Notes under the pieces: generated by a model | Database searches by the model: none | What the model was told of the DNA's origin: nothing | Seen by the model: the letters and a program-made list of their open reading frames with translations, nothing else | Position numbers and translations under genes: made by a program | Shown here: positions 1-64,000 of the stretch, piece after piece | How positions within the stretch are numbered: position 1 is the stretch's first letter | How the letters are laid out: every line of letters begins with the position of its first letter | NCBI RefSeq assembly: GCF_014647455.2 | Contig: NZ_BMPF01000003.1 | Span: forward strand, 310,001 to 374,000 | Source: Halarchaeum grantii | Lineage (GTDB): Archaea > Halobacteriota > Halobacteria > Halobacteriales > Halobacteriaceae | Reading direction: 5' to 3' | DNA: 64,000 nucleotides

Positions 1-1
1 G

Positions 2-1495
2 GCCTTCGAGGCGCGAGACGTCGCAGAGCCCCCACGTCCCGAACTCGGAGACGAGGAGGGGGACGTCGGGGTCGGCGCGGACGTCGCCGTAGTTCTCCTC
101 GGGGTGCTCGACGATGTGGTCGAGTTTCTCGCGCCACGCGCCCACGCGGTCGGGCGCGACGAAGTACTCGTGGTAGTCGTTGAGGTCGGTCGCGACGTGC
201 GCCCACCCCGAGTTGTCGCAGACGAGACGCGTCGCGTCGAGTTCGCGCGCGTCCGCGTAGAACGCCTCGAGGTAGTCCTGCTTCTCCGTGTCCGTCCAGA
301 GCGGCTCCTCGTCGTCGTCGTGGCCGATGCCCCACTCCTCGTTGTAGAGGCTCCACGCGATGACGCTGGGGCGGTTGTAGTCGCGGGCGACCATCGCCTC
401 GAACTGCTCGCGAACCTCGCGCTTCGAGCGCTCGGAGTAGACGGCGGGGTTCGCGGGTTCCTCCCAGACGAGGATGCCGAGGCGGTCGGCGAGGTCGAGG
501 AACGCCGGATGGGCGGGCTTGATGTGCTTGCGCAGGAGGTTGAACCCGAGTTCCTTCGCCGTCCGGATCTCGCGCTCGAACGTCTCGAGGTCGGCGGGCC
601 GGTAGTAGGTGTCCGGGTAGAACGCCTGGTCGAGCGCGCCGCGCATCGTGAACGGCTCGCCGTTGAGGTAGAGCTCACCGTCCTCGCGGGAGACACTGCG
701 CATCCCGAAGGTGTCCGTGTGCTCGTCCAGCGTCTCGCCGCCCGCCGCGAGGCGGACCTCGACGTCGTAGAGCGCCGGGTCGTCGGGCGTCCAGTAGTCG
801 GCGTCCGGGATGGCGAGGTCGAGCGACGCCGTCTCGCCGTCGAGCGCGGCCGACTCGCTCGCGACGGGGGCGCCGGCGTCGTCGACGACGGTGACGTGAA
901 CGTCGGTCGGGCTGTCGTCGGACGCGGTGACGGCCACGCGGGCGGTGTCGTCCTCGAGGTCGGGGGTGACGCGGGCGGCCGCGACGCGCGTCTCGGGGAC
1001 GGTGACGAGGTCGACGGCCTGCCACGGGCCGCTGACGCGCGTGTACCACGGGTCGCCCTGCTTGCCGTGCGGGATCTCCGAGATGTCCTCGGGGTCGCGG
1101 ACGCGGAGGACGATAGTGTTCTCGCCGGCGGTCAGCGCGTCGGTCACGTCGAGGCCGAAGGGGAGATACCCGCCGGTGTGGTCGCCGACGCGCTCGCCGT
1201 TCACCCACACGGTCGCCTCGTAGTCCACGGCGCCGAAGCGGGCGAAGACCCGCTCGTCGCCCGCCGCGAGCGCGTCGGCGTCGAACGTCCGGCGATACCA
1301 GCCGACGCCGGTGTACTCGCGGAGGTCCGGTTCCTCCTGCCACGAGTGGGGGACGGAGACGTCGCGGGCGTCCGGCCACGCGGCGTCGGGTTCGTAGAAC
1401 GCCTCGTCGAGCCCCGCGTCGTCGGGGTCCGTGATGAACGCCCAGCGACCCGAGAGCGTGCGCGTCGCGTCGCGAGCGTGTAGCGCCTCGTTCAT
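2..1495 (-). CDS. GH2-family glycoside hydrolase (beta-galactosidase/beta-glucuronidase type), C-terminus cut by window edge
   Basis: The reading frame starts at ATG 1495 and stays open for 498 codons to the left edge, so the C-terminus is missing. The N-terminal half has the GH2 sugar-binding jelly-roll (SWQEEPDL, GWYRRTF, VWVNGERVGDHTGGYLPF), then an immunoglobulin-like domain and the start of the TIM barrel (NLLRKHIKPAHP). Both catalytic glutamates are visible: acid/base in YNEEWG (about E386) and nucleophile in SEFG (about E484), a spacing normal for GH2. There is no signal peptide, so it should act in the cytoplasm on imported beta-linked galactosides, glucuronides or similar side chains; the substrate cannot be fixed from sequence. 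It stands alone, downstream of and on the same strand as the dehydrogenase pair. Confidence 0.9.
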   Translation of the reverse strand, partial: MNEALHARDATRTLSGRWAFITDPDDAGLDEAFYEPDAAWPDARDVSVPHSWQEEPDLREYTGVGWYRRTFDADALAAGDERVFARFGAVDYEATVWVNGERVGDHTGGYLPFGLDVTDALTAGENTIVLRVRDPEDISEIPHGKQGDPWYTRVSGPWQAVDLVTVPETRVAAARVTPDLEDDTARVAVTASDDSPTDVHVTVVDDAGAPVASESAALDGETASLDLAIPDADYWTPDDPALYDVEVRLAAGGETLDEHTDTFGMRSVSREDGELYLNGEPFTMRGALDQAFYPDTYYRPADLETFEREIRTAKELGFNLLRKHIKPAHPAFLDLADRLGILVWEEPANPAVYSERSKREVREQFEAMVARDYNRPSVIAWSLYNEEWGIGHDDDEEPLWTDTEKQDYLEAFYADARELDATRLVCDNSGWAHVATDLNDYHEYFVAPDRVGAWREKLDHIVEHPEENYGDVRADPDVPLLVSEFGTWGLCDVSRLEG

Positions 1496-1567
1496 TATCA
1501 ATGGTGTAACTACCGGCGATCCTATTCTATCTTTCGGAGGGCACGAGGGCGGAGGGGCGGGTCCGGC

Positions 1568-3181
1568 TCAGAGGTCCGCGTGGATGTGGTCGGCGGCCTT
1601 GAGCGAGAGCGCCCCGATAGTGACCGTGGGGTTCATCGCGCCGCCCGTCGGGAAGACGCTGCTGGAGGCGATGGAGAGGTTCGAGAGGTCGTGGGTGCGC
1701 AAGCGCTCGTCCACCACGCTCTCGCTCGGGTCGGTGCCCATCCGCGTCGTCCCCATCGGGTGGCTCCCCGCCCACGGCTGCGTGGGGTTCGCGGCGTACG
1801 TCACCGTCACGCCGAGCTCGTCCATGATGTCGCGCTGGACGTCGAGGGCCTTGCGCGCGGTCTCCACGGCGTGCTCGCCGATCTTCCACGAGACGTCCGG
1901 GACCGGGTTCCCGTGGTCGTCCGTCTTCGAGGTGTCGAGCGTCACTCTGCTGTCCTCGCGCGGGAGCTGCTCGACGAGCGCCTCGGTGCCGACGTAGCCG
2001 CCGACGCGCGTCGCGAGCGTCGACGCCAACTCGTCGCCCCACGACCCGTCTGAGAGCGCGGCACCGACCGTCGTCGGCCCCGCGTAGTTCAACAGGCCGA
2101 CGAAGAAGCTCCCCGGCGTCGGCTCCTCGTGGTCGTAGAACTGGTGGGTGACCGACGTGGTGAAGCCGACGCGGTGTTGCTTCGTCGGCTGGTCGAGGCG
2201 GCCGCCCATGCCGACGAGCGCGTGCTCCATGAAGTAGCGCCCGACCGCGTCGGAGGTGTTCGCGAGCCCGTTCGGATACTGCTCGGACTCGGAGAGGAGG
2301 AGGAGACGCGGCGTCTCGACGGCGCCGCAGGCGATGACGAACTGGCGGGCCTCCTGTCGGTGCTCCGTCCCGTCCGGCGTCGCGTAGACGGCGGCCTCGA
2401 CCGTCTCGCCCGCGTCGTCGTGCTCGAGGCGCTGCACGGGCACCCGGTCGAGGACGCGCGCGCCCTCCGACTCGGCCTTCCGGATGTGGACGTCGCCGCT
2501 GTACTTCGCGCCGGACGGACAGACCGGCATGCACGTCCCGTAGCCGACACAGCCGCTCCGGCCGTCGTAGGACTCGTGGTTGCGGGCCTGTGGCACGGAG
2601 TGGAGCGTGATGTCGAGTTCGTCGCAGGCCTCCTCGAACAGCGTGTCCGAGTAGCTCGGCGGGAAGGCGTCCATCGGGAACGCCTCTTCACGCGGCGGCG
2701 CGAAGGGGTTGTCCGTGCCGCCGGAGACGCCCATCTCGGCCTCCACGTCCGCGTAGTAGGGGCGGACGTCCTCGTAGTCGAGCGGCCAGTCGACGCCCAG
2801 TCCGTAGCGGGAGTCCATCTCGAAGTCCTTCGGGTGGAGGCGCGGCGTGTAGCCGATCCAGTGCAGCGTCGTGCCGCCGACGCCCTTGACGCGCGTGTCG
2901 TTGAGCGGGTAGGAGACGCTCCCCGAGGACGTGAACGCGTCGCGCGCGCCGCCCATGTCCCAGACGTCGCTGCGGTCGTGGGCGGGGCGAAGCGAGCGCT
3001 CCATCCGACGGATGCGACTCTGGAGGTCGAATCGGGGGCCGGCCTCGAGGACGACGACGTCGTGGCCGCGCTTCGCGAGCGAGTGCGAGAGGAGACCGCC
3101 GGCCGGCCCGGCACCGACGACGCAGACGTCGGCGCGCTCGGAGGGCGAGCGGTCGATGGAAGGGGTGTCGTTCGCACTCAT
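1568..3181 (-). CDS. GMC-family FAD sugar dehydrogenase, large subunit (gluconate 2-dehydrogenase / FAD-glucose dehydrogenase type)
   Basis: This 537-aa flavoprotein begins with an FAD dinucleotide-binding motif (VVGAGPAGG, residues 22-30) and ends with the GMC signature GSHPMGTTRMG and the active-site NPTVTIGALS region. Cysteines 211, 217 and 221 have the 6- and 4-residue spacing of the 3Fe-4S ligands in bacterial FAD-dependent glucose dehydrogenase large subunits, so an iron-sulfur cluster is likely. It lacks a signal peptide. The next gene upstream (3178-3717), overlapping by 4 nt, encodes the twin-arginine small subunit; in bacterial relatives the large subunit is exported folded with that partner. 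It probably oxidises a sugar, sugar acid or glycoside at the cell surface; the substrate is unknown. The usual third subunit, a cytochrome c, is absent nearby. Confidence 0.88.
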   Translation of the reverse strand: MSANDTPSIDRSPSERADVCVVGAGPAGGLLSHSLAKRGHDVVVLEAGPRFDLQSRIRRMERSLRPAHDRSDVWDMGGARDAFTSSGSVSYPLNDTRVKGVGGTTLHWIGYTPRLHPKDFEMDSRYGLGVDWPLDYEDVRPYYADVEAEMGVSGGTDNPFAPPREEAFPMDAFPPSYSDTLFEEACDELDITLHSVPQARNHESYDGRSGCVGYGTCMPVCPSGAKYSGDVHIRKAESEGARVLDRVPVQRLEHDDAGETVEAAVYATPDGTEHRQEARQFVIACGAVETPRLLLLSESEQYPNGLANTSDAVGRYFMEHALVGMGGRLDQPTKQHRVGFTTSVTHQFYDHEEPTPGSFFVGLLNYAGPTTVGAALSDGSWGDELASTLATRVGGYVGTEALVEQLPREDSRVTLDTSKTDDHGNPVPDVSWKIGEHAVETARKALDVQRDIMDELGVTVTYAANPTQPWAGSHPMGTTRMGTDPSESVVDERLRTHDLSNLSIASSSVFPTGGAMNPTVTIGALSLKAADHIHADL

Positions 3182-3717
3182 AGGCTCGGCTCCTGCTGGT
3201 AGGCGCCGAGGCCGCCCGGGTAGCCGGCCGGGTTCTCGGTGCCGGCGATCGCGCCGCCCTTCGGCGAGGAGAACAGCGCGTAGAGGAGGTCGTTGACGAG
3301 GTAGTACCGGACGCGCTGGCGGTCGTTCCCGTCGGGGTCGGGGTCGGCGTGTCGCTGGCCGAGCGCGCGCAGGACGTCGTCGCGTTCCTCGACGGAGAGG
3401 TGGCGGAACGCGGCACCGGCCTCCGCCTCCGCGCGCGAGTCGAGGACGGCGACGGCGTCCACCACCTGCGAGCGGTGCGCGTCGTCGTCCTCGAAGCGAC
3501 CAGTGGCGTACGTCTCGACGAACTCGGCGGTGCCCTCGACCGAGGAGGGGTAGAGGACGTCGGCGAGCGAGACGAGCGTGCCGATCGGTTCGTCGGGCGT
3601 CGGTTCCCCGCCCCCGTCAGGGGGACGGTCGTCGGAGACGGTGTAGACGGCGGCGCCCCCGACACCGATTCCGGCGGCCGCGAGGGCAGCGATGGCGTCG
3701 CGACGCGATAACTCCAT
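3178..3717 (-). CDS. Gluconate 2-dehydrogenase subunit 3-like small subunit with Tat signal
   Basis: A 179-aa protein that opens with a twin-arginine signal (MELSRRDAIAALAAAG) and a short hydrophobic stretch to about residue 27. The remainder matches the compact helical gluconate 2-dehydrogenase subunit 3 pattern (LADVLYPSS, EFVETYATGRF, GYPGGLGAYQQEPSL). In bacterial FAD-glucose and fructose dehydrogenases this small subunit is a Tat chaperone that exports the FAD subunit. Here it precedes and overlaps the GMC gene by 4 nt, so the two are translationally coupled. ATG 3717 is preceded by a TTAAG element about 22-28 nt upstream. Confidence 0.85.
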   Translation of the reverse strand: MELSRRDAIAALAAAGIGVGGAAVYTVSDDRPPDGGGEPTPDEPIGTLVSLADVLYPSSVEGTAEFVETYATGRFEDDDAHRSQVVDAVAVLDSRAEAEAGAAFRHLSVEERDDVLRALGQRHADPDPDGNDRQRVRYYLVNDLLYALFSSPKGGAIAGTENPAGYPGGLGAYQQEPSL

Positions 3718-3843
3718 GATTATTCATACGGTTAGAGGAACTTAACGTCTCCGTCGCCCCGCCAGTGCGAGGATTCCCGGAATGTGTCACCGTAACAATG
3801 GAGAACAATTATGTACTATCCGACGAAGGATATAGTGGAAACC

Positions 3844-4986
3844 ATGAGCGAAGTCGGATTTAACCACGTCAAGAAGATGTACGACGGCGACATCGTCGCC
3901 GTCGAGGACTTCAGCCTCGACATCGAGGACGGCGAGTTCGTCACGATCGTCGGCCCGTCCGGGTCCGGGAAGTCCACGCTCCTCCGAATGCTCGCGGGAC
4001 TCGAGGACATCACCGGCGGCGAGATCACCATCGGTGACCGCGTCGTGAACGACATCGCCGCACAGGACCGGAACGTCGCGATGGTGTTCCAGAACTACGC
4101 GCTCTACCCGCACATGACCGTGCGGAAGAACATGTCGTACGGGCTGAAGCTTACGTCCGACCTCGACGACGAGGAGATCACCAAGCGCGTCGAGGACGCC
4201 GCCGAGATGATGGGGATCGAGGACCAGCTCGAGAAGAAGCCGGCCTCCCTCTCCGGCGGCCAACAGCAGCGCGTCGCGACCGGCCGCGCCATCGTCCGTG
4301 ACCCCGACGTCTTCCTCATGGACGAGCCGCTCAGCAACCTCGACGCGAAGCTGCGCGCGCACATGCGCATCGAGCTCCAGCGCATCCAGGACGACCTCGA
4401 GACGACGACGGTCTACGTCACGCACGACCAGGAGGAAGCGCTCACGATGAGCGACCGCGTCGTCATCCTCGACCAGGGCGAACTCCAGCAGGTCGGCACG
4501 CCCGCAGAGGTGTTCGACGAGCCCGCGAACCTCTTCGTCGCCGACTTCATCGGCTCGCCGTCGATGAACTTCTTCGACGTCGAACTCGTCGGGAACCGCC
4601 TCGAGGGCGAGGCGTTCTCCTACGAGGTGTCCTCGGGTGTCGCCGAGCGCATCGAGGAGCGGCGCACCGACGACGAACTCGTCCTCGGCATCCGCCCCGA
4701 GCACATCCACTTCGCGGAGCCCGATTCCGTCAACGCCATCGGCGCGATGCTCGACGTCCACGAACCCGTCGGCGACGACAACTACTTCTACCTCCGAGCG
4801 GGCGACACCGAGTTCACCATGCGCATCATGGGCGACCACGCACACGACGAGGGCGACGAACTCACCGTCTCCTTCGACGAGGAGAAGATGCACGTCTTCG
4901 ACAAGGCGAGCGGCGAGAACATCATGACGGACACGGGGACGCCCGTCTCCACGAGGTCCAGCGAGCAAGTGACACAGCAGACGTAA
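3844..4986 (+). CDS. Sugar ABC transporter ATP-binding protein (MalK/UgpC family)
   Basis: A 380-aa ATPase with Walker A (GPSGSGKST, residues 37-45), Q-loop near 83, signature LSGGQQQR (136-143), Walker B (DVFLMDEP) and a C-terminal TOBE/regulatory domain (LGIRPEHIHF) as in MalK. An ATG exists at 3811, but an AATTATGT TATA-like element at 3806-3814 would overlap it; ATG 3844 lies 30 nt after that element, so it is preferred. It is transcribed away from the dehydrogenase pair and faces the permease/binding-protein genes at 5758-8905, whose only missing component is an ATPase, so it most likely energises that transporter. Confidence 0.92.
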   Translation: MSEVGFNHVKKMYDGDIVAVEDFSLDIEDGEFVTIVGPSGSGKSTLLRMLAGLEDITGGEITIGDRVVNDIAAQDRNVAMVFQNYALYPHMTVRKNMSYGLKLTSDLDDEEITKRVEDAAEMMGIEDQLEKKPASLSGGQQQRVATGRAIVRDPDVFLMDEPLSNLDAKLRAHMRIELQRIQDDLETTTVYVTHDQEEALTMSDRVVILDQGELQQVGTPAEVFDEPANLFVADFIGSPSMNFFDVELVGNRLEGEAFSYEVSSGVAERIEERRTDDELVLGIRPEHIHFAEPDSVNAIGAMLDVHEPVGDDNYFYLRAGDTEFTMRIMGDHAHDEGDELTVSFDEEKMHVFDKASGENIMTDTGTPVSTRSSEQVTQQT

Positions 4987-5023
4987 CGTATCGCGACGGC
5001 CTCGCTCTTTCTTCCGTCCCGTC

Positions 5024-5674
5024 TCAGTTTCGCCGTGATTCCGCGTACGGCGAGGACGCGTCCTCGGGCTGCTCGGTCACCGGCCCCAGTAGCACCTCGA
5101 GGTGGAACGAAAAGGCGATGCCGGCGAAGACGAGGGCGAACGCGACCGTCAGCAGGCCCGTGACGATCGCGACGAGGAGCGTCCCCATCGCCACCATCAC
5201 CGCCGAGATGGCGTTCTGCCCCGTCCAGCGGACGGCCGACCTGAGCTCGGGTTCAAGGTCGCCGCCGTTCGCGAGCCCAACGAACGTCGGGACGAGGAGG
5301 AGCCACGCGTACGCGGCGACGTAGGTCGTGACGACGGCGAGTGCGAGCGTCAGCGCCGAGCGCGACGCCACGTACTGCCGGGCGTAGAGGACCGAGATGC
5401 CGAGGAAGACGGCGGGGACCCCGGTCAGCAGGACGGCAGAGAGGCCGTGGCGCCGGAGCGTCGCGCGAACGTGCGAACGGTCGATACTGTACCCCTCCCT
5501 GAGCGACTGGATCGCGGCGTACGCGGCGAGCGTCGCCGGTCCGAGCGTGACGACCGGGAGGGAGCAGAGGAACCAGAGCAGGCTCACGAGGATGAGTCGC
5601 GGGCCGTTTTCGTAGAAGAACCCCACCGCGTCGAAGAAGGACCGGTAGACCGTCTTCGTGTCGACTGATCTCAT
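5024..5674 (-). CDS. DUF624 / YesL-family membrane protein
   Basis: A 216-aa protein with about five hydrophobic segments and the hallmark LPVVTLGPATLAAYAAI stretch near residue 40 that marks the DUF624 (YesL) family. In Bacillus, yesL lies among the pectin/rhamnogalacturonan genes, and relatives elsewhere often sit beside MalFG-type sugar permeases; the biochemical role is unknown. Here it lies directly downstream of the permease pair on the same strand, with an 83-nt gap, so an accessory role for this transporter is a fair inference. Start ATG 5674 follows a TACTTACT element by about 28 nt. Confidence 0.75.
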   Translation of the reverse strand: MRSVDTKTVYRSFFDAVGFFYENGPRLILVSLLWFLCSLPVVTLGPATLAAYAAIQSLREGYSIDRSHVRATLRRHGLSAVLLTGVPAVFLGISVLYARQYVASRSALTLALAVVTTYVAAYAWLLLVPTFVGLANGGDLEPELRSAVRWTGQNAISAVMVAMGTLLVAIVTGLLTVAFALVFAGIAFSFHLEVLLGPVTEQPEDASSPYAESRRN

Positions 5675-5757
5675 TACGCTAGCTGTACGGGCGCGCCAGT
5701 AAGTAGGTTACCCTCGTGAACGACGCCGGTCGGCGTCGCGCCGGGGTGACGAGGGCG

Positions 5758-6618
5758 TTACGTCACGCCCTGCATCTCCACGGCGGACATCAGCTGCTCC
5801 TGTAGGAGGAGGAACAGGATGAACAGCGGCCCCGACGCGATGACGGCGGACGCCATCGTGACGGACGGCTGGTAGGTGAAGTTGTCCCGGAGGACGACGA
5901 TCCCGATCGGGAGGGTGTACATCGCCTGATCCTGGAGCACGATGAGCGGCCAGAGGAACTGGTTCCAGCTCCAGACGAACATGAACAGCGCGAGCGCGGA
6001 GAGGATCGACCGCGAGAGCGGGAGGATCATCCGCGTGTAGATCCGCCAGTTCGAGAAGCCATCGAGCTGGGCGGCCTCCTGAATCTCGTAGGGGATCTCC
6101 CGGAAGAACTGCGCCAGGAGGAAGACGCCGAGCGGCCCGGCCGCGAACGGCAGGATGACCGCGAGGTAGTTGCTGAGCAGCCCGAGGTCAGAGATGAGGA
6201 TGTACAGCGGGATGATGTTCACGAAGCCCGGAACCATGAAGCTCGCGATGATGAGCCCGAGCACGTAGCGCTGGCCCGGCCAGTCGAGGCGGGTCAGCGC
6301 GAACGCGATCATCGAGTCGACGATCAACACGAGCAGCGTCGTGGTCGACGCGATGAGCAGCGTGTTGAACGCCCAGCCGATGATGAGCGAATCGGCGAGT
6401 AGGCCCGCGTACGCGTGCAGCGAGACCGGGTCCGGGATCCAGTTCATCCCCGCCGCGATGGCGCCCTCCGGCGTCTTGAGCGACGTCGAGATCATGTACA
6501 TGTACGGCATGAGGAACAGCAGCGCCGCACCGTACATGACGGCGTGTACGAGCACACTCCGCGCGGAGACTTCTCCGGGGAGGAGCGATTCGAGACGGGT
6601 GGTGGTTGCGTTACTCAT
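5758..6618 (-). CDS. Carbohydrate ABC transporter permease, MalG type
   Basis: A 286-aa inner-membrane permease with six predicted membrane segments. The EAA loop that docks the ATPase is clear (EIQEAAQLDGFSNWRIYTRM), and the C-terminus ends in VEMQGVT, near the typical MalG ending. The first codon overlaps the end of the upstream permease gene by 8 nt, showing an operon binding protein - MalF - MalG. The ATPase is probably the product of 3844-4986. The sugar is unknown; a pentose or short oligosaccharide is plausible from context. Confidence 0.9.
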   Translation of the reverse strand: MSNATTTRLESLLPGEVSARSVLVHAVMYGAALLFLMPYMYMISTSLKTPEGAIAAGMNWIPDPVSLHAYAGLLADSLIIGWAFNTLLIASTTTLLVLIVDSMIAFALTRLDWPGQRYVLGLIIASFMVPGFVNIIPLYILISDLGLLSNYLAVILPFAAGPLGVFLLAQFFREIPYEIQEAAQLDGFSNWRIYTRMILPLSRSILSALALFMFVWSWNQFLWPLIVLQDQAMYTLPIGIVVLRDNFTYQPSVTMASAVIASGPLFILFLLLQEQLMSAVEMQGVT

Positions 6619-7534
6619 TGTCGCCTCCGATGAGGTAGTAGTTCAGGATGGACACGACGACGAGGATCGCCGTCAGGACGTAGCCGATGGTCGCGGCGTA
6701 GCCGAAGTTCTGCTGGTTGAACGCAGCCTCGTAGAGGTACATCACCAGCGTCGTGGTCGACTGCCCCGGGCCGCCGGACGTCATGACGTACGGCTGGCCG
6801 TACACCTGGAACGCCCAGATGAGGTTGATGACGACGACGAAGAAGATCGCGTGACGCATCTGCGGGACGGTGACGTCCCGGAACATGCGCCACGTCCCCG
6901 CGCCGTCGAGTTTCGCGGCCTCGTAGAGGTACTCCGGCACGCTCTGGCGGGCGGCGAGCAGGATGACGAAACTGAACCCGACGAGCCACCAGACCGTCGT
7001 GATCGCGATGGACGGCATCGCGAAGACGTACGACTGGAGCCACTGCGGCGGGTTGGACATGACGAGTCCGAGGTAGTAGTTGATGACGCCGTACTGTGTC
7101 GAGTAGAGGTTCGTCCAGACGACGGCCGCGACGGACACCGTCAGGATGTACGGGCTGAAGAAAATCGCCCGGAGCACGCCCCGTCCCCGGATGTCCCTAT
7201 TGACGCCGAGGGCGAGGCCGAGGCCGACGATGACGATCGACGGAACGGTGAGCAGCGAGAAGTACAGCGTGTTCCCGAGCGCGTTCCAGAACTGCGGGTC
7301 GCCGAGCAGGTGGGTGTAGTTCCCGATCCCGATGAACTCGGAGCGCGAGGGGAAGAACGCGTTCCACTCGAAGAGGCTCATGTAGCCGCCCATCAGGAGC
7401 GGGTAGAGCAGGAACACCCCGAAGAGGACGAGGTACGGGAGCGAGAAGAGAATCCCCTCGACGAGCTCCTTGCGCGAGCGACTGACGTTCGAGAGAACCC
7501 CCTCACCTCCTTTGAAACGGTCGATAGCTGACAT
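6611..7534 (-). CDS. Carbohydrate ABC transporter permease, MalF type
   Basis: A 307-aa permease with a cytoplasmic N-terminus of about 30 residues, then six membrane segments (first GILFSLPYLVLFGVFLLYPLL). The EAA loop reads LYEAAKLDGAGTWRMFRDV. It follows the binding-protein gene after 21 nt and overlaps the MalG gene by 8 nt, so the three are one transcription unit. Length and architecture are normal for the family. Confidence 0.9.
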   Translation of the reverse strand: MSAIDRFKGGEGVLSNVSRSRKELVEGILFSLPYLVLFGVFLLYPLLMGGYMSLFEWNAFFPSRSEFIGIGNYTHLLGDPQFWNALGNTLYFSLLTVPSIVIVGLGLALGVNRDIRGRGVLRAIFFSPYILTVSVAAVVWTNLYSTQYGVINYYLGLVMSNPPQWLQSYVFAMPSIAITTVWWLVGFSFVILLAARQSVPEYLYEAAKLDGAGTWRMFRDVTVPQMRHAIFFVVVINLIWAFQVYGQPYVMTSGGPGQSTTTLVMYLYEAAFNQQNFGYAATIGYVLTAILVVVSILNYYLIGGDNE

Positions 7535-7555
7535 AGTGAAATCGTGAGAGAGTGG

Positions 7556-8905
7556 TTACTGGATGGTGGACGTCCAGTTATCGACGCCGTTCTGGATGGC
7601 TTGGTCCACCGAGATGTTCTGCGAGTACGCGTCGGTGATCCACGTCCAGTTGCTGGTGTCGTAGAGGTTCGCACTCTCGGGCTGCGGCCAGTAGGCGAGT
7701 TGGCCGTCCTCCGCCATCTCCTTGAACGGCTTCAGCGTCTTGTTCCAGATGTCGGATTCCGGGAGGGCGTCCCCGTTCAGGATGGGGCTGTAGGCCGGGA
7801 GGTGGCCCGCTTCCGAGCCCCACGAGGGGTTCTCCTGGGTGATCCACTCCGCGGCGGCGACGGAGGTCTCGATCCGCTCTTGACTGGCGTTGGACTTCTG
7901 CGGGACGATGATGGTGTGACTGTCCGCGGTGGTGCGCAGTTGGTCGGCGTCGGGGAAGACGCGCGGCTTGTCGAAGCCCCACTCGAAGTCCTGTTCGCGC
8001 ATGACGTTCACGTACCACGTTCCGTTGACCGTCATCGCGACGGAGCCGTTCCGGAAGCTCTGCGCGACGCGGTCGGCCGAGATGTCGGGGGTGTCCCAGT
8101 TGCGCTCGCCGGAGACGCTCGCGAGGAAGTCGAGGGAGTTGGTCCCGGCTTCGTCGCCGAAGACCGCCTCCGTCATGTCGTCGTTGAACATCTGTCCGCC
8201 GTACTGGTTGAGACCCATGAACCACTGACGGAACCCACCGCCACCGCCCCAGTACGGGTCGGGGCTGAACGGCTTCGCGTCCGTGTTCTCGAGGATGGCG
8301 TTACAGGCCTCCTCGAACTGCTGGAAGTTCTCGATCGGCGGCTCGACGCCGGCTTCGTTGAGGATGTCGACGTTGTAGTAGAGGCCGACCGGGTGGGAGT
8401 CCATCGGCACCGCGTACGTGCCGCCGTCGATCTGGCAGGCGCCGAGGATCTGATCGACGTAGTCGTTCGAGGAGAGCATCCCGCTGATGTCGTTCAGCGT
8501 CGGCTTGAACCGGCGGAGGTAGGACGCGTGCGAGATGGCGAGGTCCGGCGGCGACCCGCCGGTCATCGCGGTGTACAGACGGTTGTAGTGCTCCTCCCAC
8601 GGCGTCCGCTGGCGGTTGATGGTGACGTCCTCGCCGAGCGGGCGTTCCTCGTTGAACTTGTCGATGATGGACTTCATGACCTCACCGTCACCACCACCGA
8701 ACAGGGTCCAGTAGCTCAGCTCCATCCCGCTACCGCCGCCACCGCCGCCACCGCCGCCACCGCCGGTTAGTCCCGAACAGCCGGCGAGGCCGACGGCTCC
8801 CGCGACGCCCGCCGCCTGGAGGAACCGTCGTCGGCCGGTTCGTTCGTTCGATGCCTGTCGCTGGTCGGTATGCGTGTCCGCACTCCCCACTGTGTTGTCC
8901 GACAT
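7556..8905 (-). CDS. Extracellular solute-binding protein (family 1) of the MalEFGK-type transporter, Tat lipoprotein
   Basis: A 449-aa binding protein. The N-terminus carries a twin-arginine motif RRRFLQ (25-30) and a lipobox LAGC (40-43), so it is exported folded and lipid-anchored. The mature protein starts with a run of about a dozen glycines encoded by a (GCCACC)n-like repeat on the plus strand (8740-8762), a flexible tether typical of haloarchaeal lipoproteins. The body resembles sugar-binding family 1 (ELSYWTLFGGGDGE, NGTWYVNVM). Start ATG 8905 was chosen over 8932 because a TATA element (TTTATTAT, 8931-8938) lies 26 nt upstream, fitting a leaderless transcript. It heads the operon with the two permeases. 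Confidence 0.9.
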   Translation of the reverse strand: MSDNTVGSADTHTDQRQASNERTGRRRFLQAAGVAGAVGLAGCSGLTGGGGGGGGGGGSGMELSYWTLFGGGDGEVMKSIIDKFNEERPLGEDVTINRQRTPWEEHYNRLYTAMTGGSPPDLAISHASYLRRFKPTLNDISGMLSSNDYVDQILGACQIDGGTYAVPMDSHPVGLYYNVDILNEAGVEPPIENFQQFEEACNAILENTDAKPFSPDPYWGGGGGFRQWFMGLNQYGGQMFNDDMTEAVFGDEAGTNSLDFLASVSGERNWDTPDISADRVAQSFRNGSVAMTVNGTWYVNVMREQDFEWGFDKPRVFPDADQLRTTADSHTIIVPQKSNASQERIETSVAAAEWITQENPSWGSEAGHLPAYSPILNGDALPESDIWNKTLKPFKEMAEDGQLAYWPQPESANLYDTSNWTWITDAYSQNISVDQAIQNGVDNWTSTIQ

Positions 8906-8930
8906 CACACTCAAACAAGACCACCTATTC

Positions 8931-8938
8931 ATAATAAA
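8931..8938 (-). promoter_or_regulatory. TATA element of the sugar ABC operon
   Basis: TTTATTAT on the minus strand, 26 nt before ATG 8905. The surrounding 13-mer AACATTTATTATG is the same as at the promoter of the Dpp-type binding protein (21422-21429). Confidence 0.65.
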
Positions 8939-8987
8939 TGTTCCCCAAGAACCTGTGACACAGGCGACGAATTATAAGTTGGAAAAC

Positions 8988-8997
8988 GTAACGTTAC
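8988..8997. promoter_or_regulatory. Perfect palindrome GTAACGTTAC upstream of sugar ABC promoter
   Basis: A perfect 10-bp palindrome about 50 nt upstream of the TATA element of the sugar transporter operon. Its AACGTT core recurs in a 12-bp palindrome at the exported GH51 promoter (11622-11633) and at 52568-52576 before the second transporter. It could be a binding site for a dimeric regulator; function is inferred. Confidence 0.4.
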
Positions 8998-9096
8998 ATC
9001 ATTGCATACACTGTGTTTCGCTTCGGTGAACCCGGCGTCTTTACACCTATACTCCTGTTCCTGATTTCGCGGTGGCTACGGAAGTGAGGGAGTCGA

Positions 9097-11589
9097 CTAC
9101 TCCTCCTGTTGCCCCCGACCGCTCCGCTCCGACTTGCCGGGTTGGGAGTCCGCCCCGTCCCGCCCCTTCCGGCGGCCGGGTTTCCGCTCGTTCTCTATCG
9201 GGATGTCCTCGACGCCGTCGAGGCCGGGCCAGACGCCGTTGTCGCCGATGACGTCGGCGCGCCCCCGATCACCGTCGACGTAGAGACGCGCGACCGAGGC
9301 CGGCCCGAGCGAGAGCGCGAGCGTGCCGTCCGAGCCGACTTCCCGCACGACGTGCTCGACCGTGTAGTTCGTCGGCTCGTCCCACGACATCGGGAGGGCG
9401 TGCGGAAGCGGGCGCTCCGACGCCGACGGCGCGAGCTGGACGAGTTCGACCGCGCAGTCCGCGTAGCGCTCGCCGAGCTCGACCGACACCTCGCTGTCCG
9501 TCCGGAGGTTGCGGTTCGTGAGGAAGACCGCGAGTTCGCGGCCGCGACGCGCCTGCATCGCGGCGGCGTCCACGTACGGGACGTCCGACATCGGCTCGAT
9601 GCGCGGGCCCGTGTCCGGGAGGTCGCGACTCGCGCCGGTCGTCTCGACGCCGACCGAGTTCCACTCGGTATCCCCCTCGAAGACCGCCGAGTAGAGGCCC
9701 GTGACCGACCCGTCGGGCCGGAGCGGGTTCGGATCCGGCGGGTAGTCGTCCGTCTTCACGGGCACCCACGACTTCGTCGGCACCCACGTCTGCGAGACCC
9801 ACTCGACGGTGTCCGGCTGGCGAATCGCGGCGTTCAGCGCGCCCGCGACGTACGACGCGCCCGGCATCGTCTCCGGACCGGGGTAGGGCGCGCCCGACGC
9901 GACCGTCGGGAAGATGCCGAGCTCGCTGAGGTTGAGGTAGAAGTCGTCGTACCCCTTCTCGTCCGCGAGGTCGCCGAGACCGGCGAGCTGGTCGCCGAGT
10001 TGGGTCGCCGCCATCACCATCACCTCGTTGTAGTCCCAGTCGTCCGCGTCGTGTTCGGCCTTCCACGACTCGACGGCGTCCGCGTCGTCGAGTCCCCACT
10101 GGTAGCGGTGGATGTTCAGCCCGTCGAGGAGGTCGGGGTCGAGTTCCTCGAGGAGCGTCTCGTTCCACGGGTTGTCCGCGTGCGCGGCCTCCCCCGGGTC
10201 CCACCCGCTCGCGATGACGGTGATGTCGTCGTCGACGTCGCGCATCGCCTCCGAGTAGGCGTCGAAGCCGATGCGCTCCTCGGAGCCGGTGGCGTACTCG
10301 CCCGCGTCACTGGTGTGGCCCCACTGCCAGTCGCCCCAGACCTCGTTGCCGACGCCCCAGTGCTCGACGCCCCACGGCTCGGAGCGGCCGTGGTCGGCGC
10401 GTAGCGACCCCATCTCGGTGTCGGCGTCGGCGTTGACGTACGCCACCCAGTCGGCGGCGTCCTCGGGGAGTATCTGGCGCTCGGCCGCCCACTCGGGCGG
10501 GTTGTCCCACCAGCCGACGGTGATCTCGGGCGTGAGGTCCGCGACCTCGCAGAGTTCAAGGTACTCGGCGGTGCCGAAGAAGTTGGGCTGCATCCCCTGC
10601 CACGCGTGGTTGAAGCGCGGCGTCCGCTCCGCGAGCGGGCCGATGCCGTCGCGCCAGTTGTACTGACTCGTGACGTTCCCGCCCGGCCACTTCAGCCACG
10701 TCCCGTTCTGCTCCGCGAGCAGCTCGACCGTGTACGGGTTGAACTTGCCGTTGACGGCGTCGTCGGCGGCGAGTTCGACGAAGTCGACGTCGAAGTGGCC
10801 GGTCCCCTCGGCGGTGAACGTCACGGCGTACTGGCCGTACGGCGTCTGGACGTCCGCGACGGCGCCGCCGACGTACTGGTCGCCGCTCCGCTCGTCGAGT
10901 TCGAGCGTCGGTTCGTGGCGCGTCCACTCCGCCCCGACGCCGAGCCGTTCGGCCGCGAGGACGTCGCCGTCGAGCGTTTCGAGGGCGACGGTGACGGCGT
11001 CGACGCTCCCGCGCACGGAGACGCCGAGGTCGTAGCCGAGCGTGCGCTGGTCCGGGAGGACGATGCGCTGTTTCAGGCCGCCGCTCGCGTCGTCGAGCGT
11101 GATGCGGGGATAGCCGACGGCGCCGTTCGGGGTCTCCCCGCCGGCGACGTGCTCGCCGTCCGTCCGGTGGGCGACGTCGACGCCGTCGCCGGCGACGCGC
11201 TCCCACGGATAGGGCAGCACGTCGTCCCGGTCGATGTCGTAGAAGGTGTCGATGCCGTCGCCGAACCAGTAGTCCGGCACCCGCCAGAACGTGGGGTTCA
11301 TGGCGTGCAGCGAGTAGACGCCGGGATAGATGGTGGCGTCGCCGTAGTGCTCGTTCAGCCGACCGAAGAGCGTGTCGGGGACGGTCGCCTCGGAGCGCTC
11401 GTCGGTATCGACCGAGACGGTGTTCCGAACGGGCGTGCGCGAGTCGGCGTCGTCGGCGGACGCGACGCCGCTCCCCGCGCCGGTGACGGCGCCGGCGGCC
11501 AGGAGGGACTGTGTGGCGAGGTACTGGCGTCGGGAAAGGCCGGCGCGCTCGGACTCCGTGCTCTCCTCGTGCGGTGGGTCGGACGACAT
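9097..11589 (-). CDS. Exported GH51-like alpha-L-arabinofuranosidase (Tat signal)
   Basis: An 830-aa enzyme with a twin-arginine signal (LSRRQYLATQ, residues 18-27) ending near VASA about residue 45; there is no lipobox, so it should be released. After an N-terminal beta region there is a carbohydrate-binding-like insert (about 150-270), then the GH51 barrel (LKWPGGNVTSQYNWRDGIGP). The acid/base glutamate is in GVGNEVWG (E416) and the likely nucleophile in LSELGIF (E556). The C-terminus is a beta-domain plus a charged tail. ATG 11589 is preferred over TTG 11613 because TATAAATAA (11614-11622) lies 25 nt upstream. It is the only clearly exported glycosidase in the window and would trim arabinose from arabinoxylan or arabinan outside the cell. 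A different GH51-clan specificity is possible. Confidence 0.85.
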   Translation of the reverse strand: MSSDPPHEESTESERAGLSRRQYLATQSLLAAGAVTGAGSGVASADDADSRTPVRNTVSVDTDERSEATVPDTLFGRLNEHYGDATIYPGVYSLHAMNPTFWRVPDYWFGDGIDTFYDIDRDDVLPYPWERVAGDGVDVAHRTDGEHVAGGETPNGAVGYPRITLDDASGGLKQRIVLPDQRTLGYDLGVSVRGSVDAVTVALETLDGDVLAAERLGVGAEWTRHEPTLELDERSGDQYVGGAVADVQTPYGQYAVTFTAEGTGHFDVDFVELAADDAVNGKFNPYTVELLAEQNGTWLKWPGGNVTSQYNWRDGIGPLAERTPRFNHAWQGMQPNFFGTAEYLELCEVADLTPEITVGWWDNPPEWAAERQILPEDAADWVAYVNADADTEMGSLRADHGRSEPWGVEHWGVGNEVWGDWQWGHTSDAGEYATGSEERIGFDAYSEAMRDVDDDITVIASGWDPGEAAHADNPWNETLLEELDPDLLDGLNIHRYQWGLDDADAVESWKAEHDADDWDYNEVMVMAATQLGDQLAGLGDLADEKGYDDFYLNLSELGIFPTVASGAPYPGPETMPGASYVAGALNAAIRQPDTVEWVSQTWVPTKSWVPVKTDDYPPDPNPLRPDGSVTGLYSAVFEGDTEWNSVGVETTGASRDLPDTGPRIEPMSDVPYVDAAAMQARRGRELAVFLTNRNLRTDSEVSVELGERYADCAVELVQLAPSASERPLPHALPMSWDEPTNYTVEHVVREVGSDGTLALSLGPASVARLYVDGDRGRADVIGDNGVWPGLDGVEDIPIENERKPGRRKGRDGADSQPGKSERSGRGQQEE

Positions 11590-11613
11590 GTGTTCACAAC
11601 CATCTCCCGTCAA

Positions 11614-11622
11614 TATAAATAA
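11614..11622 (-). promoter_or_regulatory. TATA element of exported GH51 gene
   Basis: Plus-strand TATAAATAA, which reads TTATTTATA toward the gene, 25 nt before ATG 11589. It abuts the palindrome at 11622-11633. Confidence 0.65.
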
Positions 11623-11633
11623 TTAACGTTAAT
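11622..11633. promoter_or_regulatory. Perfect 12-bp palindrome ATTAACGTTAAT, candidate operator
   Basis: Directly upstream of, and touching, the TATA element of the exported GH51 gene, where the TFB-recognition element would lie. A protein bound here could block or recruit the general factors. It shares the AACGTT core with 8988-8997 and 52568-52576. Confidence 0.45.
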
Positions 11634-11773
11634 GATTGATGTCGTTTCCGGGACGACTGCATCGAATCGTCGGACGCTCGTTCAGTACGGGGAAACGGGA
11701 AGCCAGCGACGGGAGCCGGTAGAGTCGGCCGGTCGGCATAGCTATTTACGGGCCCTCCGTGACACACGAAGGC

Positions 11774-13909
11774 ATGGCCGACCTCCTCCGCCACACGAGC
11801 GGTGGCGACGGGACCGCGACCGTCAGTCTCGACCCCGACCGGCGCGCCGACCACGACGTCTCGGACGAGCTCTTCGGGAAGTTCGTCGAGCACCTCTACT
11901 CGCCGTGGCGCGTGAAGAACGCCCTCGAAGCCCAGACGCTGTTCAACCCGACCGTCGGCTCGTGGAAGTTCCAGCACGAGACCTACGACGCCGACGGCGG
12001 ACGCGGCGCCATCCACGACCACGACGAGATCGACGAGCGCATCCGGACGTACGTCGAGACGCACGACCTCCCGGCGGCCGACCGCCTCGAAGCCGCCTAT
12101 CGGGACGGCTGTGCGTTCTGGTGGTTCCACCACGGCGACGGCGTCCGCACCAGCCCCGACGTCGGCACCGCCGGCGACCGCGCCCAGCGCATCGAAACCG
12201 ACGGCGCGCACGGGCACGCGGGCATCGCGCAGTGGTGTTACCTCCCGCTCCACCGCACCGAGCGGTTCGAGGGCGACGTCGCGCTCCGCGCCACTGACGA
12301 GACGACGGTCCGCCTCGCGGTCCACGAGACGGACGCCGACGGCGCGCTCGGCGACCCCGTCGCCGAGACGACGGTTCGCGCCGGCACGACGATGGCGACC
12401 CGCGAGTTCGACCTCGGCGTCGTCGACTACGACTGCGCCGACGACGCCGTCTTCGGCTTCAGCGTCACCACCGACGCGGACGCGAACCTCGTCCTCGACC
12501 ACGTTCGCTGCTACCCGGACGACCACGTCGAGACCGCCGACCCCGAAGTCGTCGAGTTGCTCCGCGACGCCGACCTCCCCGTCCTCCGATGGCCGGGCGG
12601 GAACTTCGTCTCGGGGTACCATTGGCGCGACGGCGTCGGCCCCGTCGAGGAGCGCCCGACGAAACCGAACCCCGCGTGGGACGGCATCGAACCGAACCTC
12701 TTCGGGACCGACGAGTTCCTCCGGTTCTGCGAGGCCGTGGGCTGTGAGCCGATGGTGTGCTTGAACGCCGGCGACGGCACGCCCGGCGAGGCCGCGCGCT
12801 GGGTCGAGTACTGCAACGGCGACCCCGAGGAGACCGAGATGGGCGCGCTCCGCGCCGCCAACGGCCACCCCGAGCCCTACGACGTCACCTACTGGGAGGT
12901 CGGGAACGAGGTCTACGGGCCGTGGCAGGTGACGTGGACGACGCCCGACGGCTACGCGGACCGCCTCGCGCGCTTCCGCGAGGCGATGGCGGCCGTCGAC
13001 GACGACATCGAGGTGTTCGCCTGCGGGAACCGACTCACCGACTGGAACGACCCCTTCCTCGCGGCGAGCGACGACCTCGACTGGCTCACCGACCACGTGC
13101 TCCTCGAAGCGCACGCGGACGCGAGCACCGACCCCGTCGAGCTCTACAACGCTCACACGGGCGTCGCCGAGCAACTCAGCGAGGAGTACGCCGCCGTCCG
13201 CGCGGACTGCGAGGACGCCGGCCTCGCGGGGACGCGCCTCGCCATCACCGAACTCCAGTTGTTCACGCGCTTCGACGAGGGCGCTGAAGGCGACGCGATG
13301 ACCGAGGACGACCTGCCGCGAAACTCCTCCATCACCGAAGCCGTCTTCGACGCGTCCATCGTCACCGCCTGCATCCGCGACGGCTTCGTCCGCATGGTGA
13401 CCCACTCCGGCGTCGGCAACCACGGCGCGGGCATCCGGAAGACTCGTGAGCGCACGCACGCCGAACCCTGCTACTACGGCCAGCGCCTCGGGCTCTCGCT
13501 CGCCGGCGGCACGCCCGTCGGCGTCGACCTCACCTGCGGGACCTTCTCCACGGCGGCGACGTTCGGCGCCGACACCGCGGAGTGGTTCGGCACGCTCGAT
13601 CCCGTCGAGGACGCACCCGCCGTCGACGCCGTCGCCGTCGACGACCCCGACGGGCACGACGCCGCCGTCCTCCTCGTCCACCGCGACGCCGGCCGCGGCG
13701 ACGTCGACGTCGAACTCGCCGGCGGCGCGCTCCTCGACGGCCACGGCGAAGTGGCGGTGACAACGCTCGCCGCCGAGGAGATGACCGCCGAGAACACCTA
13801 CGAGGACCCCGAGCGCGTCACGCCCACGACGGAGACGCACGCCGTCGAGGACGGCGTCGTCTCGCTCACGCTCCCGCGCTACGGCGTCGTCCGCGTCACC
13901 GCCGACTGA
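11774..13909 (+). CDS. Cytoplasmic GH51-like alpha-L-arabinofuranosidase
   Basis: A 711-aa homologue of the exported enzyme without a signal peptide. The order is an N-terminal strand region (LFGKFVEHLYSPWRV), a carbohydrate-binding-like insert (about 100-240), the GH51 barrel (LRWPGGNFVSGYHWRDG), then a C-terminal beta-sandwich. Acid/base is E379 in EVGNEVYG, and the likely nucleophile is E493 in AITELQLF. ATG 11774 is preferred over GTG 11759 because CTATTTAC (11742-11749) sits 24 nt upstream. The gene is divergent from the exported GH51. It probably removes arabinose from imported oligosaccharides. Confidence 0.85.
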   Translation: MADLLRHTSGGDGTATVSLDPDRRADHDVSDELFGKFVEHLYSPWRVKNALEAQTLFNPTVGSWKFQHETYDADGGRGAIHDHDEIDERIRTYVETHDLPAADRLEAAYRDGCAFWWFHHGDGVRTSPDVGTAGDRAQRIETDGAHGHAGIAQWCYLPLHRTERFEGDVALRATDETTVRLAVHETDADGALGDPVAETTVRAGTTMATREFDLGVVDYDCADDAVFGFSVTTDADANLVLDHVRCYPDDHVETADPEVVELLRDADLPVLRWPGGNFVSGYHWRDGVGPVEERPTKPNPAWDGIEPNLFGTDEFLRFCEAVGCEPMVCLNAGDGTPGEAARWVEYCNGDPEETEMGALRAANGHPEPYDVTYWEVGNEVYGPWQVTWTTPDGYADRLARFREAMAAVDDDIEVFACGNRLTDWNDPFLAASDDLDWLTDHVLLEAHADASTDPVELYNAHTGVAEQLSEEYAAVRADCEDAGLAGTRLAITELQLFTRFDEGAEGDAMTEDDLPRNSSITEAVFDASIVTACIRDGFVRMVTHSGVGNHGAGIRKTRERTHAEPCYYGQRLGLSLAGGTPVGVDLTCGTFSTAATFGADTAEWFGTLDPVEDAPAVDAVAVDDPDGHDAAVLLVHRDAGRGDVDVELAGGALLDGHGEVAVTTLAAEEMTAENTYEDPERVTPTTETHAVEDGVVSLTLPRYGVVRVTAD

Positions 13910-13957
13910 CGCGGCCGGACGCGAGGCTTTTTACTCGCCGCACGCACCCCTTCAAGT

Positions 13958-15058
13958 ATGGCGTACGCCACGGCGACGAAGCTCGACAGAATCGACGCAC
14001 TCCGCGAGCGGCGCGGCCTCGACGAACTGTGGTTCCTCACCCCGACGAACTACGGGTGGCTGAGCGGCGGGAACCCCATCGTGGACGCGACGAGCGACGT
14101 CGGCGTCGCCGCACTCGGCGTCGGCGAGGACGGCGTGCGCGTCCTCGCGCCGAACAACGAGCGCGCGCGCATCCGCGAGGAGGAACTCCCCGGACTCGAC
14201 GAACACGGTATCGCGCCCGAGACCACCGAGTACGGCTGGGAGTCGCACTCGCTTCGCGAGGCGGTCGCCGCCCACCACCGGGGCGAGGCCGCCGCCGATG
14301 TCCCCGTCGCGGGCCTCGACGTCGTGGACGCGACGCCGCTTCGCGCGCCGATGCCGGCGGCGGAGCGCGAGCGCTACCGAGCGGCGTGCGAGGAGACGGC
14401 GGCGGCCGTCGAAGCCGTCGCGCGCGACGTGACGCCGGGGACGACGGAGCGGGAGGCGGCCGCCGATCTCGCGCGAGCGCTCCGACGGCGCGGCTTCCGC
14501 GCGCCCGTCGTCCTCGTCGGCGGCGACGAGCGCTCACAGCGCCACCGCCACTTCACGCCGACGGACGCCGAGCTCGGCGATTTCGGCCACCTGACCGTCG
14601 TCTCGGAGCGCGCCGGCCACGACGTCGCGGTGACGCGGACGGTGGCGTTCGACGCGCCCGCGTGGCTCCGCGAGCGCCACGACGCCGCCTGTCGCGTCGC
14701 GGCGACCGCGCTCGCCGCGACCCGCGAGGCCGCAACGGCCGGCGACGTCTTCGACGCGATCGCCGACGCCTACGACGCGCTCGGATACGAGGGCGAGTGG
14801 CGCGCGCACCACCAGGGCGGCGCCATCGCGAGCGCGACCCGCGAGTGGACCGCCACGCCGGGAAGCGAAACGCCGATCGAGCGCCCGCTGCCGTACGCGT
14901 GGAACCCGACCGTGCAGGGCGCGAAATGCGAGGACACCGCGCTCGTCACCGACGCGGGAGTGGAGGTGGCGACGACGACGGGCGAGTGGCCGACGACGAC
15001 CTACGAGGCGGTCGGCTACGACGCCCGCGTCGCCTTCCACGACCCGCTCGACCCCTGA
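13958..15058 (+). CDS. M24-fold (aminopeptidase P/creatinase-like) protein with altered metal site
   Basis: A 366-aa protein with a creatinase-type N-terminal domain (about 1-125) and a pita-bread C-terminal domain (about 126-366). The last metal-ligand region of M24 enzymes is visible (KCEDTALVT), and HHQGG replaces the usual HGxGH-type His motif. In the strand that normally supplies two aspartates (pattern D...D-I-T-R-T) it has ERAGHDVAVTRT, with Ala at the second aspartate position. A classic two-metal peptidase site is therefore doubtful. Such HHQGG-type M24 proteins have no firm function known to me. It starts at ATG 13958, about 26 nt after TTTTTAC, and is followed by a tiny zinc-ribbon gene. 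Sugar context may be incidental. Confidence 0.75.
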   Translation: MAYATATKLDRIDALRERRGLDELWFLTPTNYGWLSGGNPIVDATSDVGVAALGVGEDGVRVLAPNNERARIREEELPGLDEHGIAPETTEYGWESHSLREAVAAHHRGEAAADVPVAGLDVVDATPLRAPMPAAERERYRAACEETAAAVEAVARDVTPGTTEREAAADLARALRRRGFRAPVVLVGGDERSQRHRHFTPTDAELGDFGHLTVVSERAGHDVAVTRTVAFDAPAWLRERHDAACRVAATALAATREAATAGDVFDAIADAYDALGYEGEWRAHHQGGAIASATREWTATPGSETPIERPLPYAWNPTVQGAKCEDTALVTDAGVEVATTTGEWPTTTYEAVGYDARVAFHDPLDP

Positions 15059-15074
15059 GGTTCGACAACCGTCG

Positions 15075-15080
15075 TATAAA
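15075..15080 (+). promoter_or_regulatory. TATA element (TATAAA) before the zinc-ribbon mini-gene
   Basis: TATAAA lies 33 nt before GTG 15113, in the spacer after the M24 gene. It supports an independent short transcript. Confidence 0.45.
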
Positions 15081-15112
15081 CAATTATGTGGTCGTCGAAC
15101 TAGCTGGCGTGT

Positions 15113-15214
15113 GTGCAGTACACGTGTACGCGATGTGCGACCGACGTGACGCGACAGAACGGACTCCTCGTCTGCCAGAACTGCGGCTACGCCCCGAAAC
15201 ACGGCGCGGACTAA
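15113..15214 (+). CDS. Putative 33-aa zinc-ribbon microprotein
   Basis: A short frame starting at GTG 15113 and ending with TAA 15212-15214. It encodes a protein of 33 residues with two CxxC pairs: YTCTRCATDV and LVCQNCGYAP. This is a complete zinc-ribbon pattern in a very small protein, a class common in haloarchaea. An in-frame stop at 15101 rules out the upstream ATG at 15086. A TATAAA (15075-15080) is correctly placed. It ends 17 nt before the convergent ATPase gene. Role unknown; nucleic-acid or protein binding is the usual guess for this class. Confidence 0.55.
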   Translation: MQYTCTRCATDVTRQNGLLVCQNCGYAPKHGAD

Positions 15215-15231
15215 AAGGAGAAGAGTAGCCC

Positions 15232-16293
15232 TCAGTCGACCAGTTCGGGACTCTCCCAGTACTCGTGGTCGTCGATCGCCCGGTAGCAGGCGACGCGGTG
15301 ATTCCCGGCGTCGTCGACGTCCGTGCCCGGCGGTTCTTCCTTGCAGACCTCACGCGCCTCCGGACAGCGCGTGTGGAAGCGACAGCCCTCCGGCGGGTCG
15401 CGCGGGTCCGGGATGTCGATCTTGCGAAGCGGCGACTCCGGTTCCTCCTCGGCGTCCGGATTCAGGTTCGGCGCCGCCCACATCAACACCTTCGTGTACG
15501 GGTGCTGGGGGTTCTCGATGACCTCGTCTATCGGGCCGATTTCGACGAGCTCGCCGAGGTACATCACGCCGATGCGACCGTCCGCCTTCCCCGTCACGTA
15601 GCTCGCGTTCGAGAGGTTGTGGCTGACGAAGAGGTAGGAGGTGTCGAACTGGTCCTGCAGTTCGAGCATCAGGTCCATCATGTCGATGCGGAGGCTCACG
15701 TCGAGCGCGCTCACGGCCTCGTCCGCGAGGATGAGGTCCGGGTTCATCAGCAGCGCGCGGATGAGCGCGACGCGCTGGCGCTCGCCGCCCGAGAGCTGGT
15801 GCGGATAGCGGTTCGCGTAGTCCTCCGGGGGCTCCATTCCCACGCGGGAGAGCATCTCGTGGACGCGCTCGCGCCGGTCGAAGGCGTCCATGTCGGGTTT
15901 CGTGAGCTTCAGCGGCACCATGAGCGAGTGCAACACCGTCTTGTTCGGGTTGAGCGACGCGCCGGGGTCCTGATGGATGATCTGGAGCGCGCGGCGGATG
16001 CGCTCGAAGGGGATCTCGACGTCGCCGTCCTTGTCGCGGGCCTCCCAGACGTCCTGCCCGCGGTACGCTATCGAGCCCTCTGTCGGGCGTTGGGTCCCGA
16101 TCGCCGTCTTCCCGAGCGTCGTCTTCCCGCAACCGGACTCCCCGACGAGCGCGACGACGTCGTTCTCCTCGATGTCGAGGCTGACGCCGTCGACGGCTTT
16201 CACGACGTCTTTCTCGCGGGAGAAGATGCCGGACTCGGACTCGAAGTGGACGTGGACGTCGTCGAGCGAGACGACGTGCTCGCCCTCAGTCAT
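15232..16293 (-). CDS. Oligopeptide/oligosaccharide ABC transporter ATPase, DppF/OppF type (system 1)
   Basis: A 353-aa ATPase with Walker A GESGCGKTT (residues 49-57), signature LSGGERQR, Walker B ILADEA, and the C-terminal oligopeptide-transporter extension with the cysteine cluster (GCRFHTRCPEAREVCKEEPPG) that often binds Fe-S. It is the last gene of a five-gene unit and overlaps DppD by 8 nt. Its DNA around the signature/Walker B region is identical over 83 nt (15695-15777) with the paralogue at 48811-48893. The cargo is probably plant oligosaccharides rather than peptides, by neighbourhood. Confidence 0.9.
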   Translation of the reverse strand: MTEGEHVVSLDDVHVHFESESGIFSREKDVVKAVDGVSLDIEENDVVALVGESGCGKTTLGKTAIGTQRPTEGSIAYRGQDVWEARDKDGDVEIPFERIRRALQIIHQDPGASLNPNKTVLHSLMVPLKLTKPDMDAFDRRERVHEMLSRVGMEPPEDYANRYPHQLSGGERQRVALIRALLMNPDLILADEAVSALDVSLRIDMMDLMLELQDQFDTSYLFVSHNLSNASYVTGKADGRIGVMYLGELVEIGPIDEVIENPQHPYTKVLMWAAPNLNPDAEEEPESPLRKIDIPDPRDPPEGCRFHTRCPEAREVCKEEPPGTDVDDAGNHRVACYRAIDDHEYWESPELVD

Positions 16294-17344
16294 TGTACTC
16301 TACCTCCTGCAGGTTCAGCGGGATCTCCTCGCGAGTCCGGTCGATGTAGTGGCATTTGGATTGGTGGTCGGCGCTGCCGCCGGCGGACTGGAACGGCGGG
16401 TCGTTTTGCACGCAGTTCTCGTCGGAGATCGGACAGCGCGGGTGATACGTACAGCCCACGGGCACGTTCACCGGGTCCGGGCTCTTGCCCTCGATCGGCC
16501 GCATCTCCTCGCGCGGCGTGTCGAGGTTCGGCGTCGAGTTGAGGAGCGCGCGCGTGTACGGGTGTTTCGAGTCCGTGAGGACGTCGTAGGCGGGGCCGAC
16601 CTCGATAAACTCGAAGGCGTAGAGGACGCCGATCCGGTCGGCGAGGTTGGCGACGAGCGGGAGGTCGTGCGTGATGAAGACGATGGTGAGGTCGCGCTCG
16701 CGGCCGATCTTCCGGATGAGCTCGATGATGGAGCGCTGCATCAGGAGGTCGAGCGCGGCCGTCGGCTCGTCCATCACGAGCACCTCGGGTTCGAGGAGGA
16801 GCGAGAGCGCGAGGAGCGCGCGCTGCTTCATCCCCCCGGAGAGCTCGTGCGGGTAGGACTCGAAGACCTGCTCGGGCTCGAGGTAGAGCTGTGAGAGGAG
16901 TTCGTCCGCGTGCTCCATGCCCGCATCGACGTCGCGGCCGTGCGTCTTCAGCGTCTCCTCGAAGTGGTCGCCGATGGTCATCGTCGGGTTGAACGAGCTC
17001 ATCGCGCCCTGGAAGACCATCGCGATCTGCTCCCAGCGGATCTCCTTGATCTCGGCCTCCGACTGGTCGAGGAGGTCGATGGGCTCGCCCTCTTCGGGGT
17101 GGAACATGATCTCCCCGGAGAGCACGCCGGGTTCGGGGACGGCGTCGAGGAGCGCGGACGCGAACATCGACTTCCCGCTCCCGGACTCGCCGACGACCCC
17201 GAGGATCTCGCTCCGGTCGACGTCCATGTCGACCGAGTCCATCACCTTGGACTCCCCGCGCTCCATGTCGAACGTGACCGAGGCGTTCCGGACTTCGAAG
17301 ATCGGATCCGTGACGTCGAACTTGTGTGTGGCTTCAGCGTGCAT
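16286..17344 (-). CDS. Oligopeptide/oligosaccharide ABC transporter ATPase, DppD/OppD type (system 1)
   Basis: A 352-aa ATPase with Walker A GESGSGKS, signature LSGGMKQR, Walker B VLVMDEPTAALD and the C-terminal cysteine motif GCTYHPRCPISDENC of the DppD/OppD class. It pairs with the DppF-type subunit, whose start it overlaps by 8 nt, and begins 3 nt after the DppC stop. Long stretches of DNA match the paralogue at 49402-50487. Confidence 0.9.
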   Translation of the reverse strand: MHAEATHKFDVTDPIFEVRNASVTFDMERGESKVMDSVDMDVDRSEILGVVGESGSGKSMFASALLDAVPEPGVLSGEIMFHPEEGEPIDLLDQSEAEIKEIRWEQIAMVFQGAMSSFNPTMTIGDHFEETLKTHGRDVDAGMEHADELLSQLYLEPEQVFESYPHELSGGMKQRALLALSLLLEPEVLVMDEPTAALDLLMQRSIIELIRKIGRERDLTIVFITHDLPLVANLADRIGVLYAFEFIEVGPAYDVLTDSKHPYTRALLNSTPNLDTPREEMRPIEGKSPDPVNVPVGCTYHPRCPISDENCVQNDPPFQSAGGSADHQSKCHYIDRTREEIPLNLQEVEYND

Positions 17345-17347
17345 GAG

Positions 17348-18331
17348 TTACTTCTCCATCGGCGTGGTGTCGTCGATAGTCTCGGCGTGACGCGCCCTGA
17401 TGCGTGGGTTGAAGAGCCGCTCGGTCCCCTGCGAGAACAGCACGAGACCGAACGACAGCATGACGATGGTCACCATCGGGAGGACGACCCAGTAGACCGA
17501 GTCCCACGAGTAAATCGCGCCGCCCGTCGAGTACGCTCGGTTCAGCATGATCCCCCAGTTGTTGAACGAAACCGGGAGGATACCGAGGTAGTAGAGGGCG
17601 ACGGACCCGAAGATGACGGCGCGTGCGGTGTTCACGAAGCTAATCAGGACGAACGGCATGATGTTCGGCAGGATGTCGTCGAAGATGATACCGCTGAGCG
17701 AGCGCCCCATGATCCGCGACGCCTCGACGTAGGAGTTGTCGCGGAGTTCGAGCACCTGCGAGCGGATGTTCCGCGCGAGACCCGCCCAGCCGTTGATCGA
17801 GAGGACGATACCGATCAGGTACGGGCTGCTCGGCTCGAACGTGACGACGATGAGGATGATCAGCGGGAGGCCGGGAATCGTCATCGCGATGTCGACGATG
17901 GTCGAGATGACGGCGTCGACCGTCCCGCCCTTGTATCCGGAGACGGTGCCGAGGACGACGGCGATAGCGGTCGCGAAGACCGCACCCGCGAGGATCATCT
18001 TCAGCATCGGCGGCGTCGCGTGGACGAGGCTGGCCATCAGGCTCTCGCCGAGGTTGTTCGTCCCCAGCGGGTAGCCCGACGCCTCGAAGATGCCGGCGAG
18101 TCGCGGACCGCCGACCTCGGGCGGGTCGACGAGCCTGACGCCGACGGTGCCGACGAAGATGTAGAACAGGATGATGAGCGTCCCGAGTCGCGTCCGCCAG
18201 TCGCTCCAGACGACGCGGAACGGAGTCAGGACGTAGCGATCCAGTCGCTCTCGATAGAGGTCCGATTGGGACCGTGCGCTCTCTCGCTCGATACTCGAAC
18301 CGCCCGTGAACGTATCGTTGGCTTCTGACAT
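17348..18331 (-). CDS. ABC transporter permease, DppC/OppC type (system 1)
   Basis: A 327-aa permease. A charged N-terminus of about 40 residues is followed by the first membrane helix, a periplasmic-type loop (YPLGTNNLGESLMASL) and the DppC EAA-like region (LRDNSYVEASRIMGRS). It starts 11 nt after the DppB stop. Architecture and length are normal for family 5 transporters. Confidence 0.9.
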   Translation of the reverse strand: MSEANDTFTGGSSIERESARSQSDLYRERLDRYVLTPFRVVWSDWRTRLGTLIILFYIFVGTVGVRLVDPPEVGGPRLAGIFEASGYPLGTNNLGESLMASLVHATPPMLKMILAGAVFATAIAVVLGTVSGYKGGTVDAVISTIVDIAMTIPGLPLIILIVVTFEPSSPYLIGIVLSINGWAGLARNIRSQVLELRDNSYVEASRIMGRSLSGIIFDDILPNIMPFVLISFVNTARAVIFGSVALYYLGILPVSFNNWGIMLNRAYSTGGAIYSWDSVYWVVLPMVTIVMLSFGLVLFSQGTERLFNPRIRARHAETIDDTTPMEK

Positions 18332-18342
18332 GGATGCGCTCG

Positions 18343-19353
18343 TTAGTACGACTCACCCGACCCCGAGGAGACGCGGGGGTCGACTTTGCTGTAGGTCAGG
18401 TCGGCGAACAGGATACAGATGACGACGGCGACCGTGATGGTGATGAAGATACCCATCATGAGCGGGTAGTCCCGCGCGTTGATCGCCGTCAGCAGGTAGT
18501 AGCCGAGTCCCGGGTACGCGAAGATCTGTTCGAGAATGACGGAGCCACCGAACATGAACCCGATGGAGATCATGAACTGCGTGTACAGCGGGAGCACGGC
18601 GTTGCGGCCGACGTAGCGGGTCGCGATCCGACGCCCGGAGACGCCGCGAAGGTGGGCGACGCGGATGTACTCCTCACCGATCTCCTTGATCGCGTTGCCG
18701 CGCATCCCGAGCGAGATACCCCCGAAGCCAGTGATGACGAGCGAGAGGATGGGGAGGATCGAGTGCTCGATGATGCTCCCGATGTACGCCACCGAGAACG
18801 AGGCCTCCATGCCGGACGCGACGTTGCCCGAGGCCGGGAGGAGGGAGAGCTGAATCGAGACGACGTAGACGAACAGGAGCGCGGCGATGAAGTACGGCAC
18901 CGAGTTGAGGAACATCGAGACCACCGTCGAGCCGTTGTCGAACCACGACCCCTCCTTGTACGCCATCACGGCGCCGAGGACGATGCCGATGGCGAACGTG
19001 AGGATGATGGAGGTCGTGAGCAAGAAGAGCGTCCACGGGGCGGACTGGAGGATGATGTCCGCGACCGGTTCACCGTACCAGATCGAGCGCCCGAGGTCGC
19101 CCTGCGCGAGACTCGAGATGTAGTACCACAACTGCATCCAGATCGGCTCGCCCGGGTGAATGTTCATGTACTCCGCCGCGAGCGACTGGAGCTCGCTCAT
19201 GCTGATCTGGTTTCCCGTGCGGGACTGCATGAGTTTCGCACGGAGGTAATCGACCGGGCCACCGGGCATCGCCCGGACGAGGAGGAAGGTGAGTACGACC
19301 ACGGATAAGACCGTGAGAATCGACTGGCCGACTCGCCTGACTATGTATCGCAT
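18343..19353 (-). CDS. ABC transporter permease, DppB/OppB type (system 1)
   Basis: A 336-aa permease with the standard opening MRYIVRRVGQSILTVLSVVV, the MPGGPVDYLRAKL loop and the coupling region (EYIRVAHLRGVSGRRI). ATG 19353 is 162 nt after the binding-protein stop; CAATAAT and CTATATGA elements in the gap suggest an internal promoter, allowing different levels of binding protein and membrane components. Confidence 0.9.
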   Translation of the reverse strand: MRYIVRRVGQSILTVLSVVVLTFLLVRAMPGGPVDYLRAKLMQSRTGNQISMSELQSLAAEYMNIHPGEPIWMQLWYYISSLAQGDLGRSIWYGEPVADIILQSAPWTLFLLTTSIILTFAIGIVLGAVMAYKEGSWFDNGSTVVSMFLNSVPYFIAALLFVYVVSIQLSLLPASGNVASGMEASFSVAYIGSIIEHSILPILSLVITGFGGISLGMRGNAIKEIGEEYIRVAHLRGVSGRRIATRYVGRNAVLPLYTQFMISIGFMFGGSVILEQIFAYPGLGYYLLTAINARDYPLMMGIFITITVAVVICILFADLTYSKVDPRVSSGSGESY

Positions 19354-19495
19354 GGATTACTGTGTGACATCATTATTGTAGTGTCATATAGATTGTGGTC
19401 TTTAATGCAAGACGGCGCGGCGATGGCGGTCGGTGACGCCGCGACGGCGCCGTAGACCGGTGAAAAGCGGAGAAGCGTCGCAGTCGTCGCGTCGG

Positions 19496-19529
19496 CGTTC
19501 AGTTGGTCTTCTCGTTCAGTTGGACTTCC
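19496..19529. repeat. Two tandem 17-bp copies across the stop codon of the system 1 binding protein
   Basis: CGTTCAGTTGGTCTTCT at 19496-19512 and CGTTCAGTTGGACTTCC at 19513-19529, identical at 15 of 17 positions. The true stop codon (19516-19518) lies in the second copy, so slippage has added non-coding sequence only. Confidence 0.7.
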
Positions 19530-21399
19530 CGTTCATGAGGCCCATGCGCGGGAACCACCACTGCGGCCACTTCGCCTGCCACGCGGCGTCGTCCTTGGCG
19601 GGCTCCCAGTTCCAGTCATCGCTGGTCATCCACGCGGTGTCGTTGATCTCGAGGATGGGGAGCATCGGGATGAACTGGTTAGCGACCCACGCGAACTCCG
19701 TGATCGCCTCCTGGAGGTTCTCCTCGGAGGCGTTCCGGACGTTCTGGAAGAGCTGGAGGACGTCGACGCTCTGCAGTTCGCCGTCCGGTTCGCCGACGGG
19801 CGGGACCTCCACCTCCGTCGGCTTGAAGTTCATCTTGTACACCTTGTCCGCGAGCGGGCGGAACCACTGGCCGAAGGTGTACCACGGGTTGTCGCGACCG
19901 AGCGTCCACCCGGTCGCCGCAGTGACGTAGTTCCCCTCGAGGTAGTGGTTGGGGTAGTAGGACGTCGAGTCGATCATCTTCACCTCGGAGTCGATGCCCT
20001 CGTCAGTGAGCAGGCTGGAGATCGTCTGGTAGATCGGATGCCAGTCCGTGTAGCCCGACGGGACCTTGATCGGCATCGAGAGCTGCGTCCCGTCGGGGCG
20101 CATCCACTTGCCGCCCTGCTTCGTGTAACCCTCCTCGCGGAGGAGGCGCCGGCCGCGCTCGGGGTTCTGATACCGGTGGAGCTGTTCCTCGCCCTCGTCA
20201 GTGACCCAGCGCGTCCAGCGGTCGGTCTGCTCGTTCTGCCCGTTGATGTTGCCGACGAGACCGCTCGGCGCCTGCACGGGGACGCCGAACTCCCCGTAGT
20301 TGCGCGAGACGAGGTCGCGGTCGATGAGTTCGGCGATGGCCTGACGGACGCGGATGTTCCCGAAGTCCTCGTGTCCGCAGTTGAACGGGAGGGCCTGCCC
20401 CCAGAGCGCGGGGATCTGGTTCGTCAGGATGCCGTCGTTCTGTTTGGCCTGGCTGAGGACGGACTGGGGCGGCGTGAAGTTGCGCACCATGTCGATGTCC
20501 CCCTCGGGAGCCATCCCGAGGACGACGCTCGCGGTGTCCGTCGAGGCGCGGATGACGTCCCAGTAGTCGAAGTTGATCTGGTCCGCGTCCGGGTGGTGCT
20601 CGTAGAGCTCCATCCGGAGCCGGTTCGAGGAACGGGAGACGAACTTGAAGGGGCCGTTCCCGAACGGCTCATCGAACGAGGCGCTTCGGAGGTCGGTACG
20701 GACGCTGTTGCGCTCCTCGTCGCTCGTCGCGTCCATGAACCGTTCGACGTACTCGCCGTAGCGGTGATAGGGAACGTTGAGCCAGAAGTTGTTCAGCGAC
20801 TGGCGGAAGATGCTCTCGTTGACCGAGCCGTCGAGCGGGAGTTCGATCTGCCGATCGCCGGTGACCTCGATGTCGTTCGCGTTGTACAGCCCGGCGACCG
20901 TCGAGTTGACGGCGGCGTGGCAGACGAACCACGCCATCAGGTCCTCGCCGGTGACCGGGTCGCCGGGGTCGCCGTTGTGCCACGTGAGCCCGTCGCGGAC
21001 GGAGAGGACGGCGCGCTCGTTCTGGCCGTCGAACTCGTCGATGGAGACGGCGTAATCGGAGAACTCGTTCGTCGAGATGACCCACCGCTGCAGCATGTCC
21101 GTCTGCATCGGGTGACTGAACGGCTGGGTGAAGTTGAAGTGGTTGAACTGCCAGTTCGTCGGGTTGGCAGTGACGTAGTTCGCGAAGGAGTCGTCCGCGA
21201 CGCCGGAGCCGCCGGACCCGTCGCTCGATCCGGTGGTCCCCTGCGTCGTGGTCCCGTCGTCGTTCTGCCCACCGCATCCCGCGATCGACACCATCCCCGC
21301 ACCGGCGCCGGCCATCCCGGCGCGACGCATGAGCTCGCGACGGTCGATACCGCTACTAGCCCGACTGCTATCGTCACTCGAGTGGTTGCTCGATGTCAC
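19516..21399 (-). CDS. Family 5 extracellular solute-binding protein, Tat lipoprotein (system 1)
   Basis: A 627-aa binding protein with a twin-arginine motif (DRRELM, residues 19-24) and lipobox IAGC (39-42), followed by a Ser/Gly/Thr tether. The body follows the SBP_bac_5 pattern (DGLTWHNGDPGDPVTGEDLMAWF; NIRVRQAIAELIDRDLV). In Thermotoga, proteins of this family bind beta-linked oligosaccharides, so a xylo- or arabino-oligosaccharide is a reasonable guess. The start is GTG 21399; nearby ATGs are out of frame, and TTTATTAT (21422-21429) lies 23 nt upstream. A 17-bp tandem duplication (19496-19529) covers the stop codon. Confidence 0.88.
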   Translation of the reverse strand: MTSSNHSSDDSSRASSGIDRRELMRRAGMAGAGAGMVSIAGCGGQNDDGTTTQGTTGSSDGSGGSGVADDSFANYVTANPTNWQFNHFNFTQPFSHPMQTDMLQRWVISTNEFSDYAVSIDEFDGQNERAVLSVRDGLTWHNGDPGDPVTGEDLMAWFVCHAAVNSTVAGLYNANDIEVTGDRQIELPLDGSVNESIFRQSLNNFWLNVPYHRYGEYVERFMDATSDEERNSVRTDLRSASFDEPFGNGPFKFVSRSSNRLRMELYEHHPDADQINFDYWDVIRASTDTASVVLGMAPEGDIDMVRNFTPPQSVLSQAKQNDGILTNQIPALWGQALPFNCGHEDFGNIRVRQAIAELIDRDLVSRNYGEFGVPVQAPSGLVGNINGQNEQTDRWTRWVTDEGEEQLHRYQNPERGRRLLREEGYTKQGGKWMRPDGTQLSMPIKVPSGYTDWHPIYQTISSLLTDEGIDSEVKMIDSTSYYPNHYLEGNYVTAATGWTLGRDNPWYTFGQWFRPLADKVYKMNFKPTEVEVPPVGEPDGELQSVDVLQLFQNVRNASEENLQEAITEFAWVANQFIPMLPILEINDTAWMTSDDWNWEPAKDDAAWQAKWPQWWFPRMGLMNGKSN

Positions 21400-21421
21400 A
21401 CAGGGTCATGTCGATTCATCC

Positions 21422-21429
21422 ATAATAAA
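21422..21429 (-). promoter_or_regulatory. TATA element of system 1 binding protein
   Basis: TTTATTAT on the minus strand, 23 nt before GTG 21399; this supports the GTG as start. The 13-mer around it matches the promoter at 8931-8938. Confidence 0.6.
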
Positions 21430-21478
21430 TGTTAGCAAAGTATTCCAACTCGGCGACCGAACGCACGTTCTTCGGGTC

Positions 21479-21510
21479 GATACGGCCTATACCGCCGGGT
21501 ATGCCGTATC
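21479..21510. promoter_or_regulatory. Inverted repeat GATACGGC ... GCCGTATC, candidate operator
   Basis: Perfect 8-bp arms at 21479-21486 and 21503-21510 enclose a 16-nt spacer that itself contains TATACC and GGGTAT in inverted order. It lies between the divergent binding-protein promoter (system 1) and the small membrane protein at 21619, about 50 nt upstream of the former's TATA element. Confidence 0.45.
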
Positions 21511-21618
21511 TCGACGGCCGTGAGGAAACGGGACGACGCGGCGGTCGAGGCGCCTCGACGGCGGGTCGGGTTCCACGTATCGGTACGTATTTCACCGCGT
21601 CCGTGCTACCGATGCACA

Positions 21619-21831
21619 ATGCAGCTGAGCAAGACGGTCTTCCGGTTTCTCCTCGTCATCGTCTCGTTCCTCGCACTCCTCACCCTGTTCATACTCCCGT
21701 TTCAGACGCCGGGAACCGGCGGATACGTCATCACGATACTCACGCTGGCCGTCCAAGTGGTGTTCATCCTCGCGCTCGCCGCTGCGCTCTACTTCGACTG
21801 GGACCCGCTCCGGGAGTTCGAGGAAGCGTAG
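21619..21831 (+). CDS. Small two-helix membrane protein (70 aa), function unknown
   Basis: The 70-residue protein starts at ATG 21619 (MQLSKTVFRFLL) and has two long hydrophobic segments (about 6-26 and 34-56) and an acidic tail (DWDPLREFEEA). I do not recognise a family. The start is supported by a GTATTTC element about 25-30 nt upstream, so a leaderless transcript is likely. It is divergent from transporter system 1 and 136 nt before the GH127 gene; any role in transport is speculation. Confidence 0.6.
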   Translation: MQLSKTVFRFLLVIVSFLALLTLFILPFQTPGTGGYVITILTLAVQVVFILALAAALYFDWDPLREFEEA

Positions 21832-21967
21832 AGGAGAATAAGCCGATCACCTCGTCCTGTTCCGCTCTGTGAAACGCCGAGTCTGCAAACCGGATCACCG
21901 GACGGGGTATCCGGTCGGCCGGTGGCCGATCCATCACAATTAATACCGTCTGTGCGGAGACAGTACT

Positions 21968-23896
21968 ATGACTCGACGCCCGACTGACGAGCGACTCGAC
22001 CCGGTACCGCTCACCGACGTCTCGATCGACGACGGGTTCTGGAACGACCGCCTCGAGACGAACCGCGAGGTGACGCTCGAACACCAGTACGACCGCCTCG
22101 GGGAGCGCAGCCTCGAGAACTTCCGCCGCGTCCGCGACGGGAAGACCGGCGGCTTCCAGGGGATGTGGTTCGAGGACTCGGACACGTACAAGTGGTTGGA
22201 GGCGGCGAGCTACGTGCTGGCCACCCGCGACGACCCCGAGTTGAGGGAGCGAGTCGAGGAGGTCATCGAGCTGGTGGGGGCGGCCCAGGAGGAGGACGGC
22301 TACCTGAACACGTACTTCGCGCTCGAGGAGCCGGAGAACCGATGGACGAATCTGAACATGATGCACGAACTCTACTGCGCGGGCCACCTGATCGAGGCGG
22401 CCGTCGCGCACCATCGGGCGACCGGCGAGACGTCGCTCCTCGCCGTCGCGACCGACCTCGCCGACCACATCGACGGCGTCTTCGGCACCGGCCCGGACGA
22501 CCTCGACGGCGTCCCCGGCCACGAGGGCATCGAGCTCGCGCTCGTGAAGCTCTACCGCGTCACCGACGAGGAGCGCTACCTCGACCTCGCGCAGTACTTC
22601 GTCGACCGACGCGGCCGCGAGGACACCCGGCTCGGGTGGGAGGCCGAACACCCCGATGAGACCGGCGGCGACGTCCCGCCCGACATCTTCCTCGAGGACG
22701 GCAAGTGGGACGGCTCCTACGCCCAAGCCCACGAACCCGTCCGCGAACAGGAGACCGTCGACGGCCACGCCGTGCGCGCGATGTACCTATATAGTGGCGT
22801 CGCCGACCTCGTCGCGGAGACCGGCGAGGACGACCTCTACCGCACCCTCGAGACGCTCTGGACGAACATGACCACGAAGCGGATGTACGTCACCGGCGGC
22901 ATCGGCTCCGAGTCCGCCCACGAGGGCTTCACCGTCGACTACGACCTGCGCAACCGCACCGCGTACGCCGAGACCTGCGCGGCCATCGGGAGCGTCTTCT
23001 GGAACCACCGGATGTTCCAGTTGACCGGTGAGGCGCGCTTCTACGACGTGCTCGAGCGCGCGCTCTACAACGGCGTGCTCGCCGGTGTCTCGCTCGACGG
23101 GACGTCGTTCTTCTACGAGAACCCCCTCGAGAGCCTCGGCCACCACCACCGCGCGGGCTGGTTCCAGTGCGCGTGCTGTCCGCCGAACGTCGCGCGACTC
23201 TTCGCCTCCCTCGGCGAGTACGTCTACGCACAGGGCCCCGACGACGACGTCTACGTCACCCTCTACGTCGGCGGCGAAGCCGACCTCAGCGTCGACGGCG
23301 CGGACGTGACGCTCACGCAGGAGACCGACTACCCGTGGGGCGACTCGACCACCGTCGGTATCGAGACCGAGACGCCGGTCGAGACGGCGCTCCACCTCCG
23401 CGTGCCCGAGTGGTGTGAGGACGTCGCGGCGTCCGTGAACGGCGAGCGCGTCGAGGCCGACGCCGGGGACGGCTACGTCGTCATCGAGCGCGCGTGGACG
23501 GACGGCGACTCGGTGACGCTCGACTTCGCCCTCCCGGTTCGGCGCCTCGCCGCGCACCCGGACGTCCCCGACGACGCCGACCGCGTGGCGTTCCAGCGTG
23601 GCCCGCTCGTCTACTGCGTCGAGGAGGCCGACCTCGACGGCGTCGCTCCCTCGCACCTCCGCGTCGACCCCGGGTCGACCGTCGAGACCCGCGAGGAGGC
23701 CGACCTCCTCGACGGCGTCGTCACCATCGAGGGCGACGCGCGCGCCGTCAGCACCGAGGGCTGGGAGGGCGCGCTCTATCGGGAGTACGACGACCTCGCG
23801 GACGACGAATCGGTGGCGACGCTGACCGCGATCCCCTACTACGGCTGGGACAACCGCGGGGCGGGCCGGATGCGCGTCTGGCTCCCGACCGACTAG
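21968..23896 (+). CDS. GH127 beta-L-arabinofuranosidase (DUF1680 family)
   Basis: A 642-aa protein with no signal peptide. It has the (alpha/alpha)6-barrel pattern of GH127 (GFQGMWFEDSDTYKWLEAAS; MMHELYCAGHLIEAA). By comparison with the Bifidobacterium enzyme HypBA1, E319 would be acid/base, E335, C337, C403 and C404 the zinc ligands, and C403 the nucleophile; the 16-residue spacing between the two glutamates and the ETC and CACCPPN motifs are preserved. Length is normal. It should release beta-L-arabinofuranose from arabinooligosaccharides; some family members act on other sugars. ATG 21968 lies about 25 nt after AATTAATA. Its stop overlaps the convergent GH4 gene by 4 nt. Confidence 0.88.
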   Translation: MTRRPTDERLDPVPLTDVSIDDGFWNDRLETNREVTLEHQYDRLGERSLENFRRVRDGKTGGFQGMWFEDSDTYKWLEAASYVLATRDDPELRERVEEVIELVGAAQEEDGYLNTYFALEEPENRWTNLNMMHELYCAGHLIEAAVAHHRATGETSLLAVATDLADHIDGVFGTGPDDLDGVPGHEGIELALVKLYRVTDEERYLDLAQYFVDRRGREDTRLGWEAEHPDETGGDVPPDIFLEDGKWDGSYAQAHEPVREQETVDGHAVRAMYLYSGVADLVAETGEDDLYRTLETLWTNMTTKRMYVTGGIGSESAHEGFTVDYDLRNRTAYAETCAAIGSVFWNHRMFQLTGEARFYDVLERALYNGVLAGVSLDGTSFFYENPLESLGHHHRAGWFQCACCPPNVARLFASLGEYVYAQGPDDDVYVTLYVGGEADLSVDGADVTLTQETDYPWGDSTTVGIETETPVETALHLRVPEWCEDVAASVNGERVEADAGDGYVVIERAWTDGDSVTLDFALPVRRLAAHPDVPDDADRVAFQRGPLVYCVEEADLDGVAPSHLRVDPGSTVETREEADLLDGVVTIEGDARAVSTEGWEGALYREYDDLADDESVATLTAIPYYGWDNRGAGRMRVWLPTD

Positions 23897-25221
23897 GCGA
23901 ACGCGGGGAGGTAGTCGGCGTTCGCCGCGAGGAGGTCGTCGACCATCGCGTCGAGTTCGTCGAGCGTGCAGGCGGCGCCCGCGAGCGGGTCGAGTTTGAT
24001 CGCGCGCCGAAGCGCGTCCTCGTCGCGCTCCAAGCCCGCTTCGACGGCCTGCTCCTGTACCGCGACGTTCGTGCGAATCAGCGCCGCGAGCTGTGCGGGG
24101 AGGTCGCCGACCGAGCAGGGGTGGACGCCCGTCCCGTCGACGAGACACGGCACCTCGACGCAGGCGTCGTCGGGGAGGTTCGTGATGGAGCCCCCGTGGT
24201 TGCGGACGTTCGCGTTCACGCGACGCGGCGTGTCCGTCTCGATGGCGTGGATGATGCGGGCGGCGTACTCGTTCGAGCGCGACACCGAGAGGTCGACGTC
24301 CTCGACGTCGCGCTCGGCCTGCCACTCCTTCATCCCGCGATAGAACTCGAGGTACGCGCCCGTCGGCATCCACGAAGCCGTGATACCACCGGGGCCCTCC
24401 TCGTACCCGTCCGGCGGCGTGAGCTCCTCGACGACGGCCGCGTCCGTGCGGAAGTAGGGGAGGTACTCGCTGAGGTGGTGGCTGGACTCGGTGACGAAGT
24501 AGCCGAAGTGCTCGAGTAGTTCGAAGCGGACCGGGTCGGCGGTGTAGTGCTCGTCGTCGGCGGCCGCCTCGTGGAGCGCGGGATAGATGCTCTCGCCGTC
24601 GACTTCGGCGTCGAGGAACCACGCCATGTGATTGATGCCGGCGACCCAGTGCTCGAGGTCGTCGGCGTCGACGCCCGCGTAGTGCGCGATGGCCTCGGCG
24701 GTGTGCTGGACGCTGTGGCAGAGGCCGACGACCTCGATGTCGGTCGCTTCGTCGAGCGCCCAGCAGAGTATCGCCATCGGGTTCGTGTAGTTGAGGAGGA
24801 GGGCGTCCGGGCAGACCGCCTCCATGTCGTGCGCGACGTCGAGGAGGGTCGGGAGGGTGCGCATCGCGCGGAAGACTCCGCCGGGACCGAGGGTGTCGCC
24901 GACGGCCTGCTCGACGCCGTACTCGCGCGGGATTTCGACCTCGTTCTCGAAGGGGTCGGCGCCGCCGACGCCGATGGTGCAGAGGACGTAGTCCGCCCCC
25001 TCGAGCGCCTCGCGGCGATCCGTCGTCGCCTCGACGGTGGCGTCGTAGTCGCCCGCGTCAACCATCGCCCGCGCGACCGACGCGGTGCGTTCGAGGGCGT
25101 CCGCGTCGACGTCCATCAGGACGACATCGCTGTCGGCGAGTGCGGGATAGGAGAGGACGTCACCGAGGAGGTTTCTGGCGAACGTGACGCTACCGGCACC
25201 GAGGAAGACGATGGTGGCCAT
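23893..25221 (-). CDS. GH4 glycosidase (alpha-galactosidase/alpha-glucosidase type, NAD-dependent)
   Basis: A 442-aa protein that opens with an NAD-binding loop (IVFLGAGSVTFARNLLGD). GH4 hallmarks are GPGGVFRAMRTLP, NYTNPMAI, and the Cys (GLCHSVQH) and His (INHMAWF) that hold the catalytic manganese. GH4 enzymes work by oxidising C3 of the sugar, then elimination and reduction, and need NAD and Mn. ATG 25221 was preferred over 25239 because it directly precedes the NAD motif. It is cytoplasmic, and convergent with GH127. Substrate class (galactoside, glucoside, galacturonide) is unresolved. Confidence 0.88.
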   Translation of the reverse strand: MATIVFLGAGSVTFARNLLGDVLSYPALADSDVVLMDVDADALERTASVARAMVDAGDYDATVEATTDRREALEGADYVLCTIGVGGADPFENEVEIPREYGVEQAVGDTLGPGGVFRAMRTLPTLLDVAHDMEAVCPDALLLNYTNPMAILCWALDEATDIEVVGLCHSVQHTAEAIAHYAGVDADDLEHWVAGINHMAWFLDAEVDGESIYPALHEAAADDEHYTADPVRFELLEHFGYFVTESSHHLSEYLPYFRTDAAVVEELTPPDGYEEGPGGITASWMPTGAYLEFYRGMKEWQAERDVEDVDLSVSRSNEYAARIIHAIETDTPRRVNANVRNHGGSITNLPDDACVEVPCLVDGTGVHPCSVGDLPAQLAALIRTNVAVQEQAVEAGLERDEDALRRAIKLDPLAGAACTLDELDAMVDDLLAANADYLPAFA

Positions 25222-25344
25222 GGTCGGCCGAGACGGCACACGCTGTTAAGCGCTTGCATGAATCGAGAACCCGTCCGGCGAAACCGACGTGGAGCGCCCG
25301 AGCAGGGGCGCTCCGGAGCTACGAGACGAGGGTGGGGTGTCGGT

Positions 25345-26850
25345 TTACTCGAGCGTGATGGCGGCGACGGTGGACGCGTCGAGGTCGACGGTGAGAACGC
25401 CGTCGGCGACGTCGACGTCGAGGTCCTCGGCGACGAACTCGTCGGCGTTGTCGGCGTCGACGTGGAGGCCGGCGTCCTGGCCCTCGAAGAGGACCTGCGC
25501 GTCCGCGACGTCGTCGGCGGTGACGCCGCCGTCGACTTCGACCTCGACCGAGTGGCCCTCGCGGCAGTCGAGGTTGGTGACGGTGACGTACGTCTCGCCG
25601 TCCTCGCTCACGGAGGCGGAGGCGCCGACGAGCGGCAGGTCGTCGTCCTTGCGCTCGACGTCACGCGTCGGCGCATCGACGGTGGTCGTGACGGCCTCGT
25701 TGGCCTTGTGGGGCGCGTAGAGGTCGAAGACGCGGTACGTGGGGCGGGCCCACGCGTCGTCGCCGTCCGTCTCCACGAGACACTGGAGGACGTTGACGGT
25801 CTGCGCGATGTTGCTCATCGTCATCACGTCCGCGTTGTGGTTGAAGATGTCGAGGACGGCGGCGGCGGAGAGCGCGTCGAGGACGGTGCCCGGCTGTTCG
25901 AGACCGTTCTCCGGGACGGCTTCGGGATGCCACGTCCCCCACTCGTCGATGATGACGCCGATGTCGCGCGTCGAGGCGGCGGCGTCGACGGCGGACGCGA
26001 TGCGCTCGATGTGCTCCTCCATCTCGAGGGCCTCGACGAGGAGTTCGTCGTAGTCGTCCTCGTCGGACTCGGAGACGGTCATCGCGCGCCCGTAGTAGTG
26101 GTGGAGCGTGATGTGGTCGAGCGGGAAGTCGACGCCCCACCGACCGCTCGCGACCTCCTCGAGGAAGCGGCGGTTCCACTCGTGGCCCTCGAAGCCACAG
26201 GCGATGAGGTCGACGTCGTAGTCGAGCATGAGGTTGTCCATCGACCCCATGTAGGTCGCGAAGCGGCGGTACTCGCGGGCGTACTGCTCGGGGCTCATCT
26301 GACCGCCACAGCCCCAGTTCTCGTTGCCGACGCCCCAGAAGGGCACCTCGTAGGGCTCCTCGTGCCCGTTCTCGCGACGCCGGTCGGCGAGTTCGGTGTC
26401 GCCGTCGTAGCCGCAGTACTCCATCCAGTCGGCGGCCTCCTGCGGGTCGCCGGAACCGACGTTCGCGGCGAGGTAGGGCTTGGTTCCGACGCGCTCACAG
26501 AACTGGAGGAACTCGTCGGTGCCGAAGGCGTTGGACTCCTCGGGGACGTCGTCGCGGCCCTGCGCCCAGAAGAGGTTCCGCCGTCGCGGGCGGTCCTCCT
26601 GTGGGCCGACGCCGTCCTCCCAGTGGTAGTCGTCGGCGAAGCAGCCGCCGGGCCACCGGAGGACGGGGATGTCGAGGTCGGAGAGCAGTTCGAGGACGTC
26701 CGTGCGGAAGCCGTCCTCGCCGGCCGTGTCGTCCGTGTAGAGGCCGTCGTAGACGCAGCGGCCGAGATGCTCGGAGAAGTGGCCATGCACTTCGGGTTCG
26801 ATGCGGTCGATACGCGCCTCTGGATGAACGGTAACGCGGGCGTTTGCCAT
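25345..26850 (-). CDS. abfA: GH51 alpha-L-arabinofuranosidase (AbfA type)
   Basis: A 501-aa enzyme of the compact, canonical GH51 form: IEPEVHGHFSEHLGRCVYDGLY at the N-terminus, RWPGGCFADDYHWEDGVGP (65-83), acid/base E177 in GVGNENWG and nucleophile E303 in IIDEWGTW, followed by a C-terminal beta-domain. There is no signal peptide, so it is cytoplasmic. It should cleave alpha-1,2/1,3/1,5-linked arabinofuranose from imported oligosaccharides. ATG 26850 is 28 nt after TTATAAATA (26878-26886), and a perfect 12-bp palindrome lies between them. Confidence 0.92.
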   Translation of the reverse strand: MANARVTVHPEARIDRIEPEVHGHFSEHLGRCVYDGLYTDDTAGEDGFRTDVLELLSDLDIPVLRWPGGCFADDYHWEDGVGPQEDRPRRRNLFWAQGRDDVPEESNAFGTDEFLQFCERVGTKPYLAANVGSGDPQEAADWMEYCGYDGDTELADRRRENGHEEPYEVPFWGVGNENWGCGGQMSPEQYAREYRRFATYMGSMDNLMLDYDVDLIACGFEGHEWNRRFLEEVASGRWGVDFPLDHITLHHYYGRAMTVSESDEDDYDELLVEALEMEEHIERIASAVDAAASTRDIGVIIDEWGTWHPEAVPENGLEQPGTVLDALSAAAVLDIFNHNADVMTMSNIAQTVNVLQCLVETDGDDAWARPTYRVFDLYAPHKANEAVTTTVDAPTRDVERKDDDLPLVGASASVSEDGETYVTVTNLDCREGHSVEVEVDGGVTADDVADAQVLFEGQDAGLHVDADNADEFVAEDLDVDVADGVLTVDLDASTVAAITLE

Positions 26851-26866
26851 ACAGTTCCAAGATTGG

Positions 26867-26878
26867 ATGGTCGACCAT
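26867..26878. promoter_or_regulatory. Perfect palindrome ATGGTCGACCAT at the abfA promoter
   Basis: This 12-bp palindrome lies just downstream of the TATA element (26878-26886) and upstream of the expected transcription start of the GH51 gene, the position of a classic archaeal repressor site. No second copy of the same palindrome was seen in the window. Confidence 0.4.
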
Positions 26879-26886
26879 TATAAATA
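26878..26886 (-). promoter_or_regulatory. TATA element of abfA
   Basis: TTATAAATA on the plus strand, read as TATTTATAA toward the gene, 28 nt before ATG 26850. Confidence 0.65.
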
Positions 26887-26927
26887 GTTCGGTTCAATGG
26901 GTGTGACGAACCACCCGGACGCCGAAT

Positions 26928-27686
26928 CTACTGATACTTCATGTTGACCTCGATGACGTTCGCCGTCCGGAGGACGAGGTCCGGGATGTCCTCGAGGAAG
27001 CGGTCGTCCTGCATCCCGCTCTTCGGTCCGGAGACGCTGACCGCGCCGAGGACGCCGTCGTCGCCCGTAATCGCCGCGCCGACGCAGCGCACGCCGGGGA
27101 TACGCTCCTCGTCGTCGACCGCGAACCCGCGCTCGCGACATTCCTCGATCTCCTCGAAGAGCACGTCGCGGTCCGTGACGGTGTGCTCGGTGACCGCCGG
27201 GAGGCCGTGCTCGTCGAGGACGTCGTGGATCGTCTCGTCGTCGAACTCCGCGAGAATCGCCTTCCCCGCGGAGGTCGTCGAGAGGTGGACGCGCTTGCCG
27301 ACGTGGGTGTCGAGTTGGAAGGCGTCCTCACCCTCGGCCTTCGCGTAGAAGACCGCCTTCCCGAAGTCCTCGACGACGAGGTTCGCGTGCTCGCCGGTCT
27401 GGTGGGCGATCTTCTGAATCTCGGGTTCGGCGACCTGATAGAGCGGGTCCTGCTTGCGGGCGTAGCCGCCGATCTCGAGGAAGCGCGAGCCGACGCGGTA
27501 GCCGTCGTCGTCGCTCGTCACGAACTCGTTCTGCTCGAGCGTCCGCAGGTGATCGAAGACCGTACTCGTGGGGAGGTCGAGGTGGGTCGCGAGCTCGGAA
27601 ACGCCGGCACCGTCGAGATCCCGGAGCGCTTCCACGATATCGATGGTCGTTTGCACCGACCCGATGGGCGCGTCCTGCGTGGGCAT
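26928..27686 (-). CDS. IclR-family transcriptional regulator (XacR-like)
   Basis: A 252-aa regulator: winged helix-turn-helix at about 8-65 (LDGAGVSELATHLDLPTSTVFDHLRTL) and the IclR effector-binding domain at about 75-245 (THVGKRVHLSTTSAGKAILAEF). ATG 27686 is preferred over 27728 because a CTATACG element lies about 24 nt upstream. It is divergent from the pentonate dehydratase gene, with an inverted repeat in between (27721-27735). In Haloferax volcanii, XacR, also IclR-family, controls the xylose/arabinose oxidation genes; the same role here is inferred from context, not proven by sequence. Confidence 0.88.
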   Translation of the reverse strand: MPTQDAPIGSVQTTIDIVEALRDLDGAGVSELATHLDLPTSTVFDHLRTLEQNEFVTSDDDGYRVGSRFLEIGGYARKQDPLYQVAEPEIQKIAHQTGEHANLVVEDFGKAVFYAKAEGEDAFQLDTHVGKRVHLSTTSAGKAILAEFDDETIHDVLDEHGLPAVTEHTVTDRDVLFEEIEECRERGFAVDDEERIPGVRCVGAAITGDDGVLGAVSVSGPKSGMQDDRFLEDIPDLVLRTANVIEVNMKYQ

Positions 27687-27720
27687 ACTGTGTCCGTTGG
27701 CAAGTGAGACGTATAGGGCT

Positions 27721-27735
27721 TCCGCCACTGGCGGA
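27721..27735. promoter_or_regulatory. Inverted repeat TCCGCCACTGGCGGA, candidate IclR operator
   Basis: Seven-bp arms around one central base, in the divergent promoter of the IclR gene and the dehydratase. A second site with the same TCCGC-n5-GCGGA frame lies upstream of the FAH gene (29428-29442). Confidence 0.55.
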
Positions 27736-27761
27736 ATAAATAGTCGAATTCCAGATAGATA

Positions 27762-27770
27762 TATTTAATA
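27762..27770 (+). promoter_or_regulatory. TATA element of the pentonate dehydratase gene
   Basis: TATTTAATA, 27 nt before ATG 27797. It supports this ATG over GTG 27776. Confidence 0.65.
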
Positions 27771-27796
27771 GCCCGGTGGCTAACGTATCGAATGCA

Positions 27797-28972
27797 ATGT
27801 CGGACGTAGAAATCACCGGCGTAGAAACATATCTGGTCGCGAACCCGTGGAAGCCGTGGGTGTTCGTCGAGCTCGAGACGGACGCTGGCGTCACGGGTCT
27901 CGCGGAGGCCACGACTCACGACAAGCCGCGCACGGTCGCGGCGGCCATCGACGAGATGTCGAACTTCTTCATCGGGAAGGACCCCTTCGACACCGAGGCG
28001 CTCTGGCTGGAGATGTACCGCAACGAGTGGTTCTCCAAGAACGTCATCAACACCACCGTCTGCTCCGCCATCGACATGGCGTGCTGGGACATCAAGGGCA
28101 AGCTCCTGGACAAGCCCGTCTACGAGCTGCTCGGCGGTCCCGTCCACGGTACGGAGCTTCGCACGTACGCGAACGGCTGGTACCAGAACACCGGCGGCAC
28201 CCCCGAAGGGTTCGCCGAAGCCGCGAAGGAGGTCGTCGACCACGGCTACGACGCGATGAAGTTCGACCCCTTCGGCACCGCGTGGCAGTCCATGTCGCGC
28301 AAGGAGCAGAACAAAGCCGTCGACATCGTCGGCGCCGTCCGCGACGCCGTCGGGCCGGACGTCGACCTCATGATCGAGTGCCACGGCCGCTTCTCCGCCG
28401 GGCAGGCCGTGGAGATCGCGCGCGAGATGGCCGAGTTCGAGCCTACGTGGTTCGAAGAGCCGTGCCCCCCGGACTCGATCAACAGCCTCGCGGAGGTAGC
28501 GCGCAAGTCGCCCATCCCGGTCGCGACCGGTGAGCGGCACATGACCAAGCACGACTTCTACGAGCTGGTCACCCGGACGGACGTCGACGTCTTCCAGCCC
28601 GACCTGATGAACACGGGCGGCATCACCGAGGGCAAGAAGATCGCCGCCCTCGCGGAGGCCGACCACGTGGACGTCGCGCCGCACAACCCGCAGGGCCCCG
28701 TCGCGGGCGCCATCTACGGGCACTTCTGTACGTCCATCCCGAACTTCCGCATTCAGGAGATGTTCCAGACGTTCGACGTCGACTGGGTCAACAACCTCAT
28801 GAACAAGCCGCTCGTCGTCGAGGACGGCTACATGCAGATCCCCGACGGCCCCGGCTACGGCATCGAGCTCGACCACGACGTCGTCTCCGAGCACATCTAC
28901 GAGGAGGACCGCGTCCACACCATCGACCTCTGGGAGTCCGGCTGGGAGGACCGCGCACAGGACAAGCGCTAA
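27797..28972 (+). CDS. Pentonate (D-xylonate/L-arabinonate) dehydratase, enolase superfamily (XacD-like)
   Basis: A 391-aa mandelate racemase/muconate lactonising enzyme family protein. The N-terminal capping domain (1-120) is followed by the barrel with K155 in DAMKFD, metal ligand positions E194 (IECHG), E220/E221 (WFEEPCPP) and E246 (ATGERH), and the His in VAPHNPQG that serves as acid catalyst with D269. In Haloferax the xylonate dehydratase of the oxidative pentose pathway is of this family; with the neighbouring IclR and FAH genes and the xylose dehydrogenase at 46896, this job is likely. It would make 2-keto-3-deoxypentonate. Other sugar-acid dehydratases of the family cannot be excluded. 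Confidence 0.82.
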   Translation: MSDVEITGVETYLVANPWKPWVFVELETDAGVTGLAEATTHDKPRTVAAAIDEMSNFFIGKDPFDTEALWLEMYRNEWFSKNVINTTVCSAIDMACWDIKGKLLDKPVYELLGGPVHGTELRTYANGWYQNTGGTPEGFAEAAKEVVDHGYDAMKFDPFGTAWQSMSRKEQNKAVDIVGAVRDAVGPDVDLMIECHGRFSAGQAVEIAREMAEFEPTWFEEPCPPDSINSLAEVARKSPIPVATGERHMTKHDFYELVTRTDVDVFQPDLMNTGGITEGKKIAALAEADHVDVAPHNPQGPVAGAIYGHFCTSIPNFRIQEMFQTFDVDWVNNLMNKPLVVEDGYMQIPDGPGYGIELDHDVVSEHIYEEDRVHTIDLWESGWEDRAQDKR

Positions 28973-29086
28973 CCCCCCGAACCCCACCACCGTCGGCATT
29001 CGTCCCCTGCCGGGCCGACCGTTCCGTTCGGCCCCTACTGCCGTTTTCTCGCCGCCCACGACCCGGTAAGCGGCGGCGCTGTGCGT

Positions 29087-29102
29087 CTCGTTTTTCCTCG
29101 TC
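29087..29102 (+). terminator. Possible T-tract terminator after the dehydratase gene
   Basis: A TTTTT run inside GTCTCGTTTTTCCTCG about 115 nt after the stop codon. Archaeal termination often needs only a T-tract; no strong hairpin precedes it. Confidence 0.3.
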
Positions 29103-29427
29103 GTTGTCGCGTGCGCCCGCCGAGCAACAACAACGAGCAGCGTCCGTGTAGCTCATCTACCGAGCAGCAGCCACGAGCGCGAGCGTACGCGCGCAGAGTA
29201 AGAGACACGTGCCCGCCGTGACCGGTCGGCGAGCCACAGACGACGTGGTCCGTGTCTACCACGTGTTCGCGTGGCACGCCGCTCTCGACCTCCACGAGGC
29301 GCGCCGGTATCGCACGGGGGAAGTCGCACTGCCGATCCCGTGCCGAGCGGCGTGACCGGTGCGTCGTCAGCGTACCGATTCGTCGCGGATGCGCGACGCC
29401 GAGAAAGGAATGGTAACACACACCATA

Positions 29428-29442
29428 TCCGCCATCAGCGGA
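29428..29442. promoter_or_regulatory. Inverted repeat TCCGCCATCAGCGGA, second candidate IclR operator
   Basis: Five-bp arms TCCGC/GCGGA with a 5-nt centre, matching 27721-27735 at 12 of 15 positions. It lies 130 nt upstream of the FAH TATA element. GGAACGCCGTTCC at 29440-29452, another perfect inverted repeat, overlaps its end. Confidence 0.5.
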
Positions 29443-29491
29443 ACGCCGTTCCGGTAGGGTATGCCGGGTTATCGGCCGTACCGGTCGTGCT

Positions 29492-29509
29492 TTACAGAGT
29501 TATTCGCGT
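29492..29509. promoter_or_regulatory. Copy 3 of a shared 18-bp motif (TTACAGAGTTATTCGCGT)
   Basis: Matches copy 1 (46684-46701) at 14 of 18 bases and copy 2 (60699-60716) at 12 of 18; the common core is TTAC-n5-TATTCGYGT. It is about 64 nt upstream of the FAH TATA element. Confidence 0.45.
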
Positions 29510-29528
29510 CATTTCTGTGGCCAGATTT

Positions 29529-29545
29529 GTCCGGCATCGCCGGAC
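29529..29545. promoter_or_regulatory. Inverted repeat GTCCGGCATCGCCGGAC
   Basis: Seven-bp arms with a 3-nt centre, about 28 nt upstream of the FAH TATA element. It is the same size as, but different sequence from, the TCCGC-type sites. Confidence 0.4.
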
Positions 29546-29572
29546 TCTGGTGTGAAGGTCCGATACACAAAG

Positions 29573-29580
29573 ATATTTAG
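29573..29580 (+). promoter_or_regulatory. TATA element of the FAH gene
   Basis: ATATTTAG, 24 nt before ATG 29604. Confidence 0.6.
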
Positions 29581-29603
29581 CAGTCGGTGGTGGACGTAGG
29601 AAT

Positions 29604-30473
29604 ATGCGATATTATCGTACGAAGCGGGATGACACCGTCTCGCTCATCGCACAGGAGGGCGAAACGGCCTACGACCTGACCGCGACCGAGAAGTCGCCGG
29701 ACTCCTTCATGGACCTCGCGGCCGCCGCGTCGCTCGCGGACACGACCGTCGACGACATCGCGCGCCCGCTCACCGAGGAGGCCCCCACGGTCGACCTCGC
29801 GGACGTGCGCGAACACCTCATCCGCCCCATCGACCCCGACGAGGTCTGGGGCGCCGGCGTGACGTACGCCATCAGCCAAGAGTCCCGCGAGGGCGAAGGC
29901 GGACTCGAAGAGGCCTACATCGGTGCGTACGAGGGCGAGCGTCCCGAGGTGTACTTCAAGGCGACGCCGACGCGGACCGTCGGTCCCGGGGACAACGTGG
30001 GCATTCGCGGTGACTCCGACTGGGACGTTCCCGAGCCGGAGTTCACGACGATCCTCCACGACGGCGACATCGTTGGCTACACCGTCGGTAACGACATGTG
30101 CAGTCGCGACATCGAGCGCGAGAACCTCCTCTATCTCCCGCAGAGCAAGATCTACGACAAGAGCTGTGCCATCGGTCCCTGCGTCGTCACCGAGGAGACC
30201 ATCGGTGACCCTCACGACGTCGAGATGACGCTCACGATCGAGCGCGACGGCGACGTCGCCTTCGAGGAGTCGACGTCGACGAGCGAGATGGTTCGCACCG
30301 TCGACGAGCTCGCCGAGTTCTTCCGACGCTACAACCACGTCCCGGAGTCCACCGCGCTCCTTACCGGGACGTCGATCATCCCGCCGGACGACTTCACGCT
30401 CGAAGAGGGCGACCACATCAGCATCGAGATCGAGAACGTCGGCACCCTCGAGAACACCGTCGAACAGCTCTGA
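29604..30473 (+). CDS. FAH-family 2-keto-3-deoxypentonate dehydratase (XacE-like)
   Basis: A 289-aa fumarylacetoacetate-hydrolase-family protein. The C-terminal FAH domain starts near residue 75 (RPIDPDEVWGAGVTYAISQE) and has the metal-site region (VPEPEFTTILHDGDIVGYTVGNDMCSRDIE) and the conserved Lys/Gly stretch (SKIYDKSCAIGPCVV). In Haloferax and Sulfolobus, FAH-family enzymes turn 2-keto-3-deoxypentonate into 2-ketoglutarate semialdehyde; the nearby dehydratase makes exactly that substrate. The promoter region has the candidate IclR operator and the shared 18-bp motif. A paralogue is cut by the right edge (63359-64000). Confidence 0.83.
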   Translation: MRYYRTKRDDTVSLIAQEGETAYDLTATEKSPDSFMDLAAAASLADTTVDDIARPLTEEAPTVDLADVREHLIRPIDPDEVWGAGVTYAISQESREGEGGLEEAYIGAYEGERPEVYFKATPTRTVGPGDNVGIRGDSDWDVPEPEFTTILHDGDIVGYTVGNDMCSRDIERENLLYLPQSKIYDKSCAIGPCVVTEETIGDPHDVEMTLTIERDGDVAFEESTSTSEMVRTVDELAEFFRRYNHVPESTALLTGTSIIPPDDFTLEEGDHISIEIENVGTLENTVEQL

Positions 30474-30610
30474 TCGAGCGGCAGTCGCGAGACCGTCGGC
30501 GAATCCCGAAGAAGCGCGCGAGCGACGGGGCGCGTCTCGCGCTAGCAGTCCATCGATGCGGACGAAATCCTCTCCCGTCGTCGGAGCGACGCGCACCGCG
30601 ACCGGGCGCG

Positions 30611-32014
30611 TCAGTCGAGTTCCGCGCGAGCGTCCCGGACGAGGCCGTCGAGTATCTCGGGCGTCGTCGGGTGGTAGGCACGCTCCGGAACGTCGCGGAC
30701 GTCGAGTTCGTTCTCCAAGACGACCTGCATCGTCTTCGCCATCACGTCCGCCTCGTAGTGGAGACCGTGATAGCCGAGCACCGTCCCGTCGTCGGCGTCG
30801 ACGACGAGGCGGGCGTGCCCCCAGCGAACCTCCTTCAGCTTGAAGATGCCGTCGTCGGTGGCGTCACGCGACGCGACGACGACTTCGTGGCCCGCGCGCC
30901 TCGCTTCCTCGGCGGTCAGCCCGAGCGACGCGTACGGATAGACGCTCGCGCCCGCGAACGCCACTTCGTGATGGATGGGGTCGTACTCGGTGAGGCGCTC
31001 GCCGGCGACCGCGCGACGGACGTTCTCCGCGACCGTGCTCCCCTCCTCCTTCGAGTGATGGAGGAGCATCCGCTCGCCCAGCGCGTCACCCGCGACGAAG
31101 ACGGTCGGGGCGTCCCGACACCGCATCGTCGCGGTGTCCACCCAGTCCCCCGCACCGACGTCGATACCCGCGTTCCCGAGGCCGATGCCCCGAACGTTCG
31201 GCCTGCGACCGGTGAAGAGGAAGAGCTGGTCGGCCTCGACGTCGCTGCCGTCGTCGAGGCGGACGCGGACGCCGCCGTCGCCGGTTCGCTCGACGGACTC
31301 CTCGCGGACCTCGGTCCGTATCTCGACGCCGAAATCCTCGCGATAGCAAGCGAGGAGTTCGTCGCCGAGCCGGTCGGCCGCACGGTCCAGCGGCCGCGCG
31401 TCGTGCTCGATGACCGTGAGGTCCATCCCCGCGGCCTCGCTCAGGTAGGGGACGAGTTCGAGCCCGACGTATCCGAAGCCCATCACGACACCGGAGTCCG
31501 GGAACTCGGTCGCGTCGAGGACGTCCGCGCTTCCCATCCAGTCGGCCGCATCGAGACCCGGGACGTCGGGGACGTTCAGCGACGACCCCGTGGCGACGAC
31601 GACGTAGTCCGCATCGAGGTCGCGCCCGCCGACCCGAACGGTATGCGCGTCGACGAGGTGGCCGGTGTCGTGGACGAACTCGACGTGCTCGCGCTCCGCG
31701 AGGCCGTGGATGGACTCGCGGCGCGACGCCGCCCAGTCGAGGACGTGGTCGTCCTTGTGCGCGACGGTGCGTTCGAGGTTCACCTCGGGTGCCGCGCCGT
31801 CCAATCGGGGGTCGTGGCGCGCCTGATAGCGATGTGCGGTCGCCGAGAGAACGGCCTTCGAGGGCATACAGCCACGGAGGATACAGAGCCCACCTCCGGG
31901 GTCGCCGTCGTCCACGAGCGTCAGTCGGACGTCCATCTCGGCGAGCTCGCTCGCGGCGGCCGCGCCCGCGCTCCCGTACGCCCCGAGGACGACGACGTGT
32001 GGTCGGTCGGTCAT
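30611..32014 (-). CDS. Pyridine nucleotide-disulfide oxidoreductase (dihydrolipoamide dehydrogenase / mercuric reductase-like)
   Basis: A 467-aa flavoprotein with an N-terminal FAD loop (VVLGAYGSAGAAAA, 8-21), redox-active cysteines C44 and C49 in CILRGCMPSK, a central NAD-binding region (GVVMGFGYVGLELVPYLSEA), an FAD-contact motif (TVFVAGDAL), and a C-terminal dimerisation domain with YHPTTPEIL. That fits a class I disulfide reductase, but the FAD loop has Ala-Tyr where GGGPGG is usual. The partner disulfide is unknown. ATG 32014 starts the FAD motif; 210 nt of in-frame sequence upstream looks non-coding. It is convergent with the FAH gene, with no clear sugar link. Confidence 0.85.
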   Translation of the reverse strand: MTDRPHVVVLGAYGSAGAAAASELAEMDVRLTLVDDGDPGGGLCILRGCMPSKAVLSATAHRYQARHDPRLDGAAPEVNLERTVAHKDDHVLDWAASRRESIHGLAEREHVEFVHDTGHLVDAHTVRVGGRDLDADYVVVATGSSLNVPDVPGLDAADWMGSADVLDATEFPDSGVVMGFGYVGLELVPYLSEAAGMDLTVIEHDARPLDRAADRLGDELLACYREDFGVEIRTEVREESVERTGDGGVRVRLDDGSDVEADQLFLFTGRRPNVRGIGLGNAGIDVGAGDWVDTATMRCRDAPTVFVAGDALGERMLLHHSKEEGSTVAENVRRAVAGERLTEYDPIHHEVAFAGASVYPYASLGLTAEEARRAGHEVVVASRDATDDGIFKLKEVRWGHARLVVDADDGTVLGYHGLHYEADVMAKTMQVVLENELDVRDVPERAYHPTTPEILDGLVRDARAELD

Positions 32015-32314
32015 ACGCGAACGTACGGCGTCGGGCGACAAAGAGGATGGGGCCGGACCGGTGAGCGCATCGCGCTCCGTGTGCGAGGAGTGAGTCCGTC
32101 GTCGCGGTAGCGGTCGAGGGCGCGCGGGGTCGATGTCGACGCCGGATCCCGTCCCGTGAGGCGGCGAGTTCGCCGTCACTCGCCCCCGAGACCGCGGATC
32201 GCCGGTCCAGACAACTGCGGACACGGCGGGGTGGTGTGACGGCGTGGGCGACGCGCGCGACGTTCACGACGGCGAAGGCGTCGCCCGATTTCAGTATAGC
32301 GCCATGGGGTGTAT
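32015..32314. other. 300-nt gap between disulfide reductase and recombinase-like gene
   Basis: No gene seen. It holds one inverted repeat, GGGCGACGC (32246-32254) and GCGTCGCCC (32278-32286), which could form a hairpin in the transcript leaving the recombinase-like gene. Confidence 0.5.
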
Positions 32315-33553
32315 CTACGCGAACAGCCCGGAGAGCGAGTCCGACATCACGGTGCGCAGGTGCATGCGGCGGTCGGCTTCGCTCAGGTAGTTCTCGAGGA
32401 CGACGGAGGCGTCGGCGGAGCCCTGCGCTTCGGCGACGGGCGTGAAGCGCTCGGCGACGTCGACGACGGCCTCGCCGTAGAGCGAGTACCAGAAGCGCCG
32501 GCCGTACTTCGGGGTCGGTGCCTCGCCGCGCACCGTCACGCCCGTGCGCTCGACGAGAGCGGCGAACCACCGACGGAGGGTGTCAACGTGGACGTGTCCC
32601 GCGTCGGCCGTCGCCGAGGGGAAGACGTAGCCCGTCCACCCGTCCCTCTCGGCGACGGCGTCGAGGCGCGCGTCGAGGACGTCCGCGCCCGCGAGCATCG
32701 ACACCGTGCCGGGGCCGTTCTTCCGGTCGCCGTCGCGGAAGTCGAGGTAGGGGTAGTCGTCCTCGTCGGGGTCGAGGACGACCTGTCGGACGTGGAGCGC
32801 GGCGAGTTCGGAGGGGCGCAACCCCCACCCGCAGAGGCCGACGACGAGGAGGCGTTCGCGGCGGTCCGCCGTCGCCCGCCAGAGCTCCGCGACGTCGTCC
32901 TCGGAGAGCGAGGGGTTGTCCCACTCGGGGACGTCGAGGCCGAGACGGGTCTCCATGCGGCGCATCGGGTTGTAGGCGATGTAGCCCGCGTCGACGAGTT
33001 CGCGGTAGAAGCGCCGGACGTCCTCGACGTACTTCCGGCGCGCGGCCGGGGTCTGGAGGGTGCGGTCGAGGACCTTAGACACGGTGAACGCGCGGTCGAT
33101 CTCCTCGGCGCGTCGGGACTCGTCGCGGAGGCCGTCGAGCAGGTCGGGACCGTGGAGGTCGCAGTAGAGCCGAACGTACTTCTTCAGGCGCGCGCGATAC
33201 GGGCGAATCGTCGTCTCCGGGTGGCCGCGATACCGGAGTTCGTCGAGGTGCGCGTCGAGGCGCTCGCGGGTGCGTTCGGCGGCCTCGCCCTCCGGAAGCC
33301 CCCAGTCGTAGCCGTCGTCGTCCGCGCCGTCGAGGACGTGCTCGCGGTAGAAGTCGGCGGGCGAGGCATCGAACTCGCGCTGGAGGTGCTTGACGAACCC
33401 CGGATACCGGCCGTTCAGCCACCGATAGGTGGGGGGTTCGGCGTCGGGACGGCGCTCGCAGTCGGGGTCGGCGCGCATCTCGGGGACGACGGTCTCGCGG
33501 AGGAAGGCGACGCAGTCCGCTTCGGCCATCGTCGCGTAACGTGAGTCACTCAT
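32315..33553 (-). CDS. Tyrosine recombinase/integrase-like protein
   Basis: A 412-aa protein. The N-terminal half is a helical SAM-like DNA-binding region (about 90-215; LRYRGHPETTIRPYRARLKKYVRL). The C-terminal catalytic domain has the first Arg in GLCGWGLRPSELAALHV, a likely Lys in GDRKNGPGT, and the tyrosine region VVLENYLSEADRR. The HxxR box is altered: KYGRRFWYSL stands where HxLRHTFA is usual, so activity is uncertain. ATG 33553 is 24 nt after CTTAGAAC. No attachment repeats or phage genes flank it. A perfect 16-bp inverted repeat lies about 80 nt upstream (33634-33673). Confidence 0.72.
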   Translation of the reverse strand: MSDSRYATMAEADCVAFLRETVVPEMRADPDCERRPDAEPPTYRWLNGRYPGFVKHLQREFDASPADFYREHVLDGADDDGYDWGLPEGEAAERTRERLDAHLDELRYRGHPETTIRPYRARLKKYVRLYCDLHGPDLLDGLRDESRRAEEIDRAFTVSKVLDRTLQTPAARRKYVEDVRRFYRELVDAGYIAYNPMRRMETRLGLDVPEWDNPSLSEDDVAELWRATADRRERLLVVGLCGWGLRPSELAALHVRQVVLDPDEDDYPYLDFRDGDRKNGPGTVSMLAGADVLDARLDAVAERDGWTGYVFPSATADAGHVHVDTLRRWFAALVERTGVTVRGEAPTPKYGRRFWYSLYGEAVVDVAERFTPVAEAQGSADASVVLENYLSEADRRMHLRTVMSDSLSGLFA

Positions 33554-33633
33554 AGCGCTCGCGGCGGGGGTGCGGTGTTCTAAGCCCGCCGGTTTCAGTG
33601 GGTAGAGCCAGACGGTCAGAGCACAAATAGGTT

Positions 33634-33673
33634 GTCTTGTGTGGTTGTCCGCTACCAGACAACCACACAAGAC
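33634..33673. repeat. Perfect 16-bp inverted repeat with 8-nt loop
   Basis: GTCTTGTGTGGTTGTC (33634-33649), loop CGCTACCA, then GACAACCACACAAGAC (33658-33673). It lies upstream of the recombinase-like gene in an AT-richer spacer. It could be a recombinase binding site, an operator or a hairpin terminator; no T-tract follows directly except TTTT at 33677-33680. Confidence 0.8.
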
Positions 33674-33829
33674 GCGTTTTCGACGCTGTACGGCATCGAA
33701 CGCATAAATCACATATCGCGATAGTAAATCGGGGCGCACGCGGGGCGGTCGAACGGGGACGCTATCGACCGGTCGAGAGGGAGAGCAGCGCCGCTACGGC
33801 GGTCGAGCGCGCGAAAAAAGGCGGGCGCG

Positions 33830-34576
33830 TCAGTGGACGGTGCGGTCGTCGCTGGTGTCGATGTCCTCGATGGGGTCGGCGTTCCCGCGCGTGACGTCGG
33901 GCGCGTCGTCGTCGCGCGCCGCCCACTCGGCGGCGTTCCGCAGGACCTGCTGAACCTCGTCCTGGTAGTAGACCGGATAGGTCTCGTGGCCGGGGCGGAA
34001 GTAGAAGATGCGGCCCTTCCCCCGGTGGAAGACACAGCCCGAGCGGAAGGTCTCGCCACCCTCGAACCACGAGTTGAAGACGAGGGCGTCGGGTTGCGGG
34101 ATGTCGAAGTGCTCGCCGTACATCTCGGCCTCGGGCACCTCGAAGGACTCGGGGAGGCCCTCGGCGATGGGGTGGGCGGGGTCGGTGACCCAGAGGCGCT
34201 CGGTCTCGCCGGCCTCGCGCCACTTCAGGTTGCACGTCGTGCCCATGAGGGACTTGAAGATCTTCGAGAAGTGCCCGGAGTGGAGGACGAGCAGGCCCAT
34301 CCCTTCCTCGACGACGTGGCGCTTGACGCGCTCGACGACGTGGTCCTCGACGTGGTCGTGGGCGGCGTGCCCCCACCACGTGAGGACGTCCGTCTCCGCG
34401 AGGACGTCCTCGGTGAGGCCGTGCTCGTGGTCGTGGAGGGTAGCGGTCTCGACGTCGAAGCCGCCCTCCTCGAGCGCGTCGGCGATGGCGGCGTGGATGC
34501 CGTCGGGATAGAGTTCGGCGACGGTGTCGTTCTCCTGCTCGTGGACGAACTCGTTCCAGACCGTGATGCGTGTCAT
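33830..34576 (-). CDS. ThuA-domain protein A (trehalose-utilisation type)
   Basis: A 248-aa protein of the ThuA family, a glutamine-amidotransferase-like fold. Landmarks are [44 protein letters not shown] and [20 protein letters not shown]. ThuA proteins take part in sugar catabolism, in several cases with 3-keto sugars; the exact reaction is not known. ATG 34576 follows the ThuA-like gene B by 46 nt on the same strand, with TTTTTCTG about 28 nt upstream. The two ThuA genes are of different subtypes rather than recent copies. Confidence 0.82.
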
Positions 34577-34622
34577 GCGGTCACGGACGAAGCGCGGGCA
34601 GAAAAACGCACCTATCGCGCGT

Positions 34623-35288
34623 TCAGTCGCGCGTGACCCAGCGGACGGCGTTCGCGAGGAGGGCGCGGACGCCGTCGTTCGTGAGCGAGGCCTCGTCGTG
34701 GCCGAGCGAGGAGTAGAAGACGCGCCCGTCGCCGTACTCGTTCGTCCACGCGACCGGCATGTCGGCGTGCTCGGGGTGGTCCATGCGCGCGAGCACGCGC
34801 ACGTCGTCGTCGACATCAAGGACGTACGGCTCGTCGTGGACCGCGAAGTCCGCGAGCGCGGCCGTGACGGGGTGGTAGTGGTCGACGACGCTGACGTCGT
34901 ACGTCGTCTGCTCGGGGTGCGTGAGGAAGTGCCCGCCGACGAGTTCGCGCAGTTCGGGGAAGGGCTCCTCGCGCGCGTCGATGACGGCGTCCGGATCGTC
35001 GGCGGCGGTGTTCGTCAGGTCGGCCGCGCAGTGGACGCCGAGGTAGCCCCCGCCGTCCGCGACGAACTCGAGGAGGCCCTCGCGCTGGGCGTCGCTGAGC
35101 GTGCTGTCCGTGAGGTAGTCGACGACGGCGTCGTACCCGGAGAGGTCTTCGAGCGCGGCCTTCTCGGTGGTGCTCGTGACGTCGATACTGTCTGGAACGG
35201 CGTCGGCGAGGAGCGGACCGTTCGTCTCGAAGCGATGGAAGGGGAAGCGGTTCCCGCCGATGAGGAGGACCGAGCGCGCGCTGGTCAT
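34623..35288 (-). CDS. ThuA-domain protein B
   Basis: A 221-aa ThuA-like protein: [63 protein letters not shown] and [23 protein letters not shown] are typical ThuA blocks. It has no signal peptide. ATG 35288 directly precedes the first beta-strand; the longer upstream frame looks non-coding. It probably forms an operon with ThuA protein A and is divergent from the RraA gene. Confidence 0.82.
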
Positions 35289-35406
35289 GGCCGTGAATAC
35301 GTGCGAGCGGTCATTAGTGCTTCGCACCCGACGACGCGAACCCCGCGCGGGTTGCCGGAGGCGCCACGGGTATGCGATATCTCCGAGACGATAGGGACGA
35401 CCACCC

Positions 35407-36075
35407 ATGGGAATACCCACCGAGCAACGCGAACGGCTGTCGAACCTCCACAGCGCCATCGTCAACGACGTGACCGACGAGATGGGCATCACGAACAACG
35501 TCATCCCGTGCACGCGGCTGGAGGCGCTCTGGAGTCGCGACCCCGTCATCGGGACGGCGCATCCGGCCCAGCGCGTCGAAGTCGGCTACGAGGAAGCGGG
35601 CGCGGACGACCCGCGCGACTCGGCGTTCTTCCAGTACCTCGAGGCCGCTGACGAGGGCGACTTCGTCGTGATGGCGTCACCGGACACGCAGGTCGGCCTC
35701 TGGGGCGAGCTACTGAGCACCATCGTCCAGGAGAACGGCGCGGTCGGCGCACTCATCGACGGCCCGACGCGCGACTCGCGGATGATCGAGGAGCACGAGT
35801 TCCCCGTGTGGGCGGGCGGCCACAGCGCCATCGAGTCGTTCGGCCGCGTGAGCTTCCGCGAGTGGGACGTCCCCGTCCAGGTCGAGGGCGTCACCATCCG
35901 ACCCGGCGACGTGGTCTTCGCGGACTACGAGTCCATCGCCGTCATCGACCCCGACGACGTCGCGGAGGTCATCGAGCGCGGCGAGGAGGCCCTCGACACC
36001 GAGAACGATGTCCGGCGCGACGTCCGCGACGGCGACAGCGTCTACGAGGTCTGGGAGCGCTATGGCACCCTGTAG
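35407..36075 (+). CDS. RraA-family protein (aldolase/decarboxylase type)
   Basis: A 222-aa protein with the RraA/4-hydroxy-4-methyl-2-oxoglutarate aldolase signature GLWGELLSTIVQENGAVGALIDGPTRDSRMI, where the G-x-x-x-L loop and the downstream R-D pair bind pyruvate and metal in the aldolase relatives. Length is usual. In a sugar-acid setting, RraA-like enzymes may cleave or decarboxylate a keto acid; the RNase E-inhibitor role of E. coli RraA is unlikely in an archaeon. It heads a plus-strand series with the enolase-type, SGNH and Gfo/Idh genes. Confidence 0.8.
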   Translation: MGIPTEQRERLSNLHSAIVNDVTDEMGITNNVIPCTRLEALWSRDPVIGTAHPAQRVEVGYEEAGADDPRDSAFFQYLEAADEGDFVVMASPDTQVGLWGELLSTIVQENGAVGALIDGPTRDSRMIEEHEFPVWAGGHSAIESFGRVSFREWDVPVQVEGVTIRPGDVVFADYESIAVIDPDDVAEVIERGEEALDTENDVRRDVRDGDSVYEVWERYGTL

Positions 36076-36135
36076 AAACACCCGGCGGGTTTCCGGTACT
36101 GCGTCGTTTATGCCCGGCGCCGACCGAGGTGGACC

Positions 36136-37326
36136 ATGGTAGCACGGAGCGACGTCCGCGACGTGGAGGTCACGGACGTCCAGACGACGCGCATCGGCAC
36201 CACCTTCGAGTGGACGCTCGTCCGGGTCTACACGGACGCGGGCGTCACCGGGACGGGCGAACTCGTGCTCGGGCCAGCGGCCGACGCGTACGTCGAGCAC
36301 GCGAAAGAGCTGCTCGTCGGGAAGAGCCCGCTCGATGTCGACGCGCGGATGACCGAGCTCTACGACGGGCTCTCCTATCTCGGCGGGATGAACGGCGTCG
36401 GCGTCACGGCGCTCTCGGGCATCGACGTCGCGCTCCACGACCTCGCCGGGAAGCTCCTCGAGGTGCCCGCCTACCAGTTGCTCGGCGGGAAGCACCGCGA
36501 CGCCGTCCGCGTCTACTGCGACGTCCACGCGGGCGCGCACCTCCACGACGCCGCCGAAAGCGGGGACGAGGGCACGTATCGCCCGGAAGCGTACGCGGAC
36601 GCCGCCGAAGCGGTCGTCGACGAAGGGTGGGACGCCGTGAAGTTCGACCTCGACAGCCCGGACAGGCACGTCATCGACCGGAAGAACAAGCACCTGAACG
36701 CGCGCGCTATCGACTACCGCGCGGAGATCGTCGAGACGGTCACCGACCGCGTCGGCGACCGGGCGGACGTCGCCTTCGACTGCCACTGGAGTTGGACGGC
36801 CGACACCGTTCGACGCCTCGCCGCCGCCGTCGAGGACGACGGCGTCTGGTGGCTCGAGGACGCCGTCCCGCCGGAGAACCACGACGTCCAGATGCGCGTC
36901 ACGCGCGACACGGACGTCACCATCGCGGCCGGCGAGAACGTCTACCGCGTCGAGGGCGCGCGCCGCCTCGTCGAGGAGCAGGGCGTCGACGTCATCCACC
37001 CGGACGTCCCGAAGAACGGCGGGATGCTGGAGACGAAGAAGATCGCGGACATGGCGAAGGCCTACTCCATTCCGCTCGCGCTCCACAACGTCGCCTCGCC
37101 CGTCGGAACGATGGCGTCCGCGCACGTCGGCGCCGCCGCCTCGAACTTCCTCGCGCTCGAGTACCACGCCCGCGACGTCCCGTGGTGGGGCGACGTCGTC
37201 GAGGAGGACGTCCTCGAACCGGGGCGCATCGAACTCCCGGACGCCCCCGGCCTCGGCGTCACGCTCGACCTCGACGTCGTCGCCGAGCACCTGTTGGAGG
37301 GCGAGAAACTGTTCGACGAGGCGTAG
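36136..37326 (+). CDS. Enolase-superfamily sugar-acid dehydratase/racemase (MR/MLE family), unknown substrate
   Basis: A 396-aa protein homologous to the XacD-like enzyme but clearly distinct. It has WDAVKFD, metal-ligand regions VAFDCHWSW, WWLEDAVPP and IAAGENVY, and the catalytic His in LALHNVASPVG with Asp in HPDVPKNGG: the His-Asp dyad of mandelate racemase and galactonate-type dehydratases. ATG 36136 follows CGTTTATG by about 28 nt. The stop codon sits inside the first of two near-identical hairpins (37311-37386). Substrate unknown; a hexonate, uronate-derived acid or second pentonate is possible. Confidence 0.8.
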   Translation: MVARSDVRDVEVTDVQTTRIGTTFEWTLVRVYTDAGVTGTGELVLGPAADAYVEHAKELLVGKSPLDVDARMTELYDGLSYLGGMNGVGVTALSGIDVALHDLAGKLLEVPAYQLLGGKHRDAVRVYCDVHAGAHLHDAAESGDEGTYRPEAYADAAEAVVDEGWDAVKFDLDSPDRHVIDRKNKHLNARAIDYRAEIVETVTDRVGDRADVAFDCHWSWTADTVRRLAAAVEDDGVWWLEDAVPPENHDVQMRVTRDTDVTIAAGENVYRVEGARRLVEEQGVDVIHPDVPKNGGMLETKKIADMAKAYSIPLALHNVASPVGTMASAHVGAAASNFLALEYHARDVPWWGDVVEEDVLEPGRIELPDAPGLGVTLDLDVVAEHLLEGEKLFDEA

Positions 37327-37337
37327 CCTCGTCGAGC
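37311..37337 (+). terminator. Hairpin 1 of a duplicated pair, spanning the stop codon
   Basis: Arms TCGACGAGGC (37313-37322) and GCCTCGTCGA (37326-37335) around the loop GTA; the stop codon TAG is 37324-37326. See the second copy at 37360-37386. An RNA 3'-end or processing role is inferred. Confidence 0.5.
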
Positions 37338-37359
37338 ACGCGGCGCGAAGCGACGCCCA

Positions 37360-37386
37360 GTTCGACGAAGCGTAGCTTCGTCGAGC
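37360..37386 (+). terminator. Hairpin 2 of a duplicated pair
   Basis: Arms TCGACGAAGC (37362-37371) and GCTTCGTCGA (37375-37384), loop GTA. It differs from hairpin 1 only by a G-to-A and a C-to-T change that face each other in the stem, so pairing is kept. Confidence 0.5.
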
Positions 37387-37429
37387 GGCGTCCGATAGTC
37401 TCATACGGACGTCACCCGAGTCGGTGCGT

Positions 37430-38446
37430 ATGGAGTCAGCGGAGTATCCGGTGTCGCTGCACAACGTCGCGGAGACCGTGCCGGCGGAGTGGGCCGACGG
37501 CGGCGAGCGCCTCTGTCGCGTCCCGGCGTCGGTCGGCGAGGAGTTGAACGAGATGGCGCGAACCCGCGTCCGGCATCCGACGGGGAGCGAGGTGCGCTTC
37601 GTTCCGGCGGACGACGAGACGACGATAGAGGTGACGCTCTCGGCGGCTGAGGAGACGCAGGTGCGGGTGTTCTGGGGCGTCTTCCAGCCGTGGGAGCCGA
37701 CGGCGATCGGCCCGGAGCCGGAGACGCTCTCGCTCTCGGTGCCGGAGCGACTCGCGGACCTCGCGGCGACGGGGGAGACGGGGCGGTTCGACCCGCGCGT
37801 GTGCCGGATTCGCTTCGAGCGCCGGACGGCCGCCGCGCTCCACGGCGTCAGCGGCGACTGCCGGCCGCCGCGCGACGACGAGCGCCCCGGAAAGCGCCAT
37901 CTCGCGTACGGGACTTCCATCACGGAGGGCGCGGCGGCGTCCGCGCTCCACACGGACTACGTTTCGCACGTCGCGCGCGAGAACGGCTACGACGCGCTGA
38001 ACCTCGGCTGCTCCGGCTCGGCGTACTGCGAGGCGGCGATGGCCGACCACGTCGCCGGGCGCGACGACTGGGACGTTGCGACGCTCGCGCTCTCCGTGAA
38101 CATGGCGAACACGGGCGGGTTCGAACCGGAGACCTTCCGCGAGCGCGCCGACTACTTCGTGAACACCGTCGCGGACGCGAACCCGGAGAAGCCCGTCGTC
38201 TGCATCACGCTCTTCCCGTATCACGACGACCTGACGGCGTCGGGGGACGCCGAGCACGCGGCGGCCTATCGGGCGGCGCTCCGCGAAATCGTCGCGGACG
38301 CCGACCGGGAGAACTGCCACGTCGTCGAGGGCCCGGAGCTCCTCGACCTCACGGGGCTCGGTGCGGACCTCCTGCATCCGGGCGACGCGGGGATGGCGGC
38401 CATCGGCGACGGACTGGCGGAGCGCCTCGACGCCGTCGTCGAGTGA
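37430..38446 (+). CDS. SGNH/GDSL hydrolase (probable carbohydrate esterase)
   Basis: A 338-aa protein. An N-terminal beta-domain (about 1-155) is followed by an SGNH hydrolase domain: Ser163 in YGTSITEG (block I), Gly in NLGCSGSA (block II), Asn in LSVNMANTG (block III) and the Asp-His pair in LGADLLHPGDAG (block V). It resembles the two-domain acyl-esterases found among hemicellulose genes. No signal peptide, so it would act in the cytoplasm on, for example, acetyl groups of imported oligosaccharides; substrate is inferred. ATG 37430 was preferred to GTG 37424. Confidence 0.8.
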   Translation: MESAEYPVSLHNVAETVPAEWADGGERLCRVPASVGEELNEMARTRVRHPTGSEVRFVPADDETTIEVTLSAAEETQVRVFWGVFQPWEPTAIGPEPETLSLSVPERLADLAATGETGRFDPRVCRIRFERRTAAALHGVSGDCRPPRDDERPGKRHLAYGTSITEGAAASALHTDYVSHVARENGYDALNLGCSGSAYCEAAMADHVAGRDDWDVATLALSVNMANTGGFEPETFRERADYFVNTVADANPEKPVVCITLFPYHDDLTASGDAEHAAAYRAALREIVADADRENCHVVEGPELLDLTGLGADLLHPGDAGMAAIGDGLAERLDAVVE

Positions 38447-38525
38447 GGGGCGGGACCGGGGCGCGTCGCCCCGCGACGACCACATTCCCGGACGGTTTAT
38501 GGTGACGGTTGTCTTGGACGGAGAC

Positions 38526-39620
38526 ATGGAGCCTGTACGAGTCGGGATTCTCGGCTGCGGAACCATCAGCGACGCCTACCTCGGGGCGAACGACCGCTTC
38601 GACGAGTACGACATCGTCGCGTGCACGGACCTCGATATGGAGCGCGCGGAGGCGACGGCCGCCGAGTACGGCATCGAGGCGCTGGAGAGCGAGGCGTTCG
38701 TCGAGTCGGACGTCGAGCTCGTCGTGAACCTGACGCCGCCGTCCGTCCACGAGGGGACCTGCGAGCGGATGTTGGCGGCGGGCAAGCACGTCTACGTGGA
38801 GAAGCCGCTCGCGGCGTCCGTCGAGGACGCGGCGGGCATCCGCGCGGCCGCAGACGACGCCGGCCTGCTCGTCGGGTCCGCACCGGACACGTTCCTCGGC
38901 GCGGGCCTCCAGACGTGCCGGCGCGTCATCGACGAGGGCCGCATCGGTGAGCCGGTGGGCGCGACGGCAATCTGGACGTCGCCCGGCCACGAGACGTGGC
39001 ACCCGAACCCCGACCTCTACTACAAGGAGGGCGGCGGGCCGCTCTTCGACATGGGCCCCTACTACGTGACGGCGCTCGTCACGCTGCTCGGCGCCGCCGA
39101 GCGCGTCACCGGGTCGGTCACGCGCGCACACGACACGCGCACCATCACGAGCGAGCCACGGGCCGGCGAGGAGATAGCCGTCGAGGTGCCGACGCACGAG
39201 TCGGGCGTGATCGACTTCGGCGACGGGACGGTGGCGAACGTCACGACGAGTTTCGACGCGCAGGACTCGACGCTCCCCGACCCCGCGTTCGAGATCTACG
39301 GCACGGAGGGGACGCTCGCGGTCCCGGACCCGAACCACTTCGAGGGGCCGGTGCGCGTCTCCGACGGCGACGGCTTCGAGACCGTCGAGATGGCACACGA
39401 CTACACGGCCGGCCGGGGCGCGGGCGTCGCGGACCTCGCGCGCGCCATCCGCGACGACGGGTGGACGCATCGGACGAGCGCCGACCTCGCGTATCACGTC
39501 CTCGAAATCCTCGACGGCGTCCGCGCGTCCGCCGAGCGGGGCGAGCACGTGACCGTGGAGAGCGCGCCCGAGCGCCCGGCGCCGCTCCCCGAGGCGTTCC
39601 CGGGCGACCGCGACGAGTGA
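38526..39620 (+). CDS. Gfo/Idh/MocA-family oxidoreductase
   Basis: A 364-aa protein with an N-terminal Rossmann motif (RVGILGCGTISDAYL), the family EKP signature (HVYVEKPLAAS) and the C-terminal substrate domain (GGGPLFDMGPYYVTALVTLLG, with Asp-x-x-x-Tyr/His region). It is NAD(P)-dependent and should oxidise or reduce a sugar or sugar derivative. Together with the ThuA and GH4 genes nearby it may belong to a 3-keto-sugar route; that is inference. ATG 38526 lies 24 nt after TTTATG. It is convergent with GH4 gene B. Confidence 0.85.
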   Translation: MEPVRVGILGCGTISDAYLGANDRFDEYDIVACTDLDMERAEATAAEYGIEALESEAFVESDVELVVNLTPPSVHEGTCERMLAAGKHVYVEKPLAASVEDAAGIRAAADDAGLLVGSAPDTFLGAGLQTCRRVIDEGRIGEPVGATAIWTSPGHETWHPNPDLYYKEGGGPLFDMGPYYVTALVTLLGAAERVTGSVTRAHDTRTITSEPRAGEEIAVEVPTHESGVIDFGDGTVANVTTSFDAQDSTLPDPAFEIYGTEGTLAVPDPNHFEGPVRVSDGDGFETVEMAHDYTAGRGAGVADLARAIRDDGWTHRTSADLAYHVLEILDGVRASAERGEHVTVESAPERPAPLPEAFPGDRDE

Positions 39621-39624
39621 CCAG

Positions 39625-41079
39625 TTAGATCTCGACGTCGACGCCGTCGAGGACGTCCGCGTCCGCGACGTTCCAGTCGTCGAGGTACTCCTCTTCGGCG
39701 GCGACGAGTTCGGCGAACAGCTCGGCGGCTTCCTCCGTCTGGAGCGTGCGGACCTGCGGGTCGATGAGGAAGCCCCGGAAGGCCTGATCGAGGTCGCCGT
39801 CGCGGGCGGCCTCGATTATCGTCTCGATGGTGTCGACGTGGCCCCGGATCATGCTCTCGACGGGGCGGGGGAAGCCGCCGGCGGCGAGCGGGCGGATCTC
39901 GCTCGCGCGCACGACCGCGTTCGTCTCGACGACCGCGCCGCGCTCGATGCCCTCGACCTGCCCGCGATTGGGCAGGTTGACGTTCGTGACGACGGACTCC
40001 CCGCCGGCGAGCGCTTCGAGGATGTCGAGGAACGCCTCGCCGGAGGCCTCGAGTTCGAACGCCTTCTCGCCGGCGAGCCACGCCTCGACGTCGGTCGTCT
40101 GCTCGGACTCGGCGGGCGTCCAGTGTTTCGCGCGGAAGTCGCTCCCCGTGCGCTTGACGCCCCAGCGATTCAGCCCCTCCTGTCCGCCGTGGAGGAACCA
40201 GTTCGCGTACTCGACGATGTGGCGGTCGCCCGCGAACGGCAGGACGCCGAAGCGCCGGAAGAGCTCCCACGACACCTGCCAGTTGTCGACGAACGGGCTC
40301 GCGTCTTCGAGGTCGGCGGGCGTGAACTCGCGCGTGCCCGCCTCGCTCTCCGCGACGTCTTCGAGCAGCGGCCAGAGGTCGACGCCGTCGCAGTAGGCCT
40401 CGTCGATCCACGTGAAGTGGTTGATGCCCTTGACGTTCACCGAGACGTCCGCGCGCTCGGCGTCCACGTCGAGGTGCTCGCTCGCGAGGTCCGCGAGGTG
40501 CGCGCGGGCGTGCAGGACCTCGTGGCACATGCCGACGGCGTTGATGTCGGGGTACTCGTCGTAGAGCGCGCGCGTGACGAAGTGGACGGGGTTCGTGAAG
40601 TTGAACACCCACGCGTCGGGGCAGTGCTCGCGAACGCGCGCGGCGATGCGCTTGTAGTCGTGGATGGTGCGCATCGCACGGAAGATACCGCCCGGCCCGA
40701 TGGTGGCGGCGACGGCGCCGTAGATGCCGTGTTCCTCGGGGACGTCGAGGTCGTGGACGAACGTCTCGGAGGGGTCGTACTGCGTGGAGAGGAGGACGAC
40801 ATCGGCGCCCTCGAGCGCGGCGTCGAGCGAGCCGGTCGCCTCGTACGTCCAGTTCGCGGTGGCGTCCTCGCGCTCCTGCACCCAGTTGCCGAACTCGGCG
40901 TTGCGCTCGGCGGCCTCGACGTCGAGGTCGTAGAGCCGCACGGTGCCGTCGAAGGCGGAGAGCGCGAGGTCCTGCACGAGGTTCGGCACCCACTGTCGGC
41001 TCCCGCCGCCGACGTAGGCGATCGTCACGTCTTCGGGGTCGAGTCGCTGTCCACGCGTCGCTTTGCCGATGGCTTCCAT
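39625..41079 (-). CDS. GH4 glycosidase, second copy (distant from the first)
   Basis: A 484-aa NAD-dependent GH4 protein: IAYVGGGSRQWVPNLVQDLAL at the NAD site, GPGGIFRAMRTIHDYK, NFTNPVHFVTRAL, the metal-binding Cys in GMCHEVLH and His in GINHFTWIDE. It is longer than the first GH4 and of another subgroup; the FTNPVHF block and GINHFTW resemble alpha-glucosidase/alpha-galactosidase and galacturonidase-like members. Cytoplasmic. It is divergent from the SDR gene at 41218. Confidence 0.87.
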   Translation of the reverse strand: MEAIGKATRGQRLDPEDVTIAYVGGGSRQWVPNLVQDLALSAFDGTVRLYDLDVEAAERNAEFGNWVQEREDATANWTYEATGSLDAALEGADVVLLSTQYDPSETFVHDLDVPEEHGIYGAVAATIGPGGIFRAMRTIHDYKRIAARVREHCPDAWVFNFTNPVHFVTRALYDEYPDINAVGMCHEVLHARAHLADLASEHLDVDAERADVSVNVKGINHFTWIDEAYCDGVDLWPLLEDVAESEAGTREFTPADLEDASPFVDNWQVSWELFRRFGVLPFAGDRHIVEYANWFLHGGQEGLNRWGVKRTGSDFRAKHWTPAESEQTTDVEAWLAGEKAFELEASGEAFLDILEALAGGESVVTNVNLPNRGQVEGIERGAVVETNAVVRASEIRPLAAGGFPRPVESMIRGHVDTIETIIEAARDGDLDQAFRGFLIDPQVRTLQTEEAAELFAELVAAEEEYLDDWNVADADVLDGVDVEI

Positions 41080-41187
41080 GTCCGTGTCGTGTCAGGCGAC
41101 GCCCAAAGCAGTACCGGAGCACGTGACTATTCGCCGGTAGACGCCGCGACGGTGACGCACGGGGCGTCGCCGGCGTCATGCACCACG

Positions 41188-41194
41188 TATAAAT
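41188..41194 (+). promoter_or_regulatory. TATA element of the SDR gene
   Basis: TATAAAT, 24 nt before ATG 41218. Confidence 0.6.
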
Positions 41195-41217
41195 CACCGG
41201 CCGAAGAAGGGCAGACC

Positions 41218-41988
41218 ATGGCCGCAGAGAGCATGCCGTCCGTGAGCGTCGAGGGGAAGACAGCCGTCGTCATCGGGGGGACGAGAGGGATCGGCCGCGC
41301 CATCGCCCTCGGGTTCGCGGAGGACGGCGCGGACGTCGTCGCGACGAGTCGCACCGAGGACGCCGTCGCGGACGTCGCCGAGGAACTCCGCGAGCGCGGC
41401 GCGAGCACGACCGAAGTGACCTGTGACGTGACGAGCGACGCGGACATCGACGCGCTCGTCGAGGCCACCGTCGCGGACGTCGGCGACGTCGACGTCCTGG
41501 TGAACTCGGCGGGCGTGAACGCGACGACGCCCGTCACGGAGATGACGAACGAGGAGTGGGAGCGCGACATCGCCGTCGACCTCACGGGCGTCTTCAAGGC
41601 CTGCCGCGCGTTCGCCCGCGAGATGGACGAGGGGAGCATCATCAACATCTCCTCGATGTCCGCCGACCAAGCCCGGGAGGCCCGCCCCTCCTACTGCGCG
41701 GCGAAGAGCGGCGTGAACGGCTTGACGCGCGCCGTCGCCGCCGACCTCGCGCCGGACATCCGCGTGAACGCCATCGCGCCCGGGTTCGTGAAGACGGAGA
41801 TGGCCGGCCCGAAACTCGACGACGGCTCCGAGTTCCGCGAGACCGTCGACGAGCGAACGCCGATGGAGCGCGTCTCGACGCCCGACGAGATGGTCGGCAC
41901 CGCCATCTACCTCGCGAGCGACGGCGCGTCGTTCACGACGGGCGAAGTCATCACCGTCGACGGCGGCTACGACCCGAGCGCGCAGTAG
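41218..41988 (+). CDS. SDR-family oxidoreductase, candidate D-mannonate (fructuronate) dehydrogenase
   Basis: A 256-aa classical short-chain dehydrogenase. It has the nucleotide motif GGTRGIGRA (20-28), NSAG, the catalytic Ser in INISSMS and YCAAK, and the ending DGASFTTGEVITVDGG. It is convergent with the uxaC-like gene. Fructuronate must be reduced to mannonate between uronate isomerase and mannonate dehydratase; Bacillus uses an SDR (UxuB type) for that step. This is the only SDR in the window, so that role is a reasonable guess. L-arabinose dehydrogenase (also SDR in Haloferax) is an alternative. Confidence 0.85.
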   Translation: MAAESMPSVSVEGKTAVVIGGTRGIGRAIALGFAEDGADVVATSRTEDAVADVAEELRERGASTTEVTCDVTSDADIDALVEATVADVGDVDVLVNSAGVNATTPVTEMTNEEWERDIAVDLTGVFKACRAFAREMDEGSIINISSMSADQAREARPSYCAAKSGVNGLTRAVAADLAPDIRVNAIAPGFVKTEMAGPKLDDGSEFRETVDERTPMERVSTPDEMVGTAIYLASDGASFTTGEVITVDGGYDPSAQ

Positions 41989-42085
41989 GTCGAGCCGACG
42001 GTTCGACCGAATACGCGAACGGTGAACATCGCGGGACCGACGGTCCCGCTGGCCGCACGGGGGCGACGGACGCTATGCCGGGCCC

Positions 42086-43453
42086 TCAGAGCCCGTAGAG
42101 TTCCTTCGGTCGGCGGTAGGCGACGTGCCGGACGAGGCGTTCGGCGTTCGCCTTCGGGATGCGTCCCTGTTCGACCATCTCGCCGACCGTGGAGGCGAGC
42201 GTGCGGCGGAACATCTCGAAGCGCGAGCCGTAGGAGACGAGTTTGCGCGAGTCGCTCACCATCCCCGCGTGATTCGCGAGGAGGTCGACGTTCGCGACGC
42301 GCTCGAGCTGGTTCGCCATCCCCATCGGGCTGTCGTTGAACCACCACGCCGGCCCGATGCTGACGGTCGGGTAGGCGCGCGCGACGACGGTGGCGCTCGC
42401 GTAATGCGTCGGGTCGAGGACGTAGAGCACCGTCTCCGTCTCGCCGTCGAAGCGGTCGAAGAAGTAGTCGAGGTCGTCGACGACGTTCACGTCGGGCGTG
42501 GAGACGTCACCGCCCGCGTTGATGCCGACGTCCTCGTAGAGCGCCTCGCGGTAGTCCCGGACCGCACCAATGTGGAGTTGGGTCACCCAGTCCTTCTCGC
42601 TGTTCAGCTCGCCGACGAACTCGAGCAGGAAGGCCTTGAAGTCGCGAGCCTCGGCCTCGGTGGGCGCGTCGCCCCGGCGGGCCTTCGCGTAGACGGCGGC
42701 GGCGCGGGACTCGCTCACGGGCTTCGAGACGGGCGTCGTCCCGGTGCCGACGTCGCAGGCGAGACAGCCGTGCTCGGCGAAGTGGTCGTGGGTCTCGCGG
42801 AGGCCCTCGAGGAAGCCCGCGAACGTCGAAACGTCCGCGTCGGTCGCGTCGTCGAGGTCGGCGACGAACTCGTCCCACGCGGCGTTCTCCACCTTCATCG
42901 CGCGGTCCGGGCGCCACGTCGGGCGGACGTCGACGCCCTCGACTTCCTCGGCGGCGCGCTCGTGGTACGCGAGGTCGTCGGTCGGGTCGTCGCTGCTGCA
43001 GAGCACTTCGACGTCCATGTCGCGCAGGACCTGCTGGGGGCGCATCGACTCCTCGGCGAGTTGCGCCTTCGTCTCGTCCCAGATCTCGTCGGCGGTGTCG
43101 GCGTTCAGCGGTTTCTCGATGCCGAAGCGCCGCTTCAGGTCGAGGTGGACCCAGTCGTAGGTCGGGTTCCCCGCGAAGTCCGGGAACACCTCCGCGAGCG
43201 CGTTCCACTTCGCGCGATTCGACGCGTCGCCGGTGATCTTCTCCTCCGCGACGCCGCGCTTGCGCATCAACTGCCAGACGTAGTGGTCGCTCGCGCCCTC
43301 GACCGCCCAGATGTCGTCCCACGGTTCGTTCTCGACGACCTCTTCGAGGTCGACGTGGTTGTGCGGGTCGATTATCGGGAGGTCCGCGACGGCGTCGTAG
43401 AGGTCGCGGGCCGCCTGCGAGTCGAGGAGGTAGTCCTCGTCCATGAAACCCAT
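42086..43453 (-). CDS. uxaC: Uronate (glucuronate) isomerase
   Basis: A 455-aa amidohydrolase-superfamily isomerase. The N-terminal metal-site motif is IIDPHNHVDLEE, and the body has ASDHYVWQLMRKRG, WVTQLHIGA, the segment GPAWWFNDSPMGM and the end HVAYRRPKELYGL, all typical of UxaC. It converts D-glucuronate to D-fructuronate; the glucuronate would come from the GH67 enzyme. ATG 43453 is 24 nt after the GGATAAAT element (43477-43484), so it has its own promoter despite lying 67 nt after the mannonate dehydratase gene. Confidence 0.93.
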   Translation of the reverse strand: MGFMDEDYLLDSQAARDLYDAVADLPIIDPHNHVDLEEVVENEPWDDIWAVEGASDHYVWQLMRKRGVAEEKITGDASNRAKWNALAEVFPDFAGNPTYDWVHLDLKRRFGIEKPLNADTADEIWDETKAQLAEESMRPQQVLRDMDVEVLCSSDDPTDDLAYHERAAEEVEGVDVRPTWRPDRAMKVENAAWDEFVADLDDATDADVSTFAGFLEGLRETHDHFAEHGCLACDVGTGTTPVSKPVSESRAAAVYAKARRGDAPTEAEARDFKAFLLEFVGELNSEKDWVTQLHIGAVRDYREALYEDVGINAGGDVSTPDVNVVDDLDYFFDRFDGETETVLYVLDPTHYASATVVARAYPTVSIGPAWWFNDSPMGMANQLERVANVDLLANHAGMVSDSRKLVSYGSRFEMFRRTLASTVGEMVEQGRIPKANAERLVRHVAYRRPKELYGL

Positions 43454-43520
43454 ACCGTCGCTTGCTCGGAGACGGCGGATAAATCTACTGAACGCGGGGG
43501 CGAGGATGCGGTGGCTCGCG

Positions 43521-44465
43521 CTATTCGAGGAGGCCGCGGATGTAGCCGATGGCGAAGAGTCGTCCCATGTCGGTGTAGCCCGACTGGGCCTCCGAACGGT
43601 CCTCCTCGTCGAGCATCCGGGGGACGTGGTCGGGGCGGATGGGGCCGTCGAAGCCGACGTCGAGGTAGGCGTCCATCGCCGCGCGCATGTCCGTCTGCCC
43701 CTCGTCGTGCCACGTCTCGTTGAACGCCTCGGCGTGCCCCTCGACGTCGCGGAAGTGGACGAAGTGGATCTTCTCGCCGAGCGCGCGGATGGTCTCGGGG
43801 ACGTCCGCGCCCATCGCCGAGAAGTTCCCCTGACAGAACGTCACGCCGTGGTTCGGGCTCTCGTGCATCTCGAGGATGCGCTCGTAGTTCTCGACGGAGT
43901 TGACGATGCGCGGGACGCCACGGAGTTCCGCGACCGGCGGGTCGTCGGGGTGGAGCGCCATCTTCACGCCTGCGTCCTCGGCGACCGGGACGACTTCGTC
44001 GAGGAAGTACTGGAGGTTCTCCCAGAGTTCGTCCTCGGTGATGCCGGCTGCGGGGTGGTCGTCGGCCTTCTCCAGGAGCGCGTGGTCGTACGCGGTCGTG
44101 AGCGAGTCGCCGCGCACGGGGAGCGAGTCGGAGGTGCGGACCACGCCGACCGGGTTCTCCGTCCACACCCAGCAGTAGACCGGGATGTCGAGTCGGCCCA
44201 TGTTCCGGATGAGCGTCTTCACCGTCTCGATCTCCTCGTCGCGGCCCTCGAGGCCGAGCACCGTCTTCTCCATCGGCGGGCGGTCCTCGACGACGTCGAG
44301 CGAGAGGCCGTGGTCGGCGAAGCGCTCGCGGGCGGCGAGCAGCGACTCGTACGTCCACCACTCCTCCTCGCCCCAGAACCGGACGACGGCCGTGTCGAGG
44401 CCGAGCTGCTTGGCGATCGTCCACCGCCGGTCCGGGCGCGGCGGGAGCATGGTAGTCGGGTCCAT
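43521..44465 (-). CDS. uxuA: Mannonate dehydratase
   Basis: A 314-aa TIM-barrel enzyme. Key blocks are VYCWVWTENPVGVVRTSDSLPVRG, MALHPDDPPVAELRGVPRI, VTFCQGNFSAMG and IHFVHFRDVEG, plus the end PRPDHVPRML-like IRPDHVPRM and GYIRGLLE, all UxuA landmarks with His and Cys metal ligands. It turns D-mannonate into 2-keto-3-deoxygluconate. It is shorter than the E. coli enzyme but within the range of archaeal forms. ATG 44465 is 25 nt after TATTATA (44490-44496), read as TATAATA. Confidence 0.93.
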   Translation of the reverse strand: MDPTTMLPPRPDRRWTIAKQLGLDTAVVRFWGEEEWWTYESLLAARERFADHGLSLDVVEDRPPMEKTVLGLEGRDEEIETVKTLIRNMGRLDIPVYCWVWTENPVGVVRTSDSLPVRGDSLTTAYDHALLEKADDHPAAGITEDELWENLQYFLDEVVPVAEDAGVKMALHPDDPPVAELRGVPRIVNSVENYERILEMHESPNHGVTFCQGNFSAMGADVPETIRALGEKIHFVHFRDVEGHAEAFNETWHDEGQTDMRAAMDAYLDVGFDGPIRPDHVPRMLDEEDRSEAQSGYTDMGRLFAIGYIRGLLE

Positions 44466-44489
44466 GCGAAACGGGTTGTGGAGGAGCCG

Positions 44490-44496
44490 TATTATA
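44490..44496 (-). promoter_or_regulatory. TATA element of uxuA
   Basis: TATAATA toward the gene, 25 nt before ATG 44465. Confidence 0.65.
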
Positions 44497-44575
44497 GCCT
44501 TCTCCTCGTTCGTCGCGGGTGTCGCACGGACCGAAAGACCGTTCCGTATCGAGTGCCCCCCGTACGACAAGAACC

Positions 44576-44941
44576 ATGACAGACGTCACACGGTACCAGA
44601 CGCGAGTCGAGGACGGAACGTTCGCCGTCGAAACCGACGACGGGTGGCTCGAAGTGGGTGCGGTCGCGGACATCGTCGACCTCTTCGGCGGCGAGGAGTA
44701 CGTCATCGAGTACACGGACCAGCAGGCCGCCGTCGCGTGGCTCGACACGGACGACGACAACACCATCACCGTCGACGTCCGCGAGACGCTCGAAACGATG
44801 AGCTACACGGACGACTTCGTCTCGAACCTCGCGTCGACGCCGGTCGACGAGGAGACGACGGAGGGGTATCCGAAGCGGACCGCGCTCTACGTCTCGCTGA
44901 TGCGCGAGATACTCGACTCGAAGGGGAACCCCGAGGAGTGA
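44576..44941 (+). CDS. Hypothetical haloarchaeal protein, 121 aa
   Basis: An acidic soluble protein (MTDVTRYQTRVEDGTFAVETDDGWLEVG). I recognise no catalytic motif. The length, composition and a central beta-like region are consistent with small, conserved haloarchaeal proteins. It is divergent from uxuA and separated by one nucleotide from the convergent UspA stop. A role in uronate use is not indicated. Confidence 0.65.
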   Translation: MTDVTRYQTRVEDGTFAVETDDGWLEVGAVADIVDLFGGEEYVIEYTDQQAAVAWLDTDDDNTITVDVRETLETMSYTDDFVSNLASTPVDEETTEGYPKRTALYVSLMREILDSKGNPEE

Positions 44942-44942
44942 G

Positions 44943-45404
44943 TTATTCGGTCGCGACCGTCACGTAGCCGTCGAAGTTGAGGATGACGCGCTGGGCAAAG
45001 TCGCCGAAGATGGCTTTGCCCGTGGGCGAGCGGTTCTGGCCGACGATGAACGCGTGGTCGCAGTCGTTGTCCGCGCCCGCCTGTACGACGGCGCGTGCGC
45101 GCTCGTCTTCCTCGACGACGTCGACGAGGACGTCCCACTCGAGGTCGAAGTCGCCGTCGATGACCTCGCGCGCGATGTCGTTGGCGTCCTGCTCTGCGCC
45201 CTCCAGAATCGTGCCCTCGCCGTAGCTGACGTTCTCGACGTCGCCGATGGACTCGAGGGTGTCGAGGTCGTGCTCGTACTCCGATTCGTCGAGCAGCATC
45301 AGCAGGAGGAGGTTCGCGTCCGTACCGCTGGCGTTCTCAGCGGCCTCCCGGAGGAGGTCGCGGTGTGCGTCCGTGTCGTCGACGACGACGAGTGCGTGTT
45401 CCAT
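44943..45404 (-). CDS. Universal stress protein (UspA family)
   Basis: A 153-aa UspA-domain protein: MEHALVVVDDTDAHRDLL at the first strand, and the ATP-binding loop GQNRSPTGKAIFGDFAQRVI (G-x8-G-type) near the C-terminus. Haloarchaea carry many such genes; the ligand and role are unspecified. ATG 45404 is 26 nt after AACATAAAA (45430-45438). Confidence 0.88.
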   Translation of the reverse strand: MEHALVVVDDTDAHRDLLREAAENASGTDANLLLLMLLDESEYEHDLDTLESIGDVENVSYGEGTILEGAEQDANDIAREVIDGDFDLEWDVLVDVVEEDERARAVVQAGADNDCDHAFIVGQNRSPTGKAIFGDFAQRVILNFDGYVTVATE

Positions 45405-45560
45405 CTCACCATCTACCGGGTCCCTTCACAACATAAAACCACCGGCGTCGCGCGGCCGGCCGCCGACGCGTGCGGGCGTCTCAGCGGGTACGCGGCCGCG
45501 AGTAGCCACTGCCTCGCAAACGGGTGTTCGGCGCCGGCGACTAAAGTGGTGGGGGAATTT

Positions 45561-46532
45561 CTAGTCGGTGTCCTCAAGGCGCTCCTTCAGTGCGTGGTAG
45601 GCGGGCTTGGGGTCGTTGCTCGCGTCGAAGAGCAGGGGGTCCTCGGTGACGTGCGGGAACCACTCGGGAATCCACGAGTCGCTGTCCCGAACGCCCCAAA
45701 CGACGAGCGTGTCGACGCCTTCGGCGAGGCAGACGTCGAGGACGTCGCGGTAGTCCTCGGCCTGCCGCTCGCGGTGGTTCTCGGGGGCGTCCGCTTCGGG
45801 GTAGGCGACGTCCATCTCGGTGACGTGGACGTCGAGGCCGAGGTCGCTGAAGCGCCGGACGTTCTCGGCGACCGACTCGGGGTCGGGGACGCCATCGAGG
45901 GCGTGCATCTGGAGGCCGACGCCGTCGACGGGGACGCCGCGGTCGAGCATGCCTTCGAGTAGCTCGTAGATCGCGTCGGACTTCTCGTTGACGGCGTCCG
46001 CACCGTAGTCGTTGTAGAAGAGGTCGGCGTCGGGTGCGACGTCGTTCGCCCAGCGGAAGGCGTCGTCGAGGTAGCGTTCGCCGAGCGCGTCGTACCAGAC
46101 GGAGTCGCGCATCGTGCCGTCGTCGGCGACGGCCTCGTTCACGACGTCCCACGCCTCAACCGTCCCGCGATAGCGGCCGGCGACGGTGTGGACGTGGTCG
46201 CGGAGGAAGGCGGCGAGCTGGTCGTCGGTGTAGTCCCACTCCTGGAACCAGTCGGGGAGTTGGTTGTGCCAGACGAGCGTGTGCCCGCGGAGCGCCATGT
46301 CGTGTGCCTCGGCGAAGTTCGCGACGGCGTCGGCGTCCGTGAAGTCGTAGACGCCGGGTTCGGGACGCATCGGCCCCATCTTCATCGCGTTCTCGGCGGT
46401 GACGGTGTTGAAGCCGCGTCTGAGGGAGGTCCAGTAGCCGGCGTCGGTTCGCAGGGGGTCGGCGGCGACCGCCGCGCCGAGTCGGAAGTCGGCCGCGTCG
46501 GCGGCGTCGCGGAGCGTCGTGTCTTCGGGCAT
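45561..46532 (-). CDS. GH10 endo-beta-1,4-xylanase, cytoplasmic
   Basis: A 323-aa protein, a single GH10 barrel: FNTVTAENAMKMGPMRPEPG, GHTLVWHNQLPDW, acid/base E133 in DVVNEAV and nucleophile E239 in VTEMDVA. The end WFPHVTEDPLLFDASNDPKPAYHAL is typical. There is no signal peptide or binding module, so it must act on imported xylo-oligosaccharides. ATG 46532 was preferred over GTG 46538 because CTAAGG lies about 27 nt upstream. It is divergent from the xylose dehydrogenase gene; the 363-nt spacer holds a motif shared with two other promoters. Confidence 0.93.
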   Translation of the reverse strand: MPEDTTLRDAADAADFRLGAAVAADPLRTDAGYWTSLRRGFNTVTAENAMKMGPMRPEPGVYDFTDADAVANFAEAHDMALRGHTLVWHNQLPDWFQEWDYTDDQLAAFLRDHVHTVAGRYRGTVEAWDVVNEAVADDGTMRDSVWYDALGERYLDDAFRWANDVAPDADLFYNDYGADAVNEKSDAIYELLEGMLDRGVPVDGVGLQMHALDGVPDPESVAENVRRFSDLGLDVHVTEMDVAYPEADAPENHRERQAEDYRDVLDVCLAEGVDTLVVWGVRDSDSWIPEWFPHVTEDPLLFDASNDPKPAYHALKERLEDTD

Positions 46533-46683
46533 CGGCACGGACGTACGGAGCGCGCGGCCTTAGGTACTCGCGTTCCACCCGTCGATATCCGCGAACCCAT
46601 CGATACACAAACAATAATTTAGTTATAATGAACACGATGTCAGCCGAGAGTCTCGTCGGTGTGGTGTCCCCGTCCGGACGACA

Positions 46684-46701
46684 TTACAGGAGTATTCGTG
46701 T
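46684..46701. promoter_or_regulatory. Copy 1 of the shared motif (TTACAGGAGTATTCGTGT)
   Basis: With flanks it matches copy 2 at 60699-60716 over 22 positions (ATTAC to GTAAA) with three mismatches. Copy 3 is at 29492-29509. It sits about midway between the divergent GH10 and xylose dehydrogenase genes. Confidence 0.5.
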
Positions 46702-46865
46702 AAACGGCGCCGTGGGTGCGTCTATCCCTCACGAACGACAGCCCACGAACAGCGAACGGGCGTGCGATGCCCGCACTACCGTCCGAAAACACGACTCGTA
46801 TGTTCATTCATTAAGAACAATCGGGCAGCGATGCGGACGCCGGAGACACCGACCGCATCGTCCAG

Positions 46866-46872
46866 TTTTATG
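46866..46872 (+). promoter_or_regulatory. TATA element of the xylose dehydrogenase gene
   Basis: TTTTATG, 24 nt before ATG 46896. Confidence 0.6.
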
Positions 46873-46895
46873 CCCGCCGGCGACCACGAACGGGT

Positions 46896-47987
46896 ATGGA
46901 GACGGCGACAGCGTTCGACAGGTTCAGGGACGGCTACGAGGAGCGCGACTGGGACGACGGCGCCGACGGCACGGTCCGCATCGCGCTCGTCGGCCTCGGC
47001 TGGTTCGCGCGCGACGAAGCGCTCCCGGCGATCGCCGACTGCGACTACGCCGACGTCACGGCCACCATCAGCGGGTCCGCCGAGAAGGCCCGCACCGTCG
47101 CCGACGAGGCCGGCGCCGACACCGCGCTCACCTACGAGCGGTTCCACGACGGCGAGGGGAGCGACGCCTACGACGCCGTCTACGTCGCGACGCCAAACGC
47201 CCGCCACCTCGAGTACGTCGAGACGGCCGCCGAACTGGGCAAGGACGTCATCTGCGAGAAACCCATGGAGGCCACCGTCGAGCGCGCCGAAGCCATGGTC
47301 GACGCCTGTGAGGCGGCCGGCGTCACCCTCATGGTCGCCTACCGGATGCAGGCCGACCCCGTGATGCGACGCGTCCGCGAACTCGTCGCCGACGGCTTCG
47401 TCGGCGATGTCGCGCAGGCGGGCGGGACGTTCGCGTTCCCGATGTTCGCAAACGAGGACGCCGACCCCGACCAGTGGCGACTCGACCCCGACCTCGCCGG
47501 CGGCGGCTCCCTCTACGACATCGGCGTCTATCCGCTCAACACGCTGCGCTTCGTCCTCGACGCCGACCCGACGAGCGTGCAGGGCTCGCTCACCAGCCCC
47601 GACGAGCGCTTCGACGGCCCCGTCATCGACGAGCACGCCGCCTTCCTCCTCGAGTTCGACGGCGGCGTGCAAGCGCTCTGCCGGTCGAGCTACGGCTCAC
47701 ACGGCGAAAGCAGCCTCCGAATCGACGGGAACGAGGGCGCGATCACCGTCGAGAACGCCTTCAGCCCCCGTGGCGAGCGGACCGTCGTCCTCGAACGCGA
47801 CGGCCGACGGAGCCGCCACGAGGGCCTCGGATCGAACGAACTCACCGAGCAGTTCGACTACTTCGCGTACTGCCGTCTCACCGGCCGGACACCCACCGCC
47901 GACGGCGAGCACGGGCTCGTGGACATGCAGGCGCTCGACGGTATCCAGACGGCCGCAGCCGGTGGCCGCCGGGTCGACCTCGACTGA
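46896..47987 (+). CDS. gfo6: D-xylose 1-dehydrogenase (NADP+), Gfo/Idh/MocA family (XacA-like)
   Basis: A 363-aa oxidoreductase. The N-terminus resembles haloarchaeal Gfo6/XacA (GGFDRRDW-like FRDGYEERDW, then VRIALVGLGWFARDEALPAI). It carries EEFHDG-like ERFHDGEGSDAYDAVYVATPNA, the CEKPMEAT signature, VAYRMQADPVMRRVRELV, DPDQWRLDPDLAGGG and YDIGVYPLNTLRFVLDADP, all shared with the Haloferax xylose dehydrogenase as I recall it. It should oxidise D-xylose (and probably L-arabinose weakly) to the lactone, feeding the dehydratase at 27797. It is divergent from the xylanase gene, linking depolymerisation to oxidation. Confidence 0.87.
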   Translation: METATAFDRFRDGYEERDWDDGADGTVRIALVGLGWFARDEALPAIADCDYADVTATISGSAEKARTVADEAGADTALTYERFHDGEGSDAYDAVYVATPNARHLEYVETAAELGKDVICEKPMEATVERAEAMVDACEAAGVTLMVAYRMQADPVMRRVRELVADGFVGDVAQAGGTFAFPMFANEDADPDQWRLDPDLAGGGSLYDIGVYPLNTLRFVLDADPTSVQGSLTSPDERFDGPVIDEHAAFLLEFDGGVQALCRSSYGSHGESSLRIDGNEGAITVENAFSPRGERTVVLERDGRRSRHEGLGSNELTEQFDYFAYCRLTGRTPTADGEHGLVDMQALDGIQTAAAGGRRVDLD

Positions 47988-48046
47988 CGGCACGACACTC
48001 ATCGAGGCGATGGAGTTATGCATCGACGCCTCGCAGGATTAGCGAA

Positions 48047-48295
48047 ATGGTACGATGGTCATGGGACGCCTTCTGGGACACGGTAGAGAACTTCACGCCG
48101 CTCTGGTTCGCGCTCGCGGTCACGGACGCCCTCATAGGCCTCGGCCTCGTCTACATCCTCCTCTCACAGCCCTTCGATACGTCGGATCCGAGCGTCGTCG
48201 TCGCGACCGTCGACCTCGCAATCGTCGCCGTCACGCTCGTCCCGCTCTGCTACGTCCTCTACCGGATCCGCCAGCTGAAGCGAGAAGAGTACTGA
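48047..48295 (+). CDS. Small two-helix membrane protein (82 aa), function unknown
   Basis: It starts at ATG 48047 (MVRWSWDAFWDTV) and has two hydrophobic segments (about 18-40 and 49-71) and a basic tail (RIRQLKREEY). I do not recognise a family. TTATGC lies about 26 nt upstream, so a leaderless transcript is likely. It ends one nucleotide before the convergent stop of the OppF-type ATPase. Its layout is like the 70-aa protein at 21619, but the sequences are not obviously related. Confidence 0.6.
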   Translation: MVRWSWDAFWDTVENFTPLWFALAVTDALIGLGLVYILLSQPFDTSDPSVVVATVDLAIVAVTLVPLCYVLYRIRQLKREEY

Positions 48296-48296
48296 G

Positions 48297-49409
48297 TCAG
48301 TCCGCCGTCGTCGCGCCCTCGCCGCCCTCGGTCGTCTCCTCCTCGAGTTCCTCCACGGACGGGCTGTTCCAGTAGTCGTGGTCATCGCCGTACGCCCGGA
48401 AGCAGGCGGCCGGGTGGTCGTCCTCGCTCGACCCCTCAAGCGTGGGGTCCTGTTGCTTGCAGACCTCGCGCGCCTCCGGACAGCGCGTGTGGAAGCGACA
48501 ACCCTCCGGCGGGTTCGTCGGGTCCGGGATGTCGATGTCCCGAATCGGCGGCTCCTGAACCCGCGTCGCGTCCGTCTCCAAACTCGGCGTCGCCCACTTC
48601 AGCACCTTCGCGTACGGGTGCTTGGGGTTCTGGAGCACCTCGTCGACCGGGCCGATCTCGACGAGCCGACCGAGGTACATGATGCCGATGCGACCGCCCG
48701 TCTTCTTCGTCAGGTAGCGGGCGTTCGAGAGGTTGTGGCTGATGAACAGGTAGGAGGTGTTGAACTGGTCCTGCAGTTCGAGCATCAGGTCCATCATGTC
48801 GACGCGCAGACTCACGTCGAGCGCGCTCACGGCCTCGTCCGCGAGGATGAGGTCCGGGTTCATCAGCAGCGCGCGGATGAGCGCGACGCGCTGTTGCTCG
48901 CCGCCCGAGAGCTGGTGCGGATAGCGGCCCGCGTAGTCCTCGGCGGGCTTCATGCCGACGCGCGCGAGCATCCCGTGGATGCGCGCCACGCGGTCCTCGG
49001 CCGTCATGTCCGGCTGCCACGTCTTCAGCGGGCGTTCGAGGATGCTCACGACGCGGCGGTTGGGGTTCAGCGAGCTTCCCGGGTCCTGATGGATGATCTG
49101 GAGCGCGCGGCGGATCTCGTCGAACGGGATGTCGACGTCGCCGTCCTTGTCGCGGGCCTTCCAGACGTCCTGCCCGCGATACTTCACGGCGCCACCGGTG
49201 GGGCGCTGGAGGCCGATCGCCGTCTTCCCGAGCGTCGTCTTCCCACAGCCGGATTCGCCGATCAGGGCGACGATCTCGTTCTCGCCGATGTCGAGGTCGA
49301 CGCCGTCGACCGCCTGCACGACGTCGGGGTCGGAGAAGAGTCCGCCCTGGTTCTCGAAGTGAACTTCGACGTCTTCGAGCGAGACGACGGGTTCGTCGGC
49401 GTTACTCAT
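48297..49409 (-). CDS. Oligopeptide/oligosaccharide ABC transporter ATPase, OppF/DppF type (system 2)
   Basis: A 370-aa ATPase with Walker A GESGCGKTT, signature LSGGEQQR, Walker B ILADEA, C-terminal GCRFHTRCPEAREVCKQQ and a low-complexity acidic tail. It is the last gene of system 2, and its start overlaps the OppD stop. DNA at 48811-48893 is identical over 83 nt with the system 1 paralogue. GTG 49415 is a possible earlier start. Confidence 0.9.
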   Translation of the reverse strand: MSNADEPVVSLEDVEVHFENQGGLFSDPDVVQAVDGVDLDIGENEIVALIGESGCGKTTLGKTAIGLQRPTGGAVKYRGQDVWKARDKDGDVDIPFDEIRRALQIIHQDPGSSLNPNRRVVSILERPLKTWQPDMTAEDRVARIHGMLARVGMKPAEDYAGRYPHQLSGGEQQRVALIRALLMNPDLILADEAVSALDVSLRVDMMDLMLELQDQFNTSYLFISHNLSNARYLTKKTGGRIGIMYLGRLVEIGPVDEVLQNPKHPYAKVLKWATPSLETDATRVQEPPIRDIDIPDPTNPPEGCRFHTRCPEAREVCKQQDPTLEGSSEDDHPAACFRAYGDDHDYWNSPSVEELEEETTEGGEGATTAD

Positions 49410-50487
49410 CGACACGCACCCCCTCGATGTGCAGCGGCACTTCCTCTGGAACCTGCTCCCAGTAGTGACACGCCGAGGCGTGGACGACTTCGTTCGACTC
49501 CGCGTCTTCGTTCGTGATCATCATGTCTGGGTCGTTCGTCTCGCAGAACTCGTCGGCGAGCGGGCACCGCGAGTGGTACGAACAGCCGGTCGGGACGTTC
49601 ACCGGGTCCGGGCTCTCGCCTCTGATCGGCTCCATGTGCTCGACCGGCGTCTCCAAGTTCGGCGTCGAGTTGATGAGCGCGCGCGTGTACGGGTGGTGGC
49701 CGTCGTTGATGATGTCGTCCGCGGTGCCGACCTCGACGAACTCGAAGGCGTAGAGGACGGCGATGCGGTTCGCGAGCCCCGCCGCGAGCTCGAGGTCGTG
49801 CGTGATGAACACCATCGTGAGGTTGTACTCGTCGCGGAGCTCGGAGAGCAACGCGATGATGGAGCGCTGCATCAGGAGGTCGAGCGCGGCCGTCGGCTCG
49901 TCCATCACGAGCACTTCGGGTTCGAGGACGAGCGAGAGCGCGATGAGCGCGCGCTGCTTCATCCCCCCGGAGAGCTCGTGCGGGTAGGCGTTGAGGATGC
50001 GCTCCGGGTCGAGGTAGACGTTGTTGATGAGTTCGCGTGCGCGCTCCATGCCCTCCCCTTTCGGGACGTCGTGGGCTTTGAGCGTCTCCTCGAAGTGCTT
50101 CCCGATGGACATCGTGGGGTTCCACGAGTCCATCGCGCCCTGGAAGACCATCGAGATGTCCTCCCAGCGCATCTGTCGGAGTTCCTCCTCGCTCTGGTCG
50201 AGGACGTCGACCGGCTCGCCGTCCTCCGGATAGAACGTGATGTCGCCGGTGGTGATGCCGGGTTCGGGGACGGCGTCGAGGAGTGCGGACGCGAACATCG
50301 ACTTCCCGCTCCCGGACTCGCCGACGACCCCGAGGATCTCCCCGCGCTCGATGGACATGTCGACTTCGTTCAGCACGCGCGATTCACCACGGTCGAGGTC
50401 GAAGAGGGCGCTGAGGTCCTCCGCCTCGATGATGGTGTCCGATTCGGCGTCCGTGTAGATCGGTAGGTGTTGTGTCTGGTGACTCAT
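49402..50487 (-). CDS. Oligopeptide/oligosaccharide ABC transporter ATPase, OppD/DppD type (system 2)
   Basis: A 361-aa ATPase: Walker A GESGSGKS, signature LSGGMKQR, Walker B VLVMDEPTAALD, and the C-terminal Cys motif GCSYHSRCPLADEFC. It follows OppC by 3 nt and overlaps OppF by 8 nt. It is closely related to the system 1 ATPase, including near-identical DNA around Walker B (about 49862-49928). Confidence 0.9.
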   Translation of the reverse strand: MSHQTQHLPIYTDAESDTIIEAEDLSALFDLDRGESRVLNEVDMSIERGEILGVVGESGSGKSMFASALLDAVPEPGITTGDITFYPEDGEPVDVLDQSEEELRQMRWEDISMVFQGAMDSWNPTMSIGKHFEETLKAHDVPKGEGMERARELINNVYLDPERILNAYPHELSGGMKQRALIALSLVLEPEVLVMDEPTAALDLLMQRSIIALLSELRDEYNLTMVFITHDLELAAGLANRIAVLYAFEFVEVGTADDIINDGHHPYTRALINSTPNLETPVEHMEPIRGESPDPVNVPTGCSYHSRCPLADEFCETNDPDMMITNEDAESNEVVHASACHYWEQVPEEVPLHIEGVRVDE

Positions 50488-50490
50488 GGT

Positions 50491-51525
50491 TCAGAACATC
50501 CCCTTGGTTTCGCCCGAGTCCGCGTCGCCGCTCGACTTCGAGGGGCCGCCGCCGGCGTGGCGAGCGCGGACGCGCGGGTTGAACAGGCGGTCGGTTCCCT
50601 GCGCGAAGAGGATGAGTCCGAAGACGAGCAGGATTATCGTGATCATCGGGAAGATGAGCCAGTACGCGGTGTCCCACGTGTAGAGCGCGCCGGCGGTCGA
50701 GTACGCCCGGCTCATCATGACGCCCCAGTTCGGCTTCGACGTCGGCAGGAGGCCGAGGAAGTAGAGGCCGACCGAGGAGAAGATGACGTTGCGCGCCGCC
50801 TGCACGAAGTTGACGACGACGTACGGCATCAGGTTCGGGAGGATGTCCTCCCGGATGATGGTGCTCGTCGGCACGCCGATGGTACGCGAGGCCTCGATGT
50901 AGGACTCCTCGCGGATGGTGAGCACCTGCGAGCGGATGGAACGCGCGAGCCCCGCCCACGCGTTGATGGTGAGGACGATACCGATGACGATGGGGCTCTT
51001 CGGCTGGAGGAGCACGGAGAGGACGATGACGAGCGGGAGGCCCGGAATTGTCATCGCGATGTCCGTGATCGTCATGAGCACTTGGTCGACGGTGCCGCGC
51101 TTGTAGCCGGAGAGCGTCCCGACGGCCGTCGCGACGGCGATGGCGAAGACGGCACCGGAGGCGATCATCTGGAGCATGAACGGCGTCGCGTGGACGATCT
51201 GCCCGAGGATGCCGCGACCGAGGTTGTCGGTGCCGAGCGGGAACTGCCAGTTCGTGAACGGCCCGACGTAGCGCGGGCCGGCGCCGATCGTCGGCTCGGG
51301 GACGAGCATGACGCCGACCGTCCCCATCAGGATGTAGAGGAGGACGATGAGCGAGCCGATACGAACCCGCCAGTCGGACCACGCGATGCGCGCGGAGGCG
51401 AACAGCCACGTCTCGAGCCACCGCATGTAGCGGTCACGGCGAGTGACCTCGGTGTCCGACTCGGCGTCGAATATCGAGGCGTCCGCGTCCGTCTCAGCGT
51501 CTGTGGGTGTCTCAGTAGGACTCAT
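50491..51525 (-). CDS. ABC transporter permease, OppC/DppC type (system 2)
   Basis: A 344-aa permease with a soluble acidic N-terminus of about 45 residues, a first helix (LIVLLYILMGTVGVML), QFPLGTDNLGRGILGQIV, and the coupling region IREESYIEASRTIGVP. ATG 51525 overlaps the OppB stop (51512) by 14 nt; GTG 51537 is an alternative. The C-terminal tail after RARHAGGG is short and Ser/Asp-rich. Confidence 0.9.
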   Translation of the reverse strand: MSPTETPTDAETDADASIFDAESDTEVTRRDRYMRWLETWLFASARIAWSDWRVRIGSLIVLLYILMGTVGVMLVPEPTIGAGPRYVGPFTNWQFPLGTDNLGRGILGQIVHATPFMLQMIASGAVFAIAVATAVGTLSGYKRGTVDQVLMTITDIAMTIPGLPLVIVLSVLLQPKSPIVIGIVLTINAWAGLARSIRSQVLTIREESYIEASRTIGVPTSTIIREDILPNLMPYVVVNFVQAARNVIFSSVGLYFLGLLPTSKPNWGVMMSRAYSTAGALYTWDTAYWLIFPMITIILLVFGLILFAQGTDRLFNPRVRARHAGGGPSKSSGDADSGETKGMF

Positions 51526-52522
51526 TGTTATCACCACCAGCCCGTGGGTCGATGAAGCCGTACGTCACGTCGGCGACGAACACGCCGATGACGACGGTGA
51601 TCGTGATGACGATGAACCCGCCCATCATCAGCGGGTAGTCCCGAGCGCCGATGGACTGGTAGAGGTAGTAGCCGACGCCGGGGTAGCGGAAGATCTGTTC
51701 GAGGATGACGGAGCCGCCGAAGATGAACCCGATGGAGATCAGCAGTCCGGTGTACATCGGGAGGATGGCGTTCCGACCGACGTACCAGAGCGAGATACGC
51801 CGGGAGGGGAGACCGCGCAGTTGCGCGACGCGGAGGTAGTCCTCCCCGAGCACGCGAATGGAGTTCCCGCGCATCGTGAGCGCCCACCCGCCGAAGCCGG
51901 TGATGACGAGGGACGCGATCGGGAGCGCGGCGTGGTGGAGGACGCCCGCGATGAACGCGTAGTTGAACCCGACGATCGTCTCGGTGTTCATGCGGCCGCC
52001 CGTCGGGAACCACTGGAGCTGGTAGCCGAGAACGTAGACCAGCAGGATACCCGCGACGTAGTAGGGGATCGAGTTGAGCAGGATGCCGACGATGGTCGAC
52101 CCGAGGTCGATGCGTTCGCCCTCGTTGTACGCCATGACGGCGCCGAGGACGATGCCGATGGCGAACATCAAGAGGATGGAGACGACCATCACGAGGAGCG
52201 TCCACGGGAGCGCGTTCGCGATGATGTCCGAAACCGGCTGGTTGTAGACGACGGAGCGCCCGAAGTCACCGGAGAGCACCGCAGTCATGTAGTCGATGTA
52301 CTGCTGGAGCACCGGCTTCTCCGGGTTGATGTTCGTGTAGGCCTGCACGAGTGCGTTGATCCGCTGCATGTCCACGCTACCCGACGAGGACTGGATGAGC
52401 TGTGCCTTGAGGTAGTCCATCGGTCCCCCCGGCATCAGCCGTATCATCCCAAATGTGAGGGTGATGACGACCACCACTGTTAACAGGGCTTGGGCAACCC
52501 GTTTAGTGATACGATTTGCCAT
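51512..52522 (-). CDS. ABC transporter permease, OppB/DppB type (system 2)
   Basis: A 336-aa permease: MANRITKRVAQALLTVVVV, MPGGPMDYLKAQLIQSSSG, and the coupling region DYLRVAQLRGLPSRRIS. ATG 52522 was chosen over 52546 because TTAATAAT lies 22 nt upstream. Its promoter is 181 nt from the stop of the last binding-protein gene and carries an AACGTTAAT element (52568-52576). Confidence 0.9.
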   Translation of the reverse strand: MANRITKRVAQALLTVVVVITLTFGMIRLMPGGPMDYLKAQLIQSSSGSVDMQRINALVQAYTNINPEKPVLQQYIDYMTAVLSGDFGRSVVYNQPVSDIIANALPWTLLVMVVSILLMFAIGIVLGAVMAYNEGERIDLGSTIVGILLNSIPYYVAGILLVYVLGYQLQWFPTGGRMNTETIVGFNYAFIAGVLHHAALPIASLVITGFGGWALTMRGNSIRVLGEDYLRVAQLRGLPSRRISLWYVGRNAILPMYTGLLISIGFIFGGSVILEQIFRYPGVGYYLYQSIGARDYPLMMGGFIVITITVVIGVFVADVTYGFIDPRAGGDNNESY

Positions 52523-52567
52523 GGCAGAGGGAAACCAATCCAGCATTATTAACCTTCCTAATTGACG

Positions 52568-52576
52568 AACGTTAAT
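52568..52576. promoter_or_regulatory. AACGTTAAT element upstream of the system 2 permease promoter
   Basis: The window 52565-52576 matches the perfect palindrome at 11622-11633 at 10 of 12 positions. It sits about 22 nt upstream of the TATA-like TTAATAAT. Confidence 0.35.
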
Positions 52577-52703
52577 GTCGTATATCGATGGAGGGCGTAG
52601 CGAATGCGGAACGGGCCGTCAGAAGAGCTGAAAAAGCGGCGGCCGCGAGTCGACCGGAAGCGTACGGGGGGTATGGGACCGGGGTCGGCCGAGCGTGCAG
52701 CGC

Positions 52704-54500
52704 CTAGTTCGTCGGGGTGACGTAGCCGAAGCGCGGCCAGTAGTAGTTACACCAGTTGACGAACTTCTTGTCCGTGTCCGCCGGCGGGATGTCCCACTCG
52801 CGGGTGTCCCAGAAGCTCGGGCGGACCTTCTCGATGAGCGGGAGCATCGGGAGGTTCTGGTTGACGACCCACGCGAGTTCGCGCGTCAGGTCGGTGACCT
52901 CCTGCTGGTCGCCGGTGGTGGCGAGCGTGCTGAGCTTCTGCTGGATGTCGACGGGCGACGCCTCGCCGTCCGGGGAGCCGAACGCGGGCGCCTCGGGCTT
53001 CTCGGGGTAGTTGAGCGTGGACGTCACGGTCCCGCTCGTGAGGATCCACGAGAGCGTGAAGAACGGCTTCGTCTTCCCGGAGTTGTTCCAGAACCACGGT
53101 GCGACCTTGAAGTTGGAGGGGCCCCAGTACTGCCCGAAGAACGTCGTGTTCTCGACGCCGCGCTTCGTCGTATCGATGCCGAAGTCGCTGAGCATCTGCG
53201 CGACGGTCGTGGTGAAGCTCGCGATGTCGCTCCAGCCGGAGGGCGTGGGAATCTCCATCGTGAACTGCTCGCCGTTGGGCTTGTACCACTGCCCGCCCTG
53301 CTTCGTGTACCCCTCTGCCTTCAGGAGTGCCTCGGCTTTCGCCGTGTCGTTGTAGGGCTCGTAGGCCTCGACGTCGCCGCCGAGGTTCTCCTTCCACGTG
53401 CCGGTGACGAAGCTCCCGACGCCGGCGGGCACGGAGACCGCGTGCTTGACCGGGTCGGCGAGGTCCGCCATCTTCTGCTGGTCGATGGCGTGCGCGACGG
53501 CGCGCCGGACGTTGCGGTTCCCGAAGTCCTCGTCGTCGTGGTTGAACGCGAGGCCGAACCCGTTGTAGCGCGGGACCTCGTACTGGCGGACGTAATCGGG
53601 GAACGACTTGACGATGCGCTGGGGCGTGAACCCGTTCATGACGTCGAGGCTCGTGCCGTTCTTCATGTCCGCCCACTTCTGCTGCGAGGACGCGAAGTAG
53701 TTCACCTCGTACGTCGGGAACGCCACGTTGTCGGCGTCCGGGTGGTCCTCGTACTTCGTGAGCGTGAGCGTCTGCTGGTTCGCGGACTCGTGCTCGAAGG
53801 GGCCACAGCCGAGGGGTTCGCTCGGCTGGTAGTTCTGGACGTCGCCCTGGACGGTCTCGCGTTCCTCCTCCGTGGAGGCGTTCCGGAACGCCTCGGCGAA
53901 CTCGCCGTACTTCCGGTGCGTCGGCGTGTCCATCCACGTTCCGTTGAAGACGGTCATGATGGTCTTCTCGCGGTACTCCTCGTGGAGGGCGTACTCGAGG
54001 GTCGTCTCGTCGACGGCGGTCGCCTCCTCGACGTAGTTCGAGATCTCGTAGCCGAAGCCCTGGTCGATGGTGAACTTCGTGACGAAGTCCTCCGCAGTGA
54101 CGGGTTCGCCGTCGTGCCACGTCTCCCCCTCGCGGAGGGACACCGTCAGCGTCGCCCCGTCGAACTCCCAATCCTGGAAGAGGTAGGGGATGATTTCGTC
54201 CGTCTTCTGGTTGTAGAAGATGAACGGGTCGAACACCACGCGGCCGCCCACCGTCGCGTAGTGGCTGGGCGCGTAGGAGTTCCACTGCATGTTCGTCGGG
54301 ATGTAGCGACCCTGAATGGTGAGCGAGTCGTCGCCCGAGCCGCCCCCACTGCTCCCGTCAGTCGTGGACGTGCCGCCGTCGCCACCCTCGCTCGGCGTCT
54401 CCGAGGAACAGCCAGCGAGCGCTGCCGCGCCCGCCACGCCGCCCATCTTGAGGAACTGCCGACGCGCGGACCGCCAATCGTGACTACTACCGTCTGGCAT
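52704..54500 (-). CDS. Family 5 solute-binding protein, Tat lipoprotein (system 2, third of three)
   Basis: A 598-aa binding protein with RRQFLK (19-24), lipobox LAGC and a Ser/Gly/Thr tether (GGDGGTSTTDGSSGGG). SBP_bac_5 landmarks are REGETWHDGEPVTAEDFVTKF, FNHDDEDFGNRNVRRAVAHAI and FFGQYWGPSNFKV. It is the nearest of three tandem homologues to the permease genes. ATG 54500 follows ATAAATATT (54523-54531) by about 23 nt. The likely ligand is an oligosaccharide. Confidence 0.9.
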   Translation of the reverse strand: MPDGSSHDWRSARRQFLKMGGVAGAAALAGCSSETPSEGGDGGTSTTDGSSGGGSGDDSLTIQGRYIPTNMQWNSYAPSHYATVGGRVVFDPFIFYNQKTDEIIPYLFQDWEFDGATLTVSLREGETWHDGEPVTAEDFVTKFTIDQGFGYEISNYVEEATAVDETTLEYALHEEYREKTIMTVFNGTWMDTPTHRKYGEFAEAFRNASTEEERETVQGDVQNYQPSEPLGCGPFEHESANQQTLTLTKYEDHPDADNVAFPTYEVNYFASSQQKWADMKNGTSLDVMNGFTPQRIVKSFPDYVRQYEVPRYNGFGLAFNHDDEDFGNRNVRRAVAHAIDQQKMADLADPVKHAVSVPAGVGSFVTGTWKENLGGDVEAYEPYNDTAKAEALLKAEGYTKQGGQWYKPNGEQFTMEIPTPSGWSDIASFTTTVAQMLSDFGIDTTKRGVENTTFFGQYWGPSNFKVAPWFWNNSGKTKPFFTLSWILTSGTVTSTLNYPEKPEAPAFGSPDGEASPVDIQQKLSTLATTGDQQEVTDLTRELAWVVNQNLPMLPLIEKVRPSFWDTREWDIPPADTDKKFVNWCNYYWPRFGYVTPTN

Positions 54501-54523
54501 ACACACCCGAGTATCCCACACGA

Positions 54524-54531
54524 ATATTTAT
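54524..54531 (-). promoter_or_regulatory. TATA element of the third system 2 binding protein
   Basis: ATAAATAT toward the gene, 24 nt before ATG 54500. The same AATAAATATT string occurs at the first binding protein (58381-58389). Confidence 0.6.
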
Positions 54532-54615
54532 TCCTTTGCATCGGCAGAATAGTAACGAAAGAAGGTTAGAGACCGGCGTCGCGAGCGGCCCCGTCGCGGG
54601 CGGCTCTCTCCGGCG

Positions 54616-56430
54616 TTACTGCTCCTTCGGCGAGACGACACCGATTCGCGGGAACCAGAAGTACTCGTTGTTGACGTACTTGTGGTCGGTGTCCGTCGGC
54701 GGGACGTTCCAGCGCTTCGAGTTCCAGAACGAGGAGCCGCTCACCTCGACGATGGGGAGCATCGGGAGGCTCTGGTTGACGTCCCACGCGAGTTCGCGCG
54801 TGAGCTCCGTCACCCGGTCGTCGTCGCTCACCGTCCCGAGCGACTGGAGCGTCGAGCGGACGTCCGCGGGCGACGTCTCGCCCTCCGGTTCGCCCATCGG
54901 CGGTACCTCGGGCTGCTCCGGGAAGTTGAGGTTGGACATCACGGTCCCGCTCGTGAGGACCCACGAGAGGCTGAAGAACGGCTTCGGGAGCGCCGAGTTG
55001 TTCCAGAACCACGGGACGACCTTGAAGTCCGAGGGCCCCCAGTACTGCCCGAAGAACGTCGTGTTCTCGACGCTCTTGTTCTGCGTCTCGATGCCGAAGT
55101 CGGTGAGCATCTGCGCGACGGCCGTCGTCATCGAGGCGACGTCGCTCCACCCCGACGGCGACGGAATGGTGAGGGTGAAGCGCTCGCCGTTGGGCTTGTG
55201 CCACTGCCCGCCCTGCTTCGTGTACCCCTCCTGTCGGAGGAGTTCCGCGGCCCGCTCGGTGTCGGTGTAGCGCTGGTAGACGTCCGTCTCGCCGCCGAGG
55301 TTGCGCTCCCACGTCCCCGTCCAGAAGCTCCCGATGCCGGCGGGCACCGAGACTGCCTGCTTCGACGACCCGAGGAGGTCGGCGGCCCGCTCCTGGTCGA
55401 CGACGTGCGCGAAGGCGCGCCGGACGTTGCGGTTCCCGAAGTCCTCGTCGTCGTGGTTGAACGCCATCGAGTAGCCGTTGTACGCCGGGACCGTGTACTG
55501 CTCGACGTAGTCCGGGAGGGTCTTGACGATGCGCTGGGGGAAGAACGTCGTCGTCGTCGCGTCGAACGTCCGGCCGTTCTTCACCGCCGCCCACTGCTGT
55601 TGGTTCGAGGAGGAGTAGGTGACTTCGTACGTCGGGAAGGTGATCTGGTCCGCGGTCGGGTGGTCCTCGTACTTCGTGAGCGTGAGCGTCTGCTGGTTCG
55701 CGGACTCGAACTCGAAGGGGCCGGAGCCGAGGGGTTCGCTCGGCTGATAGTTCTGGACGTCGCCCTGAACGTTCTGCCGCTCCTCCTCCGAGGAGGCGTT
55801 CTCGAACGCCTCGGCGAACTCGCCGTACTTCCGGTGCGTCGGCGTGTCCATCCACTCCCCGGAGAGGACGAGCAGGATGGTGTCCGTCCGGTAGGGCTTC
55901 TTCAGGCCGTACTCGACGGTGTGTTCGTCCACCGCCGTCGCGTCGTCGATGTAACTGGCCGCTTCGTAGCCGAAGCCTTGGTCGATGGCGAACTTCGTGA
56001 CGACGTCCTCGGCGGTGACGGGTTCGCCGTCGTGCCAGGTGTCGCCCTCGCGCAGGGAGACGGTGAGCGTCGTCCCGTCCACCTCCCAGTCCTGGAAGAG
56101 GTAGGGGATGAGTTCGTCCGTCTTCTGGTTGTACCGGAGGAACGGGTCGTAGACCATCTTCCCGCCCTGCTGGGCGTAGTGGCTGGGCGCGTAGGAGTTC
56201 CACTGCACGTTCGTCGGCACGTAGCGGCCGGGAACCGTCAGCGCCTGATCGCCCGAGCCGCCGTCGCTCCCGTCGTCGCCGCCCGTCGTCGACGTGGTGT
56301 CTGTTCCCTCGCTCTGACTCGGCGTCTCGGAGGAGCAGCCCGCGAGCGCCGCCACGCCTGCCGCGCCGCCGAGTCGGAGGAATCGTCGTCGCGCGTGTCG
56401 AAGACTGTCGTCGTCGGGGCCGTCTGTCAT
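54616..56430 (-). CDS. Family 5 solute-binding protein, Tat lipoprotein (system 2, second of three)
   Basis: A 604-aa close relative of its neighbours: RRRFLR twin-arginine motif, lipobox LAGC, tether SEGTDTTSTTGGDDGSDGG, then REGDTWHDGEPVTAEDVVTKF, FNHDDEDFGNRNVRRAFAHVV and ENTTFFGQYWGPSDFKV. The ATG 56430 is preceded by an AT-rich promoter (56452-56467). Stretches of DNA are nearly identical with the third copy (for example about 55670-55775 against 53750-53850). Confidence 0.9.
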   Translation of the reverse strand: MTDGPDDDSLRHARRRFLRLGGAAGVAALAGCSSETPSQSEGTDTTSTTGGDDGSDGGSGDQALTVPGRYVPTNVQWNSYAPSHYAQQGGKMVYDPFLRYNQKTDELIPYLFQDWEVDGTTLTVSLREGDTWHDGEPVTAEDVVTKFAIDQGFGYEAASYIDDATAVDEHTVEYGLKKPYRTDTILLVLSGEWMDTPTHRKYGEFAEAFENASSEEERQNVQGDVQNYQPSEPLGSGPFEFESANQQTLTLTKYEDHPTADQITFPTYEVTYSSSNQQQWAAVKNGRTFDATTTTFFPQRIVKTLPDYVEQYTVPAYNGYSMAFNHDDEDFGNRNVRRAFAHVVDQERAADLLGSSKQAVSVPAGIGSFWTGTWERNLGGETDVYQRYTDTERAAELLRQEGYTKQGGQWHKPNGERFTLTIPSPSGWSDVASMTTAVAQMLTDFGIETQNKSVENTTFFGQYWGPSDFKVVPWFWNNSALPKPFFSLSWVLTSGTVMSNLNFPEQPEVPPMGEPEGETSPADVRSTLQSLGTVSDDDRVTELTRELAWDVNQSLPMLPIVEVSGSSFWNSKRWNVPPTDTDHKYVNNEYFWFPRIGVVSPKEQ

Positions 56431-56451
56431 ACGTACCCACCAACAAACATC

Positions 56452-56467
56452 ATTATTATTTATAAAT
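56452..56467 (-). promoter_or_regulatory. AT-rich promoter of the second system 2 binding protein
   Basis: ATTATTATTTATAAAT on the plus strand contains TATA-like boxes from 22 nt upstream of ATG 56430. Confidence 0.55.
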
Positions 56468-56535
56468 TAGGGTTCCGGGGACGGTTCCCTCGACGAGCGC
56501 GGTCGAAGCCGGAAGGAGAAGGGGGTCGAGCGGCG

Positions 56536-58359
56536 TTACTCGGTCTTCGGCGAGATGGCGCCGGTGCGCGGCCAGTAGTAGTACGGGTAGCGGACGTACT
56601 GCTCGTCGGCGCCCTTCTCCGGGACGTTCCACTCGTTCGTGTTCCAGAAGGACTGGGAGACCTTCTCGATGAGCGGGAGTTCGGGGAGGCTCTGGTTGAC
56701 GACCCACGCGAGTTCGCGCGTCAGTTCGGTCGTGCGCGCCTCGTCCGTCGAGGTACCGAGTTCGCGCAGGATCCCGCGAACGTCGGTCGCGGTCGCCTCA
56801 CCGTCGGGCTCGCCCATCGGCGGCACGACCGGTTCCTCCGGGAAGTTGAGGGTGTTGGTGCTGGTGTCGCTCGTCAGCAGCCACCCGAGGCTGAAGAACG
56901 GCTTCGGGCGCACGAAGGAGTTGTTCCAGAACCACGGGATGACCCGGAAGTTCGAGGGGCCCCAGTACTGCCCGAAGAACGTCGTCGTCTCGACGTTCGA
57001 GTTCTGCGTCTCGATGCCGAAGTTCGTCAGCATCTGCGCGGTCGTCTGGACGAACGAGACGATGTCGCTCCAGCCGGCGGGCGCCGGAATCTCGAGCGTG
57101 AGCTGTTCGCCGCTCGGCGTGTACCACTTGCCGCCCTCCTTGGAGAAGCCCTCGCCGCGCAGGAGGGCCTCGGCCTTGCTCGCGGAGTCCGAGCCCATGT
57201 ACGTCTGATAGGCGGAGACGTCGCCACCGAGGCTCCCCTTCCACGTACCGGTGTGGTAGCTCCCGACGCCGGTCGGCGCCGTGACCGCGGTCTTCGTCGG
57301 GTCGGCGAGACTCGCCATCTTCTCCTGATCGAGGATGTACGCGAACGCGCGTCGGACGTTCCGGTTCCCGAATATCTCGTCGTCGTGGTTGAACGCGAGC
57401 GCGAACCCGTTGTACGCCGGCATCTGGTACTGGGTGACGTAGTCCGGGAGGGAGTTGACGATGCGCTCCGGGAAGAACGTCGTCGTCGTCGCGTCGAGCG
57501 TCTGGCCGTTCTTCACCGCCGCCCACTGCTGCTGGTTCGACCCCATGTAGGCGACCTGCGCCTTCGGGACCGGAATCGTGTCGGCCTCGGGGTGGTCCTT
57601 GTACTTCGTGAGGTTGAGGTTCTGCTGGTTCGCGGACTCGAACTGGAACGGCCCACAGCCGAGGGGCTCGCTCGGCTGGTAGTCCTGGATGTCGGAGAGG
57701 ACCGTGTCCGTCTCCTCCTGCGAGGAGGCGTCGCGGAGGCGTTGGGCGAACTCGCCGTACTTCTGGTGCGTCGGCGTGTTCATCCACGACCCGGAGAAGG
57801 TGAGGACGAGGAGGTCAGTCCGGTAGGAGTTGGCGAGCGAGTACTCGACGGTCGTCTCGTCGACCGCCGTCGCGTCCGTGATGTAGTTCGCGATCGTGTA
57901 CTGGAAGCCCTCGTCGATGGTGTACTTCGTGACGAAGTCCTCGGCCGTCACGGGTTCGCCGTCGTGCCACGTCACGCCCTCGCGGAGCGTCACCGTGAGG
58001 GTGTCGCCGTCCTTCTCCCAGCTCTGGAAGAGGGTGGGGATGATCGTGTCCGTCTTCTGGTTGTAGAAGATGAACGGGTCGAACACGAACGCGCGCCCGG
58101 GGTTCGAGTAGTGGCTGGGCGCGTAGGAGTTCCACTGCATGTTCGTCGGCACGTACGTCCCGGGGACGGTCAGCGACTGGTCGCCCGAGCCACCACTGTC
58201 GCCGCCGTCGCCGGTGGTCGACGTGGTCGTCGTGCCGTCCCCCTCGCTCGGCGTGTCCGAAGAACACCCGGCGAGCGCCGCCGCGCCCGCGACGCCGCTC
58301 AGTTTCAGGAACGTACGTCGCGGAGACTTCCCGTCGCTGTGGTTGTTATCGTCCACCAT
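56536..58359 (-). CDS. Family 5 solute-binding protein, Tat lipoprotein (system 2, first of three)
   Basis: A 607-aa homologue: PRRTFLK twin-arginine motif, lipobox LAGC, tether GDGTTTTSTTGDGGDSGG, then REGVTWHDGEPVTAEDFVTKY, FNHDDEIFGNRNVRRAFAYIL and ETTTFFGQYWGPSNFRV. It begins the seven-gene minus-strand array of three binding proteins and four transporter subunits, and is divergent from the GH67 gene. ATG 58359 follows ATATTTATT (58381-58389) by 22 nt. Confidence 0.9.
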   Translation of the reverse strand: MVDDNNHSDGKSPRRTFLKLSGVAGAAALAGCSSDTPSEGDGTTTTSTTGDGGDSGGSGDQSLTVPGTYVPTNMQWNSYAPSHYSNPGRAFVFDPFIFYNQKTDTIIPTLFQSWEKDGDTLTVTLREGVTWHDGEPVTAEDFVTKYTIDEGFQYTIANYITDATAVDETTVEYSLANSYRTDLLVLTFSGSWMNTPTHQKYGEFAQRLRDASSQEETDTVLSDIQDYQPSEPLGCGPFQFESANQQNLNLTKYKDHPEADTIPVPKAQVAYMGSNQQQWAAVKNGQTLDATTTTFFPERIVNSLPDYVTQYQMPAYNGFALAFNHDDEIFGNRNVRRAFAYILDQEKMASLADPTKTAVTAPTGVGSYHTGTWKGSLGGDVSAYQTYMGSDSASKAEALLRGEGFSKEGGKWYTPSGEQLTLEIPAPAGWSDIVSFVQTTAQMLTNFGIETQNSNVETTTFFGQYWGPSNFRVIPWFWNNSFVRPKPFFSLGWLLTSDTSTNTLNFPEEPVVPPMGEPDGEATATDVRGILRELGTSTDEARTTELTRELAWVVNQSLPELPLIEKVSQSFWNTNEWNVPEKGADEQYVRYPYYYWPRTGAISPKTE

Positions 58360-58380
58360 ACCACCCCATATCCTTCATTA

Positions 58381-58389
58381 ATATTTATT
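58381..58389 (-). promoter_or_regulatory. TATA element of the first system 2 binding protein
   Basis: AATAAATAT toward the gene, 22 nt before ATG 58359. Confidence 0.6.
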
Positions 58390-58493
58390 CTTTTCCATAG
58401 TGGCCGGTTCGGTCGGCGCACCCGCGAGTGACGCGGGGCGTCCGCGGCCGCAGACGACGAAGCTTTTAGCCGCGCTGGTGGATACGGTGTCGT

Positions 58494-60575
58494 ATGGTAG
58501 TCACCGACTACGACGACTGCTGGCTTCAGTACGATCGAGTCGACGACCCCGATCGGTTGTCCGCGTACCGCCGGCGCTGTCTGCACGCGTACGTCTCCGA
58601 GGAAGGCCCCGAGCTCCGAGCCGTCCGACAGGAGCTCCGCGTCGGCCTCGACGGGCTACTCGGGCGCGAACCGCACCTCTGGCAGCACCCGCCGCGCTCG
58701 CAGGACGGCTTCCTCGCGGTCGGCCGGCGCGACAACATGGAGGTCGTGCGCCACGCCGTCGACGCCGCGGAGGTCGACGGCCTCGACGAGGAGGGGTACG
58801 TCCTGCGCGCGACCGAGTGGGAGGGCCAGGACTGCGTGGTCGTCACCGCGAACACGGACCGGGGAATGCTCTTCGGGACGTTCCACCTCCTCCGCCTGCT
58901 CTCGCTCGGCGAGCCCATCGCGGACCTCGACGTCGTCGAGGAGCCCCGCGCGAAGGAGCGCGTCATCGACCATTGGGACAACCCGTTCCGGGGCTCCGTC
59001 GAGCGCGGCTACGCCGGTCAGTCCATCTTCGACTGGGAGACGCTCCCGGACCTCCGCGAGCGGTACTGGGACTACGCGCGCCTGCTCGCCTCCACGGGCA
59101 TCAACGGCGTCGTCGTGAACAACGTGAACACGGAGAAGCCCGACCGCGAGGGGGCGAACGACGCCATCGCGGGGATGGAGGGGTGGCAGCTCCTCGAGAG
59201 CGAGAACCTCGAGAAGGTCGCGGCGCTCGCGACGGTGTTCCGACGCTACGGCGTCCGGACGTTCCTCTCCGTGAACTACGCGGCGCCGATGCTCGTCGGC
59301 GACCTCGACACCGCCGACCCGCTCGAGGACGACGTGGAGGCGTGGTGGAAGCGGAAGGCCGACGAGCTCTACGAGCGTATCCCGGACTTCGGGGGCTTCC
59401 TGGTGAAGGCCGATTCCGAGGGCCAGCGCGGCCCCTACGACTACGACCGCGACCACGCGGAGGGCGCGAACGTCCTCGGGCGCGCGCTCGAACCCCACGA
59501 CGGGCGCGTCTTCTGGCGCGCGTTCGTCTACTCCGAGCACGAGGACCGCGCCGTGCAGGCCTACGAGACGTTCGAGCCCCTCGACGGCGAGTTCCACGAC
59601 AACGTCACGCTCCAGATCAAGAACGGCCCCATCGACTTCCAGCCGCGCGAACCCGTCTCGACGCTCTTCGGCGCGATGCCGGAGACGAACGTCGCCTGCG
59701 AGCTCCAGATCACACAGGAGTACACGGGACAGGGCGTCCACGCCTGCTCGCACCTCCCGCAGTGGGAGGAGGTCCTCGAGTTCGACACGCACGGCGACGG
59801 CGAGGGCACCGAGGTTCGCGACCTCCTCGTCGACCGGGCGGGCGAGGGCTTCGCGGGCGTCGCGAACGTCGGTGAGGACCGCAACTGGACGGGCCACGAC
59901 CTCGCGCAGCTGAACCTCTACGGCTTCGGCCGCCTCGCGTGGGACCCGACGCTCGGCTCCGAGGAGGTGACCCGCGAGTGGGCGGCCCAGACGTTCGGGC
60001 GGAACCCGAGCGTCGTCGAGACGGTCACGCGCATCCAGGAAGAGTCGTGGCCGGCGGTCATCGACTACGAGACGGGCGGCATCGGCCTCATGCACATGAT
60101 GTACAACGGCGAGGCCCGCCTCGAGAACCACTACGACCCCGGGCCGGAGGAGTGGCCGGAGTACACCGGTATCGCAGAGGACGGTATCGGCCTCGACCGG
60201 ACGCCGTCGGGGAGCGACTACGCGAGCCAGTATCAGGGCCCGTGGCCGGCGCGCTACGCCGACCCGGAGACGTGCCCGGAGGAGCTCCTGCTCTTCTTCC
60301 ACCACCTGCCGTGGGAGCACGAGCTCGACGACGGCACGACGGTGATCCAGCGCCTCTACGACAACTGCTTCGAGGGCGTCGAGGCGGTGCGTGCCCTCCG
60401 CGAGCGCTGGAGCGCCCTCGCGGGGACGGTGGACGAGCGCCGCCATCGGCGCGTCGCCGAGCGCTTCGACGAGCAGGTCGTACAGGCCGAGCGCTGGCGC
60501 GACAGCCTCGTCTCCTACTTCTACGAGTACGCGGGCGTTCCGGACGAACGCGGGCGCGTGCCGCTCGACGACTGA
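58494..60575 (+). CDS. aguA: GH67 alpha-glucuronidase, cytoplasmic
   Basis: A 693-aa protein with an N-terminal beta-domain (1-150), the GH67 barrel (RVIDHWDN, SVERGYAGQSIFDW, GFLVKADSEGQRGP with the putative acid Glu) and a helical C-terminal dimerisation region (LLFFHHLPWEHELDDGTTVIQRLYD). Each block is diagnostic for GH67. The enzyme removes 4-O-methylglucuronate from the non-reducing end of short xylo-oligosaccharides, which explains its cytoplasmic location. ATG 58494 lies about 23 nt after CTTTTAGC. It is divergent from transporter system 2, and its glucuronate product feeds uxaC/uxuA. Confidence 0.94.
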   Translation: MVVTDYDDCWLQYDRVDDPDRLSAYRRRCLHAYVSEEGPELRAVRQELRVGLDGLLGREPHLWQHPPRSQDGFLAVGRRDNMEVVRHAVDAAEVDGLDEEGYVLRATEWEGQDCVVVTANTDRGMLFGTFHLLRLLSLGEPIADLDVVEEPRAKERVIDHWDNPFRGSVERGYAGQSIFDWETLPDLRERYWDYARLLASTGINGVVVNNVNTEKPDREGANDAIAGMEGWQLLESENLEKVAALATVFRRYGVRTFLSVNYAAPMLVGDLDTADPLEDDVEAWWKRKADELYERIPDFGGFLVKADSEGQRGPYDYDRDHAEGANVLGRALEPHDGRVFWRAFVYSEHEDRAVQAYETFEPLDGEFHDNVTLQIKNGPIDFQPREPVSTLFGAMPETNVACELQITQEYTGQGVHACSHLPQWEEVLEFDTHGDGEGTEVRDLLVDRAGEGFAGVANVGEDRNWTGHDLAQLNLYGFGRLAWDPTLGSEEVTREWAAQTFGRNPSVVETVTRIQEESWPAVIDYETGGIGLMHMMYNGEARLENHYDPGPEEWPEYTGIAEDGIGLDRTPSGSDYASQYQGPWPARYADPETCPEELLLFFHHLPWEHELDDGTTVIQRLYDNCFEGVEAVRALRERWSALAGTVDERRHRRVAERFDEQVVQAERWRDSLVSYFYEYAGVPDERGRVPLDD

Positions 60576-60874
60576 CGCGGCACGACACCAGTGTTCTTCT
60601 TTGCGTAACGCCCGTGATTGATAGGTGCCGGTCTATTACGGCATTACACCGGTCGTGTTAGAAAGGCTGACTGGGCGCTGAGACGGCGTACGATTCGATT
60701 ACGCCAGTATTCGTGTAAAGCGGTTCGTCACGAAAGTACAGTCGGTATCCCCGTCCGGCCGGTCGGCGGGAGGCACGTCGGCGGAAATCGTTCCTCAATG
60801 AAGAACTGTTGTGTCGTGATTCTGCGTTACCGGCGTCCATACGGTTAAGAACGAGGGTGCCAACAGCCAAGACG
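60576..60874. other. 299-nt regulatory region upstream of GH3
   Basis: No gene seen. It holds TTACGGCATTACACCGG and ACCGGTCGTG (about 60644-60653; also at 29480-29489), the shared 18-bp motif (60699-60716), CCCCGTCCGG (also upstream of the xylose dehydrogenase) and a TTAAGAACGA TATA-like element about 25 nt before ATG 60875. Confidence 0.6.
60699..60716. promoter_or_regulatory. Copy 2 of the shared motif (TTACGCCAGTATTCGTGT)
   Basis: Near-identical to copy 1 at 46684-46701 (15 of 18, and the following TAAA is also shared). It is about 127 nt upstream of the GH3 TATA-like element. Confidence 0.5.
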
Positions 60875-63205
60875 ATGACCGACCAGACTACAGCGCCCAC
60901 GGACGCGACCACCGTGGACGAGCGCGTCGAGGCGATACTGGCGGAGATGACGCTGGCGGAGAAGGCCGCCCAACTCGGCTCCGTGAACGCGGAGCGAATA
61001 CTGACCGAGGACGGCGAGCTGGACAGGGACGCCGCCGAGGAGTACCTCGCGAACGGCATCGGGCACCTGACGCGCATCGGCGGGGAGGGGAGCCTCGACC
61101 CGGAGCGCGCGGCGGAAGTGACGAACGAACTGCAGGAGATCCTGCGCGAGGAGACGCGCCTCGGGATTCCGGCGATCCCGCACGAGGAGTGCCTGAGCGG
61201 ATACATGGGGCCGGCGGGGACGACGTTCCCGCAGGGGATCGGGATGGCCGCGACGTTCGACCCCGCGCTGATGGCGGACGTGACGGACACCATCCGCGAA
61301 CAGCTCGAAGCCATCGGCACCGTCCACGCGCTCTCGCCCGTCCTGGACGTCGCGCGCGACCTCCGCTGGGGGCGCGTCGAGGAGACCTTCGGCGAGGACC
61401 CCTATCTCGTCGCCGCGATGGCGTGTGGCTACGTCGACGGCCTCCAAGCCGACGGCGACGGCATCTCCGCCACCCTCAAGCACTTCGTCGGCCACGCCGT
61501 CGGCGAGGGCGGGAAGAACCGCTCGAGCGTCCACCTCGGCGAGCGCGAGCTCCGCGAGACACACATGTTCCCGTTCGAGGCGGCGATCCACGAGTCGGGC
61601 GCGGAGAGCGTGATGAACGCCTACCACGACATCGACGGCGTTCCCTGCGCGAGCGACGAATGGCTCCTCACGGACGTCCTCCGCGGCGAATGGGACTTCG
61701 ACGGCACCGTCGTCTCCGACTACTACAGCGTCGAGTTCCTGAAGAGTGAACACGGCGTCGCAGGGACGGAACGCGAGGCCGGCGTGACGGCGCTCGAGGC
61801 GGGCGTCGACGTGGAGCTCCCGTACACGGACTGCTACGGCGAACACCTCGTGGAGGCCGTCGAGCGCGGCGAGCTCGCGGCGTCGACGGTGGAGGAGGCG
61901 GCGCGACGCGTCCTCACGATGAAGGCCCGGAAGGGCGTCCTCGACGACGCCACCGTGGACGCCGCGAGCGCGAGCGACCCGTACGACACCGAGGAGGCGA
62001 GCGAGCTGACGCGACGCGCCGCGCGCGAGTCCATCACCCTCCTGAAGAACGAGGACGATACCCTCCCGCTCGCCGGCGACGCTCTCGACTCCCTCGCCGT
62101 CGTCGGGCCGAAGGCGGACGACGCGCAGGAGCTCCTCGGCGACTACGCCTACGCCGCCCACTACCCGGACGAGGAGACGGCGTTCGAGGCGACGACGCCG
62201 CTGGACGCGCTGCGCGCACGCGGCGACGCCGAGGGCTTCGACGTCCGACACGCCGAGGGCTGTACGACTACCGGCCCCGCTACCGACGGCTTCGACGACG
62301 CCGTCGCGCAGGCCGAGGACGCCGACGTCGCCCTCGCCTTCGTCGGCGCCCGCTCCGCCGTCGACTTCAGCGGCACCGAGGCCGACATGGAGCAGCGCCC
62401 GAGCGTCCCGACGAGCGGCGAGGGCTGTGACGTGACGGACCTCGGCCTCCCAGGCGTTCAGGAGGAGCTCGTGGCCGAGCTCCGCGAGACCGAGACGCCG
62501 GTCGTCGTCGTCGTCGTCAGCGGGAAGCCCCACTCCATCGAGGAGATCGCGGAGGAGGCCCCGGCGGTCGTGCAGGCGTGGCTCCCCGGCGAAGAGGGCG
62601 GGGACGCCATCGACGCCGTCGTCTTCGGCGACCACAACCCCAGCGGCCACCTCCCCGTCTCCATCCCCCGCAACGTCGGCCAACTCCCCGTCCACTACAG
62701 CCGCCGTCCGAACAGCGCGAACGAGGAGCACGTCTACACGGAGAGCACGCCGTTGTACGCGTTCGGGCACGGGCTGAGCTACACGGAGTTCGAGTACTCG
62801 GGTCTCGAGCTCTCGACGGACAGTCTCGAGCCGGCGGGGACGCTCACGGCGAGCGTCACCGTCACGAACGCGGGCGAGCGCGCGGGCACCGACGTCGTCC
62901 AGCTCTACACGCGCGCAGAGAACCCGGATCAGGCGCGCCCCGTACAGGAGCTGACGGGCTTCGAGCGCGTCCACCTCGAACCCGGCGAGTCCGCGCGCGT
63001 CAGCTTCGACGTCCACGCCTCCCAACTCGCCTACCACGACCGCGACATGAACCTCGCAGTCGAGGAAGGCCCCTACGAGGTCCGCGTCGGCACCGCCGCC
63101 GACGACATCGTCGACACCGCCGCCTTCGACGTCACCGCGAGCAAGGAACTCCCGCGCACCGGCCGCACCTACTTCACCGACTCCCGCGTCGAGTCCGGCG
63201 AGTAA
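60875..63205 (+). CDS. GH3 beta-xylosidase/beta-glucosidase, cytoplasmic
   Basis: A 776-aa GH3 enzyme. Barrel landmarks are GIPAIPHEECLSGY, VLDVARDLRWGRVEETFGEDPYLV and LKHFVGHAVGEGGKNR, with nucleophile D282 in VVSDYYS; then the alpha/beta sandwich domain (LAVVGPKADDAQELLGDY) and a C-terminal fibronectin III-like domain (SVTVTNAGERAGTDVVQLY). No signal peptide. With the GH10 and GH67 genes nearby, release of xylose from xylo-oligosaccharides is more likely than beta-glucosidase action, but sequence alone does not separate the two. The start ATG 60875 follows TTAAGA by 25 nt. Confidence 0.9.
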   Translation: MTDQTTAPTDATTVDERVEAILAEMTLAEKAAQLGSVNAERILTEDGELDRDAAEEYLANGIGHLTRIGGEGSLDPERAAEVTNELQEILREETRLGIPAIPHEECLSGYMGPAGTTFPQGIGMAATFDPALMADVTDTIREQLEAIGTVHALSPVLDVARDLRWGRVEETFGEDPYLVAAMACGYVDGLQADGDGISATLKHFVGHAVGEGGKNRSSVHLGERELRETHMFPFEAAIHESGAESVMNAYHDIDGVPCASDEWLLTDVLRGEWDFDGTVVSDYYSVEFLKSEHGVAGTEREAGVTALEAGVDVELPYTDCYGEHLVEAVERGELAASTVEEAARRVLTMKARKGVLDDATVDAASASDPYDTEEASELTRRAARESITLLKNEDDTLPLAGDALDSLAVVGPKADDAQELLGDYAYAAHYPDEETAFEATTPLDALRARGDAEGFDVRHAEGCTTTGPATDGFDDAVAQAEDADVALAFVGARSAVDFSGTEADMEQRPSVPTSGEGCDVTDLGLPGVQEELVAELRETETPVVVVVVSGKPHSIEEIAEEAPAVVQAWLPGEEGGDAIDAVVFGDHNPSGHLPVSIPRNVGQLPVHYSRRPNSANEEHVYTESTPLYAFGHGLSYTEFEYSGLELSTDSLEPAGTLTASVTVTNAGERAGTDVVQLYTRAENPDQARPVQELTGFERVHLEPGESARVSFDVHASQLAYHDRDMNLAVEEGPYEVRVGTAADDIVDTAAFDVTASKELPRTGRTYFTDSRVESGE

Positions 63206-63358
63206 CCCGACACGGCGGCCCTCGGTTTCGACCAGTGCGACGGCGCGACGAGGGGGGTCACTCGTCGTCGAAACGGTATAACTGTAGCGCGAAAAGGCGA
63301 CGGCGGCGACGTGGCTCTGTGGAGCGTGCGAACGTGAGAAAACCCGCGTCGCGTCGGT

Positions 63359-64000
63359 TCAGACAGTGACGGTCCCGTTGGTGAGTTCGCCGACGTTTTC
63401 GACGTCGATGGTGATCTCGTCGCCGTCCTGAAGGGTGAAGTCGTCGGGGACGAGACCGGTCCCGGTGAGGAGGACGGCGGTCTCGGGCAGGACGTTGTGT
63501 CGGCCGAGGTAGTCGACGAGTTCCTCACAGGAGTGCACCATCTCGCCTGTCGTCGTCTCGTCCTCGTAGACGACGTCGCCGTTGCGGGCGATCCGCATCG
63601 AGAGCGTCAGCTCGTGGGGGTCGCCGACCGTCCCCGGGGAGGCGACGCACGGGCCGATCGAGCAACAACGCTCGAACACCTTCGCCTGCGGGAGGTAGAG
63701 GGGGTTCTCCCCCTCGATGGAGCGACTCGATACGTCGTTGCCGACCGTGTAGCCGACGACGTCGCCGCGGTGGATGACGACGGCGAGTTCGGGCTCGGGG
63801 ACGTCCCACGTCGAGTCCCCGCGCACGCCGATCGGCTCGTTCGGCCCGACGGTTCGGGACGGCGTCGCCTTCAGGAAGAGCTCCGGGCGCTCGCTCTCGT
63901 AGACGTCGAGGTAGACTTCGGGCTTCCCGCTCTCCTCCTCACGGGCCTGCTCGCTGATCTCGTAGGTGACGCCGGACGCCCACACTTCCTCCGCCCGAAC
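63359..64000 (-). CDS. FAH-family protein, second copy, N-terminus beyond window
   Basis: The last 213 residues of a fumarylacetoacetate-hydrolase-family protein; the frame is open to the right edge. It parallels the XacE-like protein: VWASGVTYEISEQARE, LKATPSRTVGPNEPIGVRGDSTWDVPEPELAVVIHRGDVVGYTVGNDVSSRSIEGENPLYLPQAKVF. It therefore probably also dehydrates a 2-keto-3-deoxy sugar acid, perhaps with a different stereochemistry or chain length. It is convergent with the GH3 gene. Confidence 0.85.
   Translation of the reverse strand, partial: VRAEEVWASGVTYEISEQAREEESGKPEVYLDVYESERPELFLKATPSRTVGPNEPIGVRGDSTWDVPEPELAVVIHRGDVVGYTVGNDVSSRSIEGENPLYLPQAKVFERCCSIGPCVASPGTVGDPHELTLSMRIARNGDVVYEDETTTGEMVHSCEELVDYLGRHNVLPETAVLLTGTGLVPDDFTLQDGDEITIDVENVGELTNGTVTV

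Follow-up and report, generated by a model that had tools for sequence, protein, structure and literature searches.

At the 3′ end of an enolase-superfamily gene of Halarchaeum grantii stand two hairpins that differ by a single base pair, and the question raised by this locus is what keeps the arms of such stems complementary while their sequence changes. Changes on both sides of a stem usually count as proof of a selected RNA structure; here they occur alongside signs that one arm is copied from the other at the DNA level. The two causes can be separated because the system offers natural arrays in numbers well above one hundred, pairs of close species, and a tight link with a single gene family. 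The DNA analysed, a stretch of 64,000 nucleotides, is called the window below, and the coordinates of its relevant features are collected in Table 1.

Table 1. Features of the gene-end array and of the two adjoining genes, in window coordinates.
Feature	Position	Strand	Description	Basis
Host gene	36136–37326	+	enolase-superfamily (MR_MLE) dehydratase-like, 396 aa, C-terminus ..KLFDEA-stop	ORF, PF13378 and PF02746
Repeat unit 1	37312–37360	+	49 nt, begins in codons FDEA	model R1 match, 59.8 bits, E 1.1e-12 (the unit is itself a member of the R1 training alignment)
Hairpin A1	37310–37338	+	10-bp perfect core 37313–37335, loop GTA, stop codon TAG 37324–37326	13 pairs in RNA fold
Hairpin B1	37342–37357	+	imperfect stem	RNA fold
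Repeat unit 2	37361–37413	+		model R1 match 37361–37390, 37.7 bits; end at 37413 from the fold
Hairpin A2	37360–37386	+	10-bp perfect core 37362–37384, loop GTA	
Hairpin B2	37387–37413	+		RNA fold
Downstream gene, GDSL-type lipase	37430–38446	+	begins 45 nt past hairpin A2	ORF, PF13472 and PF14606

The closest NCBIfam models of the host protein are galactonate/mannonate dehydratases, with scores below the cut-off. The gene is flanked by an RraA-like gene and by the GDSL-lipase gene, the ATG start of which was picked from the annotated orthologue of Halarchaeum sp. CBA1220, and genes for a Gfo/Idh dehydrogenase, a family-4 glycosidase, and a glucuronate isomerase lie in the surrounding stretch. 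On a 603-kb replicon of CBA1220, a protein 97.5% identical to that of the host gene is found with the same neighbours.

The first-pass annotation had described two perfect 10-bp stems with 3-nt loops, spaced by 49 nt, which differ only at two facing positions, the first of them enclosing the stop codon, and all of this agrees with the sequence: the copies read GAGGC-GTA-GCCTC and GAAGC-GTA-GCTTC, and are thus one base pair apart with GTA in both loops. The first copy lies in an inverted repeat (37310–37322/37326–37338) at the end of the gene. That annotation had A1 and A2 and overlooked the hairpins B1 and B2. The window hairpins are two units of a tandem repeat of about 50 nt, each consisting of a hairpin A, with the stop at its loop, and then a hairpin B. 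In unit 1, the final codons of the gene itself (FDEA-stop) serve as the 5′ arm of hairpin A, and their reverse complement serves as its 3′ arm; after hairpin B, the pattern begins again with a copy of the gene end. According to the aligned model, the B1 pairs span 37340–37356 and include one G-A mismatch.

It is the repeat that goes beyond chance, while the single hairpins do not. Lone hairpins of this size are not unusual by chance in the GC-rich window, stems of at least 10 pairs being found six times in the window vs zero to five times in eight dinucleotide shuffles. The 126-nt stretch 37300–37425, by comparison, has an RNA folding energy of −66.8 kcal/mol vs −48.39 (sd 3.66) for shuffled sequences (z −5.03, 0 of 200 as low), and its fold consists of the four hairpins A1, B1, A2, and B2 plus one weak 3-bp stem. 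The Rfam covariance models gave no match at E values up to 1 in the region 36000–39000, and no promoter- or terminator-like consensus was found at the array site.

The same architecture recurs in relatives. Two paralogues elsewhere in the same genome, with proteins 57 and 59% identical to that of the window, bear the array with the same 49-nt spacing. Of 108 distinct gene ends, taken from this genome, its relatives, and 79 haloarchaeal loci after a de-duplication rule had removed near-identical ends (such as L061 and L072), 41 carry TTYGAY followed by a second TTYGAY 46–60 nt on. A unit is laid out as hairpin A (TTYGAY, stop, RTCRA; about 24 nt), a short linker, hairpin B (about 16–25 nt), and a final G, after which the next TTYGAY begins. 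The loop of the first unit is GTAA, GTGA, or GTA in 27 of the 41 cases.

Pairing is preserved in this layout. The units were picked by their TTYGAY spacing and not by their pairing; 73 were collected in this way, and 68 were aligned after three had been dropped before alignment (two from L013, one from L025) and two duplicates removed. In the alignment, 91.0% of the cells are paired vs 74.6% after shuffling. Both sides have changed in 13 of the 17 pairs, the double-change cells amount to 195 vs 58 for the shuffled alignments, and the covariation score is 0.472 vs 0.175, a value that none of 500 shuffles reached and that falls to 0.039–0.086 for slid structures. The paired changes are strong in hairpin A and also in hairpin B, which is non-coding. 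The first-pass annotation had proposed to look for further paired changes in related strains, and these are amply present, also in the nearest relative found, CBA1220, where two adjacent pairs are altered together. As a separate observation, a recurrent variant of hairpin A has GA opposite GAN instead of GA/TC pairs (A2 rows, e.g., L054:4135–4185, L064:4138–4188, and L091:1201–1251), and could form tandem sheared G-A pairs in RNA.

The comparison with CBA1220 shows how such an array changes over a short distance. The two genes differ at 39 of 1191 coding positions, and the relative has five units vs two in the window. In its first hairpin, two adjacent pairs are changed and both are compensated, one of the changes altering the last amino acid from A to T. 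The middle three units are mutually identical, lack the stop, and match the window exactly over a 28-nt stretch of B1. The fifth and last unit combines a new 5′ arm with a window-type 3′ arm, which breaks two pairs.

Unpaired changes and relatives lacking the hairpins, both named in the first-pass annotation as findings that would speak against a structure kept by selection, are each encountered to some extent. The former are seen in the fifth unit of CBA1220, where the 5′ arm has changed over an unchanged 3′ arm. As for the latter, a quick tree of 104 proteins, from which four distant rows were left out, has the array on 52 gene ends and lacks it on the other 52. The array label changes 28 times on this tree vs 35.1 for shuffled labels (7 of 500 shuffles as low), so presence is only weakly clustered. 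The window gene belongs to a separate clade, in which the other five near members gave no model match, and two more relatives (82 and 71% identity) have no array by reading. Because these near relatives are array-less, the array was probably gained in Halarchaeum, the alternative being repeated loss elsewhere. Copy number, presence, and stem sequence thus turn over, and the arms stay mostly complementary.

The distribution is wide and is bound to one gene family. A covariance model built from the units gave matches with E ≤ 1e-7 in at least 173 of 391 sampled Halobacteria genomes and at least 53 of 86 genera; these counts are lower bounds, since at most 150 candidates were scored per genome in the whole-genome scans (at most 15 in the 391-genome scan) and an array at an oxidoreductase gene of the H. 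grantii genome itself was missed. The listed scan matches that had not been examined earlier, one at a contig edge being left out, comprise 103 loci, and an MR/ManD-like enolase-superfamily gene is present at 101 of them, 84 of which have the repeat at the stop by a crude rule. The two exceptions are L241, which is interrupted by the contig end, and L343, where the match lies downstream of another gene. Among the 79 haloarchaeal loci, a gene-end model match with E ≤ 1e-4 is found for 36, of which 27 belong to the training set, and all matches with E < 1e-3 in the window and these loci (616.5 kb) sit at the end of the family gene. The sampled genomes and the 79-locus set overlap (G103 and L110), and hence are not independent.

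We have also considered the possibility that such hairpins are a general feature of gene ends, and reject it. With genes called crudely from ORF length and acidic composition, a stem of at least 7 pairs with the stop in its loop is found at 4 of 302 other genes vs 21 of 78 family genes in the window and the 79 loci, and eight control positions gave one to three such stems per about 300 genes. In 464 kb of the H. grantii genome, with the same crude gene calls, 4 of 297 other genes have a comparable stop stem, the oxidoreductase array being among them. Recurrence of a gene's last 12 nt 30–130 nt downstream was seen for 0 of 297 and 1 of 298 other genes, 9 of 72 family ends, and 15 of 216 controls; this test is too strict, since not even the family is set apart from the controls by it. 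The core pattern TCGAGCTCG-gap-GGYGTTCGA has matches in 20 of 97 genomes, one to three in each, with coding and non-coding sites pooled. When the 73-nt array served as the query of a plasmid blastn search (E up to 10), the match to Halarchaeum CBA1220 had an E value of 8e-18, and the other matches listed had E ≥ 0.04.

The covariation can be examined for its cause through the intermediates between paired states. Over 236 units taken by the spacing rule, which include some chance pairs, G-U cells number 80 vs 89 A-C cells; the counts are 31 vs 58 in helix A (counted over 8 of its pairs) and 49 vs 31 in helix B. In addition, a simple rule flags an inverted loop in 3 of 122 non-first units. Template switching is reported to homogenise arms and invert spacers (PMC8604942) and to create and repair hairpins (PMC8794818), and the missing G-U excess together with the inverted loops fits arm copying at the DNA level. 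Such copying, by tandem duplication, gene conversion, and template switching, explains the covariation at least as well as selection on RNA. The slight preponderance of G-U over A-C in the B hairpins leans to RNA and counts against the DNA-copying reading. The stop triplet is kept in 97 and lost in 25 of the 122 non-first units; its retention might exceed what drift alone would leave, and homogenisation with the gene end would also produce it.

The first-pass annotation had taken the paired changes as a sign that the RNA structure is kept by selection. The changes themselves stand, and such selection is possible; covariation alone is no proof of it here, because G-U does not exceed A-C, a few loops are inverted, the last CBA1220 unit contains unpaired changes, the presence of the array is labile, and an array is found at an unrelated gene. 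A classical functional RNA, the stems of which are selected on the transcript as a terminator, 3′-end stabiliser, translation brake, or protein-binding site and restored by compensatory mutations, would account for the strong covariation in A and in non-coding B, for the preferred loops, for the upkeep of a G-U-leaning hairpin B, for the strong tie to one family, and for the presence of matches in at least 53 of the 86 sampled genera. The observations just listed are at odds with it, and we consider this explanation unlikely. A neutral or self-perpetuating DNA, in which slippage, gene conversion, and template switching sustain a palindromic tandem repeat without benefit to the host, agrees with the 28 weakly clustered label changes, the array-less half of the tree, and the loss of the stop in 25 units. 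Drift alone does not explain the very strong preference for one family, the spread over genera, or the scarcity of comparable stop hairpins at other genes (4 of 302), so that strict neutrality appears possible but on balance rather improbable.

The reading that we favour, with somewhat more confidence than doubt, is that of a REP/BIME-like tandem array of two-hairpin units of about 50 bp, fixed to the gene ends of a single haloarchaeal family, with upkeep at the DNA level and a probable role at the end of transcript or translation. It is based on the repeat architecture in relatives and at the two paralogues, on the pairing and paired changes in both hairpins, non-coding B included, and on the gene-family tie (101 of 103 loci, and all matches with E < 1e-3 at the gene end). 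It is further based on the five vs two units in CBA1220, with three identical units, paired first-unit changes, and mixed last arms, on the near-identical B stretch at the oxidoreductase gene, and on the inverted loops, the lack of a G-U excess, and the RNA fold z-score. The units would multiply through tandem duplication and gene conversion, arm complementarity would largely be upheld by template switching during replication, and other gene ends would be reached through ectopic recombination. More tentatively, the transcript may fold into a string of hairpins from the last codons on, which would slow the terminating ribosome and protect or set the mRNA 3′ end, and read-through into the next gene would thereby fall.

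In form and position, the array resembles REP/BIME elements, short palindromes that are arrayed near gene 3′ ends, but its first unit takes in the final codons of the host gene. The REPs of E. coli are described as palindromes of 14–40 nt that form stem-loops (PMC12306157), a range that contains the sizes of hairpins A and B. REPs are reported to be usually present in more than 100 copies per genome (PMC2817692), whereas four array loci, tied to one family, were found in the H. grantii genome. Some REPs are said to provide flanking ORFs with their stop codon (PMC3733652); unlike in REP/BIME elements, which lie outside genes and rarely overlap coding sequence, the first arm of the array is the host's own coding end, and the first unit begins 12 nt before the host stop, only the later units being extragenic. 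REPs are also described as tagged at one end with GTAG or CGTC (PMC3733652), whereas the present units begin with TTYGAY and have GTAG at the loop rather than at the foot. Because copy number, the first unit, and the foot differ in this manner, we do not file the array as a REP. Template-switch (quasipalindrome) hotspots share with it the homogenised arms and inverted spacers (PMC8604942, PMC8794818), but the array consists of regular tandem units of 46–60 nt at one gene family in many genera. Within the terms used and among the entries listed, no description of such a haloarchaeal array was found in the open PMC literature. The results point to a widespread gene-end element of Halobacteria, in which the signals ending transcription and translation are incompletely known.

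As to function, the first-pass annotation had suggested an influence on 3′-end formation or translation, and such a role is plausible. With a repeated hairpin that starts in the last codons, one would expect ribosomes to be slowed as they terminate and the 3′ end to be shielded or set. In E. coli, ribosome stalling is reported for REPs that lie within 15 nt of the stop codon (PMC12306157), and inverted repeats are reported to be enriched 50–80 bp after stop codons, archaea included (PMC13155455). For Haloferax volcanii, T stretches are reported at intergenic transcript ends, as is a single hairpin that, when tested, stopped 59% of transcripts (PMC7237163). Hairpin terminators, and the hairpin clusters reported for bacteria (PMC8355165), are similar in that hairpins occur at and after the stop codon, but the array hairpin begins inside the ORF, is not followed by a U-tract, and does not go along with fewer T tracts downstream. 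A canonical U-tract terminator, defined as a GC-rich hairpin with a U-tract behind it, is accordingly rejected, a terminator-like site being absent at the array. Two further candidates were compared, with five loci set aside for their marginal model scores. The array does not appear to substitute for a T-tract terminator, as 7 of 33 arrays vs 3 of 38 array-less ends have a T5 in the next 150 nt (p 0.17), with no significant difference and no rarity of T tracts after arrays. Nor does it appear to mark operon ends, the next gene being on the same strand in 21 and convergent in 9 cases vs 20 and 14 for array-less ends, again without a significant difference. Both results leave a terminator role unsupported and are compatible with effects on stability or translation.

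Similar arrays occur at other genes. In the H. grantii genome, where searches of limited sensitivity yielded four array loci and a further pattern match at C1:911026, the end of a zinc-type oxidoreductase gene (PF16884; tail EFDGS) bears the same kind of array, and the 28-nt B1 stretch recurs there with 2 differences. Its orthologues in three congeners have related gene-end hairpins, with tails EFDGA, EFDA, and ESDA; among further orthologue ends, 18 of 19 were readable at the true end and showed no such repeat by eye. A different possibility is a new class of haloarchaeal element that leaves its imprint where genes end: it would land at a 3′ end and use the host's last codons as the first stem arm, the reverse complement would be written by template switching, its own hairpin B and a fresh copy of the gene end would be added, and the growing array would retune the end of transcript or translation and could provide a new C-terminal tail. 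We regard this extended scenario as doubtful.

The hairpins could instead be sites of recombination or transposition, where a transposase of the Y1/RAYT type, or an integrase as at attC sites, recognises the single strand, with the units or the gene acting as mobile cassettes. The units at unrelated gene ends would fit, as would two Y1_Tnp matches in the H. grantii genome and the two predicted genes that in G029 (L161, G029:C4:233069–235387) separate two array units past the end of the family gene, as though they had been inserted into the array. However, those Y1_Tnp matches lie on contig C9 and the arrays on C2, C3, and C6. Y1_Tnp matches, with the RAYT subtype not distinguished, are found in 14 of 21 genomes, but there are none in G002, G008, G027, and G028, all of which bear arrays, and no unit stands 5′ of the gene among the model matches with E < 1e-3 at the 79 loci. 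A mobile site is thus very unlikely, and the anchored REP/BIME-like array remains the reading that we prefer.

Some additional gene ends were noted while reading the sequences. Most members of a 4Fe-4S protein family (Fer4_11) end in VFD or VFE plus acidic residues, and several of 30 ends show a similar layout; at L344–L373 (e.g., L352, L360, L367, and L370), the end of the 4Fe-4S gene seems to be copied downstream of hairpins, and in array-less genomes such as L353 the stop of the gene is overlapped by the next start codon. By a crude rule, a stem of at least 7 pairs is present at 6 of the 30 ends and the gene's own arm is strictly the best at 3 of these 6, an equivocal outcome, so the likeness comes mainly from reading. 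Another gene, ending in ..VLDSDER, has its stop inside a hairpin at L074:6427 and L068:7028, with stems that differ between the two Natrinema; at L074, it is followed downstream by a B-like hairpin and by another hairpin with DER-stop. Finally, a perfect 16-bp inverted repeat with an 8-nt loop lies at 33634–33673 of the window, in the 5′ portion of a minus-strand ORF that is integrase-like (32315–33739), and CBA1220 has an annotated integrase at the matching place.
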